Shown: positions 1 through 64,000, numbered from the stretch's first letter. The stretch is 64,000 nucleotides of DNA from Sulfurimonas sp. (GCA_002899765.1 PPDH01000029.1:21551-85550), one strand, 5' to 3'. Notes: a model not told the origin generated them from the sequence alone. Program-made: numbers and translations.

Positions 1-1
1 A

Positions 2-73
2 ACTGAAAAATACATGTCAATAGATATGACAAATGCTGAGAGAATACCGCTACTACCGAATGTAACACTATAA
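2..73 (+). CDS. C-terminal end of an unidentified protein (partial)
   Basis: The frame starting at base 2 is open from the window edge to a TAA at 71-73 and encodes 23 residues ending in LLPNVTL. It lies 33 bp upstream of, and on the same strand as, the sensor kinase gene, so it is probably the tail of the preceding gene in that operon. Too little is left to name a family. Confidence 0.45.
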   Translation, partial: TEKYMSIDMTNAERIPLLPNVTL

Positions 74-106
74 AATTAGGTGCGAAAGCTCAGTTAAGTA
101 GTGCTC

Positions 107-3100
107 ATGAAAAAAATCTTTGTTTTTCTCTCTTTTCTCACTTGCATATTTGCGCATGAGAATATAAAATTTGGTGTTTTTGCCTACAAGGGCGTATAAC
201 AAACTCGAAAACAGTATGAACCGCTTGTAAAAGCACTCAATGAAAAGCTCGATAAAAAAGTTATATTGGAGGTTTTGTCTCAAGATGAGATAAATAAAAA
301 AATAGCCGACAAAGAGCTTGACATCGTTACAACAAATCCCACACACTTTTTGGTCATACGAGACAAACATGCACTTAGCGGCGCCATAGCAACACTTAAT
401 GGCTACGCCAATGGCAGCACTACTAATAAGCTTGGTGGCGTTATGATTGTAAGGAAAGAGAGCGAGATAAAAAATCTTAAAGACATTCAAAATAAAATCA
501 TCGCAGCACCCAGCAAATCCCATATGGGAGGCTACAGGGCACAAGCGTATGAGCTCTATCTAGCAGGTATTGATATCTCTAAAAAGAGTAAAAAGATTAT
601 AGAAACAAAGAGTTCTCATCAAGAAGTTGTACATGCTGTTTTATCTGGAGTAGTTGATGTTGGTTTTATAAGGGATGGCATTTTAGAGGAGATGCTAAGA
701 AGAGCAGAGATAAAAGAGGATGATATAAAAATTCTTAATGAACAAAAAGGTTTAGATCATCCTTATAAAGTTTCAACAAAACTCTATCCTGAATGGCCCA
801 TTTTTGCTCTGCCACATATAGAAGAGAGTATTGTAAAAGATTTTATAGGTGCGCTCTTTTCTATCAAATGCAATGAAGAGATGAAAAAAGTAGGTATACA
901 TGATTACACGCTTCCAGCTGATTATCTTAAAACAGAAGAGCTTTCTCGCGCCCTTCGACTTCCGCCTTTTGACAAAGCGCAAAAAGTCATTTTCGCAGAT
1001 ATCTTAAACAGCAATAAAACGGAGATAGCGGCGATTTTTACTTTTTTGCTCTTAGGTCTTTTTTACCATCTAAAAGAGAAAAAGAGAAAAAACTTTATCT
1101 CTTCACTTCTCTCAAATATGGGAGAGGGTGTTTATGGAGTCGATGCGCTTGGAAATTGTACATGGATTAACCAGAGAGCTCTTGAGATGCTTGGATTTAG
1201 CGAAAGCGAGGTTTTACATAAAGATCAGCATGTGCTTTTTCATTACCACAAATATAACGAAGAGGTTTATAGTGCGCATGAATGTCCCATATATCTCACA
1301 GCTCATGATAAAATACAAAGAAGCATGAGTGAACACTTTATAAAAAAAGATGGTTCACTTCTTCCTGTTTACATTACTGTAAATTCTCTAAAAGAGGGAG
1401 GAGCGATTGTCGTCTTTAGAGACATCAGTGAAGCAATCGCCAAAGAGGAAGAGCTTAAAAAAAGTGAAAATCTCTTTAGAACTTTTTTTGAGATTTTTCC
1501 AGAGCCTGTTGTTATAACAGATATCCAAACCCATCTTGCGCACAGCTTCAATAAAGCTGCCCATCTTCAACTTGGTTATACCGCCGATGAGTTCAAAAAG
1601 TTGCGCATAGAAGAGTATGATGCGGTTGAAAATATGGATGAAGTTCGTGAGCACTTAGAGAAGATTATGACAAAGGGAGCAGATCATTTTGAGACAAAAC
1701 ATCGCACAAAAGATGGTTTGCTTCTCGATATATCCGTATCAGTACAGCTTGTAAATATTGAAGAAAAAGATTATATCTTGAGTGTTCACAGAGACATCAC
1801 TAAAATCAAGCGCTACCAAAGAGACCTTAGGTTTCAAAAACAGCGGCTTGACTCTATCATAGAGGGAACAAATGCAGGCACATGGGAGTGGGATATTCAA
1901 ACCGACAGCACTGTCTTCAATGAGAGATGGGCAGAGATTATCGGCTATACGCTTGAAGAGCTCTATCCTGTTTCGGTAGAGACATGGATAAAATATACTC
2001 ATCCGGACGATTTTCTTAAGGCAAAAGAGATTTTACAAAAACACTTTAGCGGCGAGAGTGACTACTATGAGTGTGAAATGCGGATAAAGCACAGAGACGG
2101 ACATTGGGTTTGGGTTTTAGACAGAGGAAAGGTGTCTGAATGGTCAAAAGATAAAAAACCGCTTCTCATGTCTGGAGCACGCCAAGATATAACGCGCATG
2201 AAGCTTGCACAAGAAGAGATTGAAAACAGCCAAAAACTTCTTGAACTCTTCTTCAAGCAGTCAATTTACGGTTTTTTCTTTATGATGCTTGATGAGCCAA
2301 TTGTCTGGAATGATACCATTGACAAAGAAAAAGCGCTTGATTATATATTTGAGCATCAGCGTATTACTAAGATAAACGAAGCGATGCTTGAGCAGTATGG
2401 AGCCAAAGAGGAGGACTTTTTAGGTTTTACGCCCAGAGATTTTTTTGAACATAATATCGATGAGGGGCGCAAAATCTGGAGAGATTTTTTTGATAAAGGC
2501 GCTTGGCATGTCAACACGAATGAGAGAAAATTTGACGGCACTCCTATGATAATAAACGGGGATTACATCTGTTTATATGATAACGAGGGAAGGATTACAG
2601 GTCATTTTGGAGTACAAAGAGAGGTTAGTGATGAGATAAAAAGCAAAGAAGCGCTTATGCTGGCAAAAGAAGAAGCAGAGCGTGCCAATGCTTCAAAAAG
2701 CGAATTTTTAGCAAATATGAGTCATGAGATAAGAACGCCCATGAATGCCATCATTGGGCTTAGCGAGATTTTGCTTGATAGCTATTTAGATGAAAAACAG
2801 TCTGATTATCTACATAAAATAAACAGTTCATCAAGAATGCTCTTGGCAATCATCAACGACATATTGGACTTCTCAAAGATTGAAGCCAATATGTTAGAGA
2901 TTGAACATGAGGAGTTCAGTTTGGCAAATCTTCTCTCTCAAACCATGATGATATTTGCACAAACTGCTCAAAGCAAGGGGCTTAAACTATCATGTGAGAC
3001 TTCAGATGAGATGCCAAATGTGGTAATCGGAGATGAGCTTAGAGTAAGCCAAGTGCTTCTAAATCTCATAAGCAATGCACTCAAGTTCACCAAAGAGGGC

Positions 3101-4435
3101 GAGGTAAAACTCAGCGTCTCACTTAGAGAAAAAACTCAAAACAGCGCTGTTGTTCACTTTGAGGTAAGCGATACGGGCATCGTAATCCAAAAGGAGCATG
3201 TAGAAAAACTCTTCACTCCATTTTCTCAAGCCGACAGCTCCACAACAAGAAAATATGGCGGAACGGGACTCGGGCTCTCTATTTCAACAAGACTTCTTGA
3301 AGCCATGGACTCAAAAATTAAAGTACAAAGTGAAATAGGTGTTGGCTCCGTTTTTAGTTTTGATATAGCTTTTGATGTCTCTTCATGGGAGCAAAACAAC
3401 TTAGTTATGGAAGAGAAATCAAGTAAACGTATCCAAAAAAAATCTCTGGATTATCCCGACTTGAGTCATATAAATCTTCTACTTGTAGAGGACAATATAA
3501 TCAATCAAGAGGTAGCTGCATCTATACTTCAAAGGGTAAAAATCACACCACAAATTGCAGATAACGGCAAAGAAGCGCTAGATCTCTTCTTGGCACAACA
3601 AAAATTCTTTGATCTCATCCTTATGGATCTTCAAATGCCTGTTATGAGCGGATATGAAGCTGCTAAAATCATAAGAGAGCACGACAAAGAGATTCCGATT
3701 ATAGCGCTAACGGCAGCTGCAACTATTGAGGACAAAAACAAGGTGCTAAATGCAGGCATGAATGACCATCTCTGCAAGCCTATTAATAGCGACGAGATGC
3801 TAAAGACGGTTTTGAAATGGCTTGGTATAACTGTCATGAGGGAGCAAGAAACCCAAACTTCTCAAAAAGAAAATGTGGTTTTAGATATTGAGCATATTAA
3901 AAACCTTGTTGGCACAAATGAAAATCTGCTTCACAAAATCTTGTCTCGGTTTTTAAAAGAGCTTGAAGAGGATTTTGCATCTCTGCCTGAGCTTCTCCAT
4001 GCAAACGACCCTCTGGCAAAACCTCTGCTGCATGCACTCAAAGGCGTAAGCGGAAATGTCGGAGCAAATGAACTAAGCTCTTTATGTAAACAGATTGATG
4101 GCATGCACAAAAAAAACATCTTGATACCTCCGCAAAAAATAGAGCACCTAAGAGATGCTATTAGCAAATTAAAGGCTAAAATAAGAGAGACTTTAAAAGA
4201 TGAGGGCATATCTTTTGAGAGAACTTTTTTAAGCGAGCAAGATTTGCAAAATCTCTTTGATGAGATATCAAAAGAGATTCAAAACGGAACCATGGTTGAG
4301 GTACAAAAACAACAGCTTCTTTTTGAAGGACTCAAAGAGAAGATAAATGCACATGAACTAGAGTTATGGATGAGTGCCATGGATAATTTTGACTACAACA
4401 AAGCATACGATATTATGAAAGAGTGGCAATTATAA
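107..4435 (+). pseudogene. PhnD-sensor hybrid histidine kinase with PAS, receiver and HPt domains, interrupted by one stop
   Basis: Multidomain membrane sensor kinase of 1442 codons. From the ATG at 107 it reads: signal peptide (MKKIFVFLSFLTCIFA), a periplasmic phosphonate-binding-like (PhnD/SBP) domain to about residue 290, a membrane helix near 306-324, about four PAS domains (331-840), HisKA with H873 in MSHEIRTPMNAIIG, HATPase, a receiver with D1174 in LMDLQMP, and an HPt with H1309 in HALKG. Codon 31 (197-199) is TAA where relatives have Glu (KGV-E-QTRK), after which the sensor domain continues in frame; a TTG at 266 would only give a product lacking the signal peptide. The ATPase glycine box reads DTGIVI instead of DTGIGI (Val1026, codon GTA). 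The gene overlaps the next one by one base (TAATG). Known family logic: ligand binding drives a His-Asp-His-Asp relay. The ligand is unknown. Confidence 0.85.
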
Positions 4436-5343
4436 TGCAAGAAAACTACACGCCCACAGTACTGATAGTAGATGATGTTCCTGCGAACATCGCCATACTC
4501 TCGGACCTTTTAAAAGAGAACTATAAAATCAAAGTAGCAAACAACGGTCAAAGAGCCCTTGAGCTCGCAAGAGCAAAAGAGAAGCCAGACCTAATCCTTT
4601 TAGATATAGAAATGCCACTCATGGGCGGCTATGATGTTTGCAAAAAGCTTAAAGAATCATCGGATACCAAAGATATTCACATCATATTTGTAACTGCAAA
4701 AGACGGCTTAAGTGATGAAGAGCATGGACTAAAACTAGGAGCCATAGACTACATCAAAAAACCATTCCATCCCGCCATCATAAAGATTAGAGTCAAAAAC
4801 CATATAACACTCAAGCTCAAAAGTGATAAACTTGAAGAAATTTCAATGTGTGATAGCATCACGGGGATTTCAAACAGAAGATTTTTCGATGAAGCTTTTG
4901 AAAAGAAATACAAAGAGACCTCAAGAGAGAAAAAAAATCTCGGAGTCATTATGATAGATATAGATTATTTTAAATTTTACAATGATAACTATGGTCACTG
5001 GAAGGGAGATGAGTGCCTTGTAAAAGTAGCACGCGCTATCAAAAGAACCATAAAACGCCCAAGTGATATTGCTTCACGCTACGGCGGGGAAGAGTTTGTT
5101 GTATTGCTCAAAGACATAGATAAAGAGGGCGTAAAAAAAGTAGCTGAGGCTCTGGTTCATGCAGTTGCGAATTTAAAGATAGAGCATGAGCACTCTTTGG
5201 CTTCAAAGTATGTAACCATAAGTGCAGGAGTTGCTCTAAAAGAAACAGAAGAGATCTCCATGCAAGAGCTGCTAAAAAAAGCAGATGATGAACTCTACCG
5301 CGCCAAAGAAAGCGGCAGAAACAGATTTTGCGCAGAATTTTAA
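4435..5343 (+). CDS. Response regulator with GGDEF diguanylate cyclase domain
   Basis: Receiver-GGDEF protein of about 302 residues that should make cyclic di-GMP when phosphorylated. The receiver has the acidic pair in LIVDD and the phospho-acceptor D57 in LLLDIEMP. The GGDEF active site is RYGGEEF, near residue 220, preceded by RPSD five residues upstream, which fits an inhibitory I-site. The ATG at 4435 overlaps the kinase stop codon (TAATG); a GTG at 4423 is possible but less likely. Being translationally coupled to the hybrid kinase, it is the obvious output partner. No odd residues are seen and the gene appears intact, unlike its upstream partner. Confidence 0.9.
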
Positions 5344-6119
5344 AACTGTATTAATCCATCAATAGGAGAAGATGCAGTTGCATAAGGTTTTTTAGGAATT
5401 CTTCCTGCAAGATAGCTCATACGTCCTGCGATTACGGCGTGCTTCATAGCCTCTGCCATCATCATAGGATTTTGCGCCTGTGCAATAGCGGTATTTGTCA
5501 AAACTCCCTCAGCACCAAGCTCCATTGCGTACGCGGCATCGCTCGCACACCCTATTCCCGCATCTACGATTACGGGAACGTTTACGGCTTCACGGATAAA
5601 GACTATGTTGTATGGATTTTGAATCCCCAAACCACTCCCGATTGGCGCTGCAAGAGGCATAATGGCATGTGCACCTGCATCTTCAAGACGTTTAGCCATG
5701 ATAGGGTCATCCGAAGTGTACGCCATAATGGTAAATCCCTCTTTTGAGAGTATTTCACACGCTTTGATGGTCTCTAAAACATCAGGATAAAGAGTCTTTT
5801 GCGTATCTCCGATAACCTCTAGTTTTATAAGGTCGATTCACGTAGCCTCGCGTGTAAGCCTAAAAGTGGTAATTGCCTCTTCTGCGGTTACGCATCCTGC
5901 AGAGTTTGGCAAAAACTTTACATTTGTTCCCGCAAACGTATCACGAAGATTCTCTTGATCGGGGTTTGTAATGTTGAGACGGCGCACGGCAACAGTGATG
6001 AGTTCGCTTCCGCTAACTAATGTCGCCTCTTTTGTTGTTTTAAAATCTTTGTACTTTCCGCTTCCGACTATCAGACGCGAGCCTAGTTCATATTTTCCGA
6101 TTTTTAGTATATCTTTCAT
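5340..6119 (-). pseudogene. thiG: Thiazole synthase ThiG, interrupted by one in-frame TGA
   Basis: ThiG makes the thiazole phosphate of thiamine from 1-deoxy-xylulose 5-phosphate, glycine- or tyrosine-derived dehydroglycine and ThiS thiocarboxylate. The 259-codon length and motifs fit: [63 protein letters not shown] and a C-terminal [13 protein letters not shown]. Codon 94 (5838-5840) is TGA within [12 protein letters not shown], where the family commonly has Gly; GGA to TGA is a G-to-T change. The frame is otherwise unbroken, so as read the gene would give only a truncated barrel. It follows the NAD(P)HX repair gene by 8 bp. No thiS, thiF or thiH is visible in the window. Confidence 0.9.
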
Positions 6120-6127
6120 TCTCTTTC

Positions 6128-7492
6128 CTATAATCTGCTTATTTCATTTATTAAATCATCCGGTGTAAGCGAAAAATCAGCCCCACCGTAATTTAGTGCA
6201 AGTTTAACATGTGTTAATGAACCGTTGATTGCCGCTTCAAGTGCACAATATCGTTGCGCCAAGAGAGCCCCGATGAGACCGCTTAAAACATCGCCGCTTC
6301 CGCCTTTTGCCAACGCAGACGTTCCGTGAGGGTTAACAAAAATCTCATCGCCTCTGCCTATTATGACATTGGCTCCTTTTAAAAGAAGCGTAACATGTGG
6401 ATATTTTTTGCAAAACATCTCTACATATCTAAAGCGCTCTTTTTGAAGTTCATCTACCGTTATCTCGGCAATTTTTACTCTTTTTAAAAGTGATACAAAC
6501 TCTTTTGCATGCGGCGTGAGGACAACCTCGCCTCTTTTTAAAATCTCCAAAACGGCTTGCATGTGAAATATGTCTGCATCCGCAATCAGCGGCAGAGAGT
6601 TGTCCAAAAACTTCTCTAACTCTTGCGCGCTAAACTCTTCTCCAAGACCCATTCCCAAAGCCAAAGCAGTCGTGTTTTTTGGTACTTCATGTTAGTACAT
6701 GAGCATATGCGGAATCTCGATTTTTTCAAATCCTACAAGTGTTACAAGCCCGCTTCCAAACCTCAGTGCGCTAAGAGCACTCATGATACTTGCTCCGCTC
6801 TTCTGCCCGGACGCAACAGTCAAATGCCCGTAAGAGCCTTTGTGAGAATCTTTTTTTACTCTAGAGGGGAGCTTTAAATCATCCAAATCAAGCAGTTTAC
6901 AGTTGCTCTGTTTTTCGTAAACATGTCGGCTCACACCCAAATCAAGAACTTTTATCCCACCGACAAACTCTTTAGAACTATCTAAAAACATGCTTTTTTT
7001 CAAAGCACCCATGGTCAATGTTATATCTGCGATAAACTTATACCCCGATGGAACATCACAAGCGATTTTGAAAGCTTTTAGCATATTCATCTTTTGGATT
7101 ATGCCTATGAGCTCTTCGCTAAATTCACCGCTAAATCCCGTTCCGACAATCGCATCCACCAAAACATCGCATGGCTCAAGCTCTGCAGACTCTTTTACGC
7201 CTATAGCATAAGCTCTTTTTTGCTGCAAAAGTGCCATTTTAGATACGGGTTTTTTAGCATAAAATACCGACACATCATAATCTACATGCAGAAGCCTCGC
7301 AAGAGCAATACCGTCAGCTCCGTTATTACCGCTCCCACAAACTATTATGACTTTTGAATTTTTTTCAAATTTGTTACGAATATACTCAGCCATACCATCT
7401 GCGGCATGTTCCATCAAAATATCTTCGCTTAAAAAAAACTCTTCGTAACATCTCTTATCTAAAGATGCTACCTCATCAAAAAGTTTTTGCAT
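6128..7492 (-). pseudogene. nnr: Bifunctional NAD(P)H-hydrate epimerase/dehydratase, interrupted by one TAA
   Basis: Metabolite-repair enzyme that restores NAD(P)H from its hydrated forms. Residues 1 to about 210 are the epimerase (YjeF_N) with the GSGNNGADG nucleotide motif and VDAIVGTGFSG; the rest is the ADP/ATP-dependent dehydratase (ribokinase fold) with HKGSYGHL, LTPHAKEF and the GTSALAKGGSGDVLSG signature. The 454-codon length matches the fused enzyme. A TAA at 6692-6694 (codon 267) splits the dehydratase half: ...PHMLMY-*-HEVPKNT, readily explained as GAA (Glu) changed by G-to-T. The epimerase half could still be made. Start ATG at 7492 lies 2 bp after the upstream ATPase stop; thiG follows. 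Confidence 0.9.
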
Positions 7493-7494
7493 CT

Positions 7495-8229
7495 CTACTC
7501 TTTGTTAACATACTCATCAATTTCGACTATATTACTTTTTATATCATTAAACAAAAGTGTATGATAGTTTGTTCTATACTGATAGAAAAATCTGTTTTTA
7601 GGAAGTTTTTTCAAGTTTGCCGTGTTGAAATACTCAAAGTTTGAGCATCTTCCAAGATACAAAAATGTAAAAAGCAATTTTATCTGCGGATTTTCAAAGG
7701 TGCTGTGAGGCTGTGCCAAAAATGTAAGACCATATTTTTTTATATTTAAAAAGGTCAACATGTAGAGTAAAAAATATTCAAATTTTGTATAAAAACCGTT
7801 TAAATTTTCAATATCATGGAAAAAGTAGTAGTAGTTATCCAACAATCCTTTTATCTGAAGAGTCTCAGTCAGCTTGCTTTTTATGTCTCTTTTGTTTGAG
7901 AAATACGCAGGGTCAACTGCCATGTAGATATGTTTTCTCTCATCAATAAGCTTGTTGAACTGCTCTAAAAACTCATCGCTCTCATCAAATCTTATGTAGT
8001 TAAAGTACTCATCTTTATATCTAAGCTCTATATCATCAACATCCGAATTTGAAAAATCAAGATAGAGTGTTGCAACATTACTGTCGATTATATAATTTCG
8101 TATTTTACACGCCAGATTTGTTTTGCCTGCACCCTCGTTTCCTAAAATCAGCGTATTGAAAAACAGTACCCGCTCTTCAACTTTAAGTGTATTGATGCTG
8201 CTTACATATTTTCCTAGTTTATCTCTCAT
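7495..8229 (-). CDS. P-loop ATP-binding protein of unknown role
   Basis: A 244-residue protein with a clear Walker A motif GNEGAGKT near residue 30 and a following strand YLDFSNSD; the hydrophobic-acidic run HIYMAVDP near residue 100 may be the Walker B region. The rest has no family signature I recognise; the C-terminal half is rich in Phe, Tyr and Leu. It is the first gene of a minus-strand set with nnr and thiG (2 bp to nnr) and is divergent from kdsD across 154 bp. Start ATG at 8229 has a purine-rich stretch (AGAGGG) upstream. A role in nucleotide-dependent switching or DNA/membrane partitioning is possible but not shown. Confidence 0.7.
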   Translation of the reverse strand: MRDKLGKYVSSINTLKVEERVLFFNTLILGNEGAGKTNLACKIRNYIIDSNVATLYLDFSNSDVDDIELRYKDEYFNYIRFDESDEFLEQFNKLIDERKHIYMAVDPAYFSNKRDIKSKLTETLQIKGLLDNYYYFFHDIENLNGFYTKFEYFLLYMLTFLNIKKYGLTFLAQPHSTFENPQIKLLFTFLYLGRCSNFEYFNTANLKKLPKNRFFYQYRTNYHTLLFNDIKSNIVEIDEYVNKE

Positions 8230-8371
8230 TTTTTTCCCTCTAAAAAGTTTGGGAATTATTATATCTTATCTCTTGTAAATTGAACTTACGTGCTTTTCAT
8301 AAAAGTGCATAAAGTACCTTGTGATTCTCGAAAAACAAAGTTTTGGTGTGTAATATCAATTATAAAAAGGG

Positions 8372-8377
8372 TATAAT
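8372..8377 (+). promoter_or_regulatory. -10 box of a probably leaderless kdsD promoter
   Basis: TATAAT in the context GGGTATAATTGCGC ends 6 bases before the kdsD ATG at 8384. Transcription normally starts about 7 bases after the -10 box, so the mRNA would begin at or next to the start codon. No Shine-Dalgarno sequence is present between them. Confidence 0.5.
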
Positions 8378-8383
8378 TGCGCT

Positions 8384-9346
8384 ATGAATTACAAACAAAT
8401 AGCACAAGAAACTTTAAATATTGAAGCCCAAACGCTCCTAAAGTGCGCCCAAAATATTGGTGATGTCTTTGATAGAGCCGTGGAAATCATCCTTACATGT
8501 AAAGGTAAACTTATCGTCTCCGGTGTAGGCAAATCAGGACTTATCGGTGCAAAGATGGCGGCAACATTCGCTTCTACCGGCACACCTAGCTTTTTCCTGC
8601 ACCCAACAGAAGCGCTTCATGGCGATTTGGGAATGATTGGCAAAGATGATGTTGTTCTCGCCATTAGCTACAGCGGCGAGAGTGAAGAGTTAAGCTCCAT
8701 ACTCCCACACATCAAAAGATTTGACATTCAGCTTATCGGCATGACGAGAGATAAAAGCTCCACGCTTGGAAGATACAGCGATTTGGTTATTGATATTGTA
8801 GTTGAAAAAGAGGCATGCCCCTTAAACATTGCGCCGACAAGTTCAACCACGCTTACACTTGCACTCGGCGATGCGCTTGCGGTATGTCTCATGAAGGCAA
8901 AAAACTTTAAAAAAAGCGATTTTGCCTCATTTCATCCCGGCGGAGCTTTGGGAAAACAGCTATTTGTAAAAGTTAAAGATTTGATGAGAACAAAAGATTT
9001 GCCAATCATAACGGCAGACACAAAACTCAAAGATGCCATTGTAAAGATTAGCGAAGGCAGGATTGGAACGGTTCTAATTACCGATGAGTTAGGCAGACTT
9101 CAAGCACTTGTAAGTGACGGCGATATTCGCAGAGCGCTTATGAGTGAAGATTTTTCGCTTCAAGAGAGCGTCTTAAAGTATGCAACCATCAACCCAAAAA
9201 CAATAGATGATGAAAATATGCTTGCAAGTGAAGCACTTGTGATTATAGAAGAGATGAAGATACAACTTTTAGTTGTGACGGACAGAGAGAAAAAAGTAAT
9301 CGGAGTGCTTCATATCCATACTTTGATAGAAAAAGGTATATCGTGA
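8384..9346 (+). CDS. kdsD: Arabinose-5-phosphate isomerase (KdsD/KpsF family)
   Basis: Cytoplasmic isomerase converting ribulose 5-phosphate to arabinose 5-phosphate, the first step to Kdo for lipopolysaccharide. At 320 residues it has the usual architecture: an N-terminal SIS sugar-isomerase domain (GVGKSGLIG, STGTPSFFLHPTEALHGDLG, ISYSGES, FHPGGALG) followed by a CBS pair (about 205-320; VSDGDIRRAL). The stop overlaps the GTG of rluB by 4 bp, so the two are probably cotranscribed. The promoter appears leaderless (see the -10 box at 8372). No unusual residues are seen. Confidence 0.95.
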   Translation: MNYKQIAQETLNIEAQTLLKCAQNIGDVFDRAVEIILTCKGKLIVSGVGKSGLIGAKMAATFASTGTPSFFLHPTEALHGDLGMIGKDDVVLAISYSGESEELSSILPHIKRFDIQLIGMTRDKSSTLGRYSDLVIDIVVEKEACPLNIAPTSSTTLTLALGDALAVCLMKAKNFKKSDFASFHPGGALGKQLFVKVKDLMRTKDLPIITADTKLKDAIVKISEGRIGTVLITDELGRLQALVSDGDIRRALMSEDFSLQESVLKYATINPKTIDDENMLASEALVIIEEMKIQLLVVTDREKKVIGVLHIHTLIEKGIS

Positions 9347-10287
9347 GATTAAATAAATACATTGCTCACCACTCAAGCTACTCAAGAATAGAAGCCGACA
9401 AAGCGATTCAAGACGGCTATGTTAGAGTCGACGGTGAGATTCAAACAAACCCGGCAACCGATGTTACAGAAGGTGTAAGCATCGTCTATGTAAGCGGCAA
9501 ACAAGTTAGTCCTAGAGATAAATATACGGTTATTGTTTACAACAAACCTAAGGGCGAACTTGTAACAAAAAGCGACCCAAAGGGCAGAAGAACTATATAT
9601 GAGAGCTTAAGCAAAGAGTATAAACATTACGTTCCCGTAGGAAGACTTGACTATGCCTCAGAGGGCTTGCTTCTTCTAACCGATGCTTCAAGGGTTGCAT
9701 CGGCTCTTATGGAGTCGGACTTGGAGAGAATCTATAAGATTAAGATAAAAGGCGAGGTTACTCCCGACATTGAGGACGCGATGCTTAAGGGAATGACGCT
9801 CGATGATGCATCTGCAGGCGGACACTCACACTCTAAAGTCATGGCGATGGAGTTTAAACCTTTCATAGGGTATAAAATCCAGAAAAATCAGCCAAACTAT
9901 TCAATCCTCAAAGTAGCACTTAGCGAAGGGAAAAACCGCGAGCTTAGAAGATTTTTTGCCCACTTTTGAGCAGAGATTGTCGACCTTAAGAGAATCAGTT
10001 TCGCAGAGATTGAACTCAACAATCTTCCTGAGGGAAAGGTTAGATTTTTAAGCCGCAGCGAATACTCGGCTCTCTCAAAGTTTTTAAAAGAAGAGAAAAA
10101 ATCAGAACTAAAAGAGCTTAGAGAACTAGGCAAGAGTGATGAAAAAAGAAGTTTCAAAAAAGATGAGAACAAGAGTTTTAAGAAAAATGAGGGCAAGGGT
10201 TTAAAAAAAGAAGAGAGTAAAAGTTTTAAAAAAGATGAGAAAAAACCAGCCTTTAAAAGTAAAAAGCCGATTAAAAAGAAGCGTTAA
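9343..10287 (+). pseudogene. rluB: 23S rRNA pseudouridine synthase (RluB family) with Lys-rich tail, interrupted by TGA
   Basis: S4-type pseudouridine synthase. Residues 1-60 form the S4 RNA-binding domain (MRLNKYIAHHSSYSRIEAD); the catalytic motif GRLDYASEGLLLLT carries the nucleophilic Asp; SEGKNRELRRFFAHF is the conserved late motif. Codon 209 (9967-9969) is TGA exactly where the family has Gly (AHF-G-AEIVDLKR), so GGA to TGA by G-to-T. The frame then continues for 105 codons: about 35 that complete the domain and then a Lys/Ser/Phe-rich tail with repeated SFKKDE-like units. Start GTG at 9343 overlaps the kdsD stop. The truncated product would keep the catalytic Asp but lose the last strands. 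Confidence 0.88.
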
Positions 10288-10289
10288 AA

Positions 10290-11474
10290 GTGGCTGACTT
10301 TACGCATCTTTTACGCCCTAGGTCTTTTGATGAGATTGTCGGACAAAAACACTTAAGCGACAAAAATGCACCGCTTAGAGTGTTGTGTGAAAAAAATGCT
10401 TTGGGACACAGCTTCTTTTTTGGACCCTCAGGCTGCGGAAAAACCTCCATCGCAAGAATAATTGCCAAAAAGATGGAACTTCCTTTTTATGAGTTTAATG
10501 CCACAAGCATCAAAATTGAGCAGCTGAGAAAGATTTTTGAGCAGTACAAAAACACGCTGCAAAGACCTCTGATTTTCATAGACGAAGTGCACCGTTTGGC
10601 AAAAAACCAACAGGAAGTTATGCTTCCCGTCATGGAGAACAACTCTGTTATGATTATCGGCGCTTCTACAGAGAACCCGTTTTTCTCGCTAACATCTGCC
10701 ATCCGCTCCCGTTCCATGCTCTTTGAGCTTTACCATATAACAAACGAAGCACTTGAAGAGTTGTTGCAAAAAGCGCTCTCAAACGATTCATTTACATGTG
10801 ATGAAGATGCAGCAGAGTATCTGGTGCGCAGCAGCGGCGGTGACGCTAGAGCGATGCTCAAACTACTGGAATTTGCCTCAACGATAGACTCTCATGTAAC
10901 GCTTGACATCTTAAAATCTCTCAGACCAAATGCTCTAAGTGCCGGAAGCAGCGAAGCAGGTGTGCATTACGACCTGAGTAGTGCCATGATTAAATCCATC
11001 AGAGGTTCAGATATGGATGCCGCTATCTACTATTTGGCACGCTTAATAGAAGGCGGAGAGAGCGCCGATTTTATTGCAAGACGGCTTGTAATTCTTGCAA
11101 GCGAAGATATAGGCAATGCAAATCCTCAAGCTCTCATACTTGCAACCTCCGCTTTAACAAGTGTCTCAAAAATCGGTTATCCCGAAGCTAGTATTATTTT
11201 GGCGCAAACGGTTATCTATCTGGCTTCCTCTCCAAAATCAAACACCGCTTACATGGCGATAAATGAGGCACAAAAAGTAATCAGAGAAGGCGTTATGCTT
11301 GATATACCAAAGCATATAACACAACAAAACGAGGGGTATCTCTATCCTCATGATTTCGGCGGATATGTAAAACAACACTATCTTGAAAAACCATTAAACA
11401 TAGTTAAATTGAAAGATATTGGCTATGAAAAGAAAATTAAGGAATGGTTAAGGAATATTTCGGAATTTAGTTAA
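10290..11474 (+). CDS. rarA: Replication-associated recombination AAA+ ATPase RarA (MgsA)
   Basis: AAA+ clamp-loader-like ATPase acting at stalled replication forks. The 394-residue length is slightly shorter than the E. coli protein. Visible motifs are the N-terminal LRPRSFDEIVGQ, Walker A GPSGCGKTS, Walker B IFIDEVHR, sensor GASTENPFFSL and the family-specific C-terminal half with RLVILASEDIGNANPQA and PKSNTAY. The start is GTG at 10290, two bases after the rluB stop, so it belongs to the kdsD-rluB-rarA run. The gene is intact. Confidence 0.93.
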   Translation: MADFTHLLRPRSFDEIVGQKHLSDKNAPLRVLCEKNALGHSFFFGPSGCGKTSIARIIAKKMELPFYEFNATSIKIEQLRKIFEQYKNTLQRPLIFIDEVHRLAKNQQEVMLPVMENNSVMIIGASTENPFFSLTSAIRSRSMLFELYHITNEALEELLQKALSNDSFTCDEDAAEYLVRSSGGDARAMLKLLEFASTIDSHVTLDILKSLRPNALSAGSSEAGVHYDLSSAMIKSIRGSDMDAAIYYLARLIEGGESADFIARRLVILASEDIGNANPQALILATSALTSVSKIGYPEASIILAQTVIYLASSPKSNTAYMAINEAQKVIREGVMLDIPKHITQQNEGYLYPHDFGGYVKQHYLEKPLNIVKLKDIGYEKKIKEWLRNISEFS

Positions 11475-11528
11475 ATTTAACTATAATAATTATAAACTAC
11501 GTCAATAAATAAAAATGAGGTTAATTAT

Positions 11529-11816
11529 ATGGAACTCAAAGTATCTTCAAATACTATTGTTATTAACGGTAACATAAAGAGTATTAGTGACTTTCAAGAA
11601 ATAAAGCGCAGTATCGACAATATCACTGCCGAACACAAGCACATCAATGTAAATGTTATAGATTCTCTCTCCATCACCTCTTCAGTAATCGGTTACTTAA
11701 ATAAACTGATTTTAAAAGACAATATTGACTTGCATATGACAGTAGGAAATGAACAGCTATTTCATCTTTTAGATGATTTAAATCTGACATCGACCTTTAA
11801 AGCAAAAAGAGGCTAA
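11529..11816 (+). CDS. Small STAS-like protein (anti-sigma antagonist type)
   Basis: A 95-residue soluble protein with the pattern of a STAS domain: a first strand pair ([12 protein letters not shown]), a central strand ending in the [13 protein letters not shown] segment, where STAS antagonists carry the phosphorylatable Ser in a D-S-S-G/T context, and a terminal [16 protein letters not shown] helix. STAS antagonists bind ATPase-type anti-sigma kinases when unphosphorylated. Its stop is one base before the chemoreceptor ATG, and the gene after that encodes a PP2C-ATPase protein, so it is the natural third member of a partner switch. Start ATG follows a GAGG ribosome-binding site. STAS identity is from pattern only. 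Confidence 0.7.
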
Positions 11817-11817
11817 T

Positions 11818-13794
11818 ATGACTATTAAATATAAATTAAACCTAATTACCACCATTGTAGTCTCTTTTGCGCTCATAATTATAGCGATTGCCCTAAACAA
11901 AGCGCTCTCTGATAGAAGAACCGTAATGCTGGCACAAGACTTAAATATACTTTCACAAAAGCTTAGTCTTGTAATTCACGAGACACAAAAAGAGCGTGGA
12001 GCGAGTGCCGGCTTTATTGGCTCAAAAGGTACACAGTTAGCAGATATTTTGCCAAAACAAAGAGAGTTGACAACAAAAGAATATAAAGCTTTAAACGCAT
12101 ATATTAACACATTAAATCTTGACACATTTCCAAAAGAGCTCAACAGCGAAATAACGGCATTTTCTTCAGACATGGATAAAATCTCACAGGTACGTTCTCA
12201 GGTTGACTCACTCTCAATCGGACTAGGCGACGTTGTGGCATACTATACAAAAATGAATAAAAAGATTTTAAATATTGTCTCTCTTACGGCAAAACTAGCA
12301 ACCACTCATGAAGTTGTAAAAGCTCTTGATTCATACACAAACTTTTTAAAATCAAAAGAGAGAGCAGGAATCGAGCGAGCTGTTCTTAGCGGAACTTTCG
12401 CAGCCGATAAATTCGGAGAGGGTATGTTTGCAAAATGGATTACGCTTGTCGCCGAACAAGATGCTTTTTTAAACTCATATTTATCTATGGCGACTACTGA
12501 TTCAAAAGCATTTTATGAAGCAAAAATGAACTCACCCATAATCTCGGAAGTAAATAAGATGAGAGATACTGCAAGAGCTAAAGCTATTGAAGGCAGCTTC
12601 GGCATTGATAGCGTTGTATGGTTTAAAACTATAACCCAAAAAATAAACCTTTTAAAAGAGGTTGATGATGAACTTGCAAAACAAAACACTCTGCTTCTAG
12701 AAGAGGTTAAAGCAAAATCCATAGAGGGTGTGACTATTACCCTGGTTAGCTACTCTATTTTTGCAATTGCAATCTTTATAATTATATTTACAATTAGCAG
12801 AGGAGTTAACAGAAGTGTTAGAAGTTCTTTAGAAAAGATAGAGTGTGTTTCAGGAAATCTTGATTTAACATGTGATGTTATCGTTGAAGGTAAAGATGAA
12901 ATATCACAAATTTCTAAAGCCATTCATGTAATGATTATTGCTTTTAAAGAGAGTGTTTATCAGGCAAAAGATGTCTCTGCAACAACTTCCCATGAAAGTA
13001 AGGTTCTAAATGGTATAGTTGACGAACTTACAAAAAACGGCAAACTTGCAGACACAAAAATATCAGGTATCAATGTTTTAGTAAGTGAAGTCGGAGAACG
13101 TCTTGATGCAATAGAAGAAGCTTCTATAACAGTTACCGAGGATTTGAAAAAGACATTTAGTGTTTTAGACGGCTTTATAGAAAAACTTGATTCTGTTGTG
13201 ATAGCGATTGAAGAGGGCAATGAAAATCAGCAAGACCTCGTTCAAAAAGTCTCATCACTTACGGAACAAGCTAAAAATATTAAAGATGTTTTAGCGATTA
13301 TCTCAGATGTAGCAGATCAGACAAATCTTCTTGCTCTTAATGCTGCTATCGAAGCTGCCCGCGCTGGTGAACATGGCAGAGGTTTTGCCGTTGTTGCAGA
13401 CGAGGTAAGAAAACTTGCAGAGATAACACAAAAAAGTCTCAGCGAGATTAGTGCAAATGTAAATCTTATCACTCAAAACGTTGTTGAGATCTCGGAAGAG
13501 ACAAACAAAACATCTCAGAGTATGGGCAATATCGCAAACTCTGCACAAGACTTAATCGCTTCTGCGCAAACAACTAAAGAAAACCTCTCTATTACAACTG
13601 ATAAATCGAGTGATGTGATGTACCAAAGTACTTATATCGCAACAAAGACAAAAGAGCTTATTCGTGATATGGATGAAGTAATAGATATTTCACAAAAAAA
13701 TACACAACATAGAAATCTTGTCGACGATGCTGCTGCAAAACTTGCAAACGATGCAAGCAGACTACAAAATGAGTTGAGTAAATTTAAAATTTAA
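11818..13794 (+). CDS. Methyl-accepting chemotaxis protein with nitrate/nitrite-sensor (NIT) type domain
   Basis: Chemoreceptor of 658 residues. An N-terminal membrane helix ([16 protein letters not shown]) is followed by a periplasmic all-alpha NIT-type domain ([15 protein letters not shown] and [14 protein letters not shown] are typical of this family), a second helix near 305-325 and a HAMP-like linker. The cytoplasmic signalling hairpin contains the highly conserved [19 protein letters not shown] stretch and [16 protein letters not shown]. It would sense a small anion or related cue and signal to CheA/CheW. It sits between a STAS gene (1 bp) and a receiver-PP2C-ATPase gene (TAATG overlap), an arrangement that suggests it may also feed a partner switch. 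The gene is intact. Confidence 0.92.
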
Positions 13795-15485
13795 TGAACA
13801 GCCACATTGATGACTCAATTCTGCACTATCTTAACTCTTTAACACTTCTCTGTGTTGAAGACAACAAAACAACACAACTTCTTTATGAATCCATTTTTAA
13901 TTAATTAGTAGAAGATGTTATTTTTGCGGATAACGGCGAAGATGGATATCAAAAATATAAAAACGAAAAAATTGATTTAATTATTGTTGATTATGACATG
14001 CCTGTATTAAACGGCATTGATATGATCAAAAAAATCAGAGATAACGATAAAGAGATTCCAATTATTTTGGTTTCTGCTATACAAGATATTGATGTAATTG
14101 TTCTGGCACTTCAACTTAATGTCAGTAATTTTTTAAAAAAACCAATTATCGTATCTGAAGTAATGAAAGCAGTTGAAAACGTCTCTAAACTTCTATTTGC
14201 CGGCAACTATCTTAAAGAACAAAGAGAAAAAAAGATAAGAGAACTCGAAAGAAAAGAGGAGTATAACTCTTATCAAGAGGATTTGGCATTTTCAAAATAG
14301 CTTAATATACTCAGAAATGATTTCTATTATCAGATGCATAAAAATAGTTCTGCTACGCTTATAGATTTTTTCTATAAACCGCTTGATGTCCTAAGCGGCG
14401 ATGCATATAGTGCAAGAGAAATAACTGAAGACATACAGCTTTTTTTTATAATCGACGGTATGGGCAAAGGTCTCTCAGCATCACTTAGTTCAATGCTTTT
14501 TACTGCTTATATAAACCATATTGTCGATAAAATAAAACACGATTTTACCCTGACAAACCTCATAGAGTCTGCCCTAGATTATATAAAACCTATCTTGCTT
14601 GAAGATGAAGCGATATCGGCTGATTTTATCGTTATTGACTATAAAAGCACGACCATGCACTATAGCAAGTTTGCCATGCCCTCGTCACTGCTTGAGTCAA
14701 CCTCTAAAGAGATAATTTACATCAAATCCAACAATCCTCCTATAAGCAAATACATAAAAACATTTGAAATCTCTAAAATGGATATTGAACAAATAACAAA
14801 GTTTCTTTTTTATAGTGACGGTATAGTTGAAAATAGTACAAGAAATAGACAAACACTCTATGCTGATTATATAAAAGATGATTTTCTATCCTCTTTTACA
14901 AAAGATGAACTACGGGAAAAAATTTTGTGGAAGATTGATACACAAGAAGATGATATGACATTTATATTTATCAATCAGTTAAAATTAAATGATTCTGTTA
15001 AAAAAATATCCCAAACTTTTGAGAGTTCCCTTGATGCAATAGATGAAGCAAACGAGTGGTATACCGACATTTGGACAGAAATGACGCAAAATTTTAAACT
15101 AGCATATAATGCAGGCGTAGTTTTTTCCGAACTCTTTATGAATGCTTATGAACATGGAAGTCTAGGTATCGATGCTCAAACAAAAAACAGGCTCTTAGCT
15201 GAAGACAACTACTTTATAACATTAGAAGAGATGCAAAAAGTATGCAAAAAAAAGATAACGGTAGATATAAACGTACAAAAACATGATTCAAACAGATATG
15301 TTGCTACCACTATAACAGACGAGGGAATGGGTTTTGATACGCATATACTAAGTAAAATTTTTCGTGACAAAAAGAACTTTAACGGGCGCGGTGTTTATAT
15401 ATCAAGACAATCATCGCTCGGTATATATTACAATTCAAAAGGGAACAGTGTGCTTTTTTTACACAAGATTGAGGATGAAGCGTAG
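13794..15485 (+). pseudogene. Receiver-PP2C phosphatase-HATPase partner-switching regulator, interrupted by two stops
   Basis: Three-domain regulator of 563 codons. Receiver (1-130) has the phospho-acceptor D66 in VDYDMPVLNG and the Lys in FLKKPI. The central SpoIIE/PP2C phosphatase has its metal acidic residues in SGDAY, IIDGMGKG, FYSDGIVE and DDMT. The C-terminal anti-sigma-factor-type ATPase has an N-box in SELFMNAYEHG and a glycine box ITDEGMGFD. This matches HsbR-like proteins that both dephosphorylate and phosphorylate a STAS partner. Two in-frame stops interrupt it: TAA at 13902-13904 (SIFN-*-LVED) and TAG at 14298-14300 (AFSK-*-LNIL), both explained as Glu codons hit by G-to-T. Start ATG overlaps the chemoreceptor stop. 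Confidence 0.82.
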
Positions 15486-15498
15486 CAAAAAAGCTACG
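15481..15498. terminator. Hairpin between convergent genes
   Basis: CGTAGC, an A-rich 6-base loop and GCTACG form a perfect 6-bp stem followed by GTTTC. It includes the stop codon of the PP2C gene and lies 15 bp from the rplT stop, so it probably terminates transcription of one or both convergent genes. Confidence 0.5.
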
Positions 15499-15512
15499 TT
15501 TCAAAAATTTAC

Positions 15513-15872
15513 TTATTTTGCTAACGCTGCTTTTGAAGCTTCTGCAACTGCACTAAATGCTGCTGCGTCATTCATCGCCATGTCAGCAAGAACTTTACGG
15601 TCAAGCTCGATGCCGCTTTTGTGAATACCGTTCATAAAAGATGAGTAGTTCATACCGTTTAAACGACATGCAGCATTAATACGGATAATCCATAATTTAC
15701 GGAAATCACGTTTCTTTTGCTTACGGTCACGGAATGAGTAGTACATTGAGCGCTCTAACTGCTCTTTTGCTTTACGGAAGTGTTTACGACGTCCGCCATA
15801 AAAACCTTTTGCAAGTTTTAATATTTTTTTGTGTCTTCTTCTACGAACAACACCTGTTTTTACTCTTGGCAT
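15513..15872 (-). CDS. rplT: 50S ribosomal protein L20
   Basis: L20 binds 23S rRNA early in large-subunit assembly. The 119-residue length and the basic start [19 protein letters not shown], then [16 protein letters not shown] and [14 protein letters not shown], are diagnostic. It lies 117 bp downstream of rpmI. That gap contains a short inverted repeat (CACCT/AGGTG near 15920) that could be part of an L20-type leader, but I cannot demonstrate a known control structure. infC, often the first gene of this operon, is absent here. Confidence 0.97.
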
Positions 15873-15989
15873 ATTATTTCCTTTTTTCTTTACCCAGACA
15901 CTTTTGCGTGTTCAAGGTGCCACACCTTAGGTGGTCTTGCCCGGCTATTATATTGCTATGCGGCCGGAGATTTAACAATCAACTAAAAC

Positions 15990-16181
15990 TTAGTTAATCA
16001 TAGCCTTAATATTTTTTTCATCAACTTTTGCAACAACTTTTGATTTATGCTGTTTAGTGCGAGTATCTGAATCTTGTTTTGTTAAGATATGGCTGCGAAA
16101 CGCTGTACCGCGTTTAACTGTACCGTTTTTCTTAACTTTAAAACGCTTTACAGCGCCTTTTACCGATTTCATCTTTGGCAT
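15990..16181 (-). CDS. rpmI: 50S ribosomal protein L35
   Basis: Small 63-residue basic ribosomal protein with the expected [19 protein letters not shown] start, the [13 protein letters not shown] core and a KSKV region. A good Shine-Dalgarno (AAGGAG) precedes the ATG, and a TATAAT box about 40 bp upstream (near 16208-16213 on the minus strand) is the likely promoter. It is followed by rplT. Confidence 0.96.
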
Positions 16182-16236
16182 CGAAACTCCTTTGTAAATT
16201 GAAGCGCAATTATACCCAAATATTTTTAATTTTTGT

Positions 16237-16242
16237 TATACT
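16237..16242 (+). promoter_or_regulatory. -10 box of a probably leaderless promoter
   Basis: TATACT ends 6 bases before the ATG at 16249, which places the expected transcription start at the start codon. No ribosome-binding site is visible. Confidence 0.4.
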
Positions 16243-16248
16243 CACGCC

Positions 16249-16476
16249 ATGAATTCTATTAAACACATCAACAATGCACTGCAAGATTTAGACAAAGAGG
16301 TTGAGGCAATTCTGTGTGATATGAGCTTGCCTATGAATGAAAAAGACAATCGCATGCTGCCACTGCTGCAGCAAAAAAGAGTTTTAACGCAAACACTTGA
16401 AGATTTAACTTACTTAAAAAACAATCCGCCAAAGCCAAATCAAGCATGCGGAATTTCTAAATATAGAAATGATTAG
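16249..16476 (+). CDS. Small conserved-looking protein of unknown function
   Basis: A 75-residue, mostly helical, charged protein with no signal peptide or membrane segment. The central part (LPLLQQKRVLTQTLEDL) has a heptad-like pattern that could form a short coiled coil. It is divergent from rpmI with a 67-bp gap and has a well-placed -10 box, which together with codon use like its neighbours supports a real gene. I do not recognise the family. Confidence 0.6.
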   Translation: MNSIKHINNALQDLDKEVEAILCDMSLPMNEKDNRMLPLLQQKRVLTQTLEDLTYLKNNPPKPNQACGISKYRND

Positions 16477-16482
16477 GCTCAG

Positions 16483-16560
16483 ACTGCCGCGTCGCGATGC
16501 TACTTGGCACGTGACAGTCACATGTCATTTAAATTCATTGCAAGCGAAGCGTAGTAATCT
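16483..16560. repeat. Palindromic intergenic repeat
   Basis: A 78-bp element starting AGACTGCCGCGTCGC and ending GCGAAGCGTAGTAATCT, so its ends are imperfect inverted repeats. The right end resembles the widespread bacterial intergenic element of the type ATTGCGAGCGAAGCRTGGCAATCT. A related element is at 33842-33908. Confidence 0.55.
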
Positions 16561-16602
16561 AAAAAGTCTATTAAATTAAGTTAAATGATTTTATTAAAAT
16601 TT

Positions 16603-16627
16603 GAGGAACTTACTTAAAGTACTTCCC
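16603..16627 (-). terminator. Likely terminator of the SRP RNA gene
   Basis: On the minus strand GGAA-GTACTT and AAGTAAG-TTCC form an imperfect hairpin directly after the SRP RNA closing stem, followed by TCAAATTTT. The position fits termination of the RNA gene. Confidence 0.45.
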
Positions 16628-16725
16628 TCCAGATACCTGCGGCACATAACACTCTAAGGTGTGCTGCTGTATTCCTACCCTGACACAGTATCTCAAAGCG
16701 CTATTGCACAGGTCTAAAGAGAAGC
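16628..16725 (-). ncRNA. ffs: Signal recognition particle RNA (4.5S type)
   Basis: Short SRP RNA that binds Ffh and FtsY for cotranslational membrane targeting. The minus strand shows the domain IV hallmark at 16664-16682: CAGG, a GTA/TAC stem closed by a GGAA tetraloop, then AGCAG, giving the symmetric and asymmetric loops bound by the Ffh M domain. GTGT/ACAC and AGATAC/GTATCT stems enclose it. A TATAAT box at 16732-16737 places the 5' end near 16725, giving about 98 nt, normal for the bacterial small SRP RNA. The ends are approximate. Confidence 0.85.
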
Positions 16726-16752
16726 GACGCAATTATAGCCAAAAAAAACAAA

Positions 16753-17103
16753 TTAAACAAAAGATGAGAGAGAAATCGTGTTCATGGCTCTTTTTATAGC
16801 TTCAAGATAAAGTTTATACTCAAAATCACTGTTTTTTTTTGCAGCCTCAAACTCTATCTCTTTTGCCATCTCGTAAATCTCATTAAACTTGAGATTTCCG
16901 GCACTTCCCTTTATGGCATGAGCATTTAATCTGATTTTATCGTACTCTTTATGCTCTATCGACTCTTCAAGAGCCTCTAAAAGCAAAGTCGTTTCATCTA
17001 AAAAACTTTTCATTAAAATAGGCATATGTTTTGTTTTTAGTCCGATAGAGGACGCTAAGTTTTCATAATCTAAAGCCGAATAGTCTGCATCTAGTATAGC
17101 CAT
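16753..17103 (-). CDS. Histidine phosphotransfer (HPt) domain protein
   Basis: Free-standing 116-residue HPt protein. The phospho-acceptor His is in LNAHAIKGSAGNLKF near residue 57-58, followed by a helix (IYEMAKEIEFEA) as expected for a four-helix HPt bundle. It would shuttle phosphate between a hybrid kinase receiver and a final response regulator. No kinase or regulator is adjacent, so the partners are not known; the hybrid kinase at the left end already has its own HPt. Start ATG at 17103. Confidence 0.85.
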   Translation of the reverse strand: MAILDADYSALDYENLASSIGLKTKHMPILMKSFLDETTLLLEALEESIEHKEYDKIRLNAHAIKGSAGNLKFNEIYEMAKEIEFEAAKKNSDFEYKLYLEAIKRAMNTISLSSFV

Positions 17104-17165
17104 AAAACCTTCTTTTTACCTATTTGATTTATGTGAATTTTACCCTAAAAACATAACAATTTTGA

Positions 17166-17171
17166 TACAAT
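17166..17171 (+). promoter_or_regulatory. -10 box of a probably leaderless promoter
   Basis: TACAAT in the context TTGATACAATAATTT ends 6 bases before the ATG at 17178; the RNA would start at or beside the start codon. The upstream bases contain no ribosome-binding site. Confidence 0.4.
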
Positions 17172-17177
17172 AATTTT

Positions 17178-17711
17178 ATGTTGTACATTGTAACCGCGCT
17201 AAAATCAGAAGCTCAGGCATTTGTTGATAAGTATAGACTGGGCAAAAAAAGAGTTGATGCTTTTACTATTTTTCAAAATGAAAATATCACGCTGATTGTT
17301 AGCGGCATAGGCGTTGAGCGCTCAAGAAGCGCTACGGAGTTTCTTATAAAAAAATTTGCTTTAAAAAGCAGGGATATCTTTATCAATGTCGGAATTTGCG
17401 GAGCTTGCAAGACACATGAGATAGGCAGACTTTTAAAAATCGGCTCAATAATTTACAAAGAGAGAAATTATATACTCGACAGAAATGCAGTTTGCTCCAT
17501 CACATGTGTTGATGAAGAGATGTCTGAGCATCTTCATGATATAGCAGACATGGAGTCGTTTGGCTTTTATGAAGCGACGAAAGAGATAAAAAATCGCCAT
17601 ATATATAAAGTAGTCAGTGACCATTTTGAACCAGATATGGTTACAAAAGATGGTACTAAGAAATTGATTTTAAACGCAATTGACACTATAGTAAAAGAGG
17701 TTACAAAGTGA
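17178..17711 (+). CDS. Nucleoside phosphorylase-like protein (MTA/SAH nucleosidase fold)
   Basis: A 177-residue member of the PNP/UDP phosphorylase superfamily, shorter than typical MTA/SAH nucleosidases (about 230). It has the start MLYIVTALKSEAQAF, a VSGIGVERSRSAT phosphate/ribose-type loop, NVGICGAC, the ADMESFGFYEA segment matching the catalytic M-E region and KVVSDHFEP with the expected Asp near the base. The substrate cannot be told; the hopanoid-linked phosphorylases and nucleosidases share these motifs. The stop overlaps the next gene (GTGA). Confidence 0.75.
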   Translation: MLYIVTALKSEAQAFVDKYRLGKKRVDAFTIFQNENITLIVSGIGVERSRSATEFLIKKFALKSRDIFINVGICGACKTHEIGRLLKIGSIIYKERNYILDRNAVCSITCVDEEMSEHLHDIADMESFGFYEATKEIKNRHIYKVVSDHFEPDMVTKDGTKKLILNAIDTIVKEVTK

Positions 17712-18403
17712 GAAAAGTTGTAGTAACGGGTGCTAGCAGCGGTATAGGAAAAGAGATAACAAAAAGATTGTTACTGCTTGATTATAAAGTCATCGGTATT
17801 AGCAGAGGTATTAAAAAAGAGGATTTTAACTCCCAAAACTTTGCTCCGCTTCAAGCTGACCTTAGAGATGAAAAAGCAACACTGGCGACATGTAAAAAAC
17901 TCTTAGATGAAAATATATATATGTTGATTAATTGTGCAGGATTTGGCAGGTTTGAGCCGCATGAAGAGCTAAGCGCCAAAACAATCACGGATATGGTTTT
18001 CTTAAATCTTACCGCTCCCATGCTTCTCTCAAACGCCCTGCTTCGCGATTTGAAAAAAAACAGCGGCTACCTTATAAACATCAACTCCATAGAAGCGCTT
18101 AGAGCAAGTAAGTTTGCAGGGGTTTACAGTGCGACCAAAGCAGGGCTTAAAGCATTTGGAGACTCTCTTTTTGAAGAGACAAGAAAAAGCGCTTTGAGCG
18201 TCACCAATATAAATCCTGACATGACACATAGCAACTTTTACAACGAACTGCGTTTTGAAACAAGCGCACATGAAGATGAGAAGCTTCTGGCTTCAGATAT
18301 TGCAGATGCGGTTGAACACATCCTTAGCATGAGAAAAGGTGCCGTTGTAAGCGAATACACCATCAGAAGCCTAAATTTTGGAATCTCTAAGAAAAAACTA
18401 TGA
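17708..18403 (+). CDS. Short-chain dehydrogenase/reductase
   Basis: Classical 231-residue SDR. The Rossmann motif is TGASSGIGKEI at residues 7-17, the NAG motif is NCAGFG, the catalytic Ser lies in LININSIEA and the Tyr/Lys pair in YSATKAGLK. Start GTG overlaps the stop of the phosphorylase-like gene by 4 bp, so they form one unit. The substrate is unknown; the fold covers sugar, steroid and acyl reductions. Confidence 0.85.
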   Translation: MRKVVVTGASSGIGKEITKRLLLLDYKVIGISRGIKKEDFNSQNFAPLQADLRDEKATLATCKKLLDENIYMLINCAGFGRFEPHEELSAKTITDMVFLNLTAPMLLSNALLRDLKKNSGYLININSIEALRASKFAGVYSATKAGLKAFGDSLFEETRKSALSVTNINPDMTHSNFYNELRFETSAHEDEKLLASDIADAVEHILSMRKGAVVSEYTIRSLNFGISKKKL

Positions 18404-18652
18404 CTTAATATCTAGTTTTTTAGAGCTGGAGATCTCTGTGGAGCGCAAAAAATCTAAGTTTTTCTTCATCTGCCTCATCGACGCTTGCGTCTCCTCTTTG
18501 AGATTTTTCATCAAGGCAGTTGCTTCTCTTAAGAGGAAGAGTGCTTCTTCTATCTCTTTTTGATTCTCTAGCTGAGGAACATCGGATAAAAGCTTACTCA
18601 AAGCATTAGGATTTTTCTCAACAATGGCTATCTTTAGCTTAGTTAGCCACAC
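18398..18652 (-). CDS. Small protein downstream of fliS, possibly a FliT-like chaperone
   Basis: An 84-residue helical, charged protein starting at GTG 18652, which overlaps the end of fliS by 14 bp and is convergent with the SDR gene. Its position after fliD-fliS and its size match fliT, whose product escorts FliD, but the sequence itself is not distinctive. Leu-rich segments (EEALFLLREATALMKNL) suggest an amphipathic helical bundle. Confidence 0.55.
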   Translation of the reverse strand: MWLTKLKIAIVEKNPNALSKLLSDVPQLENQKEIEEALFLLREATALMKNLKEETQASMRQMKKNLDFLRSTEISSSKKLDIKS

Positions 18653-19013
18653 TTGTGCTCTCTCTCCAAGCTTCTAGCAACCCTTTAAAAACATTGCTAA
18701 CCTCATCAAGTTTTGACTCATCTTTTTTAGCATTTGCTTCATTTAAGAGCTGGATTTCATAGTTGTAAAGTCCTTGAAGATAATATGCTACACGCCCACC
18801 TTTCATATCTAACACGGTAATAAGCTCAGTTATCACGGCAATAGAACGGTTTATCCAGTAGACTCTTTTTTCAATATTCCCATCCCTAAGCGCTTTTTTT
18901 GCCTGTGCATTAAAACGTAAAACACCTTCATATAACATCTCAATTAATTTTTGGGGAGACTCAATCCCTACGTTGTTTTGTGCATAAATATTATGAGCTG
19001 CATTTCCATACAT
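18639..19013 (-). CDS. fliS: Flagellar export chaperone FliS
   Basis: FliS binds the C-terminus of flagellin to keep it unfolded until export. The preferred start is the ATG at 19013 (MYGNAAHNIY), 5-6 bases after AAGGA; an upstream ATG at 19061 is less likely. The 124-residue product has the family pattern QNNVGIESPQKLIEMLYEG, RVYWINRSIAVITEL and the GGRVAYYLQGLYNY signature. It lies 100 bp after fliD and appears to have its own sigma-28 promoter. Confidence 0.92.
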   Translation of the reverse strand: MYGNAAHNIYAQNNVGIESPQKLIEMLYEGVLRFNAQAKKALRDGNIEKRVYWINRSIAVITELITVLDMKGGRVAYYLQGLYNYEIQLLNEANAKKDESKLDEVSNVFKGLLEAWRESTSVAN

Positions 19014-19060
19014 GTTAGATCCTTTTTCACTATTTTTATTTTCTTTATTCATATGAAGCA

Positions 19061-19086
19061 AATCGGCTATTTTAGGATTTACTTTA
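19061..19086 (-). promoter_or_regulatory. Sigma-28 (FliA) promoter of fliS
   Basis: On the minus strand TAAA is followed after exactly 17 bases by CGATTT, with GC directly before CGAT. This matches the FliA consensus TAAAGTTT-N11-GCCGATAA. It lies in the fliD-fliS gap. Confidence 0.6.
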
Positions 19087-19113
19087 AACTTTTAACTGCT
19101 TTTTTAACCAACT

Positions 19114-20484
19114 TTAAGATGATTCAGAATTAACCAAATCCGTAAACATAGTTGAGACACTATTTAGTTGAGTTATCACTAAATCATACGCCGCAAACTG
19201 TTTTGCCATAATCTCATACTTCACGGTTAAACGCTCTAAAGCTTTTGTTCTTTGTTCATCTAAACTCTCAAGCTTGCTTGTTAGTAAATTTCCATACTGG
19301 TCTAAAGTTGCGTTATAACTAGTATACTTTGAAACATCCTCTTGTATCTCTACAAACGCACCTTCAAGCTCAACCTCTGAACCGTCGCTTTTTGTAAAAG
19401 TTCCCCCCGCAAAAAAGGCTTGAACATTTTGAGGATTTTCATCTAGCATTTGATTTAGTGTTGCAGTATCAAGAGAGAGTCTGCCGTCATCCTCAATCTC
19501 AATGCCGTAATCTTGCAATCTTCCGACACCTTCACCTGCTCTTACTATCATGTTGAGCATATCTGATTTCATGCTCTTTATGATACTTTCATTTGAAAAG
19601 ATACCTCTCTCGTCGGCATTCTCGCTTGATTTTGTATCTTCACCAAGTTGATATAGCGCAGAGTTATACTTGCTTATAAAATTTTCTATCTTTGAAGCTA
19701 TGTTATCCCTATCTTGCTCTACAGACACATTTGTCGTTCCCGCCTCTTTGAGTGTGATAGTTACGCCTGAGAGCAAATCATCTACAACATTGCTGCTGCG
19801 GGTAATTGTTTGTGAGTTGTACTTAAATTGCGCATCGACGGCATCTTGAACATTACTCATGCCTGTTGTAAGAGCAGTGTTTAGCCCTTCGCCTTCACCG
19901 ACAACGTCAACTATAGAAATCTCCTGCCCTTCACCGCTCTCTTTAGCATTTAAAAAGAGCCTGAAATCATCCTCTGCAATCTGAACAATCGTCGCAGTGA
20001 CACTGTCGCTCGCCTCTTTGTTTATAAGATTTTTCAAATCTTCAAGAGTAGCAGACGAAGTATAGTCAATCGTATAGGTTTTGCTTCCTACGGTAAGGTC
20101 AAGCTTTCCGGGTGCTGAAGCTATTTCAGAAGTTTTTGATGTAAAAGTCCCGCTTTGCTCTATCTCTTTTGTCGCAAGGTTTAGAACCTCAAGAGAGAAG
20201 TCCTGTATGTCACTGCTATCTGCTGCAGTTACGGTAGCGGCATCTTCATTGCTGCTAGTAGCCGCTCTTGCTTCAAAAACACCGTACTCGGTTAAAGTAC
20301 TTAAACTTCCATCCACATTATCCATATAAGCATCTATGACTTTAAACGCATCCTGCTTCTTCTTCTCTTCAGTTACACGCGAATCCAACGGATCTATATA
20401 CTGCGCCTGATCGGCTTCTCTGAGTTGATCTAAAAGATCTTGTGTTAAAATTCCGGCACCTGCGCCTAATGAACTTATTGCCAT
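19114..20484 (-). CDS. fliD: Flagellar filament cap protein FliD
   Basis: FliD (HAP2) caps the growing filament and helps flagellin insert. The 456 residues have the conserved N-terminus (MAISSLGAGAGILTQDLLDQL), a central beta-rich region with repeated TVTAADSSDIQDF/LEVLNLAT patterns and a helical C-terminus (DQYGNLLTSKLESLDEQRTK). It is preceded by a sigma-28 promoter and a short leader hairpin (AATAAC/GTTATT, 20503-20519). A decayed copy of its first about 90 bases occurs at 22352-22445 beyond the hipA-like gene. Confidence 0.93.
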   Translation of the reverse strand: MAISSLGAGAGILTQDLLDQLREADQAQYIDPLDSRVTEEKKKQDAFKVIDAYMDNVDGSLSTLTEYGVFEARAATSSNEDAATVTAADSSDIQDFSLEVLNLATKEIEQSGTFTSKTSEIASAPGKLDLTVGSKTYTIDYTSSATLEDLKNLINKEASDSVTATIVQIAEDDFRLFLNAKESGEGQEISIVDVVGEGEGLNTALTTGMSNVQDAVDAQFKYNSQTITRSSNVVDDLLSGVTITLKEAGTTNVSVEQDRDNIASKIENFISKYNSALYQLGEDTKSSENADERGIFSNESIIKSMKSDMLNMIVRAGEGVGRLQDYGIEIEDDGRLSLDTATLNQMLDENPQNVQAFFAGGTFTKSDGSEVELEGAFVEIQEDVSKYTSYNATLDQYGNLLTSKLESLDEQRTKALERLTVKYEIMAKQFAAYDLVITQLNSVSTMFTDLVNSESS

Positions 20485-20531
20485 GAAAAATCCTTTTTTA
20501 AATAACCTTGCGTTATTAAATATATTGTAGT

Positions 20532-20561
20532 TTATATCGGCAATTACGTAATTTAATTTAG
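20532..20561 (-). promoter_or_regulatory. Sigma-28 (FliA) promoter of fliD
   Basis: On the minus strand TAAA, a 17-base spacer ending GC, then CGATATAA: a close match to the FliA consensus. It lies about 48 bases upstream of the fliD ATG. Confidence 0.7.
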
Positions 20562-20628
20562 CGTTATATTTTTTGACATTAGCACTCTTTAATCATGCCT
20601 ATAATCTGCTTTTTTCTGCATTTAGCAA

Positions 20629-22185
20629 TCAACCTGCCTCTTGAACCAACTCTAGCTCTTGGATAATTCCACTTTTCTTAAGTTGTTTGATTTTATTTTC
20701 AAACATGCTTGTTAAACGTTTTGAGAATGTAGCACTACTTTTAGAATCTCTAGTCTGTTGCATTGGCAAATGGTGTATCTTTTCAAACTCTTGCACTTTT
20801 TCGATATACTCTGGCATTTTTTGAAGAAATATCTTAGTTATTTTGCGTGCTTCTTTTTTAAAAGCGATAGGTGCAATACCTACAATAGAACCAAGAGTGT
20901 AAAAATCATTTATATTCCAGTTTTTTGGTTTTTTATAGGTGCTTTTCATACCTAAGCCTATATCGTAAGCATCACCGTTATAAATTCCTATAGAGATGAG
21001 ATCATATAGAGGTGAAAGTATATACTTGTTATTTCCAATATTCAGAGCTGCTATATTCTTGAGGTGTAAATCTGCATGTTTAATCAGGTAGCTGTAATAA
21101 TAAAAACGGAGTGCTTCTAGCTTTTGCTCTTTGTTCATCAATGTTTTATTAATTGCTTCAAATAGAGTTTGACTATCACTTTTATATTTATTTTTACTCA
21201 GTATATTTAACACCTGCGCAAAATCTTTTTGGGGATATTTCAACCCCTTATAGCGGTCATATCTTTTTGTTATATAGTGGTAGTCCATATCCTTTGCTTT
21301 TACAATAGCTGTGTATGGTACATTGAAACCAAGCTCGTTCTTTGCAAAACTCATAAACAGATGCTCATTCAACGCAATATATGGAAAATGTCTCTTTTTC
21401 CCATCATCATCTACATGAAAATAGTTGTGTTTCTTTTTATTACGTGGCTTTAAGAGATATTCTGCACTATCAGACTCTTTTATCTGTTTGTTTTTAAAAT
21501 CAATTTCTACATCTATTTTTGTTTGAAAGCCACTTAAATCGGAATGTTCCGTATTTGACTCGGCATCAAGGATATCATCATCAATTAGCAGATCAAAGTA
21601 TAGTAAATTTGGAAAATCATTATCTTGGAGTATCTCATTTTTTACACTTATCCAACTTGCTCTTTTTCCGTAGTTAGATACATACTTATGTACTTCACCC
21701 ATTGGTATAAAATCCAAAGCACCATGAGAGTTGCTTAACTCTTCTAAAACTAGTCCTAAATCCTCTTTGTTTTGTAAAAGCTTTTCCCTTCGTTCATACT
21801 CTGGAATAAGGTTTTCAAAAAATGCAAACAACTCTGAACTTCTGTTGGTATCGCCTTTTTTTAAACCTTCAAACTCTTCACCTTTATAGTTGTTGTCATA
21901 TACAAAAGTATATTCTCCATTTCCAAAAGAGAGTTTTCCGGATTTTTCGCCACTGTTAAAGAGTATATATTGGTGTGGTGCTTCATCCTTATTGTAGATT
22001 CGTTTATAGCGTCTGTCCTTTGTCGTGCCTAATGCTTCAATAAGTCTATACTCTGCTAATTTTTTTAGAGCTCTTTGAACAGTTCTAGGATTCATCTGAG
22101 TTATTGCAATAAGCACAGAAGCAACTATTTCTTGCTCTTTGGTGACAATATTTAGGATAATCTCTTGGGTTTGATTGAGTTTCAT
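20629..22185 (-). CDS. HipA-type Ser/Thr kinase with fused N-terminal winged helix
   Basis: A 518-residue protein. Residues 1 to about 75 read as a winged helix-turn-helix (EQEIVASVLIAITQMNPRTV, then RALKKLAEYRLIEALG). The rest is a HipA-like kinase: NEHLFMSFAKNELGFNVPYT, ITKRYDRY, the catalytic loop HADLHLKNIA with Asp and Asn, and the metal-binding LSPLYDLIS. HipA toxins phosphorylate targets such as glutamyl-tRNA synthetase and are normally paired with a separate HTH antitoxin HipB; here no hipB is adjacent and the DNA-binding part is fused. Tandem operator-like repeats overlap its promoter, suggesting autoregulation. It sits alone between fliD and a fliD relic, consistent with an acquired gene. 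Confidence 0.85.
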   Translation of the reverse strand: MKLNQTQEIILNIVTKEQEIVASVLIAITQMNPRTVQRALKKLAEYRLIEALGTTKDRRYKRIYNKDEAPHQYILFNSGEKSGKLSFGNGEYTFVYDNNYKGEEFEGLKKGDTNRSSELFAFFENLIPEYERREKLLQNKEDLGLVLEELSNSHGALDFIPMGEVHKYVSNYGKRASWISVKNEILQDNDFPNLLYFDLLIDDDILDAESNTEHSDLSGFQTKIDVEIDFKNKQIKESDSAEYLLKPRNKKKHNYFHVDDDGKKRHFPYIALNEHLFMSFAKNELGFNVPYTAIVKAKDMDYHYITKRYDRYKGLKYPQKDFAQVLNILSKNKYKSDSQTLFEAINKTLMNKEQKLEALRFYYYSYLIKHADLHLKNIAALNIGNNKYILSPLYDLISIGIYNGDAYDIGLGMKSTYKKPKNWNINDFYTLGSIVGIAPIAFKKEARKITKIFLQKMPEYIEKVQEFEKIHHLPMQQTRDSKSSATFSKRLTSMFENKIKQLKKSGIIQELELVQEAG

Positions 22186-22201
22186 TTTTACAAACTTTCC
22201 T

Positions 22202-22279
22202 TTTACGACATATTATGACAAAAACATCATAATTAATACTTTTTTAATATTATATCAAATTTACGACATTTTACGACAA
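22202..22279 (-). promoter_or_regulatory. Promoter and tandem operator sites of the hipA-like gene
   Basis: Two 19-bp direct copies, 22202-22220 and 22260-22278, match at 17 of 19 positions (plus-strand form TTTACGACATWTTAYGACA). Each itself contains two TACGACA-like units. A minus-strand TATAAT (22249-22254) lies between them, and a TTGTCG -35-like element (22274-22279) falls inside the outer copy. The inner copy lies in the 5' untranslated region, 17 bp from the ATG. Spacing of the two copies is 58 bp. Confidence 0.65.
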
Positions 22280-22351
22280 AATTTAATATTTTAAGTATTT
22301 ATTTATAAAAAGTATAAAGCTGGAAAAATATAAGAAAAACAAAACAAGCAA

Positions 22352-22445
22352 ATTCGCCCATTCAACTTCTCTAAGCTGTTCTAAAAGATCTTATATAAAT
22401 ATGCCGTCCCTGCTCCGAATGAACTTATTGCCATGATAAATCCTC
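22352..22445 (-). pseudogene. Decayed 5' fragment of fliD
   Basis: Starting at the ATG 22434-22432 the minus strand encodes MAISSFGAG, and the DNA stays alignable to the true fliD start for about 85 bases (shared stretches include AAGATCTTTTAGA and AGAGAAG), with one small deletion and then a stop. Even the ribosome-binding region (AGGATTTATC) matches the one at fliD. The copy ends abruptly. It lies upstream of, and in the same direction as, the hipA-like gene, so the two fliD 5' ends bracket that gene. Confidence 0.75.
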
Positions 22446-22460
22446 GTATAATTTATTTAA

Positions 22461-22475
22461 TGGCACTGCTTTTGC
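22461..22475 (+). promoter_or_regulatory. Sigma-54 (RpoN) promoter of the glycosylation operon
   Basis: TGGCACTGCTTTTGC matches the -24/-12 consensus with the required 10 bases between GG (22462-22463) and GC (22474-22475). The transcription start would be near 22486, about 65 bases before the radical SAM gene. In Campylobacterota sigma-54 drives middle flagellar genes, which fits the operon content. Confidence 0.75.
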
Positions 22476-22552
22476 TTAAGTTTGTTCAATGTGTAAGTAG
22501 AAATCTATTTTTTTTCCTATATATTTATAAAAATTTTTTCTGAAAGTAAAAC

Positions 22553-23941
22553 ATGAAAGTTTTATTAATATCGTATGACAATGAATCACTTGTACAATGG
22601 TTTCCTCAGGCAAATGCCTATTTGGCGGCTACACTTTTAAAACATAATCATGAGGTTGAAATATATTCTCAAGATATCCATCACTACCCTGATGAACATT
22701 TAACCGAGTATTTAAATAACAACAAGTTTGACATGGTCGGTCTTAGCTTTATCGGCGGATATTATGAATATAAAAAAGCACTGAAAATTTCAGAAGCGAT
22801 AAACAATTCAAATCAAAGACCCTTCTATGTGATAGGCGGATTCGGTCCATCACCTGATCCCGACTATTTTTTAAAAAAAACAGGTGCAGAAGTTGTTGTA
22901 ATGGGTGAGGGCGAAGTTACGATAATTGATTTGATAAATCATATAGAAGAAGGCAAAGAACTTTACAATGTACTGGGAATCGCTTTTACTAAAAACAAAA
23001 AAACTAAAATCAATCCATCAAGACCGCTTATAGAGGATGTAGACTCTATTCCTATGCCTGCGTATCATCTTTTTAATATCGAGCACTACAGACTGCTAAG
23101 AGAACCAAATTGTGAAAAAACAGATTTTGTAATGCCTATCTTAAGCGGCAGAGGATGTACTTTTACATGTAACTTCTGTTATAGAATGGACAAAGGCTTT
23201 AGAGGCAGAAGCAATGAGTCTATCTTAGAAGAGGTTAGATATCTTCAAGAAAACTACAAAATTAATTACATAGCGTTCTCGGATGAGCTTTTAATGTCCT
23301 CTATTTCAAGAACAATGAGCCTATGTAAAGCCATAATAGACAGCGGGTTGAAATTTAAATGGTACTGTAACGGACGGCTAAATTATGCAAAACCAAAAGT
23401 TTTAAAAATGATGAAAGATGCAGGATGTGTTTTTATCAACTACGGTATTGAATCATTTGATGATGAAATGCTAAAGGTTATGAATAAAGTTTTAACGACA
23501 AAACAGATTGAAGAGGGAATTAAAACAACGCTAAAATCTGGAATAAGCCCAGGATTTAATATTATATTCGGAAATATAGGAGAAACCAAAGAGGTCTTAA
23601 TGAAAGGGGTTGAGTTCCTCTTGAAGTATGATGATGGCTCTCAAATGAGAACTATCAGACCCGTTACTCCATATCCCGGTTCTCCGCTTTTTTATCATGC
23701 CATCTCAGAAGGATTATTAAAAAACACGGCTGATTTTTATGAAAACAAACACACAAACTCTGATTTACTTACATGTAACTTTACCCCGATGAGCGATAAA
23801 GAGTTTTATCAAGCCATTTCTGAAGCAAATGAAATTCTTCTGGACAGCTACCATGCAAGAGTTAAAAAAAATATGAAAGAGACACTTGATGAACTTTATA
23901 TCGGGCAAAATACAAACTTTAGAGGATTTAGACAAACATGA
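22553..23941 (+). CDS. B12-binding-domain radical SAM protein
   Basis: A 462-residue enzyme with an N-terminal cobalamin-binding-type Rossmann domain (MVGLSFIGGYYEYKKAL, YVIGGFGPSPDP, VVMGEGEVTIIDLI) and a radical SAM core whose CxxxCxxC cluster motif is GCTFTCNFCYR near residue 203-213. Strands IAFSDELLMSS, WYCNGRLNYA and INYGIESFDDEML are typical of the B12-dependent subgroup, which includes methylases and ring-forming enzymes. It is the first gene after a sigma-54 promoter in a flagellin-glycosylation operon, so a C-methylation or rearrangement of the nonulosonic acid or its precursor is likely. The substrate is inferred only. Confidence 0.85.
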   Translation: MKVLLISYDNESLVQWFPQANAYLAATLLKHNHEVEIYSQDIHHYPDEHLTEYLNNNKFDMVGLSFIGGYYEYKKALKISEAINNSNQRPFYVIGGFGPSPDPDYFLKKTGAEVVVMGEGEVTIIDLINHIEEGKELYNVLGIAFTKNKKTKINPSRPLIEDVDSIPMPAYHLFNIEHYRLLREPNCEKTDFVMPILSGRGCTFTCNFCYRMDKGFRGRSNESILEEVRYLQENYKINYIAFSDELLMSSISRTMSLCKAIIDSGLKFKWYCNGRLNYAKPKVLKMMKDAGCVFINYGIESFDDEMLKVMNKVLTTKQIEEGIKTTLKSGISPGFNIIFGNIGETKEVLMKGVEFLLKYDDGSQMRTIRPVTPYPGSPLFYHAISEGLLKNTADFYENKHTNSDLLTCNFTPMSDKEFYQAISEANEILLDSYHARVKKNMKETLDELYIGQNTNFRGFRQT

Positions 23942-23987
23942 GAAAACAACTCTTTGCCAAAAATAAAACACTAATGAAGGTATATTT

Positions 23988-24857
23988 ATGAACTGCCCAA
24001 ACTGTAAAACTAATAATATACGACTATTTCATGACAGTGTTTGGTCTATTGAGAATGGAAAAGTATATCAATGCAACGAGTGTACTCTTACGTTTATTTA
24101 TCCTATGATGAATGAAAAAGAGGAGCGTGAGTTTTACAAAAATTTCAATGAACATGTAAAGGCGCGCGGTTTGGCTACAGGAGAGTCATTGGAAAACTAT
24201 CATAACAAAAGCCTTATGATTGCCAAAGAACGAATGGACATAGTTTCAAAATATTTTGTGGATAAATCAAAAGTTTTAGAGGTTGGTTCAAGCACGGGCG
24301 CTTTTTTATCGCTGCTGCAAAATTGTGACACCTCCGCAGTAGAACCTTCAGATGATAACAGAGAATTTTCTAAGCAGTTCATAACTAACAAAACATACAG
24401 TTTGATTGAGGAGATCTCAGAGAGTGAAAAATTTGACATTATATGTATGTTTCATGTTTTTGAACACATTAAAGAACCCGCTAAGTTTTTAGATAATTGT
24501 AAAAAACTTCTAAAAAATAACGGCATCATCTTAATCTAAGTGCCGCACATCGAAGATCCTCTTATTTCCATATATGATATTAAGGAGTTTAAGGATTTCG
24601 TTTTTCAGCCTATGCACCCGATGATTTATTCCGTACAGTCACTAGAGTATATATTTAAACAAAACGGATTTTCATCAACTGAAATAATCTATCATCAACG
24701 TTATGGCTTAAGCAATCATTTAACATGGTTGAAATATAAAAAACCAGGCGGCGATAAAATATTTGATGAAATCTTTAAAGAAGACAAAGAGTATAAAAAA
24801 TCTATAGAATTTACAAAAAAAACCGATACTCTCTTCTATATAGTCTCAAAAGTATAA
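23988..24857 (+). pseudogene. Zinc-ribbon class I SAM methyltransferase, interrupted by one stop
   Basis: A 289-codon methyltransferase. The N-terminus is a zinc ribbon (CPNCKTN and CNECTLTF), as in sugar C-methyltransferases. The SAM site is VLEVGSSTGAFLSLL, followed by AVEPSDDNREF and the FDIICMFHVFEHIKEP motif. Codon 184 (24537-24539) is TAA in ILI-*-VPHIEDPL, where the family has Glu (LIEVPN), so GAA to TAA. The frame resumes with no shift and keeps family-like sequence to 24857. Its place next to a radical SAM gene and a nonulosonate synthase suggests sugar methylation. Confidence 0.85.
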
Positions 24858-24886
24858 AACACAATAAAGAAAAGATTGGAGAACAA

Positions 24887-26788
24887 ATGTTCGACAGCGG
24901 AAAAATAAAAAAAATTTTTAATCATGAGAGAGAACATTACGGTGTTTATATTATTGCAGAAGTCGGTATAAATCATAACGGTTCACTGCAAACGGCATTA
25001 GAGTTGATAAGTGCTGCAAAAAGTGCAGGTGTAGATGCCGTTAAATTTCAAAAACGTGATATTCAAAGCATATATTCACAAGAAGTACTTGATGATTCAA
25101 ATAACTCTGAATGGAATTTTGAATACTTAATCCCCTTGCTAAGAGAGGTTGAACTCTCTGCCGATGATTATGAAACAATCAGGGCGAAATGCGATGAATT
25201 GCAATTGGATTTGATAATCACTCCTTTTGATGAAAAATCTGCAGAATTTGTTTATAACTTGGGCATAAGTGCGTATAAAATCGCTTCGGCAGATATGACT
25301 AATATTCCTTTGATAAAAAAATGTAACGATTACGGCATACCGTTAATCATCTCAACAGGAATGTGGAGCGATGCAGATATTACCAAATGCGCCGAAATAT
25401 ACAAAATCGACAATATACGCTATGCTTTTTTACTTGCACAATCCACATATCCTGCGCCGTATGAAACATTGAACCTTGATTATATTAAACGCCTCAAAGA
25501 ACTCACCCCTATTGTCGGATATTCTGGGCATGAAAGAGGAACTTTCATCCCCATAGCTGCCGCTGCCATGGGATGCCAAATTATAGAAAAGCATATAACA
25601 TTCAACAAAAATGCTAAAGGACCCGACCATAAAGCTTCTATGCTTCCGCAAGAGTGGAAAGATATGGTATATCAGCTCCGTATGCTTGAAAAAGCCAGAG
25701 GCGCAACAAAACATGTAAATCAAGCGGAAATTCAAAATAAAGAAGCTTTTGCCAAATCTGCCGTTGCAATTAGAGATTTGCCTGTAGGACATGTGCTTAT
25801 AAAACCCGACATAACTTACAAAGCACCGGGTAAAGGAATATTTGCTCATGAAATACATGATTTTATAGGTAAAGTTTTAAAAAATCCGGTAAAAAAAGAG
25901 CACTATATAGATAAAAGCGACTTTGAAGATACGATAAAAATATCTGAGTGGGAACCTTTCTCTTTTACAAAAGAGTGGGGAGTAAAATGCCGTTTTCATG
26001 ACTACGATGCATACAAAACTCTAAACAGTCCATGCATAGAATTTCATTGTTCACAAAGTGACCTTGATGTTAAATTTCAACCTGAAATATCAAAATCAGC
26101 ATTAATTGTTCATGCGCCAGAAGTTGTAAACCGTAAACTTGTAGATATCTGTACAAAAGATGATGAAATAGTCAGACAATCATTGGAGATTTTACAAAGA
26201 ACTATCAATAAGACTATGGAGATATCAAAAAGTTTTCCTACAAAAAAACCAAAGCTTGTAATGCATCTTGGCGGAATGTATCTTAACGTAAGAGATTTAG
26301 TAGACACAAAACTTTTAATTAAGAGAGCTATCGAAAACTTTAAAAAATTAAAATACGACCCTAATCTTATTGAAATTATTCCTGAAAATCTTCCTCCTAG
26401 ACCATGGTATTTAGGTGGAGAATGGTTTCAACATGGTTTTATGTTTAGCGATGATATGAAAGAGTTTTGCAATCATTTTAATCTAAAAATGACATACGAT
26501 ATTTGTCATGCCAGCCTATTTTGTAATGAATTTAATATTGACTTAGTAGAGTACACAAAAGAAGTTATGCCGATTGTCGGACATGTACATATATCGGATG
26601 CTTACGGCAACAACGGAGAAGGCGTGCAGATAGGAGAAGGAAACATAGACTTTGAACCCGTACTAAAAGAGATGGAAAAGTTCCAGTTTTCTTGGGTTTC
26701 GGAGATTTGGAGCGGTCATCTTCATAACGGCGCAGGCACTTATAAATGTATGAGAATTTTAGATGAAAAATATGCAGGAATGCTATAA
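24887..26788 (+). CDS. Nonulosonic acid synthase (NeuB/LegI/PseI family) fused to a TIM-barrel isomerase-like domain
   Basis: A 633-residue fusion. Residues 1 to about 280 are the NeuB TIM barrel that condenses PEP with a 6-carbon amino sugar (IIAEVGINHNGS, DAVKFQKRD, YKIASADMTN, VGYSGHERG, IEKHITFNKNAKGPDHK). Residues 285-350 are the SAF/antifreeze-like domain (AVAIRDLPVGHVL, APGKGI). From about 375 a second, xylose-isomerase/AP-endonuclease-2-like barrel follows, with likely metal ligands in IIPENLPP, TYDICHA, GHVHISDAYG and SEIWSGH. Typical NeuB proteins stop near 350 residues. The extra barrel could supply or epimerise the acceptor sugar. It is directly followed by the cytidylyltransferase gene without a gap. 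Confidence 0.88.
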   Translation: MFDSGKIKKIFNHEREHYGVYIIAEVGINHNGSLQTALELISAAKSAGVDAVKFQKRDIQSIYSQEVLDDSNNSEWNFEYLIPLLREVELSADDYETIRAKCDELQLDLIITPFDEKSAEFVYNLGISAYKIASADMTNIPLIKKCNDYGIPLIISTGMWSDADITKCAEIYKIDNIRYAFLLAQSTYPAPYETLNLDYIKRLKELTPIVGYSGHERGTFIPIAAAAMGCQIIEKHITFNKNAKGPDHKASMLPQEWKDMVYQLRMLEKARGATKHVNQAEIQNKEAFAKSAVAIRDLPVGHVLIKPDITYKAPGKGIFAHEIHDFIGKVLKNPVKKEHYIDKSDFEDTIKISEWEPFSFTKEWGVKCRFHDYDAYKTLNSPCIEFHCSQSDLDVKFQPEISKSALIVHAPEVVNRKLVDICTKDDEIVRQSLEILQRTINKTMEISKSFPTKKPKLVMHLGGMYLNVRDLVDTKLLIKRAIENFKKLKYDPNLIEIIPENLPPRPWYLGGEWFQHGFMFSDDMKEFCNHFNLKMTYDICHASLFCNEFNIDLVEYTKEVMPIVGHVHISDAYGNNGEGVQIGEGNIDFEPVLKEMEKFQFSWVSEIWSGHLHNGAGTYKCMRILDEKYAGML

Positions 26789-27463
26789 ATGAATATAGCA
26801 CTAGTTCCCGCTAGATGCGGAAGCAAATCAATAAAATTAAAAAACATCAAACTCCTTGGCGGCAAACCTTTAATATACTGGGTACTAAAAGCACTAAACG
26901 ACAGTGAGATAATAGATAAAATTTTTGTAGCAACGGATTGTAAAAAAATAGCAGATGCCGTTATCTCATTAAATTTAAAAAAGGTATCAATTTACAATCG
27001 TTTGGCAGAAAATGCACGAGATGAATCATCTACGGAAAGCCTTTTATTAGAGTTTTTAACGGCAACAAAGCCTGATAAAGAAGACAATATATTTTTAGTT
27101 CAAGCAACATCTCCGATGCTTCAAAGCTCAGATATAACAAAAGCTTACAACATGTACAAACAAACGCATTCTGACTCTTTGCTTACATGTACAAGAACAA
27201 AACGTTTTTTTTGGAACGAAGACGCCACACCTATAAATTATGATTTTAAAAATCGCCCTAGAAGGCAAGATTTTGCGGGTACTTTAGTTGAAAACGGAGC
27301 CTTATACATAAACAAAGTATATAATATAATAAAATTTAAAAATAGACTAAGCGGAAAGATTGCTATCTATGAGATGCCGGAGTATAGTGCCGTTGATATT
27401 GATGAAGAAGATGACTGGATAATTGCTCAGAAGCTTATGAAAAAGTATATTTTAATGGAATAA
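26789..27463 (+). CDS. CMP-nonulosonate (acylneuraminate) cytidylyltransferase
   Basis: Activates the nonulosonic acid as its CMP-sugar for transfer to flagellin. The 224-residue length and motifs LVPAR, KSIKLKNIKLLGGKPLIYW, VATDCKKIADAV, LVQATSPMLQSSDI and AVDIDEEDDWIIA fit NeuA/PseF/LegF. One residue is odd: the signature normally read as ARGGSK is here ARCGSK (Cys10, codon TGC at 26816-26818); GGC to TGC is again G-to-T. That Gly is in the nucleotide-binding loop, so activity may be reduced. ATG follows the stop of the synthase immediately. Confidence 0.92.
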   Translation: MNIALVPARCGSKSIKLKNIKLLGGKPLIYWVLKALNDSEIIDKIFVATDCKKIADAVISLNLKKVSIYNRLAENARDESSTESLLLEFLTATKPDKEDNIFLVQATSPMLQSSDITKAYNMYKQTHSDSLLTCTRTKRFFWNEDATPINYDFKNRPRRQDFAGTLVENGALYINKVYNIIKFKNRLSGKIAIYEMPEYSAVDIDEEDDWIIAQKLMKKYILME

Positions 27464-27505
27464 TCTTTGCTACGAGATTTGCACTCAACCTAAAAGGCAG
27501 CAAGA

Positions 27506-29512
27506 GTGGAATCTATTCAACAACAAGCAATTCATACATTTCAAGAAAATTTATCTTATTTAAGAGAAATGCACCCAAATGTTTTCAAGAAAGTAGATAT
27601 TTTAAATCATGCTATTGAAAATGGCTCTTATAAAGAAAAATATTCTCTTGAGTATAAAAATGGGTACTTTGATGTCTTAGACCTTCAAACAAACCACTAT
27701 TTGTACAATCAAAGCAGCATCGAGCATGCGAAGACATTGACAAAACAGGTCAACTTTAAAAAATCATCCAGCGTTATAGAGAGTTTTTACAAACAACACT
27801 TAACACAAGAAGATGTAGATAGATACGACTCTAAACCACCAAAGCTAGACCCTTTATTTGCTGCCGCAAAAATAATTTACTATGCAAATAACGTATCATC
27901 CGAAGATGATGAGATGAAATATATACAAAAATATATATTTTGCGGCGTCGGCTTAGGTTTGCACATACCGCTTATTCAAAACAAAACAAAATCACAGCAG
28001 CTTTTTATAATGGAAGACAATCTTGAACTTTTTAGACTATCGCTTTTTACCACGGATTACAAAGCGTTGTCCACAAAAGCAAAACTCTATTTTTCTATCA
28101 TGGATGATGAAGCGGATTTTAAAAACTCAATAGAGTATTTTTATGTCTTGGGCTTTAACAACAACCACTACTTAAAATATTCACTTTTCTCACAATCGGA
28201 TTTACCAAAAATAAAAAAGGTTCAAAGGTTTATAGTTTCTAACGTTTTTTTATAATACCCCTATTCTGACACATTGAGATCTCATTTAAAATCTCCGGAA
28301 TATTTAGTGGAAGGTTACCCTTTTATAGACTTTTCAACCATTCATAAAAACTCCCTTTTTTCCAACAAACCGCTTCTTTTTTTAGCTGCGGGACCTTCAC
28401 TCGATAGCAATTCAAAGTGGCTTCAAGAGAATAAAGATAAATTTTATATAGTATGCGTACTTGCTGCAGTCAAAACGCTCTTCAAGCTAGATATAAAACC
28501 TGACATAGTAGTACATATAGACGATAAGGCAATATCTGTTAATTTTCTTGACGGTGTCGATAAAAAGAGTTTTTTAAATAAAACAGTTTTTATCTTTTCA
28601 TCTACGGTTTCTAGAAATGTAATAGAGAGTTTTGATAAAGAAAATATCTTCTTTTTCGATAAAAGCGCAAGCTATAAGATAGATTTTGGATTTTTTTACT
28701 CTGTTAGCGTCGGCGAAACCGGTTATGCCATAAGCTTATTACTGGGAGCAAAAGAGCTATATCTGCTCGGACTTGACTTAGCGCTTGATCCACAGACAAA
28801 AAGAAGTCATGCAGAGGGGCATATGTCAAGCTCTGTTATAGACCAAAAAGAGACTGAAAATTATCTTCATTTGCATACAAGTATGCTGGAAGTAAAAGGG
28901 AATTTTTTAAAAGTTGTTCCGACAACCACTACTTTATCGCTTTCTATAACTTATTTTAATGATTTTTCGGACAGATATCTTATAAACAATCAAAAGGTTT
29001 ACAACCTTGGCAACGGAGCCTATCTAAAGGGAGCAACTCCGCTAAAAACTGAAGATGTAGCTACGGCTAGGTTTTCAACTTTAGCACGGCAAGAAAAGTT
29101 TGAGGCTATAAAAGTATTCTTAAGAGAGATTTCACAATGCGGTGCAAATGAAAAAGATATAAAATCTTTAGAAGAGCAGTTACAAGAAGCACTTAGGGTA
29201 AAAATGCATGTACTAAAATTTAAAAAAACAGCACCCACGAGCAATTACGAATCATATATGAAAACTTTTTATATATTGACAACAGAAATGATAAATGAAA
29301 AAAGTACTAAGAAATACGCAGTTAATACAATCTTTTATAGCTATTTGCCAATAATAAGCGGTTATATATTTAATATATTTAATACAAAAAATCTAAAAAA
29401 CTCTAAAAGACACCTAAAAAAGATACATGATATTTTCTCAGAGCAGGTTATAAAAATCTTAGATTTATATATAGATACAATGAGTGTTTATAAAAAGTGG
29501 ATAGAAAAATAA
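27506..29512 (+). pseudogene. Motility accessory factor (Maf, DUF115 family), interrupted by one stop
   Basis: Maf proteins transfer nonulosonic acids to flagellin in Campylobacterota. The 668 codons read as an N-terminal domain (HPNVFKKVDIL, FCGVGLGLHIPLI) and the central MAF_flag10/DUF115 core (FLAAGPSLDSNSKWLQ, YIVCVLAAVKTLFKLDIKPD, VGETGYAISLLLGAKELYLLG with LDLAL), then a helical tail. Codon 250 (28253-28255) is TAA in NVFL-*-YPYSD, plausibly GAA; the core begins only downstream, so a product stopping there would be inactive. Start GTG at 27506 has AAGG about 10 bases upstream. It closes the sigma-54 operon and is convergent with flagellin. Confidence 0.88.
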
Positions 29513-29515
29513 AAA

Positions 29516-29542
29516 AGGGAAGCGGCAATGTGCCTCTTCCCT
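29516..29542 (-). terminator. Intrinsic terminator of the flagellin gene
   Basis: On the minus strand AGGGAAG pairs with CTTCCCT, with an inner GGCA/TGCC stem, followed by a run of T (TTTTTTATTTTT). It begins 26 bp after the flagellin stop and is a textbook rho-independent terminator. Confidence 0.85.
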
Positions 29543-29567
29543 CAAGATAACAAAGAAATATTTTAGA

Positions 29568-31316
29568 CTACTGAAGTAGTCTAAGGACATTTTGCTGAAC
29601 AGCGTTAGCTTGACTCATAGCGTAAGCGCCAGACTGAGCTAATATGTTATGTTTTGCAAAGTTTGCACTCTCTGCCGCAAAGTCAACATCACGAATCTGT
29701 GATTCTGCTGCTGAAACGTTTACTTTTGTTACAGAGATATTTCTAATAGTAGATTCTAGCTGATTTTGCGTAGAACCTATGTTCGAGCGAATCTCATCAA
29801 GATTTTTAAGAGCACTGTCAGCGATAAGAATTGCAACCTCAGCACTCTCACGACTCGTTACATCAACATCTTCCAAAGACACTCCAGTATCAGTCGGAGT
29901 ATAACCACCGGCAGTGAAACCAAATGAAAGAGGATCAGTACCGCCTATTGTCACTTTTTCCTCACTGTAAATGTTAACCACGCCTTTTGTAGAGCTGTTT
30001 GTTATTCCTGCAGCAAAACCATAAGTAGCAGCAGCCGTTCCGCCGACATTTAAATCATCCCCATTGTTAACATTGAGCGTTATAGCACCCGCTGCTAGAG
30101 TAGAAGTTTCAAATCCTTCTATAGCTTTGATAGCTTCCAACAACTTCGCACCTGCATTATTAGCAGTTCCGCCGTCACCGTATGTTCCTGCCATATCTAC
30201 ACCATTGATAATCAATGCTCCAACAGCAATAGTTAAAGAATCCGCAGTCGTTGATGTGCCTGCACTTGTTACACCCGCATCAGTAGTAACCGTACTTGTC
30301 AAACCTGCAGCCGTAAGAGCCGGAGCTGCACCGCCTACCGCAATATTGCGACCGTCTTCAGCAGTTAAAACAAGTTTACCCCCAGATATCTCAGCAGTTA
30401 CACCTGATTGGGCAGAAATATCATTAATAGCTCTTACAAGTGCGCCGTTCGAATCACCAGCAACAAAAGTTTTTGAAGCAACATCCACTGAATACCCATT
30501 GATTGTTAAAGTAGCTCCCGCTGTTAAAACAGCCCCCGCAACCGCACCGCCGGTAACTTTTGTAGTAGCATCCGCAAGCAATCCTGTTGCATCCGTAATA
30601 GCAGCCGCTAAAGTTTTACCGTCTTGAACTCTTGTAGGAGAAAGCGTACTAAGAGATGCAGAAACATCAAAACCGTTTACCGTAAATTCATTTGTTTTAA
30701 GAACCCTACCCGCACTACTCTCAACCGAGTTTCCAGCAGTAAGCGCAGCCCACGTAGCAGAATCAGCAGTAGTATCACTAGCATCATTGTTTACAGCCGT
30801 AATGTTTCCGACATCTGAAATTTTTGTAGAATTTACAGAGATGTTTACCGTCTCGCCTGCATATGCACCGATATGGAACGCTTTGTCTGTAAAAGTACCA
30901 TCAAGAAGTTTTTGTCCATTGAACTGAGTTGTATTTGCTATTGAGTCAGCAGCTTCTAAAAGCTTATCGATGTCTCTTTGAATAGCAGCACGAGAGTCAC
31001 TGTTTTGACCATCAGATGATGCTTGAATAGCTTTCGTTCTTATGGTATTGATAATATTTTCATATTCATCAAGAGCACCGTCAGCCGTTTGAGCAACACC
31101 GATACCGTCATTAGCATTACTTATAGCTTGACCAAGACCTGTTGACTGAGCACGAAGCGAGTTCGCAATAGCAAGACCAGAAGCATCGTCAGCAGCTTTG
31201 TTGATACGAAGACCTGAACTTAAAGAAGCAAGACTTTTGTCAAGTCCAACGTTGTTGTTTGAAGCATTTCTGTGTGCGTCCATTGCCGCAATGTTTGTGT
31301 TAATTCTAAATCCCAT
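29568..31316 (-). CDS. Flagellin
   Basis: Major filament protein of 582 residues. The N-terminal D0/D1 coiled region is canonical (MGFRINTNIAAMDAHRNA, SSGLRINKAADDASGLAIA, QAISNANDGIGVAQTADGAL), as is the C-terminus (VNVSAAESQIRDVDFAAES, NILAQSGAYAMSQANAVQQ, NVLRLLQ). Residues about 180-485 form a large Ala/Thr/Gly/Asp-rich surface region, the part usually glycosylated. It has a sigma-28 promoter, a strong terminator and lies beside the nonulosonate operon with maf. A long open frame antisense to the Ala-rich centre is a by-product of composition. Confidence 0.95.
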   Translation of the reverse strand: MGFRINTNIAAMDAHRNASNNNVGLDKSLASLSSGLRINKAADDASGLAIANSLRAQSTGLGQAISNANDGIGVAQTADGALDEYENIINTIRTKAIQASSDGQNSDSRAAIQRDIDKLLEAADSIANTTQFNGQKLLDGTFTDKAFHIGAYAGETVNISVNSTKISDVGNITAVNNDASDTTADSATWAALTAGNSVESSAGRVLKTNEFTVNGFDVSASLSTLSPTRVQDGKTLAAAITDATGLLADATTKVTGGAVAGAVLTAGATLTINGYSVDVASKTFVAGDSNGALVRAINDISAQSGVTAEISGGKLVLTAEDGRNIAVGGAAPALTAAGLTSTVTTDAGVTSAGTSTTADSLTIAVGALIINGVDMAGTYGDGGTANNAGAKLLEAIKAIEGFETSTLAAGAITLNVNNGDDLNVGGTAAATYGFAAGITNSSTKGVVNIYSEEKVTIGGTDPLSFGFTAGGYTPTDTGVSLEDVDVTSRESAEVAILIADSALKNLDEIRSNIGSTQNQLESTIRNISVTKVNVSAAESQIRDVDFAAESANFAKHNILAQSGAYAMSQANAVQQNVLRLLQ

Positions 31317-31390
31317 AATAAATCCTTTTCGGGTAGAGCCTTACACTCTAAGTTAATTTTTTATCTAGGCATCCATGCCTTGATGTTAAC

Positions 31391-31420
31391 TAAATCGACA
31401 GCAAAAAAAATAACTTTAAT
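31391..31420 (-). promoter_or_regulatory. Sigma-28 (FliA) promoter of flagellin
   Basis: On the minus strand TAAAGTTA, 11 bases, then TCGATTTA; the TAAA to CGAT spacing is 17 bases as in the FliA consensus. The transcript would start near 31384, giving a leader of about 68 bases that contains an AGGCAT/ATGCCT hairpin (31365-31378). Confidence 0.65.
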
Positions 31421-31445
31421 TTTTTTGCAAAAAATTTATATTGGA

Positions 31446-32102
31446 TTATTTTAACTCTAAAAGATATCCGCCGGGTATCTTTTTCAAACCGTATCTATAG
31501 AGTCCGTCAAGCTCAAGTACTACTCTGTAGTAACCGTCATGATTGCCTATTCTTACCTCTTTAAATATATTGTCCGGGATTTTTTTGACATGGCTTTTTA
31601 TATCTGTATCTTTTTTAAAGTCTATTACTACTCTGTGGGGATTTACAAGCAAGAAATCTCTGATTGCCTCATCTGTTGTTGTTAACTTTAAATTTTTTCC
31701 CATTGAAGAGAGCGATAGATGCTTTATGGAGGCTATATTTTTGTACGACTCTTTCTTTTGAGTGGTTTTTTGAGTTGATACTTTTGTTTGAGGCTGCATG
31801 TTACTCTCTTGTTGAGCATAACTCTGAGAGATAAAAAGAGGAAGATGCAAATCAACGGCATTATCAAGTTCTATGCTTTTACTCTCTATAGAACCGTCTA
31901 GGTTTTTAAACTCAACCGTTACTTTTTGAAGGACTCTTGCTTGTGGAGGAAGGGAAATTGTAGCTCTTTTTAGAGGTTCACTCTCTCTTTTTTCGTTTGA
32001 GGTAACCAGCATGTCTCTCTCTCCATCGGATGGAAAAAAAGGATTTTCTCTAGCGTTAAGGAGAAGAAAAAACAAATAAGATATAAAAAAAACTCTAATC
32101 AA
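31446..32102 (-). CDS. AMIN-domain exported protein
   Basis: Secreted or periplasmic protein with an N-terminal signal (LIRVFFISYLFFLLLNA) and a C-terminal AMIN domain (about the last 90 residues: HRVVIDFKKDT, KEVRIGNHDGYYRVVLELDG, GGYLLELK), a fold that binds peptidoglycan or secretin-type partners. I chose the TTG at 32102 because AAAGGAG lies 5 bases upstream; in-frame ATGs at 32117 and 32129 are alternatives. The middle is Ser/Gln/Thr/Lys-rich and probably disordered. It follows the FtsB-like gene on the same strand, the order commonly seen next to eno and recA in Campylobacterota. Confidence 0.8.
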   Translation of the reverse strand: MIRVFFISYLFFLLLNARENPFFPSDGERDMLVTSNEKRESEPLKRATISLPPQARVLQKVTVEFKNLDGSIESKSIELDNAVDLHLPLFISQSYAQQESNMQPQTKVSTQKTTQKKESYKNIASIKHLSLSSMGKNLKLTTTDEAIRDFLLVNPHRVVIDFKKDTDIKSHVKKIPDNIFKEVRIGNHDGYYRVVLELDGLYRYGLKKIPGGYLLELK

Positions 32103-32125
32103 AACTACTCCTTTCATAATGTTAA

Positions 32126-32208
32126 ACACTCAAACGAACTCGTCCGTTTGAGTGGCAGGGACTTGATGTCCCTACAACCCCCTAAAGCTACGAAAAAACA
32201 AGTTTTTC
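32126..32208. repeat. Cluster of three intergenic hairpins
   Basis: Three consecutive stem-loops fill the gap between the AMIN and FtsB-like genes: CACTCAAACG/CGTTTGAGTG with loop AACTCGTC (32126-32153), AGGGAC/GTCCCT (32156-32172) and CGAAAAA/TTTTTCG (32190-32208). The first has the same 8-base loop as a hairpin upstream of nifU (38171-38194). Confidence 0.65.
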
Positions 32209-32242
32209 GAGATTTATATGGTGTATTATATCAAGATAACTG

Positions 32243-32521
32243 CTATTTTGCAGAAATCTCTTTTAGTTCAAAATACTCTTTTTGGAGTTCCGCATTTTGA
32301 GCTCTGAGTCTCTAAATCTCGCTTTGTAGATACCCCTCATAATCTTCAAGCCCCAAAAGAACTTCCAAAGAGTTAGTACCGTAAAGAAGTATTCCTATAT
32401 ATACTCCGCTTGCTAAAACTAAAAGAAGAAGCACCAAGAACTTTGTTAAAGATAGACCAAGATATTTTTGTGTAACACCTCTGGTGTCGTCTATTCCCTC
32501 ATAAAGCTCTTCGTTTGTCAT
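32243..32521 (-). pseudogene. FtsB/DivIC-like small membrane protein, interrupted by one stop
   Basis: Small bitopic protein of 92 codons: a cytosolic N-terminus, one membrane helix (FLVLLLLVLASGVYIGILLY, residues 28-47) and then a coiled-coil stretch (LRAQNAELQKEYFELKEI), the layout of FtsB/DivIC septum proteins. Codon 70 (32312-32314) is TAG in QSEI-*-RLRAQ, in the coiled coil where Glu (GAG) is expected. The remaining 22 codons keep the heptad pattern. It lies 9 bp after eno on the same strand. The FtsB assignment rests on architecture and position, not on sequence identity. Confidence 0.75.
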
Positions 32522-32530
32522 GCTTTACTC

Positions 32531-33796
32531 TTAGCTGAAAAGTTTTGAACCTAAATACTCACCGTAAACAACTTCATTTTCTATCTCTAAGAGGCGATTG
32601 TACTTAGCTGTTCTCTCTGAGCGGGCAGTAGAACCTGTTTTAATCTCACCGCAGTTTAGAGCTACGGCAAAATCTGCGATAAAAGCATCTTCGCTCTCGC
32701 CTGAACGGTGACTCATAACACACTTATATCCGTTTCTTTGAGCAAGGCGGACGGTAAGCATAGTTTCACTTACTGAACCGATTTGGTTTGGCTTAATCAA
32801 GATGGAGTTTGCAATTCCTTTTTGGATTCCCTCATTTAAAATATTTGCATTTGTAACAAAGAGATCATCACCTACAAGTTGTACTTTATCGCCCAGTTTT
32901 TCAGTCAGTATCTTCCAACCGTCCCAATCATCTTCACTTAAGCCGTCTTCAATAGATACGATAGGATATTTTGAGCATAAATCAACATAGTAATCAACAA
33001 GCTCAGCAGAAGTTACTGTTCTGTTTTCGCTCTCAAGTCTGTATCCGCCATCTGCCACAAGCTCAGATGCAGCAACGTCAAGCGCTATCGCCATCTGCTC
33101 TCCTGCTTTGTATCCTGCCGCCTTTATCGCTTCCATGATAATCTCGATAGGCTCTTCGTTTGAGCTTAAATCAGGTGCAAAACCACCCTCGTCTCCTAAT
33201 GCAGTATTGTGTTTTTTTGCTTTTAAAATAGCTTTTAGGTTATGGTAAACCTCTGCTGAAGCTTGAAGTGAAGTAGCAAAATCTTCAAATCCGACCGGCA
33301 TAATCATGTACTCTTGAAAATCTACCGAGTTATCGGCATGTGAGCCGCCGTTGATGATGTTTAGCATCGGTGTAGGCATAACCATAGCGTTAGCACCGCC
33401 AAGATAGCGATAAAGCGGGATACCCAAACTCTTTGCTGCGGCACGTGCAACTGCCATGGAGACACCTAGAACTGCATTAGCACCCAAGTTTCCATAGTTC
33501 TCAGTTCCGTCAAGCTCTTTCATTGTAGCATCGATTACAGCTTGATTAAACGGAGACAGCCCGATGATAGCATCGGAAATCTGAGTGTTTACATTTTCTA
33601 CTGCTTTTAATACACCTTTGCCCATGTATCTGCTGCCGCCATCACGAAGTTCCAACGCTTCGCGCTTACCTGTGCTTGCACCCGATGGTACAATCGCACT
33701 CTCTTTTGTTCCGTCACTAAGTTCTACTGTTGCTTTTACAGTCGGGTTTCCGCGTGAATCCATCACTTCAATTGCACTGACATTATCTATAAACAT
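32531..33796 (-). CDS. eno: Enolase
   Basis: Glycolytic enolase interconverting 2-phosphoglycerate and PEP. All signatures are present in 421 residues: [78 protein letters not shown] and the terminal [10 protein letters not shown]. The metal-binding acids D (ALDVAASE), E (SIEDG) and D (GDDLF) and the catalytic Lys are intact. It is downstream of recA across a 160-bp gap containing a palindromic repeat and leads into the FtsB-like and AMIN genes. Confidence 0.97.
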
Positions 33797-33841
33797 TATT
33801 TATCTACCTTTTTTATATTATTGAATACTCTGATTAAACAT

Positions 33842-33908
33842 AGATTGCTTCGTCGCAAGCTCCTCGCAATGACAAGCGTGGCAACCTCAATAACAAGCGT
33901 TGCAATCT
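33842..33908. repeat. Palindromic intergenic repeat with an internal tandem duplication
   Basis: A 67-bp element bounded by AGATTGC and GCAATCT. Inside, 33867-33887 and 33888-33908 are tandem 21-bp copies matching at 18 positions (core ACAAGCG). It belongs to the same family as 16483-16560. Confidence 0.65.
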
Positions 33909-33968
33909 AAAAACTTGATTATTCAGAGAATTATATTATTTTTAATTTTTTACCACTTAAAGTGCGGA

Positions 33969-35006
33969 TTATAAATCCGCGTCTTCCATATCTAAAGTAT
34001 CCATGGTTATAAGGGAGTTTATGCCCATGGCTGTTTTTATCTTCTCTTCAACTTCACGAGCAAGTTCCGGATCTTCTATAAACTTAGCCTTGACATTTTC
34101 ACGTCCTTGACCAAGTTTTGTCTCTCCATAAGAGAACCATGCACCGCTTTTGTCTATGATATCAAGCTTAACGCCATAATCGACAAGTTCACCCTCTTTT
34201 GAGATGCCTTCACCGAACATTATATCAAACTCAGCCTGACGAAACGGAGGCGCTACTTTGTTTTTTATAACCTTTGCTTTTACACGGTTACCTATTTGGC
34301 TCTCACCCTGCTTTAGGGATGCAATACGCCTTACATCTATACGAACCGAAGCATAAAACTTAAGCGCATTACCTCCCGTAGTAGTCTCTGGAGAACCATA
34401 TCCCATCATACCGATTTTCATACGAATCTGATTGATAAAAATAACCGTACAGTTCATTTTATGTAAAATACCCGTTAATTTGCGAAGTGCTTTTGACATA
34501 AGACGTGCTTGAACACCGACGTTTTGGTCGGACATTTCACCCTCTATTTCAGATTTTGGCGTAAGTGCTGCAACCGAGTCGATAACTATAAGGTCTATTG
34601 CACCGCTGCGAGCGATAGTCTCAACAATATCCAAAGCCTGTTCACCGTAATCGGGTTGAGAGACGAGCAGGTTGTCAACATCAACGCCAAGATTTTTAGC
34701 ATACCCTACATCAAGTGCATGTTCAGCATCAATAAATGCGCAAACACCGCCTTTTTTCTGGCACTCTGCAGTTATTTGAAGTGCCAAGGTTGTCTTTCCT
34801 GAACTCTCTGGTCCGTATATCTCTACAACTCTGCCTTGTGGTATTCCGCCTATACCGAGTGCAAGGTCAAGCCCAAGAGAGCCGGTACTAATCGACTCAA
34901 TCGGCATTATCTCTTTATCACCGAGTCTCATAAGCGCACCCTTGCCGAATGCCTTATCAATCTGTTTCATAGCTAAGTCTAATGATTTTTGTTTATTCGC
35001 GTCCAT
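33969..35006 (-). CDS. recA: Recombinase RecA
   Basis: Homologous recombination and SOS coprotease, 345 residues. Walker A is GPESSGKTT, Walker [11 protein letters not shown], with the canonical [10 protein letters not shown] and [12 protein letters not shown] stretches. I take the ATG at 35006 (MDANKQK), which has an AGAGAG site upstream; the frame extends another 14 codons to 35048 but that N-terminus is not family-like. No LexA-type box is obvious. Eno follows on the same strand. Confidence 0.97.
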
Positions 35007-35178
35007 TTTTGGCTCTCTTGTATTAAATTTAGACTTATTATATGGCAATTTTATTTTTTCGTCTAAAAATATTGCAAATTGTCATATTTTTATATAGAAA
35101 TTCCATATAAAATTAGGGGGATTTTATCCTTATTTGGTTAAAATTTAGTTTATATTTTTAAGTAGATAGGCGATTGAT

Positions 35179-36042
35179 TTGAAAAAAACAGTTATTGCAC
35201 ACTCTCCCGACGCTGATGACGTATTTATGTATTATGCTATTAAATTTGGCTGGGTAGATATGGATGGCGTAAAATTTGACAATATTGCCGAGGACATTCA
35301 AACTCTCAATGAAAAAGCATTAGGGGGAGTTTATGAGATAGTTGCCATCAGTTTTGCTCTCTACCCGCATATAAGAGATGATTATGCTCTTTTACGTACC
35401 GCCGTCAGTTTTGGAGAGGGCTACGGACCAAAACTCATCAAAAAAAAGGGTGTTAAACTCAAGCGCAATTTTAAAGTTGCTCTTAGCGGTAAACACACAA
35501 CCAACGCTATGCTTTTTCGTATAGCTTACCCTGATGCTAAAGTAACTTATATGAACTTTTTAGAAATTGAACAAGCTGTTTTAGACGGCAAAGTAGATGC
35601 AGGCGTTTTGATTCATGAGAGCATATTAACTTATGACAAAGAGCTTGAAGTAGAGCGAGAAATGTGGGATATATGGCAAGAACTCGCAGGAGAAGATTTA
35701 CCCCTTCCTCTTGGAGGAATGGCAATTAGCCGCTCGATTCCGCTAAACAAAGCAATTAAATATGAACAAACGCTCACAAAAGCAGTACATGTAGCAAGAG
35801 AACATAAACATAAACTCTCTCAAATGCTGCTAGAGAGAGATTTGGTACGTATAGATGCCCCTACTTTAGACAAATATCTTGAGCTTTACGCAAATGACAA
35901 CTCTATAACTCTGAGCGAACTGCAATATAGAGCCATTAACAAACTTTTTTAGATTGGCTACAAAAACGGTTTTTATGATATCCCCATAAAAGCTGAAGAG
36001 TTTATGATACCGACTGAGTATCAAGAGATAAGAAATTCATAA
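35179..36042 (+). pseudogene. mqnD: 1,4-dihydroxy-6-naphthoate synthase MqnD, with a late in-frame stop
   Basis: Futalosine-pathway enzyme that converts cyclic dehypoxanthinylfutalosine to 1,4-dihydroxy-6-naphthoate for menaquinone. The periplasmic-binding-protein-like fold shows HSPDADDVFMYYAI at the start, EIVAISFALYPHI, LSGKHTTNAMLF, DAGVLIHES and LPLPLGGMAI. Codon 258 (35950-35952) is TAG in NKLF-*-IGYKNGFYD, explained as GAG; the last 29 codons continue in frame to a TAATG overlap with fliQ. Because the stop is near the end, a shortened product could retain some function, and it would uncouple fliQ translation. Confidence 0.9.
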
Positions 36043-36308
36043 TGGAAGCAAAACTTGTCGCTCTTGGAATTGACACCTTTAAAATAGCTCTTATGCTGGC
36101 ACTTCCGGGTCTTTTAACGGGTATGTTTATAGGCTTGGCAGTAAGTATATTTCAGGCTACTACGCAGATTAATGAGATGACGTTGAGCTTTATCCCTAAA
36201 ATTATCGGTGTCGTTATTGTTGTAATACTAACGATGCCTTGGATGTTAAACGCGATGACCGACTTCTCTCTTAGTATATTTAACATGATTCCCAACTTTA
36301 TAGAGTAA
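36042..36308 (+). CDS. fliQ: Flagellar biosynthesis protein FliQ
   Basis: Small 88-residue integral membrane component of the flagellar type III export gate, with two hydrophobic helices (IALMLALPGLLTGMFIGLAV and IIGVVIVVILTMPWML) separated by the conserved QATTQINEMTLSFIPK segment. Its ATG overlaps the original mqnD stop (TAATG) and its own stop overlaps the murB ATG, so the three are translationally coupled. Confidence 0.95.
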   Translation: MEAKLVALGIDTFKIALMLALPGLLTGMFIGLAVSIFQATTQINEMTLSFIPKIIGVVIVVILTMPWMLNAMTDFSLSIFNMIPNFIE

Positions 36309-37135
36309 TGAAACATCAAAACATAAACTTCTCACAATTTTCTTCAATCAAAATCGGCGGGAATTTAGATGTTTTTCTGCTTGAAGATTGCAGCCAAAAC
36401 TATGAAGATTTTTACATTATCGGCTCATGCAACAATATTTTGATAGGCGAAGAACCTCCTCCTCTTTTAAAACTAAGTAAAAAATATAACTATATAAAGA
36501 TAGAGGAGAACACTCTTAAAATCGGCGGTGCTACGCCATCAGGGAAAATCGCCTCTTTTTGCAAAAAACACGATATAGCAAACTTTGAGTTTCTCTCTCA
36601 TCTGCCGGGAACTTTAGGCGGTTTGGTATACATGAACGCGGGGCTTAAAGAGTATGAAATATTTAATCATCTGCTCTTTATAACTACATGTAGCGGTGTT
36701 TTTCAAAAGAGCGAGATTGCGCATGGATACAGGTTTACAAATATTAAAACTCCTATCTTAGAAGCAGTATTTACGCTTGAGTATGATTATGATAAAGAGA
36801 AACTCTCAATGTTTAAAGCGATGCGCCATAACCAACCATCAACACCGAGTGCAGGAAGCTGTTTTAAAAATCCACAAAATGATTATGCAGGCAGACTTAT
36901 AGAAGCAGTCGGGCTTAAAGGCTACAGAGTGGGTGGAATGGAGTTCAGCAAAGAACATGCAAATTTTTTGGTAAACGTGAAAAACGGAATATTTGATGAT
37001 GCAATATTTTTGATACAAGAAGCTCAAAAACGAGTCTATGATAAATTTAAAATTTGGCTTGAGTGCGAGATTGCAGTTTTAGACATGAGATATATGGGTA
37101 AGAACTCACCGCTTCTTAATCCCTACAAAAAGTAG
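36308..37135 (+). CDS. murB: UDP-N-acetylenolpyruvoylglucosamine reductase
   Basis: Cytoplasmic FAD enzyme reducing enolpyruvyl-UDP-GlcNAc to UDP-MurNAc. Compact type-II-like form of 275 residues with FSSIKIGG at the start, FEFLSHLPGTLGGLVYMNAG in the FAD domain, the catalytic Ser in AGSCFKNP and the catalytic Glu in LECEIAVL. The AGRLIEAVGLKGYRVGGMEFS segment is typical. Coupled to fliQ by TAATG; convergent with nifU with only 3 bp between stops. Confidence 0.95.
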   Translation: MKHQNINFSQFSSIKIGGNLDVFLLEDCSQNYEDFYIIGSCNNILIGEEPPPLLKLSKKYNYIKIEENTLKIGGATPSGKIASFCKKHDIANFEFLSHLPGTLGGLVYMNAGLKEYEIFNHLLFITTCSGVFQKSEIAHGYRFTNIKTPILEAVFTLEYDYDKEKLSMFKAMRHNQPSTPSAGSCFKNPQNDYAGRLIEAVGLKGYRVGGMEFSKEHANFLVNVKNGIFDDAIFLIQEAQKRVYDKFKIWLECEIAVLDMRYMGKNSPLLNPYKK

Positions 37136-37138
37136 GAA

Positions 37139-38113
37139 TTATATTGGTAAAACTCTGATTTTTTTAGAGAGTTTCTCTTTTAGAGTTGATTCGATTGCAT
37201 AAAGAGTTCCTGTTGCAGAACTTGCACATCCGTTACAGGCACCTAAATATCTGATATATACGTCAATATAATCATCGCTCGGTTTTACGTCGATTACTTC
37301 CATATCACCGCCGTCCATAATTAAAAACTGACGAACACTCTCATCTATTTCAGCATCAATTGCTTTAATCTGCTGTACCAAAGTCATCGACTCAAAGCTT
37401 CCTTTTGAGCCTGCATCTGCAGCAGCCTTCATCTTCTCTTCATCCATCTCACGACGTGTGTCTCTTAAAATATCCACTAGATAGTACTCCCTTTTTTCAT
37501 GTCCGCCCGGTTTAATACAGCTTTTACAAAAACCGCCGGCTTTTGTGTAATCCGTAATCTGCTCAATAGTTGTTAAATCGTTTAGTCTAATAACCTCTTG
37601 AAGCGTCTTTAGGCTAACACGGGCACATTCACAAACGATTATCTCCTCTTCAAAACTCTCAGAATCAACTCCAAGATAGAGCGCTGCCGCTTTTTTGATA
37701 ACATCGTATGCCATAACAGAACAGTGCATCTTTTGAGGCGGCACTGCAGGCGTTTCAGGATTATCTCTAAGAGCAAACTCAACATCTATATTTGTTATCT
37801 TTACAGCTTCTTGAACGGTTTTGCCGATACAAAGTTCAGTCATAACATCTGAGCTTGCAATTGCGGTTCCGCATCCAAAACTTTTAAATTTAGAGTTTAC
37901 GATAACATCTGTTTTGGGGTCTACTTCCCAGTAAAGACGCACGGCATCTCCACAACTCTCAGCTCCAAAATCAGCAACAATCAGTTTGTTGCCATGTGCC
38001 GCCGCTTCTTCTTCCGTAATCTCACCCTGATGTTTTGGATTGTTCATCAGAGTTGTTACTTTATTTGAGTAAGCATCCCATAAAGAAGCCCCCAATAAGT
38101 CATTTTTTGCCAT
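37139..38113 (-). CDS. nifU: Iron-sulfur cluster scaffold protein NifU
   Basis: Three-part NifU scaffold of 324 residues: an IscU-like domain (about 1-130) with Cys ligands in AESCGDA, FGCGTA and MHCSVM; a central [2Fe-2S] domain with CECARVS and GGFCKSCIKPGG; and a C-terminal Nfu domain with LGACNGCASS. In Campylobacterota NifU/NifS is the housekeeping Fe-S assembly pair rather than a nitrogen-fixation gene. It lies 152 bp downstream of nifS, with a structured gap. Confidence 0.96.
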   Translation of the reverse strand: MAKNDLLGASLWDAYSNKVTTLMNNPKHQGEITEEEAAAHGNKLIVADFGAESCGDAVRLYWEVDPKTDVIVNSKFKSFGCGTAIASSDVMTELCIGKTVQEAVKITNIDVEFALRDNPETPAVPPQKMHCSVMAYDVIKKAAALYLGVDSESFEEEIIVCECARVSLKTLQEVIRLNDLTTIEQITDYTKAGGFCKSCIKPGGHEKREYYLVDILRDTRREMDEEKMKAAADAGSKGSFESMTLVQQIKAIDAEIDESVRQFLIMDGGDMEVIDVKPSDDYIDVYIRYLGACNGCASSATGTLYAIESTLKEKLSKKIRVLPI

Positions 38114-38170
38114 AATATAATCCTTTAATTTATTTCATAAATTCAAGGAAACCTTTTCCCTGATTTGTAC

Positions 38171-38247
38171 GCAAAAGGAACTCGTCCCTTTTGCTTCGCT
38201 AGCCGCTGTGGCACTGAAGCTTGACACTGGCGTGTCAGAAATTTATA
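38171..38247. repeat. Intergenic hairpins between nifS and nifU
   Basis: GCAAAAGG/CCTTTTGC with the 8-base loop AACTCGTC (38171-38194) is followed by TGACAC/GTGTCA (38232-38247). The first loop is identical to that at 32136-32143 although the stems differ. Confidence 0.6.
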
Positions 38248-38265
38248 TTTTTATTTAACCAGCAA

Positions 38266-39510
<1,245 letters not shown>

Positions 39511-39642
39511 TTAAGACATTTTTTGTCTTGTTTTGATTTTGTTATGGTATTCGTTTTGTTATTTGAATAAGCTTAAGTAAAACTGTGTTTATTCAATATT
39601 TAAGCTATAATTATACATAATATTAACAAATCAGGGAAACCA

Positions 39643-40173
39643 GTGTGTAATTTTAACAAACATAACGAAGATACCAAAGCATTAATGCACCTTTTGATAC
39701 AAAAATGCGCAGAGGCGGTAGGCGGAGCCAACTTTCTCTTAGGACTGCATGAAGCCATAAAAGAGAAAAAACCCAATGCTTTAATTAGCAGCGCTTGCAA
39801 AGTGGACTCCAAAGAGCTAAACATCAGGTGGAATAAAATAGTTTTTAAAGATAAATTTGATGTTTTAGAAGAGGCGGTTCGTTAACATAAAAGCACAGAA
39901 AACCCGGATTTCAACCTGCTTCAAAACGATAGTCAAAAAAAGAAAAAAAAGATTTTAAACATGGTAAAAACCTTAGCGCCGATTGAATTTATCGTAACCG
40001 TTAAAAATTCTGAAGATTTTGGCGGATTTAACTTTAAAATATTTGAAACCATTGAAGATGATTATGTAAAAGTCAACCCTATTTTTGCAGCGATGTTTTT
40101 CTGCTCAACCGAATACATGAAAAAAGCTCTAAGATACGAGATTTATGATTTGGATATTACGAAAGATTTATAA
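39643..40173 (+). pseudogene. Unknown protein, interrupted by one stop
   Basis: The frame from the GTG at 39643 encodes a soluble protein of 176 codons without signal or membrane segments. Codon 81 (39883-39885) is TAA in EAVR-*-HKST, consistent with a lost Glu; downstream the same frame continues through a Lys-rich linker to a mixed alpha/beta part (LAPIEFIVTVKNSEDFGGFNF). I do not recognise the family. The end overlaps the convergent rsuA by 17 bp. A TATAAT-like element near 39607-39612 could be the promoter. Joining the halves is inferred from frame continuity and the other cases in the window. Confidence 0.6.
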
Positions 40174-40858
40174 TTTTATACTCTGATGGCTCTAAGCCAT
40201 CAACACTATACTCTCCAAAACGCACTCTGTGAAGTGCAACTACCCTGTTTCCTACTGCGCCAAACATTCTCTTTACCTGATGATATCTTCCCTCACAAAT
40301 CTCTAATCTTGCAAGAGTCGGCTCTATTATCTGTATTTTAGCAGGAAGAAGCGGCTTCTTCTCTCCCCTTAACATAAGCGCACCGCTTGCAAAAATCTCT
40401 GCTTCATCGCCTCTCAAAGGTTCTGCAAGAGTGGCTTCATACACTTTAACCACATCGCTTTTTGGACCGGTAAATTTATGATTTAACTCCCCATCATCCG
40501 TTAACAAAATCGCGCCCGTGGTATCTGCATCTAACCTTCCGATAGTAGAAATTTTTGGATTTCTTCTTTGCCAACGCTGAGGAAGCAGAGAGTAGATAAG
40601 CACTCCTGCGTCATCATGAGAACAGATTAGACCGCTTGGCTTGTTCATCAAAATGACCAATCTCTCATCATCAAGTCTTTCACCATCAACCGTAATATCG
40701 CTGTGATAGGCTTTTTCTTTTACATCAAAAACTCTCACACCATTTATGCAAACTAAATTTTTACTCAAAAACCTTTTTGCCTCACTTCTTGTGCAGTACC
40801 CAAGGCTTGAGAGGTGTGCGTCTACTCTTTTATAGCTGTTTTGCATATTTTCACTCAA
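40157..40858 (-). CDS. rsuA: 16S rRNA pseudouridine synthase, RsuA family
   Basis: 233-residue pseudouridine synthase with an N-terminal S4 domain (RVDAHLSSLGYCTRSEAKRF) and a catalytic domain containing MNKPSGLICSHDD, the active-site Asp in TIGRLDADTTGAILLT and EGRYHQVKRMFGAVGNRV. The small size and HDD pattern fit RsuA (U516 of 16S rRNA) better than RluB. Intact, unlike the other S4 synthase in the window. Confidence 0.88.
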   Translation of the reverse strand: MSENMQNSYKRVDAHLSSLGYCTRSEAKRFLSKNLVCINGVRVFDVKEKAYHSDITVDGERLDDERLVILMNKPSGLICSHDDAGVLIYSLLPQRWQRRNPKISTIGRLDADTTGAILLTDDGELNHKFTGPKSDVVKVYEATLAEPLRGDEAEIFASGALMLRGEKKPLLPAKIQIIEPTLARLEICEGRYHQVKRMFGAVGNRVVALHRVRFGEYSVDGLEPSEYKIINLS

Positions 40859-40918
40859 ATTTAAATTTTTTAAGTTAAATTATATAGTAAGTAGCTTTTA
40901 AATAGGGGGTGTGAGTTT

Positions 40919-41635
40919 TTATTTAAGAAAGATTTTTACACAATTTCTTCCTGCATTCTTAGCCATATACAAAGCTTTGTCGGCCTCTTGCAATATCTCA
41001 TTTATATCATCCTCTTTTTTACCAAAACTTAATCCTATAGATATAGTTATATTTGTATGTTCACACTCAAATGAGCTGTTTTGAATCGATTCTCTTATCT
41101 GCTCCATTTTCTCAAACATCTCTTTTTTGGAAGTATCATTATATATAATCACAAATTCCTCTCCGCCGTAACGGCAAAGAATATCCGTACTTCTCGTTAA
41201 AGATTTTAACTTTAATGCCAAACATCTTAATATACAATCACCCGCTTCATGCCCCAGAGTGTCATTTATCTCTTTAAATTTATCTATATCTATAAATGCA
41301 ACGGCAAAAATAGACTCTTTTTTATGAAGTCTTTTAAATTTTGCTAAAAAATCATTCAGGTAGTGGCGGTTATACAGACCGGTCAAAGCATCTCTAAAAG
41401 CATAATTTCTTGCTTTTGAATTAATTTCTTTAATCTCTTTTTTTGTTGTCATATAGAGTATTAACACGACAATAAAACCAAATACTATAGAAAAAAGCAT
41501 CTCTTTTATAAAAAGCATAAATGTTAAATTTCCATGAATAAGTAAAACTCTTAAAGCCGAGAGAGGCAATAAAGTTGCTAAAATAGTAGTAACAACTTTA
41601 AAAACCAACTTTCTTTTCTATTCGTTTGTTATCAT
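40919..41635 (-). pseudogene. Membrane GGDEF diguanylate cyclase, stop at codon 6
   Basis: Short membrane-anchored diguanylate cyclase of 238 codons: two hydrophobic segments (VVTTILATLLPLSALRVLLI and an MLFIKEM-to-LILYM helix) followed by a GGDEF domain with RDALTGLYNRHYLNDF, FIDIDKFKEINDTLGHEAGD, an RSTD I-site and [11 protein letters not shown]. The best start is the ATG at 41635, preceded by AAAGGAG; codon 6 (41618-41620) is TAG (MITNE-*-KRKL), consistent with GAG. A TTG at 41608 could restart translation and keep the whole catalytic domain, so activity may survive. Confidence 0.82.
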
Positions 41636-41663
41636 AAAATTTACACTCTCCTTTATTTTAAAA

Positions 41664-42497
41664 TCAATTAATGTTTAATTTTTGCAACTGATATATTCGG
41701 ATTTTTTTATTTGTAACATCATCAAAAACTATACTTGGATTTAAACCAAAAAATTTTTTAAAAACAGCATTCATGTGAGAATGATCGCTATAGAGATATT
41801 CCATCTCGCTAAAGCAGCAATCATCTTCAATATATGAGACTACCGTCTTACAAAATTTTGAGATATAAATAAAATTTTTTGGCGTTAATCCGATAATTTT
41901 TTTAAATACCCTTTCTAGTTTGCTTCTGCTGCAATTAAACTCTTCAAGAAGTTTTTTCACGCTTACTTCAAAGTGATAAGTGTTTATAATTTTGTCTATC
42001 ACATCTTGTATGCACATGTATTTGTTGTCCTGAGATAAATGCAGCATATTTAAAGAACTATTTAAATACTCAAGTTCTTCCTTAATGCTGGCATGAGTAT
42101 ATAAATCTTTAAAATATTTTTCTTTAATACTCTCTTCAATCTCCAAATAATCATTTTTTAAAATCGAAGCATCCTTATTAAAAAGCTTATAAAATCCTAT
42201 CGGTGTAAGCTCTGCCAGTATAAGAGGAAATTTTATCTTATGCGAGGAATCCTCTTCTACTACAAATTTTTTTATTTTGTTATTCTTAACGCTGATAGAG
42301 TAGCCTTTTGGAATAGGAAATTTTCTATCATCATTGTAAATTTCCGTATGTCCGTCAAATCCCCTGTTAAAAACTATAAAATTACACCCGTTTGGTAAAA
42401 ATAGCAAGCTATTAATACCTTCTAGAGAAGTTATGACTACATACTGTTTAACTACTTCTTCTAACTCTTTTGCAGGAGGAAAAACATTATATATCAT
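41664..42497 (-). CDS. AraC-family transcriptional regulator
   Basis: Regulator of about 277 residues with an N-terminal sensor-like domain (NSLLFLPNGCNFIVFNRGF, KGYSISVKNN) and a C-terminal double helix-turn-helix (SVKKLLEEFNCSRSKLERVFKKIIGL, then SEMEYLYSDHSHMNAVFKKFFGLNP). I favour the ATG at 42497 (MIYNVFPP); a TTG at 42536 would add 13 residues not typical of the family and overlaps promoter-like sequence (TATTATAACT). The gene is divergent from leuC; the adjacent GGDEF gene is downstream on the same strand. The target is unknown. Confidence 0.82.
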   Translation of the reverse strand: MIYNVFPPAKELEEVVKQYVVITSLEGINSLLFLPNGCNFIVFNRGFDGHTEIYNDDRKFPIPKGYSISVKNNKIKKFVVEEDSSHKIKFPLILAELTPIGFYKLFNKDASILKNDYLEIEESIKEKYFKDLYTHASIKEELEYLNSSLNMLHLSQDNKYMCIQDVIDKIINTYHFEVSVKKLLEEFNCSRSKLERVFKKIIGLTPKNFIYISKFCKTVVSYIEDDCCFSEMEYLYSDHSHMNAVFKKFFGLNPSIVFDDVTNKKIRIYQLQKLNIN

Positions 42498-42561
42498 ACC
42501 AAACCGTTCTTTTTGTTTTAAGTTATAATATCCCAATTGTTAAGAGTTGGTGTTGTATTAA

Positions 42562-42587
42562 ACCGTCACAGACGCTTGTTTGACGGT
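42562..42587. other. Hairpin between the AraC gene and leuC
   Basis: ACCGTCA and TGACGGT form a 7-bp stem with a 12-base loop, followed on the plus strand by AATTTTAAAT. A TATAAT promoter for leuC lies just downstream (near 42605). It could be a regulator site or a weak terminator; nothing decides between them. Confidence 0.4.
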
Positions 42588-42642
42588 AATTTTAAATCTT
42601 AAATGGTATAATTCCAAAATCAATTATTTATAAAGGTTCATT

Positions 42643-43902
42643 ATGGCTCAAACTATAACTGAAAAAATATTCTCGCAACATGTCGGTCGTGAGGTTTTTG
42701 CCGGTGAAATCATCCGCTGTAACATCGATATGGTTATCGGAAATGACATTACCACTCCTATATCTATCAGCGCTTTTAACTTAAGCGGTGCTACAAAACT
42801 TGCAAATCCTGATGGATTTTCTATCGTCCTTGACCACTTTATTCCCGCAAAAGATATTGCAAGCGCAAATCAAGCACGTATCAGTCGTGACTTTGCAAAA
42901 AAACACAACCTAAAAAACTTTTTTGATGAAAAAGATATGGGAATTGAACATGCGCTTCTTCCTGAAAAAGGTCTTGTCGTTCCCGGCGATGTAATTATAG
43001 GTGCAGATAGCCATACATGTACACATGGCGCGCTTGGAGCGTTCTCTACGGGAATGGGCTCAACGGATTTGGCGTTTGCCATGATTACGGGCGGAAACTG
43101 GTTTAAAGTTCCTGAATCCATCAAAGTTGTCCTCAGCGGAAAACCGGGTAAATATACAACCGGAAAAGATATTATTTTAGAAATTATCCGCATGATAGGT
43201 GTTGACGGAGCTCTTTATAGAACTTTAGAGTTTACTGGAAGCACTATTGCTCATTTGAGCATGGATGACAGGTTTTCTATGTGCAACATGGCAATAGAAG
43301 CGGGAGCAAAAAGCGGGATAGTTGCGTATGACGAAATAACAAAAGAGTTTTTAAGCGATAAAAATCTGGCACGCCAACCTCGCATCCACTACTCGGATAA
43401 AGATGCTTCTTATGTAGAGGTTTTAGAGATAGACGTTGCAAATCTTGACCCCGTTATAGCATATCCATTTCTGCCTTCAAACGGTCACAGCGTTGTTCAA
43501 GCCGTAAAAGATCATATAAAAATAGATCAGGCATTTATAGGAAGCTGTACAAACGGCAGACTAAGCGACCTTAAAGTTGCCGCAGAGATTTTAAAGGGCA
43601 AAAAGGTTCATCCCGATGTTCGTCTTATTGTAACACCTGGTACACAGATGATACTTAGAGAGGCAAATAAACTGGGGTATATAGATATTATCGTAGATGC
43701 AGGCGGTGTTGTGAGCAATCCTACATGTGGTGCTTGTCTTGGCGGATATATGGGCATTCTCGGCGATAATGAAGTGGCAATAGCTACGACAAACCGTAAC
43801 TTTGTGGGGCGTATGGGTTCTCGTTCATCTAAAGTCTATTTGGCAAACTCTGCTGTTGCGGCAATCTCTGCAATCGAGGGCTATATAACAGACCCTAGGT
43901 AA
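42643..43902 (+). CDS. leuC: 3-isopropylmalate dehydratase large subunit
   Basis: Aconitase-superfamily [4Fe-4S] enzyme of leucine synthesis, 419 residues (the shorter HacA/archaeal-like subtype). Signatures: GADSHTCTHGALGAF, the first cluster Cys in IGSCTNGRLSDL, the other two in NPTCGACLGGYMG, and GRMGSRSSKVYLANS. Good promoter (GGTATAAT) and AAAGG ribosome-binding site. leuD and leuB are not in the window. Confidence 0.93.
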   Translation: MAQTITEKIFSQHVGREVFAGEIIRCNIDMVIGNDITTPISISAFNLSGATKLANPDGFSIVLDHFIPAKDIASANQARISRDFAKKHNLKNFFDEKDMGIEHALLPEKGLVVPGDVIIGADSHTCTHGALGAFSTGMGSTDLAFAMITGGNWFKVPESIKVVLSGKPGKYTTGKDIILEIIRMIGVDGALYRTLEFTGSTIAHLSMDDRFSMCNMAIEAGAKSGIVAYDEITKEFLSDKNLARQPRIHYSDKDASYVEVLEIDVANLDPVIAYPFLPSNGHSVVQAVKDHIKIDQAFIGSCTNGRLSDLKVAAEILKGKKVHPDVRLIVTPGTQMILREANKLGYIDIIVDAGGVVSNPTCGACLGGYMGILGDNEVAIATTNRNFVGRMGSRSSKVYLANSAVAAISAIEGYITDPR

Positions 43903-43908
43903 AAAATT

Positions 43909-43938
43909 AATCTTAAAAGGATTACACCTTTTAAGATT
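43909..43938. terminator. Strong hairpin after leuC
   Basis: AATCTTAAAAGG and CCTTTTAAGATT form a perfect 12-bp stem around a 6-base loop, 6 bp after the leuC stop. There is no T-run on the plus strand; on the minus strand AATTTTTTA follows. It probably ends the leuC message or protects its 3' end. Confidence 0.55.
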
Positions 43939-43979
43939 ACAGTTGATACAATGAAGCATAAAACGTTAAAGGAATATCT

Positions 43980-45116
43980 ATGAAAAAACTACTCTTAATC
44001 CCGACTCTTCTGTTTAGCGGTGCTCTTATGGCGCAGGAATATAATTATGAAATCACTCCTGTTATCGGTTACAATATTGCAGAGGGCAATTTAAACCTTG
44101 AAAACCAAACTCTTTATGGAGCGGAGTTTCAATACAATGGCTGTGATACTGTTTTAAAGCCTGAGATTAGTGTGCTTTATACGGAGGCTGATTATGAAAA
44201 CTCTCTAATCGACACTGATATATACCGCTTTGCAATTAACGGTGTATACGAATATGATGCGATTGGCATAATCAAACCGCTTGCAAAAATAGGTCTCGGC
44301 TATGAAACAATAGATAAACATTTTGCAGACAACACGGATAGTCTGTTTTTTAATGCCGGAGTCGGGGCAAAAATTCATTTAATCGACAATCTTTCATTAA
44401 AACTAGAAGCAGTCTACATGCTTAAAAATAATAATATCAGATGGGATAACAACTTAGCCTTGCTGAGTGGTATTAATTTTGCATTTGGACCTAAAGCTCA
44501 AAAGGCAGCACCTATTGAAGCGCCGACACCAACCCATGTTGAGAAGGATGATGACAATGACGGAGTTTTAAACTCTAAAGACAGATGTCCGAACACTCCC
44601 TCAGGTGCAACGGTTGACTCCGATGGATGCACGGTTGATGGTGATAATGACAATGACGGCGTACTAAATTCAGTTGATAAATGCCCGACTACTCCTAAAG
44701 GGACAAAAGTTGACGCTTCGGGATGTAAAATACTAGCATTAACACAAGTTGTAGAAACTGAGACTGTAGTTTGTCCTCCAAAAATAAACCTGCATATTAA
44801 TTTCAAATTTGACTCTTCTGAGATTGAAGAGGAATCAAAGCCGCGTGTAAACGATTTTTCAGAGTTCTTAAAATGTACTCCCGAGTACAAAGCCAATATC
44901 ATAGGGCACACTGACAGTACCGGCTCTGATGCATACAACCTTAAGCTTTCAGATAGACGTGCAAATGCGGTTAGAGATATGATTGTAAAATATGGAGTAC
45001 CCGCAGATAAAATCTCAACAACTGCAAAAGGTGAAACAGAGCCTGTTGCTACGAACAAAACAAAAGAAGGCCGTGCTCAAAATAGACGTATAGAAGCAGA
45101 GCTAATCAAAAAATAG
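43980..45116 (+). CDS. OmpA-family outer membrane protein with calcium-binding type 3 repeats
   Basis: 378-residue outer-membrane/peptidoglycan-linking protein. Signal peptide MKKLLLIPTLLFSGALMA, an N-terminal eight-strand beta-barrel-like part (to about 175), two thrombospondin-type-3-like calcium repeats (DDDNDGVLNSKDRCPNTPSG and DNDNDGVLNSVDKCPTTPKG) and a C-terminal OmpA peptidoglycan-binding domain (FKFDSSEIEE, NIIGHTDSTGSDAYNLKLSD, RRANAVRDMIV). mobA begins at the base after its stop, although the functions are unrelated. Confidence 0.93.
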   Translation: MKKLLLIPTLLFSGALMAQEYNYEITPVIGYNIAEGNLNLENQTLYGAEFQYNGCDTVLKPEISVLYTEADYENSLIDTDIYRFAINGVYEYDAIGIIKPLAKIGLGYETIDKHFADNTDSLFFNAGVGAKIHLIDNLSLKLEAVYMLKNNNIRWDNNLALLSGINFAFGPKAQKAAPIEAPTPTHVEKDDDNDGVLNSKDRCPNTPSGATVDSDGCTVDGDNDNDGVLNSVDKCPTTPKGTKVDASGCKILALTQVVETETVVCPPKINLHINFKFDSSEIEEESKPRVNDFSEFLKCTPEYKANIIGHTDSTGSDAYNLKLSDRRANAVRDMIVKYGVPADKISTTAKGETEPVATNKTKEGRAQNRRIEAELIKK

Positions 45117-45692
45117 ATGATTGAAGTACCTTGCATCATCTTTGCGGGCGGTAAATCCAGCCGAATGAAAGAAGACAAATCTCTTCTTTCCTTTGGCGGT
45201 TTTAACACGTTAGCGGAATTTAAGTTCTCGCGTCTTAGCAAAATCTTCAAGAACGTATATATCTCATGTAAAGATAAATCAAAATTCAACTTTGAAGCTG
45301 ACTTTATAGAAGAAACTGACACAATATATGCTCCTACGGCAGGATTTGTCGCTGCATTTGAGAAGCTGACATGTGAGAGTTTTTTTGTAATCAGCGTAGA
45401 CTCTCCTTTTATCGGCAAGGAGGAGATAGAAAAAATCATCCATGCCGATACTCCAAACATAGATGCAGCAATAGCAAAAACCGCAAACGGCGCACAACCC
45501 ATGTGTGGCATTTACCACCGCTCAACAGAGAAAAAATTTTCATCAATGTTAAAAGAAAACAACCATAGGCTGGGTTATTTACTTAAATCCTCAAATACAA
45601 TTTATGTAGAATTTGAAGATGAAAAACCATTTTTAAATCTTAACCACCCGCACGAATATCAAGAGGCGCTGAAACTTATTTGCATAAAATAA
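45117..45692 (+). CDS. mobA: Molybdenum cofactor guanylyltransferase
   Basis: MobA attaches GMP to molybdopterin to form the guanine dinucleotide cofactor used by nitrate reductase and formate dehydrogenase-type enzymes. The 191 residues start with the nucleotide-binding [18 protein letters not shown] motif; [19 protein letters not shown] (metal-binding Asp) and the C-terminal [10 protein letters not shown] are typical. It is followed 49 bp later by moaC, making a small molybdenum cofactor cluster. Confidence 0.92.
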
Positions 45693-45741
45693 ATTGCATT
45701 TGTTCTGCTATAATATAAGAAATAAAATATAAAGAAACAGT

Positions 45742-46212
45742 ATGAATTTAACACATTTGGACGAAAAAGATAGACCGAAAATGGTAGATGTATCAGACAA
45801 AAACCAAACAACCAGAGTGGCAATTGCAAGCGGGATTATAGAGATGAGCCGAGATGCTTACGATGCTATAGTAAGCCAAAAGACAAAAAAAGGTCCTGTC
45901 CTTCAAACTGCGGTAATTGCAGCTATCATGGGAACAAAAAAGACAAGTGAGCTTATTCCCATGTGCCATCCGCTAAATTTAAGCGGGATTAATTGTGACG
46001 TGGAAGAGCTCTCAGAACTTCCGGGATTTAAGCTCACTGTTACGGCTAAACTTACAGGTCAAACGGGCGTAGAGATGGAAGCGCTTACGGGAACTAGCAT
46101 AGGACTTTTGACCATCTATGACATGGTAAAAGCGATAGACAAAGGAATGGTTATACGCAATGTACAATTAGAGAAAAAATCGGGAGGCAAAAGTGGAGAT
46201 TATCAACGATAA
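45742..46212 (+). CDS. moaC: Cyclic pyranopterin monophosphate synthase
   Basis: MoaC forms cyclic pyranopterin monophosphate, the first stable molybdenum cofactor intermediate. The 156 residues carry [14 protein letters not shown], the substrate loop [25 protein letters not shown] and [20 protein letters not shown] promoter lies about 30 bases upstream. The end overlaps the next small gene by 20 bp. Confidence 0.95.
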
Positions 46213-46462
46213 AAAAGAGAAACTAGAGCTTACTTATCCGTGTAGCTGGTGCTACAAGCTTATTGCCGGTGAAAAAGAAGCTCTTGAGCAAGCCATAAGA
46301 GATGTAATAAATGAAAGAGAGCACAAACTCACACACTCAAAAAACTCTAAAGGCGGAAAATATATAAGCATGAACCTCGATATGCTTGTGCATAATGAAG
46401 ACGACAGAAATTTTATCTATGAAGCACTTAAGGCGCATCAGCATATAAAAATGGTACTTTAA
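46193..46462 (+). CDS. DUF493 (YbeD-like) protein
   Basis: 89-residue protein with the DUF493/YbeD pattern: an N-terminal strand ending in [14 protein letters not shown], a helix ([11 protein letters not shown]) and [15 protein letters not shown], a ferredoxin-like ACT-type fold. Start GTG at 46193 lies inside the end of moaC. The function of the family is not established; in enterobacteria it neighbours lipoate genes. Confidence 0.85.
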
Positions 46463-46475
46463 AAAGGAGTTTACC

Positions 46476-47459
46476 GTGAATTTACAAGAATTAAAAAATA
46501 TTGAACTACAAACATTGAACCTTCATGAAATGAGGGATATTACGACAGAGATTATAGACAATAAAACAAAAAAACTAAGAGGCGATCTCGAAGAACTTCT
46601 TTTGCAAAAAGAGCTTCTTGAGAGAAATTTAGAGAAAAAATCAAATGAACTTCAAGAACTAAAATATGCGATTTTTAATGATATAGAATCTTTAATAAAC
46701 AAAGATGATACACAGACTCTCTCAAAACTTCATCAGATAAAACTTCAGTCTATCGATCTTTTTGACCTCCTTGGCGAAACCGTTGAGGGCGCAATTATCA
46801 CTGCATTAGAAAAATCAAAAGACTCCGAAGCAAAAGAGCTGATTCAAGAGGTAATAAAAGAGCTTACCTATCAAACCATCAAAGAGGGAACCTTAAATAC
46901 CATAAGAGTGAGAAAAATCCTCTCTACAATCCTGCACTCAAGCATAGCTATAGCTGAAGCTACGCCAAATACATCTGAAGATATTTTGGAAGCTACGCTA
47001 AGAGGCATGAGAGCAGGACTACTTGAATCAATAGACAGATTTAAAAAGAGACTTGTTTACATGCCGCTTGAGGCAAAACATATCCTGATAGAAGATTACG
47101 ACACTATCATGGAGGATTTAAACCAGACTGATACCCTCTTTTTGCAGGTTGTTCAAACACAGGCAAATGAAAGTGACCCGACCATAAGAAAAATCCTCCT
47201 AGATATTAACAAAAAAATGCACTATGACCTCGAAGAGTTGATTCACATCTCAAAAGAGACAGCACAGGTCATGAAAGATAGATTTTCAACACTGGCTAAA
47301 ACAGCGGTTAAAAAAGCCGATACTGCACTTAAGTCCGAGGCTGCAAAAGATGCAAAAAGAATGGGGATTCAAGCTTGGGGTGTTGCTAAAACAGCACTTG
47401 GGAGTGCCATTAAATCTGCTAAAAGCGTTATCGAGCCAAAAGATAAATATCAGTTTTAA
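46476..47459 (+). CDS. Coiled-coil protein of unknown function
   Basis: 327-residue, entirely helical, highly charged soluble protein. Residues about 30-65 (LLLQKELLERNLEKKSNELQ) form a coiled coil; the middle is an amphipathic helical bundle and the tail (TALGSAIKSAKSVIEPK) is Ala/Lys/Ser-rich like polymer- or membrane-surface-binding helices. A strong ribosome-binding site (AAAAAGGAG) precedes the GTG. It follows the moaC-DUF493 pair by 13 bp and is convergent with aroC (4 bp). I do not recognise the family. Confidence 0.75.
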   Translation: MNLQELKNIELQTLNLHEMRDITTEIIDNKTKKLRGDLEELLLQKELLERNLEKKSNELQELKYAIFNDIESLINKDDTQTLSKLHQIKLQSIDLFDLLGETVEGAIITALEKSKDSEAKELIQEVIKELTYQTIKEGTLNTIRVRKILSTILHSSIAIAEATPNTSEDILEATLRGMRAGLLESIDRFKKRLVYMPLEAKHILIEDYDTIMEDLNQTDTLFLQVVQTQANESDPTIRKILLDINKKMHYDLEELIHISKETAQVMKDRFSTLAKTAVKKADTALKSEAAKDAKRMGIQAWGVAKTALGSAIKSAKSVIEPKDKYQF

Positions 47460-47463
47460 ACCG

Positions 47464-48537
47464 CTATTTATAGTATTTAACTACCTTGTCCATCTGCGAA
47501 CCCATATTTAAAAGCAGCATGTCGGCTATAACCAAAGCTGCCATGGCTTCACAAACAACTGTTCCTCTTACGGCGACGCATGGGTCATGTCGTCCTTTGA
47601 GAGAAAAATTAACCTCTTCATTTTTAGCAGTAACTGTTTTTTGCTCTTTAAAAATAGAGGGTGTCGGTTTAAAATAAACATTCATTACAATATCTTCGCC
47701 ATTGCTTATACCGCCTAAAATCCCGCCTGAGTGATTTGTTACAAAACCTTCTGCTCTTATCTCGTCATTGTTTTGAGAACCCTTTAGCGATGCACTGAGT
47801 ACTCCGTCACCTATCTCGACAGCCTTTACGGCATTTATACCCATCATGGCATCTGCCAATACTGCATCAAGCTTATAGTAAAGCGGCTGCCCTAACCCTT
47901 TTGGCGCACCTTTTATAAGAACTCTTGAGACTCCACCGACTGAATCATGCTCATTTTTTGCTCTAAGTATGGCATCTTTTTGCTCCTGTTCTTTATTGAT
48001 ATCAAGAGCAAATATAACACTTTTTTTAGCTACCTCATAATCAAGCTGCTCTGATTTTATGCCGTCTACTTCACAGATGCCGCTTAAAACCTCAACACTA
48101 AGCTCTTTAAGCATCAGTTTTGCGATTGCACCCGCAGCGACTCTTGCCGCAGTCTCTCTTGCAGAACTCCTGCCGCCGCCTCTGTAATCTCTAATGCCGT
48201 ACTTATAAAAATAGGTAAAATCAGCATGACCGGGTCTGAAAATATCTTTTATATTTGAGTAATCTTTTGACTTTTGGTTGGTGTTGTATATAACCATGGC
48301 TATCGGTGTTCCGGTACTTTTTCCTTCAAAAACACCGCTTAATATCTCTACTTTGTCATCCTCTTTTCTCGCAGTCTCAAACTCGCTTTTTCCCGGTTTT
48401 CTTCTATCTAATTCACTTTGAATAAACGCCTCATCTATCTCAAGTCCTGCAGGAACCCCGTCAAGCAGACATCCGATTGCAACTCCATGAGACTCTCCAA
48501 ATGTGCTAAATCTTAACTTTTGTCCAAAACTATTCAC
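47464..48537 (-). CDS. aroC: Chorismate synthase
   Basis: Last shikimate-pathway enzyme, FMN-dependent, 357 residues. Signatures: [77 protein letters not shown] and [11 protein letters not shown]. Start GTG overlaps the rnc stop by 4 bp (GTGA). It ends the minus-strand operon TPR-rnhA-rnc-aroC. Confidence 0.97.
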
Positions 48538-49217
48538 TTTATTTCCTCATTTAAAAGCTTTACCGCCATCTCTGCGGCTTCTTGTTGCGCAATTTTCTTA
48601 CTTTTGCCAATCGCTCTTGCGTACTCTTTACTCTCTATGATAACGGCAACTTCAAACTCTTTTTTATGGTCAGGTCCGCGGCTGGCAACGACCTTATACT
48701 CCGGAGTCTCTCCAAATCTGGCTTGCGTAAGCTCTTGAAGAGTTGTCTTAAAATCTCTAAAGAGAGAATCAAGCGAAATCTCTTTATGGTTCTTCTCAAT
48801 CAAATCAATCGCTATTTTTCTAGCAGCATCCAAACCTGATTCGAGATAAATTGCTCCGATTACAGCCTCAAAAGCATTTGAAAGCAAGGATGCTTTCTCT
48901 CTTCCGCCGTTATTCTCCTCTGCATTTGAGAGGTAGATATATTCTCCTAGATTTATCGATCTTGCCAACTTCTCAAAACCGTCCTCATTTACAAGTGCAG
49001 CTCTAATTTTTGAGAGATTACACTCATCTGATTTAGGGAATTTAAAAAATAGATACTCCCCCACAATCAAATCCAAAACGGCATCACCTAAAAATTCAAG
49101 TCGCTCATTATCGTAGGGCTGCTTATGACTTTTATGCGTCAGCGCTTCGATAATGAGCTTCTCATTATTAAATTTGTACCCCAAGGTTTTCTCTAAAACC
49201 TCTATGTTTTTACTCAT
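48534..49217 (-). CDS. rnc: Ribonuclease III
   Basis: Double-strand RNA endonuclease, 227 residues. The RNase III domain has [20 protein letters not shown] with the catalytic [13 protein letters not shown] and the second acidic site [11 protein letters not shown]; a dsRNA-binding domain follows ([40 protein letters not shown]). I use the ATG at 49217, with AAGGAG upstream; a TTG-type extension to 49268 overlaps rnhA and is not conserved in type. Confidence 0.95.
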
Positions 49218-49645
49218 TGTATATTCTCCTTCATCTTTTGTGCCTCTATTTTTGCCAAAATATCGCACCTCTCATTTTCGACATGACCGTTATGCCCTCT
49301 AACCCAAAAAGCATTTATCTTATGCCCTTTTGAAACCTCTATATACTCTCTCCACAGATCTGGGTTCTTTACTTTTTTAAAATCTCTCTTTATCCAACTC
49401 TCAAGCCACTCGTTTATCCCTTTTACGACATACGAAGAGTCGGAGATTATCTCAACACTGCAAGGCTCTTTTAGAGCCCTCAGTCCTTCGATAACCGCCA
49501 AAAGCTCCATTCTGTTATTTGTAGTATGCGCCTCACCGCCTGAAATCTCCCGCTCTTTGTTGCCGAACCTGAGAATTGCCCCATATCCTCCGGGACCGGG
49601 ATTTCCCAAAGCACTTCCGTCACTGAAAAGAGTTATTTTCTTCAC
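49214..49645 (-). CDS. rnhA: Ribonuclease HI
   Basis: Removes RNA from RNA-DNA hybrids. The 143 residues contain all four acidic active-site positions: [14 protein letters not shown] (D), [13 protein letters not shown] (E), [11 protein letters not shown] (D) and NERCDILAK (D), plus the [12 protein letters not shown] loop. It overlaps the TPR gene end by 26 bp and the rnc start by 4 bp. Confidence 0.96.
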
Positions 49646-50666
49646 TAAAATCCTTATGGTAATCTTTTACTAAAGAGAGCTCCACTCTTGACGTATCTAT
49701 AGCATGACAACTGCTGCAACGGCTAAAAGCAAACGGATATACCACCTTACAGTTGTCGCAAATATACTCAAATCCAAGTGTCGCATTTGTTTTTGAGTCA
49801 AGGTTTATAAGCACGTCAAGTTCAAAAACAGAGCTTTTTACTGCCTCTTTGAGGTAGCCTTTTGCGGTATAAAGCTCCCTTAAATAGCCGTTTTGCATTA
49901 TTATATCAAAATCCAAATCTTTTTTGTCGCAGCTCCACAATACATCAACAAGCAGCTCGGCTTTTGAAGTATCAAAATTTTCCCATGCAGCCTTTGGATT
50001 TACTCGAAATATATACTCAAATATAAGATACGCCAGAACATTGTTTGTTTTATATATCTCCAAGAGTTTGTAAACTTTTACATCAGAGGTCATCTCTGCA
50101 CTGTTTAAAATAAACAAAGCGTTGATATAAGCGCTCTGTAGGGTTATATCTTTTTTTAACTCGTCTAAAGAGTCTAATACTTCAAGCGCCGCATTATAGT
50201 TTCTCATCTGCTCATAAACCAAAAGCAGGTAATTGAGTGCCTGCGGGGTGCGTGGATTATTTTTGAGTATCTCTAAAAAAATCTGCTTTGCCCTCTCAAG
50301 AAAACCGGCTCTAAAGTAAGTTTTACCGAGCAAAAAGAGCGTGTCTCTATAGTTTGATTTATCCCCCACCTTTAAAAGTTCGCTATATATCTCTATACTT
50401 TTTTCATAGTTGCCGCCTTTTGCATAAGCGTTTGCCAGAAGCAGCCAAGATTTTTCAGAGAGCTCCCCTTTTGTTATTAACACTTTGAGCTCATTTTGAG
50501 ATGGCAAAGTATGAAACTGCTTCAAAAATTTGTCTAAGTGTCTATAGTCCTCTTTTTTCTTTAGTTTTGCAAACCAGTAAGAGAAAAAAGTGATAACAAA
50601 AATAAGAACAAAAAAGATTATTATCCCAAAAAGCGGGTCACGAAATTCCAAAAAAAAGGTATTCAT
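49620..50666 (-). CDS. TPR protein with membrane anchor and C-terminal zinc ribbon, LapB-like
   Basis: 348-residue protein with an N-terminal membrane helix (FGIIIFFVLIFVITFFSYWF), a basic juxtamembrane turn, about five tetratricopeptide-like repeats (for example SWLLLANAYAKGGNYEKSIE and LFLLGKTYFRAGFLERAKQI) and a C-terminal rubredoxin-type zinc ribbon (YICDNCKVVYPF, SRCSSCHA). That is the layout of LapB/YciM, which controls lipopolysaccharide synthesis through LpxC turnover. Sequence identity to LapB cannot be judged here. It is coupled to the upstream gene by TAATG. Confidence 0.8.
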   Translation of the reverse strand: MNTFFLEFRDPLFGIIIFFVLIFVITFFSYWFAKLKKKEDYRHLDKFLKQFHTLPSQNELKVLITKGELSEKSWLLLANAYAKGGNYEKSIEIYSELLKVGDKSNYRDTLFLLGKTYFRAGFLERAKQIFLEILKNNPRTPQALNYLLLVYEQMRNYNAALEVLDSLDELKKDITLQSAYINALFILNSAEMTSDVKVYKLLEIYKTNNVLAYLIFEYIFRVNPKAAWENFDTSKAELLVDVLWSCDKKDLDFDIIMQNGYLRELYTAKGYLKEAVKSSVFELDVLINLDSKTNATLGFEYICDNCKVVYPFAFSRCSSCHAIDTSRVELSLVKDYHKDFSEENNSFQ

Positions 50667-51133
50667 TATTCGTACACCACTACACCGTAATCATTTTTAA
50701 GATTATAAAATGTGCAATCAGGGCTTATCTCCAAATCTTTTATTTTTCCCAGCTGAATAATAGAATTTTTACCGACTCTTATTCCAAACTCCGTAAAAAA
50801 TTTTTTTATATTTACAAACTTTACATCCTCGACAAATTTATACTCAAACTCTTTATGCAGTTTCATTTTGTCGTATGAAAATATATGTTCATTTACATGT
50901 AGCTTGTCTGAAGCATATTTTATAGGCAGATGACCGGATAAATCAGTCAATATCTTCTCTACATGTTCATGTTTTTGAGGGAGGGTATTTTTTTGTATAA
51001 AAAGATACTTATTGTTAAGTTTGAGATTTCTCGTCTCGCTCCAATACTTATATGCAGGATTTGAGACGCCGAGTTTTGATGAGATTTCTCTCCAGAGCCA
51101 GTAAGAGTTTAGCGTATTTGGTAAATTTGACAC
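50666..51133 (-). CDS. Unknown protein upstream of the LapB-like gene
   Basis: 155-residue soluble protein. The N-terminus (WREISSKLGVSNPAYKYWS) resembles a short helix-turn-helix as in MerR-type or excisionase domains, but no further motif supports DNA binding. The rest is mixed alpha/beta with many Lys, Phe and Tyr. It starts the minus-strand operon and its stop overlaps the TPR gene ATG. Family not recognised. Confidence 0.7.
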   Translation of the reverse strand: MSNLPNTLNSYWLWREISSKLGVSNPAYKYWSETRNLKLNNKYLFIQKNTLPQKHEHVEKILTDLSGHLPIKYASDKLHVNEHIFSYDKMKLHKEFEYKFVEDVKFVNIKKFFTEFGIRVGKNSIIQLGKIKDLEISPDCTFYNLKNDYGVVVYE

Positions 51134-51188
51134 TCTAAAGGCTCCCTCGGATTTAATTTGTTTTTATTATATACTTTTTTAGTTAAAA

Positions 51189-52235
51189 TTAAAATACCGC
51201 CACTACCCATTTTGTGATGAAATATCCACCCACCAGCAGCCATGCAAACATCAAACCGGATGTATAAATAGGCGCTAAACCAAGCCCTTTAAATTTTGAA
51301 AAGACTGTTCCGATGCCAAGCGCCGTCATAGCCATCGTGAGTAGAAAGGTATCTATCTCGTTTATCACATCTACTATATTTTGCGGAACAATCCCAAGAG
51401 AGTTAAACCCTGCCATACCTATAAAATAGACCGCAAACCATGGGATAACGAGTTTAATACCTCCTGCTGCAGCACCACTTTTTTTAGCGCTCATCGATAG
51501 ATAAATTCCTAGTATTATGAGCATCGGCGCTATCATAATAACTCTTGTCATCTTCACTATTACCGCCGAATTTGCCATCTCTTCGCTCGCACCCGGAATG
51601 GAAGCCGGAACTGCTACAACTTGAGCCACCTCATGAATCGTTCCGCCGACATAAATACCAAACTCTTTAGCACTCATATCAAAAATACCCATGTTGTATA
51701 AAAGCGGATATAAAAACATCGAGATTGTTCCAAAGAGTACAACAATTGAAACGGCGATTGCGGCTTTATGCTCCTCGGCTTTTAAAACAGGTTCTGTTGC
51801 CAAAACAGCTGCTGCACCGCAGACTGAAGCTCCCGAAGCACTAAGCATTGAAGTGTCTCTATCCATTTTGAAGAGTTTTTGCCCTGCCCAAGTTCCAAGC
51901 ACAAAAGTTGTTGAGAGCATAATAAGCGAGACCATAAATCCCTCTATACCAACCTCGCCGATTTGTTGAAACGTGATACGAAAACCGTAAAAAACGATAG
52001 CAAAGCGTAAAATCTTTTTTGCAGAGAACGTAATACCGCCGCTCCACTCTTTTGGAGTGTTGTTATGAAGCGTATTTGCATAAAAAATTCCTATCACTAT
52101 TCCTATAACAAGCGGTGAAATTCCAAGAGATTTTACAAAACCAATCTCTGAAATCATGGTAGCCGCTGCAGCAAAAATTGCTACAAAAACAACACCGCTC
52201 AGGGTGCCTTTTCTATTATGCACAGAAAATGGCAT
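51189..52235 (-). CDS. YeiH family membrane protein (putative sulfate exporter)
   Basis: 348-residue integral membrane protein with about ten hydrophobic segments. YeiH/UPF0324 motifs are visible: GIVIGIFYANTLHNNTPKEW, ILRFAIVFYGFRITFQQIGEVG, SASGASVCGAAAVLATEPVL and GIYVGGTIHEVAQVVA. The family is annotated as putative sulfate or sulfonate-related exporters; the transported substrate is unproven. In a sulfur-oxidising organism sulfate export would make sense, but that is inference. The gene stands alone between ccoG and the TPR operon. Confidence 0.88.
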   Translation of the reverse strand: MPFSVHNRKGTLSGVVFVAIFAAAATMISEIGFVKSLGISPLVIGIVIGIFYANTLHNNTPKEWSGGITFSAKKILRFAIVFYGFRITFQQIGEVGIEGFMVSLIMLSTTFVLGTWAGQKLFKMDRDTSMLSASGASVCGAAAVLATEPVLKAEEHKAAIAVSIVVLFGTISMFLYPLLYNMGIFDMSAKEFGIYVGGTIHEVAQVVAVPASIPGASEEMANSAVIVKMTRVIMIAPMLIILGIYLSMSAKKSGAAAGGIKLVIPWFAVYFIGMAGFNSLGIVPQNIVDVINEIDTFLLTMAMTALGIGTVFSKFKGLGLAPIYTSGLMFAWLLVGGYFITKWVVAVF

Positions 52236-52315
52236 ATGACTCCTTTTTAGAGCACTTTAATTTTAATAAAGCGTCTTATTTGAAGCTAATTATATCAAAA
52301 ATGTATTACATTTTA

Positions 52316-53746
52316 TTATTTTTCTTGAATTAAATCCGCTCTTGGATAAGTAAATGTCGCTTCTCTAAAAACTACTATTTTGTCTTCATGACCTATTGCA
52401 TAAGCACGAATTGTTATCGGGATTGTCGTGTCATGTCTCTCATCGTTTGAAAGTCTATCATAAGTTCTAAGCACAACAATCTTTTTCTTTTTCACTCCCG
52501 GAGTTACATCAAAAGGCTCTGTCGGTTTTACAATTTCGAGTTTCCCTTTTACATCTTGTGGCAATATAACATCAAAATAAAAATCCATCTTCTCGTTTTG
52601 CGTATTTTGTATTAAAAAAACGTAGGCATTTTCAACAGCCACTCTTCCATCGGAAGTTTTTGAGACTGAATACATTCTATTTTCTTTGTTAATGTTTAAG
52701 AGCATGTGCTCTTTATTGCTTCCCATCATTACCATACCGATAGCTAAAGCAACAAGCAAAATACCATAAGCGATAACTTTTGTACGGAAATATTTTGTTT
52801 TTCCTTTTTCATCTATAATCTCATAGTTGCTTGACCATGTTACGAGTGAAGGTTTGCCGAGTTTCCCCATGACAACCGTACATGCATCGACACATTCCAA
52901 ACAGTTTATACACTCAAGCTGAAGCCCTTTACGAATATCAATATGTGTAGGACAAACAGTTACACAACTCTCACATGCCGTACACTCTGCATGCGGTTCA
53001 ACTTCTTGAAGGTCTTTTTGCTTAGTAAATTGCTTCTCTTTATGTTCATCATAAATATGTCCTCCTCTGTGGGTATTGTAAAGAGCCATAACAGTGTGTT
53101 CATCGTAGAGAACTGACTGAACTCTTGAATATGGACATACGTAAATACAATAATCCTCTTGTAAAAAAACAACATCGTAAATGAGAAAAAGTGCCGAGAC
53201 CACAAGCGTTCCCACCAAAATCATATGTTCAGAAGGATTAGCTAAATAGACAAAGAAATCTTCAGGCGGTACAAAGAACCAAAGGAGATTTGCACTCGCT
53301 AAAAATGAAAGAGCAACCCAAATTAAAATCGCTACTGCTTTTTTTATCTTGTTTTGCATGATGCTCATGTCAGGTTCTTGCTGTTTATTTTTTATACGCT
53401 TTCTTAAACCTAAAAGTTTTGTCTCAATCAAATCACGATAAATTACTCTAAAGATTGTTTGAGGACAAATCCAGCCGCAAAAAACACGTCCGCCTACAAC
53501 GGTCATACCGAATATTCCCAAGAAAAGCATCATAAGCAAGAAAGGCATGAGGTATAACTCCTGCATATCAAACTGCACAAATCCAAGATGAAGCTTTAGC
53601 TTGTCAAAACTTAGTAAAAAAAAGTGACTCCCATCTATCTGAATCCATGGCAAAACTAAAGCCGTAACTGTTAAAAAAGCAAAGAAGAAATATCTTTTAT
53701 ATCTCCATGGGGTCGGCAACTTTATGCTCGAACTACTATCACTCAT
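52316..53746 (-). CDS. ccoG: Cytochrome c oxidase accessory protein CcoG (RdxA/FixG family)
   Basis: Membrane-bound ferredoxin-like copper reductase helping assemble cbb3-type oxidase. The 476 residues have five or so membrane helices, a GWICPQTIFR motif and VCPYSRVQSVLYDE, then two 4Fe-4S clusters (CTACESCVTVCPTHIDIRKG and CINCLECVDACTVVMGK), a further helix and an Ig-like C-terminal periplasmic domain. The ccoNOPQ operon is not in the window. Its 5' gap to the next gene is 366 bp and divergent. Confidence 0.93.
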   Translation of the reverse strand: MSDSSSSIKLPTPWRYKRYFFFAFLTVTALVLPWIQIDGSHFFLLSFDKLKLHLGFVQFDMQELYLMPFLLMMLFLGIFGMTVVGGRVFCGWICPQTIFRVIYRDLIETKLLGLRKRIKNKQQEPDMSIMQNKIKKAVAILIWVALSFLASANLLWFFVPPEDFFVYLANPSEHMILVGTLVVSALFLIYDVVFLQEDYCIYVCPYSRVQSVLYDEHTVMALYNTHRGGHIYDEHKEKQFTKQKDLQEVEPHAECTACESCVTVCPTHIDIRKGLQLECINCLECVDACTVVMGKLGKPSLVTWSSNYEIIDEKGKTKYFRTKVIAYGILLVALAIGMVMMGSNKEHMLLNINKENRMYSVSKTSDGRVAVENAYVFLIQNTQNEKMDFYFDVILPQDVKGKLEIVKPTEPFDVTPGVKKKKIVVLRTYDRLSNDERHDTTIPITIRAYAIGHEDKIVVFREATFTYPRADLIQEK

Positions 53747-54020
53747 ATAAACTCCTCAATTTTTATAAATAACTATATTTGACACAATTTTGCCAAAATT
53801 ATAGCAGAATATTTTTAAAATTATCTATAGTTATAATAATTATAACTATATTCACAACTAAACCGTTTATTTGAAAAATTTAAAATTCCCGATATCTCTT
53901 TTGTGGCAGTTATTAATCTGGATTGTGATTGTGTATTTTTCATTTTAAGATTGTACCAAAATTATATTATAAGAACTATTACGCTGAGCTATACAGAAGG
54001 CTATAGAAGAGATCTAATAT

Positions 54021-54094
54021 TATACTTGAATATTGCAACTAAGTCGCAATTAAGCCTATTTGTTTTACACTTCCGAAATGCGACTTGGTTGCAA
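54021..54094 (+). promoter_or_regulatory. Promoter with two palindromic operators upstream of the MBL gene
   Basis: A -10-like TATACT (54021-54026) is followed by TTGCAACTAAGTCGCAA (54033-54049), a palindrome of the form TTGC-n-ACT-n-AGT-n-GCAA that would cover the transcription start. A second, inverted copy (ATGCGACTTGGTTGCAA, 54078-54094) lies 18 bp before the ATG. The two copies match over 15 of 16 bases when one is reverse-complemented, so they could also pair as one long hairpin. The remainder of the 53747-54112 gap is AT-rich with no gene. Confidence 0.6.
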
Positions 54095-54112
54095 TAAGAG
54101 AAAGGAACAAAA

Positions 54113-55102
54113 ATGCAAAGAAGAAAATTTTTAACTCTTGGTGCAACGGCAGTAGCTGTGTCGGTACTACCACTGAACCTTAATGCAGCCGATTTTAAAA
54201 AAATAACAACAAAACAGACTCCCGAATATGACTACAAATTAAAACCTAAGCAGGTAAGTAAAAATGTCTGGTGTTTTTTCGGAGTACTTGAGGGTCCAAA
54301 CAGACAAAACGCAGGTAATATGCTCAATACATGTTATATCAAAGGGGATGACGCTTTTATCGTATGGGATAGCGGGCCATCATATATCTATGCAAAGCAA
54401 GCTTATGAAGCGATGAGTAAAATAGCAGGCAAATTGCCTGTAAAGCATGTTTTTATAAGCCACGAGCATGATGACCATTGGTTGGGCAACAACTACTACA
54501 AAGAGGTTCACGGTGCAGAGATAGTAGGACCGGAATCTATCAATAAAAACTATCGCGTTGGGCAGACGGACTTAAGAATGTTTGATGCTTTAAATGAGAA
54601 TGCCATTAGAGGAACAAAGATTATTCATGTCGACAAGTTCTACAAACAAAGCGTTAAACTAAATATATCAGGTGTAGAACTTGAGTATATTTATGCCGGA
54701 AACGCTCACTCTGAGGAAGATTTTTTTATGTATTTGCCAAAAAGCAAAACTATTTTAGCTGCTGATTTGGTATTTAACGGCAGGATAACATCAAATAGAC
54801 ACGGTTCCGTCGAAAATTGTATTGCAGCACTTGATGCAATCGACTCAAAAGAGTGGACAACACTTATCCCCGGACATGGATTTATTATCGATAAAACAGC
54901 TGCAAATGAGGTTAGACAATACTTTACTCTCCTAAAAGAGCGTGTTCAAGCCGCTATAGATGACGGTATAGACAGTACAGAGATTGTTGAAAAAGTTCCT
55001 CTTGAAGAGTTTAAAGATAGAGCTATGTATAAACAGCTCAACTCTTTAAATGTCTCAAGAGCATTTTTAGAATTTGATATGGGTTTGCCTGAGAAAAAAT
55101 GA
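54113..55102 (+). CDS. Tat-exported metallo-beta-lactamase-fold hydrolase (SoxH-like)
   Basis: 329-residue periplasmic protein. The N-terminus is a twin-arginine signal ([20 protein letters not shown]). The MBL metal site is HEHDDHW (HxHxDH), with further ligands in [19 protein letters not shown] and LIPGHGF. Related proteins accompany sulfur-oxidation and quinoprotein systems, but the substrate is not known. Its stop overlaps the next ATG (ATGA). Two palindromic operators lie in its leader. Confidence 0.88.
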
Positions 55103-56010
55103 ATATAAAAATTGACTTTAATAAATCTGGCGGATTAGTTCCTACTATTGTGCAAGAGTATCTTACAAACGAGGTTTTGATGCTCGGGTACATGAACCGC
55201 GAGGCACTTTCATTAACACTAAAAACAAATATTGCACACTACTTCTCAAGAAGCAAAAACAGGATTTGGGAAAAAGGCGAAGAGAGCGGACATGTACAAA
55301 AAATTATGGATATAAGATTTGACTGTGACAGAGATACACTGCTTGTCATAGTCGAACAAATCGGAAAAACAGCATGTCATACCGGTGCAAAAAGCTGTTT
55401 TTACAGATCATTTTTTTACAACGGTAAAATAGATAAAAATCTTTACGCATCAAATGAGGCAAATCTTCCTACAAAATATGGAAAATTTAAGGTAAAAGCC
55501 TATAAAGACGGCTGTCAAGAACATTTAGCGATTATGAGTTTGAACTTTTTTGAAATAGAAGCTCCCATTCTCAGAATACACTCTGAATGTCTTACAGGAG
55601 ATACTTTGGGGAGCCTAAAATGCGACTGCAACAACCAGCTTCATCTTTCTCTTGAACTTATAGCAAAAAACGGCGGATTTGTAATATATCATAGACAAGA
55701 GGGACGAAATATCGGGCTATTAAATAAAATAAACGCCTATAGTCTTCAAGACAAGGGGTTTAATACGATTGAAGCTAATTTGGAACTTGGATTTAAAGAA
55801 GATGAGAGAGAGTACGGTGCAGTTGAGTTTATACTAAAAGATTTGGGTGTAAAAAAAGTTAAAATCATCACGAACAATCCTCAAAAAATCGATTTTTTAG
55901 AGCTTTGCGGAGTGGAAATTGTTGAGAGAATACCTGCTATCACACCGACAAACTGCCATAATGAAGAGTATTTAAGTACAAAGAAAAATCATATGGGGCA
56001 CTACTTATAA
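55099..56010 (+). CDS. Fused phosphoribosyl-AMP cyclohydrolase and GTP cyclohydrolase II
   Basis: 303-residue fusion of two purine-ring-opening enzymes. Residues 1 to about 112 are HisI (histidine step 3): [32 protein letters not shown], the metal-binding FDCDRDTLL and CHTGAKSCF with all three zinc Cys. Residues about 125-303 are RibA (riboflavin): [19 protein letters not shown] with the zinc Cys, [37 protein letters not shown] and the C-terminal KKNHMGHYL. Both active sites look complete. HisI is usually alone or fused to HisE; RibA is usually alone or fused to RibB. ATG overlaps the MBL stop. Confidence 0.93.
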
Positions 56011-56090
56011 TACTTTGCAATTATCGAAAAAGTATCTTTTATGCTCAAATTCGATAAAATCGCTATAAAAATAATGACAAAGATTTATTT

Positions 56091-59000
56091 ATGACAACAA
56101 AAGAGTATATCCTAAAAACTATAAAAACCAGACCGTTAATCATAGACGGTGCTATGGGAACACAGCTTCAACAGCGAGATGAAAAGATTTCAAAAGAGGC
56201 TTGGGAAGGTAATGAAGGGTGTAATGAACTCCTCAACGCAACTTGCCCTGAAGTTTTAAGCGAGATTTTCCACGCTTATCTAGCCGCCGGAGCAGACCTT
56301 ATCACGACAAACACATTCGGCTCGTTTTCATGGGTTTTGGATGAGTACGGCATAGGAAATCGTGCTTATGAACTTACATGTGAAGGTGCAAAGCTTGTCA
56401 AAAAAGAGTGCGAAAAATTCTCCACTCCCGAACATCCGAGATTTTGCTTAGGTTCTATCGGACCCGGTACTAAACTGCCCTCGCTAGGACACATAACTTA
56501 TGATGAGATGTATGAAGGTTATACGGAGTTTTGTCTTGCACTAATTGACGGCGGAGTAGATATCTTCTTGCTAGAAACTTGTCAAGACCCTCTTCAGATA
56601 AAAGCCGCTCTTCACGCATGCCAAGAGGCTTGCAGACAAAGAGAAGTAGAGATTCCTATTATGGTCTCGGTTACGATTGAGCTAAGCGGAACGATGCTTA
56701 TTGGAACGGATGCCGCAACAATAGCTACTATTTTAGAACCTTTTGACATTATCTCACTTGGATTTAACTGCGGCACGGGACCCGAACAGGTAGAAAAACA
56801 TGTAAAAACTCTAAGTGAACTCTGGCATAAACCAATAAGCGTTCATGCAAACGCAGGGCTTCCTCAAAACCGCGGGGGTTATACATACTACCCAATGGGA
56901 CCCGATGAGTTTGCCGACAAACAAGAGAGTTTTTTACAATATGACGGAGTAAGTTTTTTAGGCGGCTGCTGCGGAACGACACCTCAGCACATCCGTGCTC
57001 TTGTAAACAGAGTTTCAAACACTGCCCCAAAAGAGCCTAAAGGTTCACAGCCGAACTCTCTTGCCTCACTGTTTAACTCAGTTTCGCTTACTCAAGAGTC
57101 ATCAGTATTGCTCGTAGGAGAGAGAAGCAATGCAACTGGTTCTAAAGCATTTCGTGAGTTGCTTTTGGCAGAAGATTATGAAGGGACACTGAGTGTTGCA
57201 CAGCAGCAGGTAAGAGTAGGTGCACATGTCCTTGATGTGAGCGTAGGGTTTGCAGGGCGAGATGAGACAAAAGACATGAACCATGTCATGAGTCTTTATG
57301 CCCAAAAGATAGCACTTCCGCTAATGCCGGACTCTACACAGACGGCGGCACTAGAAGAAGCACTTAAGCTCATCGGCGGCAAACCCATTATAAACTCCGT
57401 AAACCTTGAAGACGGGATAGAAAAATTTGACAAAGTTTGCGCTTTGGCTAAAAAATTCGGAGCTGCTCTTGTTTGTCTTACCATTGATGAAATCGGTATG
57501 GCAAAAACAGTTGAGAGAAAACTCGAAGTTGCCGAGCGTATCTATGAACTTGCTACTAAAAAACATGGTATCAAGCCTGAAGATTTGGTTTTTGACCTCC
57601 TTACTTTCACGCTTGGGAGCGGGGATGAGGAGTATGTAGATGCAGGTATAAATACCATTGAAGCTATAAGAGAACTCCGAAAAAGACACCCTGAAGTCGG
57701 GGCAATTTTAGGACTATCCAACATCTCTTTTGGACTTGACAAGGATGCACGTCCATACCTTAACTCTATGTTTTTACATCATTGTACACAAGCGGGACTT
57801 ACAAGTGTTATCATAAATGTACAGCATATTATTCCCATCAATAAAATCTCCAAAGAAGATCAAGAGATATGCGACAACCTCATCTTCAACCGCAAACCAA
57901 ACTCTGCCGCCCTTTTTGAATTTATAGAGCACTTCAGTACAAAAGAGGCGGTTGATCATCAAGCGGTAGATGAAGCATATCTTGCTATGAGTTATGAAGA
58001 GAAGATTACAAAACTTCTTATGGACGGCGATAAGGAGAGAATGATTCCACTCGTTGAAGAGGCAAGACACTCCATCGCTGCAGAGAAAATCGTAAATGAG
58101 ATTTTAATCGATGCCATGAAAGTTGTGGGAGAGCTTTTTGGAAAAGGGGAGATGCAGCTTCCTTTTGTTCTCCAAAGTGCAGAGACCATGAAAAAAACGG
58201 TAGATTATCTCAATCCCTACTTACCAAAAATAGATAAAAAAGTAGATACCACGCTTATCCTTGGAACAGTCAAAGGCGATGTACATGACGTAGGTAAAAA
58301 TCTTGTTGATATCATCCTCTCAAACAACGGCTTTAAGGTTATAAACCTGGGTATAAAAGTTGACGTAGAGGAGTTTATAAAAACCTTAAAAGAGTCAAAT
58401 GCAAGTGCATTGGGAATGAGCGGGCTTTTGGTAAAGTCGACTCAAGTTATGAAAGAGAATCTTGAAGCACTTCAAAAAGAAGGTATCAAGATTCCGGTAC
58501 TCCTCGGGGGAGCGGCATTGACTCGTCCGTTCATAGATGATTTTTGCCGCCCATTTTACGATGGACCGATATTTTACTGCAAAGATGCGTTTGACGGAGT
58601 AACTGCCATGAGCCGCATTGAGGCAGGAAATTTTGATACCGACATACATGGTAAAGATAGTGAAGAAAAAGTTATAAAAATGAAAGAAGAGATTATCATT
58701 CCGCCGTTTGAGAAACTTAAGATGCCCTCTCGCGATGTTGAAGTGCCTACTCCGCCGTTTTGGGGGCGAAGAGAGCTCAAACTCACACAACAGCAGGTCG
58801 AGATGGCATTTGAGTGGATTAACCACAAACTTCTTTTTAAAGCTCGCTGGGGATACAGCTCAAAAGGGTTGAGCAAAGAGGCGTATGAGAAGCAGTTAAA
58901 CGAAGTTGTCAGACCTGCATACGAGAAGCTAAAAAAGCGCTTCATTGAAGAAAAACTCTTTGAACCTACCATTATTTACGGATATTGGCCATGCAGAAGC

Positions 59001-59582
59001 GATGACAATACGCTGCTTATTTTTGACGAGAGCGAAGGTTATAACAGCGAGAGTGAAATAAACCGTGAACCGCTTTATGAAGTTATAGGCAGAGCAAAAG
59101 AGAAATTTACATTCCCGCGCCAATCAAAACAACCTCATCGCGCGCTAAGCGACTTTTTCCATAGAGACAGACATGACGTGGTGGCCTTTACATGTGTAAG
59201 TGCTGGAGCCAAACTCAGCGTTGTTGAGAGAGAGATTTATGCAAAAGGCGAATATACCGAGTACTATCAATTTCACGGGCTTGGAGTTGAACTTGCAGAA
59301 GCGCTTGCAGAGATTGCCCACAAGCAGATAAGGTTAGATTTAAACATTTCACACGGGGAAGGAAATAGCCTGAGCGATGTTCAGATGAACAGATATCAAG
59401 GTTCCAGGTACTCATTCGGCTATGCGGCATGTCCGGATCTTGAACTCAATCGTCCACTTTTTAACCTTCTTCGCCCTGAAGAGTTTGGAATTGAACTAAG
59501 TGAGACATTTCAAATTCATCCTGAACAATCAACTTCTGCCTTAGTTGTTTATCATCCAAATGCGACCTACTATAATGTATAA
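56091..59582 (+). CDS. metH: Cobalamin-dependent methionine synthase
   Basis: Full 1163-residue MetH. Homocysteine-binding barrel (1-325): IDGAMGTQLQQ, TNTFGSF, zinc Cys in GFNCGTG and GGCCGTTP. Pterin domain (about 340-610): VGERSNATGSKAFREL, GAHVLDVSVG. B12 domain (about 650-880): the cobalt-binding DVHDVGKNLV, then SGLLVKST and LLGGAALTR. Reactivation domain (about 920-1163): YGYWPCRSDD, GSRYSFGYAACPDL and STSALVVYHPNATYY. The first domain uses LPLMPDST where MLDST/MIDST is more usual. A TATAAA-like box lies near 56070; no cobalamin or SAM riboswitch was recognised. Confidence 0.97.
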   Translation: MTTKEYILKTIKTRPLIIDGAMGTQLQQRDEKISKEAWEGNEGCNELLNATCPEVLSEIFHAYLAAGADLITTNTFGSFSWVLDEYGIGNRAYELTCEGAKLVKKECEKFSTPEHPRFCLGSIGPGTKLPSLGHITYDEMYEGYTEFCLALIDGGVDIFLLETCQDPLQIKAALHACQEACRQREVEIPIMVSVTIELSGTMLIGTDAATIATILEPFDIISLGFNCGTGPEQVEKHVKTLSELWHKPISVHANAGLPQNRGGYTYYPMGPDEFADKQESFLQYDGVSFLGGCCGTTPQHIRALVNRVSNTAPKEPKGSQPNSLASLFNSVSLTQESSVLLVGERSNATGSKAFRELLLAEDYEGTLSVAQQQVRVGAHVLDVSVGFAGRDETKDMNHVMSLYAQKIALPLMPDSTQTAALEEALKLIGGKPIINSVNLEDGIEKFDKVCALAKKFGAALVCLTIDEIGMAKTVERKLEVAERIYELATKKHGIKPEDLVFDLLTFTLGSGDEEYVDAGINTIEAIRELRKRHPEVGAILGLSNISFGLDKDARPYLNSMFLHHCTQAGLTSVIINVQHIIPINKISKEDQEICDNLIFNRKPNSAALFEFIEHFSTKEAVDHQAVDEAYLAMSYEEKITKLLMDGDKERMIPLVEEARHSIAAEKIVNEILIDAMKVVGELFGKGEMQLPFVLQSAETMKKTVDYLNPYLPKIDKKVDTTLILGTVKGDVHDVGKNLVDIILSNNGFKVINLGIKVDVEEFIKTLKESNASALGMSGLLVKSTQVMKENLEALQKEGIKIPVLLGGAALTRPFIDDFCRPFYDGPIFYCKDAFDGVTAMSRIEAGNFDTDIHGKDSEEKVIKMKEEIIIPPFEKLKMPSRDVEVPTPPFWGRRELKLTQQQVEMAFEWINHKLLFKARWGYSSKGLSKEAYEKQLNEVVRPAYEKLKKRFIEEKLFEPTIIYGYWPCRSDDNTLLIFDESEGYNSESEINREPLYEVIGRAKEKFTFPRQSKQPHRALSDFFHRDRHDVVAFTCVSAGAKLSVVEREIYAKGEYTEYYQFHGLGVELAEALAEIAHKQIRLDLNISHGEGNSLSDVQMNRYQGSRYSFGYAACPDLELNRPLFNLLRPEEFGIELSETFQIHPEQSTSALVVYHPNATYYNV

Positions 59583-59686
59583 CTTTTTGTATTCATACTT
59601 AAGATTTGTCATTAATTGACAAAATTAACAGCACTTTAGAGCTACTTAATACTATAATTGTTCAAACAAAACAGAAGGATTGGACG

Positions 59687-60268
59687 ATGAAGAAGATAAA
59701 ATTTATGCTTTTTACAATAGCAGTAGGAGCTAGCTCTCTTTTTGGAGGTGTATACAATGTTGATGCCTCTCACACAAATGTTGCCTTCTCTGTAAAACAT
59801 ATGATGATAAGTACGGTAAACGGGGAGTTTAGGAAGTTTAATGGCAGTTTTGAACTAGATGATAAAACAAACAATCTTATTGCTCTAAAGGGTGAAATGG
59901 ATGTCGAATCCATAAATACAAATATTGCAAAAAGAGATGCACATCTAAAATCAGATGAAATTTTCAATGCACAAATGTACCCCAAAGTTACTTTTGTTTT
60001 GGACAGAGTGCAAGGAGATAAAGCATACGGAAAACTGACCATAAAAGGCATTACAAAAGATGTTGAATTTGATCATGAGTTCGGGGGCACCATTATAGAT
60101 CCATGGGGCAAAAAAAGAGCGGGAATTAGCCTTAGCGGAAAAATAGACAGAAGAGACTATGGTGTCACATGGAATCAAGCACTAGAAGCAGGCGGTGTTG
60201 TTGTAAGTGAGATAGTTAAACTAAACATAGAAATTCAGGGGATTTTAAAAGCTGAAGACGATTTTTGA
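59687..60268 (+). CDS. YceI-family periplasmic protein
   Basis: 193-residue secreted lipocalin-like protein with signal peptide MKKIKFMLFTIAVGASSLFG. Family motifs are YNVDASHTNVAFSVKHMM, SDEIFNAQMYPKVTF, GKLTIKGITKDVEFDHEF and GISLSGKIDRRDYGVTWN. YceI proteins bind polyisoprenoids. I use the ATG at 59687, after AGAAGGAT; an upstream ATG at 59606 lacks a signal. TACTATAAT near 59650 is the likely -10 region. Confidence 0.92.
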   Translation: MKKIKFMLFTIAVGASSLFGGVYNVDASHTNVAFSVKHMMISTVNGEFRKFNGSFELDDKTNNLIALKGEMDVESINTNIAKRDAHLKSDEIFNAQMYPKVTFVLDRVQGDKAYGKLTIKGITKDVEFDHEFGGTIIDPWGKKRAGISLSGKIDRRDYGVTWNQALEAGGVVVSEIVKLNIEIQGILKAEDDF

Positions 60269-60288
60269 TTCGTATCTTTTTTCACAAG

Positions 60289-60310
60289 AGCTAGGCTTAA
60301 AACTCTAGCT
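60289..60310. terminator. Hairpin between convergent yceI and comM
   Basis: AGCTAG and CTAGCT form a 6-bp stem with a 10-base loop, 20 bp past the yceI stop and overlapping the end of comM. No clear T-run follows, so terminator function is uncertain. Confidence 0.35.
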
Positions 60311-61816
60311 TCTTCTCCTATAACTCAAAGCTTCAAGAAGATGTTTTTTTCCAATAATATCACTTGCGTCTAAATCTGCAATGGTCCGTGAGACCTTTTG
60401 AATCTTTTTTATGCTCCTGAATGAGAGCGCAAATCTCTCAACTGCTCTCTCTAATACGTCTTTTGCCTCACTATCTAATACACAATATTTTTCTATCTCT
60501 TCATCACTCAATTTCGCCGTAAAACGTCTCTGACCTCTTAGCCTTGCTCTTTTATGTACATCTATCACTTGAGAATGCATCTCTTTTGAACTAATGGTTA
60601 CTTTATCATTTGAACGTACCTGCTGCATAACGACACAGAGATCAATTCTATCTAAAAACGGATCGGAGAGTCTGTTTTTGTATCTTTGAATTTCAAGTTC
60701 GCTGCACCTGCACTCTTTTTGCTCATTTAAAAGATTACCGCATGGACATGGATTCATAGCACTTACAAAGAGAAAATCACTCGGATACTCAACCTTTGAG
60801 TTTACTCTTGATATTCGTATTTTATTATCCTGTAAAGGCTCGCGCAAAGCCTCTAAAACTATGCGGGAGAAATGAGGAAGTTCATCAAAAAATAGAATTC
60901 CCCTATGTGCTAAACCAACCTCGCCAATTTTTGCTTTGTGACTTCCGCCCCCAAATACGCTCGCTGTAGTAGATGAGTGGTGAGGTGCTCGATAGCTCCT
61001 TAATGGCTTAAATTCCGGCTCTTTTGCATCAAGTGCATCAAGCTTTGCAATATCTAAAATCTCATCGCCGCTAAGAGGAGGCAGGATATATCTTAATCTT
61101 TGAGCAATCATGCTCTTTCCGCAACCGGGACTTCCTTCTAAAAGCAGATTGTGAAATCCTGCAGCACTAATAAGTGCAGCTCTCTTTGCAATCTCTTGTC
61201 CTTTTACATCTAAAAAATCTTCGATATAGGTTTCATCAAAATAGTACTCTTCTTCATCAATTATATAACTTGGATACTCAATCTTTTTATAGCTGCTGTT
61301 TGGCAGAGCATTAGCAGAGTTTTTAAGCAGCTCTATCGCTTCATCTAATCTTTTAACCCCATAAAACTCTATATCCGGGATTTTAGACAACTTCTTTAAA
61401 CTCTCGAAAGGAACAACTGCTTTTTTGATAATTTTTTGATTTGCAAGAGATAGCATGAGCGGGTAGAGCTGAATATTTTCCTTTACAGCTCCATCAAGTC
61501 CCAGCTCTCCAAAAACAAACCATTCACACAAATCATCCTGAAGATAATCAAGCGCGATGAGCAGAGCTATACTCAAATCAAACTGACTTCCCTCTTTTTT
61601 CACGTCACTCGGGGCAAGATTTATAGTGATTCTTTTTGGCGGGAATATAAATTCATTGCTTAAAAGTGCTGATTTTACGCGCTCTTTCGCTTCATTTATA
61701 GAAGCACTTGCCATCCCCACCACACTAAAAGAGGGGAGCCCTTTTGTGAGTGTATATTCGACATGTACAACTTTTGCTTCTATGCCTTCATAGGTGGCGC
61801 AGGAAACCATTTTCAT
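60305..61816 (-). CDS. comM: Mg-chelatase-like AAA+ ATPase, ComM/YifB family
   Basis: 503-residue hexameric helicase-type protein that in other bacteria drives branch migration during natural transformation. N-terminal ChlI/Lon-like domain (LPSFSVVGMASASINEAKER, INLAPSDVKKEGS), then AAA+ core with Walker A EGSPGCGKSMIAQRL, Walker B RGILFFDELPHF, a zinc-type CPCGN/CRCSE insert and the C-terminal RSIKKIQKVSRTIADLD. It follows def on the minus strand after an 83-bp gap. Confidence 0.95.
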   Translation of the reverse strand: MKMVSCATYEGIEAKVVHVEYTLTKGLPSFSVVGMASASINEAKERVKSALLSNEFIFPPKRITINLAPSDVKKEGSQFDLSIALLIALDYLQDDLCEWFVFGELGLDGAVKENIQLYPLMLSLANQKIIKKAVVPFESLKKLSKIPDIEFYGVKRLDEAIELLKNSANALPNSSYKKIEYPSYIIDEEEYYFDETYIEDFLDVKGQEIAKRAALISAAGFHNLLLEGSPGCGKSMIAQRLRYILPPLSGDEILDIAKLDALDAKEPEFKPLRSYRAPHHSSTTASVFGGGSHKAKIGEVGLAHRGILFFDELPHFSRIVLEALREPLQDNKIRISRVNSKVEYPSDFLFVSAMNPCPCGNLLNEQKECRCSELEIQRYKNRLSDPFLDRIDLCVVMQQVRSNDKVTISSKEMHSQVIDVHKRARLRGQRRFTAKLSDEEIEKYCVLDSEAKDVLERAVERFALSFRSIKKIQKVSRTIADLDASDIIGKKHLLEALSYRRRS

Positions 61817-61899
61817 AACATCAACCTCTATTAAATTGACGCTATTGTACTCTTTATATTTTTAAATGTGAGAGAGTATGACAAAATGCCATTCAATCA

Positions 61900-62427
61900 T
61901 TATGATTTAGAACACTTTTTCTCTTTTTGCATTCTTTTATACTCTTTTTCAAACTTTTTTCTACGTGAGTATGAGAGCTTGTCTATAAACAAAATACCTT
62001 GCAGATGGTCGATTTCATGTTGAATTGCAATACTTAACAAACCATCCGCTTCTATGCTTTTTGTATTTCCGTCTCTATCTTGATAATTAACGGTTATACT
62101 CTCATGTCTGTCTACATCTTCATAGAAACTAGGAACACTAAGACACCCTTCTTGATAAGTAGTAACTCCACTTTTTTGTGTAATTACCGGATTTATCATC
62201 TCTATCAAGCTCTCTATTGACTGCTCATCATTTTCATCAGGAATATTTAAAAGCAAAACTCTCTTGGCATGTCCAACTTGAATTGCCGCAAGACCTATGC
62301 CGTTTGAGCTTATCATTGTTTCATACATGTCATCAAGAAGCTGATGCAACTCTTTATCAAATCTCTCAATTGTTTTAGATTTTTCTTTTAATCTTTTATC
62401 TGGATATTCTACTATTGTTAACTTCAT
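61900..62427 (-). CDS. def: Peptide deformylase
   Basis: Removes the formyl group from nascent N-terminal Met. 175 residues with the three motifs: GIGLAAIQVG, EGCLSVPSFYEDV (metal Cys) and QHEIDHLQGILF (two metal His and catalytic Glu). It is 18 bp after the GGDEF-like gene and probably cotranscribed with it and clpP. Confidence 0.97.
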   Translation of the reverse strand: MKLTIVEYPDKRLKEKSKTIERFDKELHQLLDDMYETMISSNGIGLAAIQVGHAKRVLLLNIPDENDEQSIESLIEMINPVITQKSGVTTYQEGCLSVPSFYEDVDRHESITVNYQDRDGNTKSIEADGLLSIAIQHEIDHLQGILFIDKLSYSRRKKFEKEYKRMQKEKKCSKS

Positions 62428-62445
62428 TTTTTTCTATATATACTA

Positions 62446-63492
62446 CTAACTGTTTCTAAGCAAAACTGCGTAGTCCAGATTAGGATTTTCATACGCTTTT
62501 TCAACTCCGTCCATTGAACTTACAATAATCTCTTCTACGGAATGATTTTCAGTAATATCAGTAATTCCTATAGATATTTTTAGCTGAATTTCACGGTCTG
62601 CCAAGAAAAAATTGCTATTTGAGACAAGCTCACAAAGTCTTTCGCTTGCCTTTTTTGCACTCTCTATATCGGTATGTTTAAGAAGCATGGTAAAGACTCC
62701 ATTTGCATAATGAGCAACGATATCGCTTCTTCTTGACGTTTTTAAAAGAAGTCTTGCTACGGTTTTTGTCATAAGCATTATCGCTTTTTCATTATTTACG
62801 CTCGATCTAAGATCGCGTGAGAGTTCAATCATAATCAGAGAACTTTTATGTTTGAACTTTTTAATAAGCTCTATCTCTTGCTCGATTTTTGTCATCAAAT
62901 AACGTTTGTTATAAACGCCGTATTGATTATCAAAAATAGTCTCATTTTCAACATTTTTAATTATTCTTGCCGTATCATCATAGGTACTTTTAATTGCGCC
63001 GCTCTGCTTTTTCAAAATAGCATTAAGCTTTGAAATGTCGGACTCTAAAGATGCGGCCACACTTCTTGCTGCCTGAGTATCTGAACTTGCTTCAAGTTCT
63101 TGTTTTCTCTTATCCAATATCTTTGTCATAAGAGACATGTTTTTATAAAGGTTTGCCGTAACACCAAGAATATTTTTAATTGATGAGAAGCCCTGTTTCA
63201 AACTCTGTTCAAGCATGATAGAGTTTTCATCCTCGTTGTTCTCTTCAAGCTCTAAAACCGAAACAATATGATTGCGTGTATTTTGGCTTTTATCTTCCAA
63301 TAGTCTATCAAAATAAAGAGAGAAATTATTAGGAGTAGGTGGTAGTCCATCTTTCATCAAAGCATTTAAAACCTCTTTTGAATACGCCTCTAGCTCACCC
63401 TCCGGCTCACCCGCCACTTCTTTGTCCGTTATTGCAGCAGATGGTTTTGCATCGATAACACTACGACGTCTACTTCTTAAAGCTCCTGACAT
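62446..63492 (-). CDS. Degenerate GGDEF-domain protein
   Basis: 348-residue soluble protein with an N-terminal region of unknown type (about 40-180, including a coiled-coil stretch) and a C-terminal GGDEF-like fold (NQYGVYNKRYLMTKIEQEIE). The catalytic GG(D/E)EF is replaced by YANGVF, and the metal-binding Asp of the first motif reads IELSRDLRS, so cyclic di-GMP synthesis is unlikely; a regulatory or binding role is more plausible. It lies 18 bp after clpP and 18 bp before def, a conserved-looking housekeeping cluster. Confidence 0.85.
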   Translation of the reverse strand: MSGALRSRRRSVIDAKPSAAITDKEVAGEPEGELEAYSKEVLNALMKDGLPPTPNNFSLYFDRLLEDKSQNTRNHIVSVLELEENNEDENSIMLEQSLKQGFSSIKNILGVTANLYKNMSLMTKILDKRKQELEASSDTQAARSVAASLESDISKLNAILKKQSGAIKSTYDDTARIIKNVENETIFDNQYGVYNKRYLMTKIEQEIELIKKFKHKSSLIMIELSRDLRSSVNNEKAIMLMTKTVARLLLKTSRRSDIVAHYANGVFTMLLKHTDIESAKKASERLCELVSNSNFFLADREIQLKISIGITDITENHSVEEIIVSSMDGVEKAYENPNLDYAVLLRNS

Positions 63493-63510
63493 ACCAGCTC
63501 CTTTAGTTAT

Positions 63511-64000
63511 CTAATCTTTACTTTTTTTTACTAAAACTTCGTCGATCATCCCATACACTTTTGACTCTTTAGCACTCATAAAGTTATCTCTATCGGTATC
63601 TTTTTCAACTTGTTTAATATCTTGAGAGGTATTTTTTGCCAAAATCTCGTTTAGTTCCTCTTTCATTCTAAGAATCTCTTTCGCCTGAATCGCGATATCC
63701 GTTGCTTGACCTTGAGCTCCTCCAAGAGGTTGATGAATCATAATTCTTGCATGCGGAAGCGCATATCTTTTCCCTTTTGTTCCGCTTGAGAGTAAAAATG
63801 CTCCCATAGATGCAGCTTGACCGACACATATAGTGGCTACATCGGGACGAATATAATTCATAGTATAATATATTGCCATTCCGGCCGTAACAACCCCGCC
63901 CGGAGAATTTATATAAAAATATATATCCTTCTCAGGGTCTTCCGCTTCTAAAAACAGCATCTGCGCTACAATTGATGAAGCAACTGCATCATTAACTTCT
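63511..64000 (-). CDS. clpP: ATP-dependent Clp protease proteolytic subunit (partial)
   Basis: The window edge cuts the N-terminus; about 163 residues remain. ClpP is the serine protease barrel that works with ClpA/ClpX. Visible: [17 protein letters not shown], the catalytic Ser in [11 protein letters not shown], the catalytic His in [15 protein letters not shown] and the Asp in [10 protein letters not shown], ending in [12 protein letters not shown]. It heads the clpP-GGDEF-def run. Confidence 0.96.

Follow-up and report, generated by a model that had tools for sequence, protein, structure and literature searches.

A chemoreceptor within a conserved partner-switch operon of Sulfurimonas, and the joint loss of the regulator's receiver and a stand-alone Hpt protein

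Here we describe an operon of Sulfurimonas and its relatives in which a chemoreceptor gene lies between the genes for a STAS-fold antagonist and for a regulator with receiver (REC), PP2C phosphatase and HATPase kinase domains, an order of STAS, chemoreceptor and regulator that is conserved far beyond chance. We propose that it forms a partner switch of the HsbR/HsbA type that receives two inputs, from an Hpt phosphorelay and from a chemoreceptor that works independently of the receiver, a reading whose chances we put at about even. Chemosensory arrays and partner switches are mostly treated as separate subjects, and Sulfurimonas and its relatives provide a natural experiment: the operon comes with receptor and receiver, with either alone, or with neither. 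The comparison separates the two inputs and makes a link from Hpt to receiver predictable, and it raises the question of what effect a chemoreceptor has on a phosphatase and kinase when there is no receiver.

The window (the whole 64-kb stretch of DNA that was analysed) comes from a 2.39-Mb Sulfurimonas sp. genome in 45 contigs. ORF calls place the three genes on the plus strand, with one base pair between the STAS stop and the chemoreceptor start and a TAATG overlap of chemoreceptor and regulator at 13794; from this overlap and spacing they are predicted to form a single operon. The layout is the one given in the initial annotation, and calls and junction sequence bear it out for the STAS and chemoreceptor ORFs and the regulator start, but the third gene is not one open frame, being interrupted by TAA at 13902 and TAG at 14298. 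Upstream lie RarA, RluB and KpsF, and downstream rplT and rpmI; among the operon and its neighbouring genes we found no cheA, cheW or adaptation genes. The features are as follows.

11529-11816, plus strand: STAS-fold antagonist, 95 aa (ORF, AF2 fold, homolog alignment)
11818-13794, plus strand: chemoreceptor, 658 aa, with TM, NIT sensor, TM, HAMP and MCP signalling hairpin (ORF, Pfam)
13794-15485, plus strand: regulator frame with REC, long helical linker, PP2C (SpoIIE/RsbU type) and HATPase (RsbW type), and two in-frame stops (Pfam, alignments, model)
13848-14174, plus strand: receiver domain, residues 19-127 (Pfam, residue check)
13902-13904, plus strand: in-frame TAA, codon 37, GAT/GAC in relatives, probable sequence error
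14151-14309, plus strand: linker helix, residues 120-172 of the modelled G004 regulator (model, alignments)
14298-14300, plus strand: in-frame TAG, codon 169, GAG in G004 and nearly invariant Glu, probable sequence error
14331-14978, plus strand: PP2C phosphatase domain (Pfam, alignments)
14979-15482, plus strand: HATPase (anti-sigma-like kinase) domain (weak Pfam, alignments)
16753-17103, minus strand: 116-aa stand-alone Hpt (phosphotransfer) protein, the receiver's probable phosphodonor (PF01627)

The 95-aa protein has no match to Pfam STAS, and among 30 homologs that profile matches two weakly and the others not at all. Its AF2 model (pLDDT 92.7) finds STAS anti-sigma antagonists as the top PDB matches in a fold search (probability 0.99-1.00, TM 0.55-0.71), including those of Mycobacterium, RsbV, SpoIIAA, TM1081 and TM1442. 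The STAS fold, whose absence had been named as grounds for giving up the partner-switch reading, is thus present in the model, and by its predicted structure the protein is a diverged STAS subfamily with a SpoIIAA/RsbV-type fold. When the STAS profile was searched against PDB sequences the best hits were viral coiled coils, which we judged to be a low-complexity coincidence, the fold search having settled the identity; RsbV came fourth in that list, over its full length, at an E value of 0.015. Serine 51 is invariant in the 30 homologs and sits at the N-terminal end of helix 2, where a profile alignment places it at the SpoIIAA/RsbV phosphoserine (the DST region of RsbV), making it a candidate phosphorylatable serine of the antagonist.

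With the stops ignored, the third frame reads as a REC-PP2C-HATPase regulator, with Pfam matches to REC (2.6e-21), SpoIIE-type PP2C (7.5e-16) and HATPase_c_2 (0.0012). The last score misses the Pfam cut-off, but the residues of the N (ELFMNAYEHG), G1 (DEGMGF) and G2 (GRG) boxes are invariant in alignments, as are all catalytic residues of PP2C and HATPase; every metal-binding Asp of the phosphatase is present (SGD, DGMGKG, SDG, DD). The receiver has its acidic pair E22/D23, the phospho-acceptor D66, S94 and K116. This order of receiver, PP2C and kinase/anti-sigma domain matches the definition of the HsbR/HsbA type (PMC6482189), for a frame assembled across two stops that we judge to be errors. 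The model built for the G004 regulator shows the linker as a single helix (residues 120-172), whose C-terminal end is a conserved KELNILRNDFYY motif; regulators that have no receiver begin near this linker and retain the conserved end YxxYQEELAFxKELNILRNDFYY. Foldseek ranks P. aeruginosa RssB (REC-linker-PP2C), the closest solved structure, and the RsbU-RsbW domains of Rv1364c at the top for the G004 model. Coiled-coil linkers are a general means of controlling PP2C phosphatases, and the input domains attached to them can be exchanged, as in the dimers of RsbU and RssB (PMC12143880).

Because of the two stops the ORF caller returns only pieces of 100 and 383 aa for the regulator, and the gene calls of this assembly need careful reading. 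In relatives, none of the 22 regulator frames that were compared is interrupted. Similar interruptions occur in thiG (window 5838), which shares 95% identity with the G004 ortholog yet has TGA for GGG; in nnrD (6692), with TAA in place of TCA; in rluB (9967), which terminates at TGA where G004 has GGG and reads on; and in the essential rpoD (L204/L209), with TAA against a serine TCN in both relatives compared. Each of these stops, including those of the regulator, is one G:C>T:A change away from its likely ancestral codon. Since the same kind of stop is found in essential rpoD and in thiG, nnrD and rluB, while the frames of relatives are open, the regulator stops are probably sequence errors, or at the most mutations that arose very recently. 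Taken at face value, the two stops would make the regulator a pseudogene in this Sulfurimonas sp., leaving no working switch or just a free PP2C-HATPase. We consider that very improbable: besides the stops shared with rpoD and the other three genes, the window receiver is 84% identical to that of the sister and the PP2C domain 66%, so constraint on the receiver stayed strong up to the break. We take it that the regulator, broken as it reads in the assembly, is intact in the living organism.

Such errors are sparse. A high genome-wide error rate was rejected: just 2 of the genome's 62 receiver domains contain a stop, its 19 MCP domains contain none, and there is no excess of window-unique substitutions. 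An alternative genetic code with TAA or TAG read as Glu or Gln was likewise set aside, both codons terminating most ORFs of the window, those of STAS, MCP and regulator included, and R536I in the chemoreceptor is doubtful as an additional error, the same residue occurring in another receptor of the genome (L117). The G:C>T:A stops across thiG, nnrD, rluB and rpoD look like an oxidation-type error signature or a recent mutator. Three more pairs of same-frame ORFs in the window (23988-24857, 27506-29512 and 39643-40173) are split by single stops, probably interruptions of the same kind; they apparently represent a methyltransferase, a motility-associated glycosyltransferase and a gene without assignment.

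A survey of species genomes yielded 79 loci, and in 35 of them, from Sulfurimonas and Sulfurospirillum relatives, the MCP gene lies between STAS and regulator (20 STAS-MCP-REC-PP2C-HATP and 15 STAS-MCP-PP2C-HATP). The order is therefore kept outside the Sulfurimonas sp. genome, and the failure of conservation that the initial annotation had named as refuting its proposal did not appear. Beyond these, 5 loci are STAS-REC-PP2C-HATP, 9 are REC-PP2C-HATP-STAS without MCP (mostly Nitrospirota), 2 are MCP-REC-PP2C-HATP-STAS (L163, and L177 from Candidatus Thiovulum), and the remaining loci have other orders or are truncated; 5 loci outside the 35 have an MCP that lies elsewhere in the operon or is truncated. 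In 25 of the 35 scored loci, MCP stop and regulator start share one base. Nearly all Sulfurimonas genomes that carry the operon have it in one slot, KpsF-RluB-RarA-[operon]-rplT; a search for long synteny with G004 beyond L062 found none. Trees of the flanking genes, the switch and the MCP recover largely the same genome groupings, with at least three separate receiver losses, each of which kept the linker, and several receptor losses.

A second STAS-MCP-REC-PP2C copy (L095, G036:C71) has an interrupted MCP frame and a regulator without HATPase. SypE-type regulators are built as kinase-REC-PP2C from the same domains, and related operons in other Campylobacterota families (L094, L097 and L098) have HATPase-REC-PP2C with STAS upstream, whereas the order in the window is REC-PP2C-HATPase. 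L097 has an MCP gene upstream of STAS; receptor and switch became associated independently there.

The stand-alone Hpt protein (PF01627 at 6.9e-11, with the motif HAIKGSAGNL) is encoded 1.3 kb from the operon. In a first genome set, with an ortholog defined as a strong match at E < 1e-20, Hpt occurs in 13 of 15 operon genomes whose regulator has a receiver and in 0 of 8 whose regulator has none (Fisher 9e-5). A second set of 33 genomes, without overlap with the first and classed by receiver residues, gave 10 of 13 for phosphorylatable receivers, 2 of 6 for degenerate ones and 0 of 14 for no receiver. Combined, Hpt accompanies 23 of 28 phosphorylatable receivers and 0 of 22 receiver-less regulators (Fisher ~1e-9, relatedness ignored), though the effective sample is far below these counts because the independent receiver losses number at least three. 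Exceptions run both ways: L160 and L167 keep Hpt though their receivers are without the phospho-acceptor Asp, and five genomes with a phosphorylatable receiver have no Hpt ortholog; orthologs may escape detection in incomplete assemblies. The genes for HptB and HsbR are neighbours in P. aeruginosa, where HsbR receives its phosphate from HptB (PMC6482189, PMC5085249). Given this precedent and the co-occurrence, the stand-alone Hpt is most likely the phosphodonor of the receiver, in the manner of HptB and HsbR. An Hpt ortholog is also present (G008:C1:154729-155067) in a genome that has no STAS/PP2C operon, where it may serve another partner or be a relic.

The chemoreceptor had been called nitrate-sensor-type, and Pfam agrees, with NIT (PF08376) at 1.4e-59, MCPsignal at 4.6e-32 and a weak HAMP; by this profile the domain is a predicted nitrate/nitrite sensor. 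The tip has the canonical CheA/CheW-contact residues of array receptors, and it is followed by 141 residues, as in four further receptors encoded by this genome (two are dCache type by sequence), so tip and hairpin length suggest that the receptor can join an array. About 56 hairpin positions are conserved in the operon receptors but missing from four others of this genome. Every operon-bearing genome of the genus that we searched has the main CheA, and the operon is found in 24 of 31 genus genomes with main CheA and in 0 of 6 without it (p 7e-4, kinship ignored), which assigns it to motile, chemotactic lineages. Of 22 loci without a receiver, 20 still have the chemoreceptor, as do four whose receiver cannot be phosphorylated (L160 and L167, together with L165 and L168, labelled Sulfurospirillaceae/Sulfurospirillum), so any effect of the receptor on the switch would not obligatorily run from CheA to the receiver. 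The receptor is missing from six Sulfurimonas-type loci of the survey (5 STAS-REC and 1 STAS only), so it is not essential to the switch.

In the mechanism that we propose, hybrid kinases would phosphorylate the nearby stand-alone Hpt, which would hand the phosphate to D66 of the receiver. The linker helix would relay the receiver state to the balance between PP2C phosphatase and HATPase kinase, both acting on S51 of the STAS protein, and the phosphorylation state of S51 would then choose the STAS partner, an anti-sigma factor such as FlgM or some other target; we infer these steps by analogy with the known switches. As a second input, the co-translated NIT chemoreceptor would tune the same phosphatase and kinase with no need of the receiver, most economically if the receptor, or its array, contacts the retained linker helix. 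Such control by contact is conjectural, and the strict form of it, with the chemoreceptor driving PP2C/HATPase directly through the linker helix and needing neither CheA nor a receiver, we hold only tentatively and as rather unlikely. If it were true, it would give chemoreceptors an output besides the CheA-driven phosphorylation of response regulators.

The initial annotation had the receptor array, or a CheA-like kinase, in control of the switch. This would have the receptor sit in an array and CheA phosphorylate the regulator's receiver, as proposed for Che1 and CrsR of Shewanella on the strength of genetic linkage (PMC9855816), and the canonical tip, the equal hairpin length, the constant presence of main CheA and the phosphorylation residues in the window species' receiver are all in keeping with it. 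We nevertheless find it doubtful: the receptor persists where the receiver is gone or degenerate, the presence of the receiver follows the stand-alone Hpt instead, and the operon has neither cheA nor cheW. The CheA part of the claim thus loses ground, and a link from receptor to switch stays plausible. The arrow could also point the other way, with the STAS protein or the kinase/phosphatase modulating the receptor as an output, for example a nitrate taxis gated by lifestyle. The close spacing of STAS and MCP, the specialised hairpin positions and the survival of the receptor after the phosphorelay input was lost would all suit this, but those positions may reflect common descent only, and we can cite no known example in which a chemoreceptor is the target of a STAS protein or a PP2C; we regard this reading too as quite unlikely.

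Perhaps there is no contact at all, and an ordinary nitrate/nitrite chemoreceptor is simply made alongside a motility switch. A receptor with a canonical tip may simply do chemotaxis; the hairpin is array-competent, the operon is missing where main CheA is missing, and several species have lost the receptor or have it upstream of STAS. Co-expression alone strikes us as unlikely, if somewhat less strained, since the receptor's place inside a tightly overlapping operon has been kept over dozens of species, with another order in Candidatus Thiovulum, and the trees of receptor and switch group similarly. The broader proposal of a two-input switch is the one we carry forward.

The closest known switch is HsbR/HsbA/HptB of Pseudomonas aeruginosa (PMC6482189, PMC5085249), which shares with Sulfurimonas the REC-PP2C-kinase regulator, the STAS antagonist and a stand-alone Hpt nearby, with FlgM and FliA in the Sulfurimonas genome. 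The HsbR/HsbA character of the operon claimed in the initial annotation, chemoreceptor included, accords with the domains, the STAS fold and the conserved order. In Sulfurimonas, by contrast, a chemoreceptor lies between STAS and regulator, Hpt is encoded on the opposite strand at some distance, no RpoS was found in the Sulfurimonas sp. genome, and receiver and Hpt are jointly absent in many species. Our genome search for sigma-70-type factors returned RpoD and FliA only, with FlgM also present and no RpoS or sigma-B-type factor found, so an RpoS-type output is unlikely; FlgM/FliA is a possible target by analogy. RsbU/RsbV/RsbW of Bacillus and Rv1364c of Mycobacterium likewise have PP2C, HATPase, a STAS substrate and a linker helix N-terminal to PP2C, whereas here phosphatase and kinase are fused behind a receiver and the genome search found no sigma-B-type factor.

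The statement that no chemoreceptor was known inside a switch operon has to be withdrawn. In Shewanella oneidensis, che1 joins two chemoreceptors, CheA1/W1/Y1/R1/D1/B1 and the CrsR/CrsA switch (anti-sigma regulator and STAS antagonist) in one transcription unit (PMC9855816). That operon carries its own Che proteins, whereas the Sulfurimonas operon has the receptor only, and Aer2so of Shewanella is of the 36H class, whereas the Sulfurimonas receptor matches the hairpin length of its own genome's dCache receptors, 40H by count. Our literature searches found no report of a receptor-switch combination in Epsilonproteobacteria. As far as they reach, the receptor-only operon of Campylobacterota, the joint loss of Hpt and receiver, and the persistence of the receptor independently of the receiver are new.

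Elsewhere in the window, a hybrid kinase gene (266-4435) encodes a phosphonate-binding-type sensor, PAS domains, REC and a C-terminal Hpt, and overlaps a gene for a REC-GGDEF diguanylate cyclase (4423-5343). The protein encoded at 20629-22185 resembles, by eye only, a fusion of a HipA-like kinase and a winged-helix domain.
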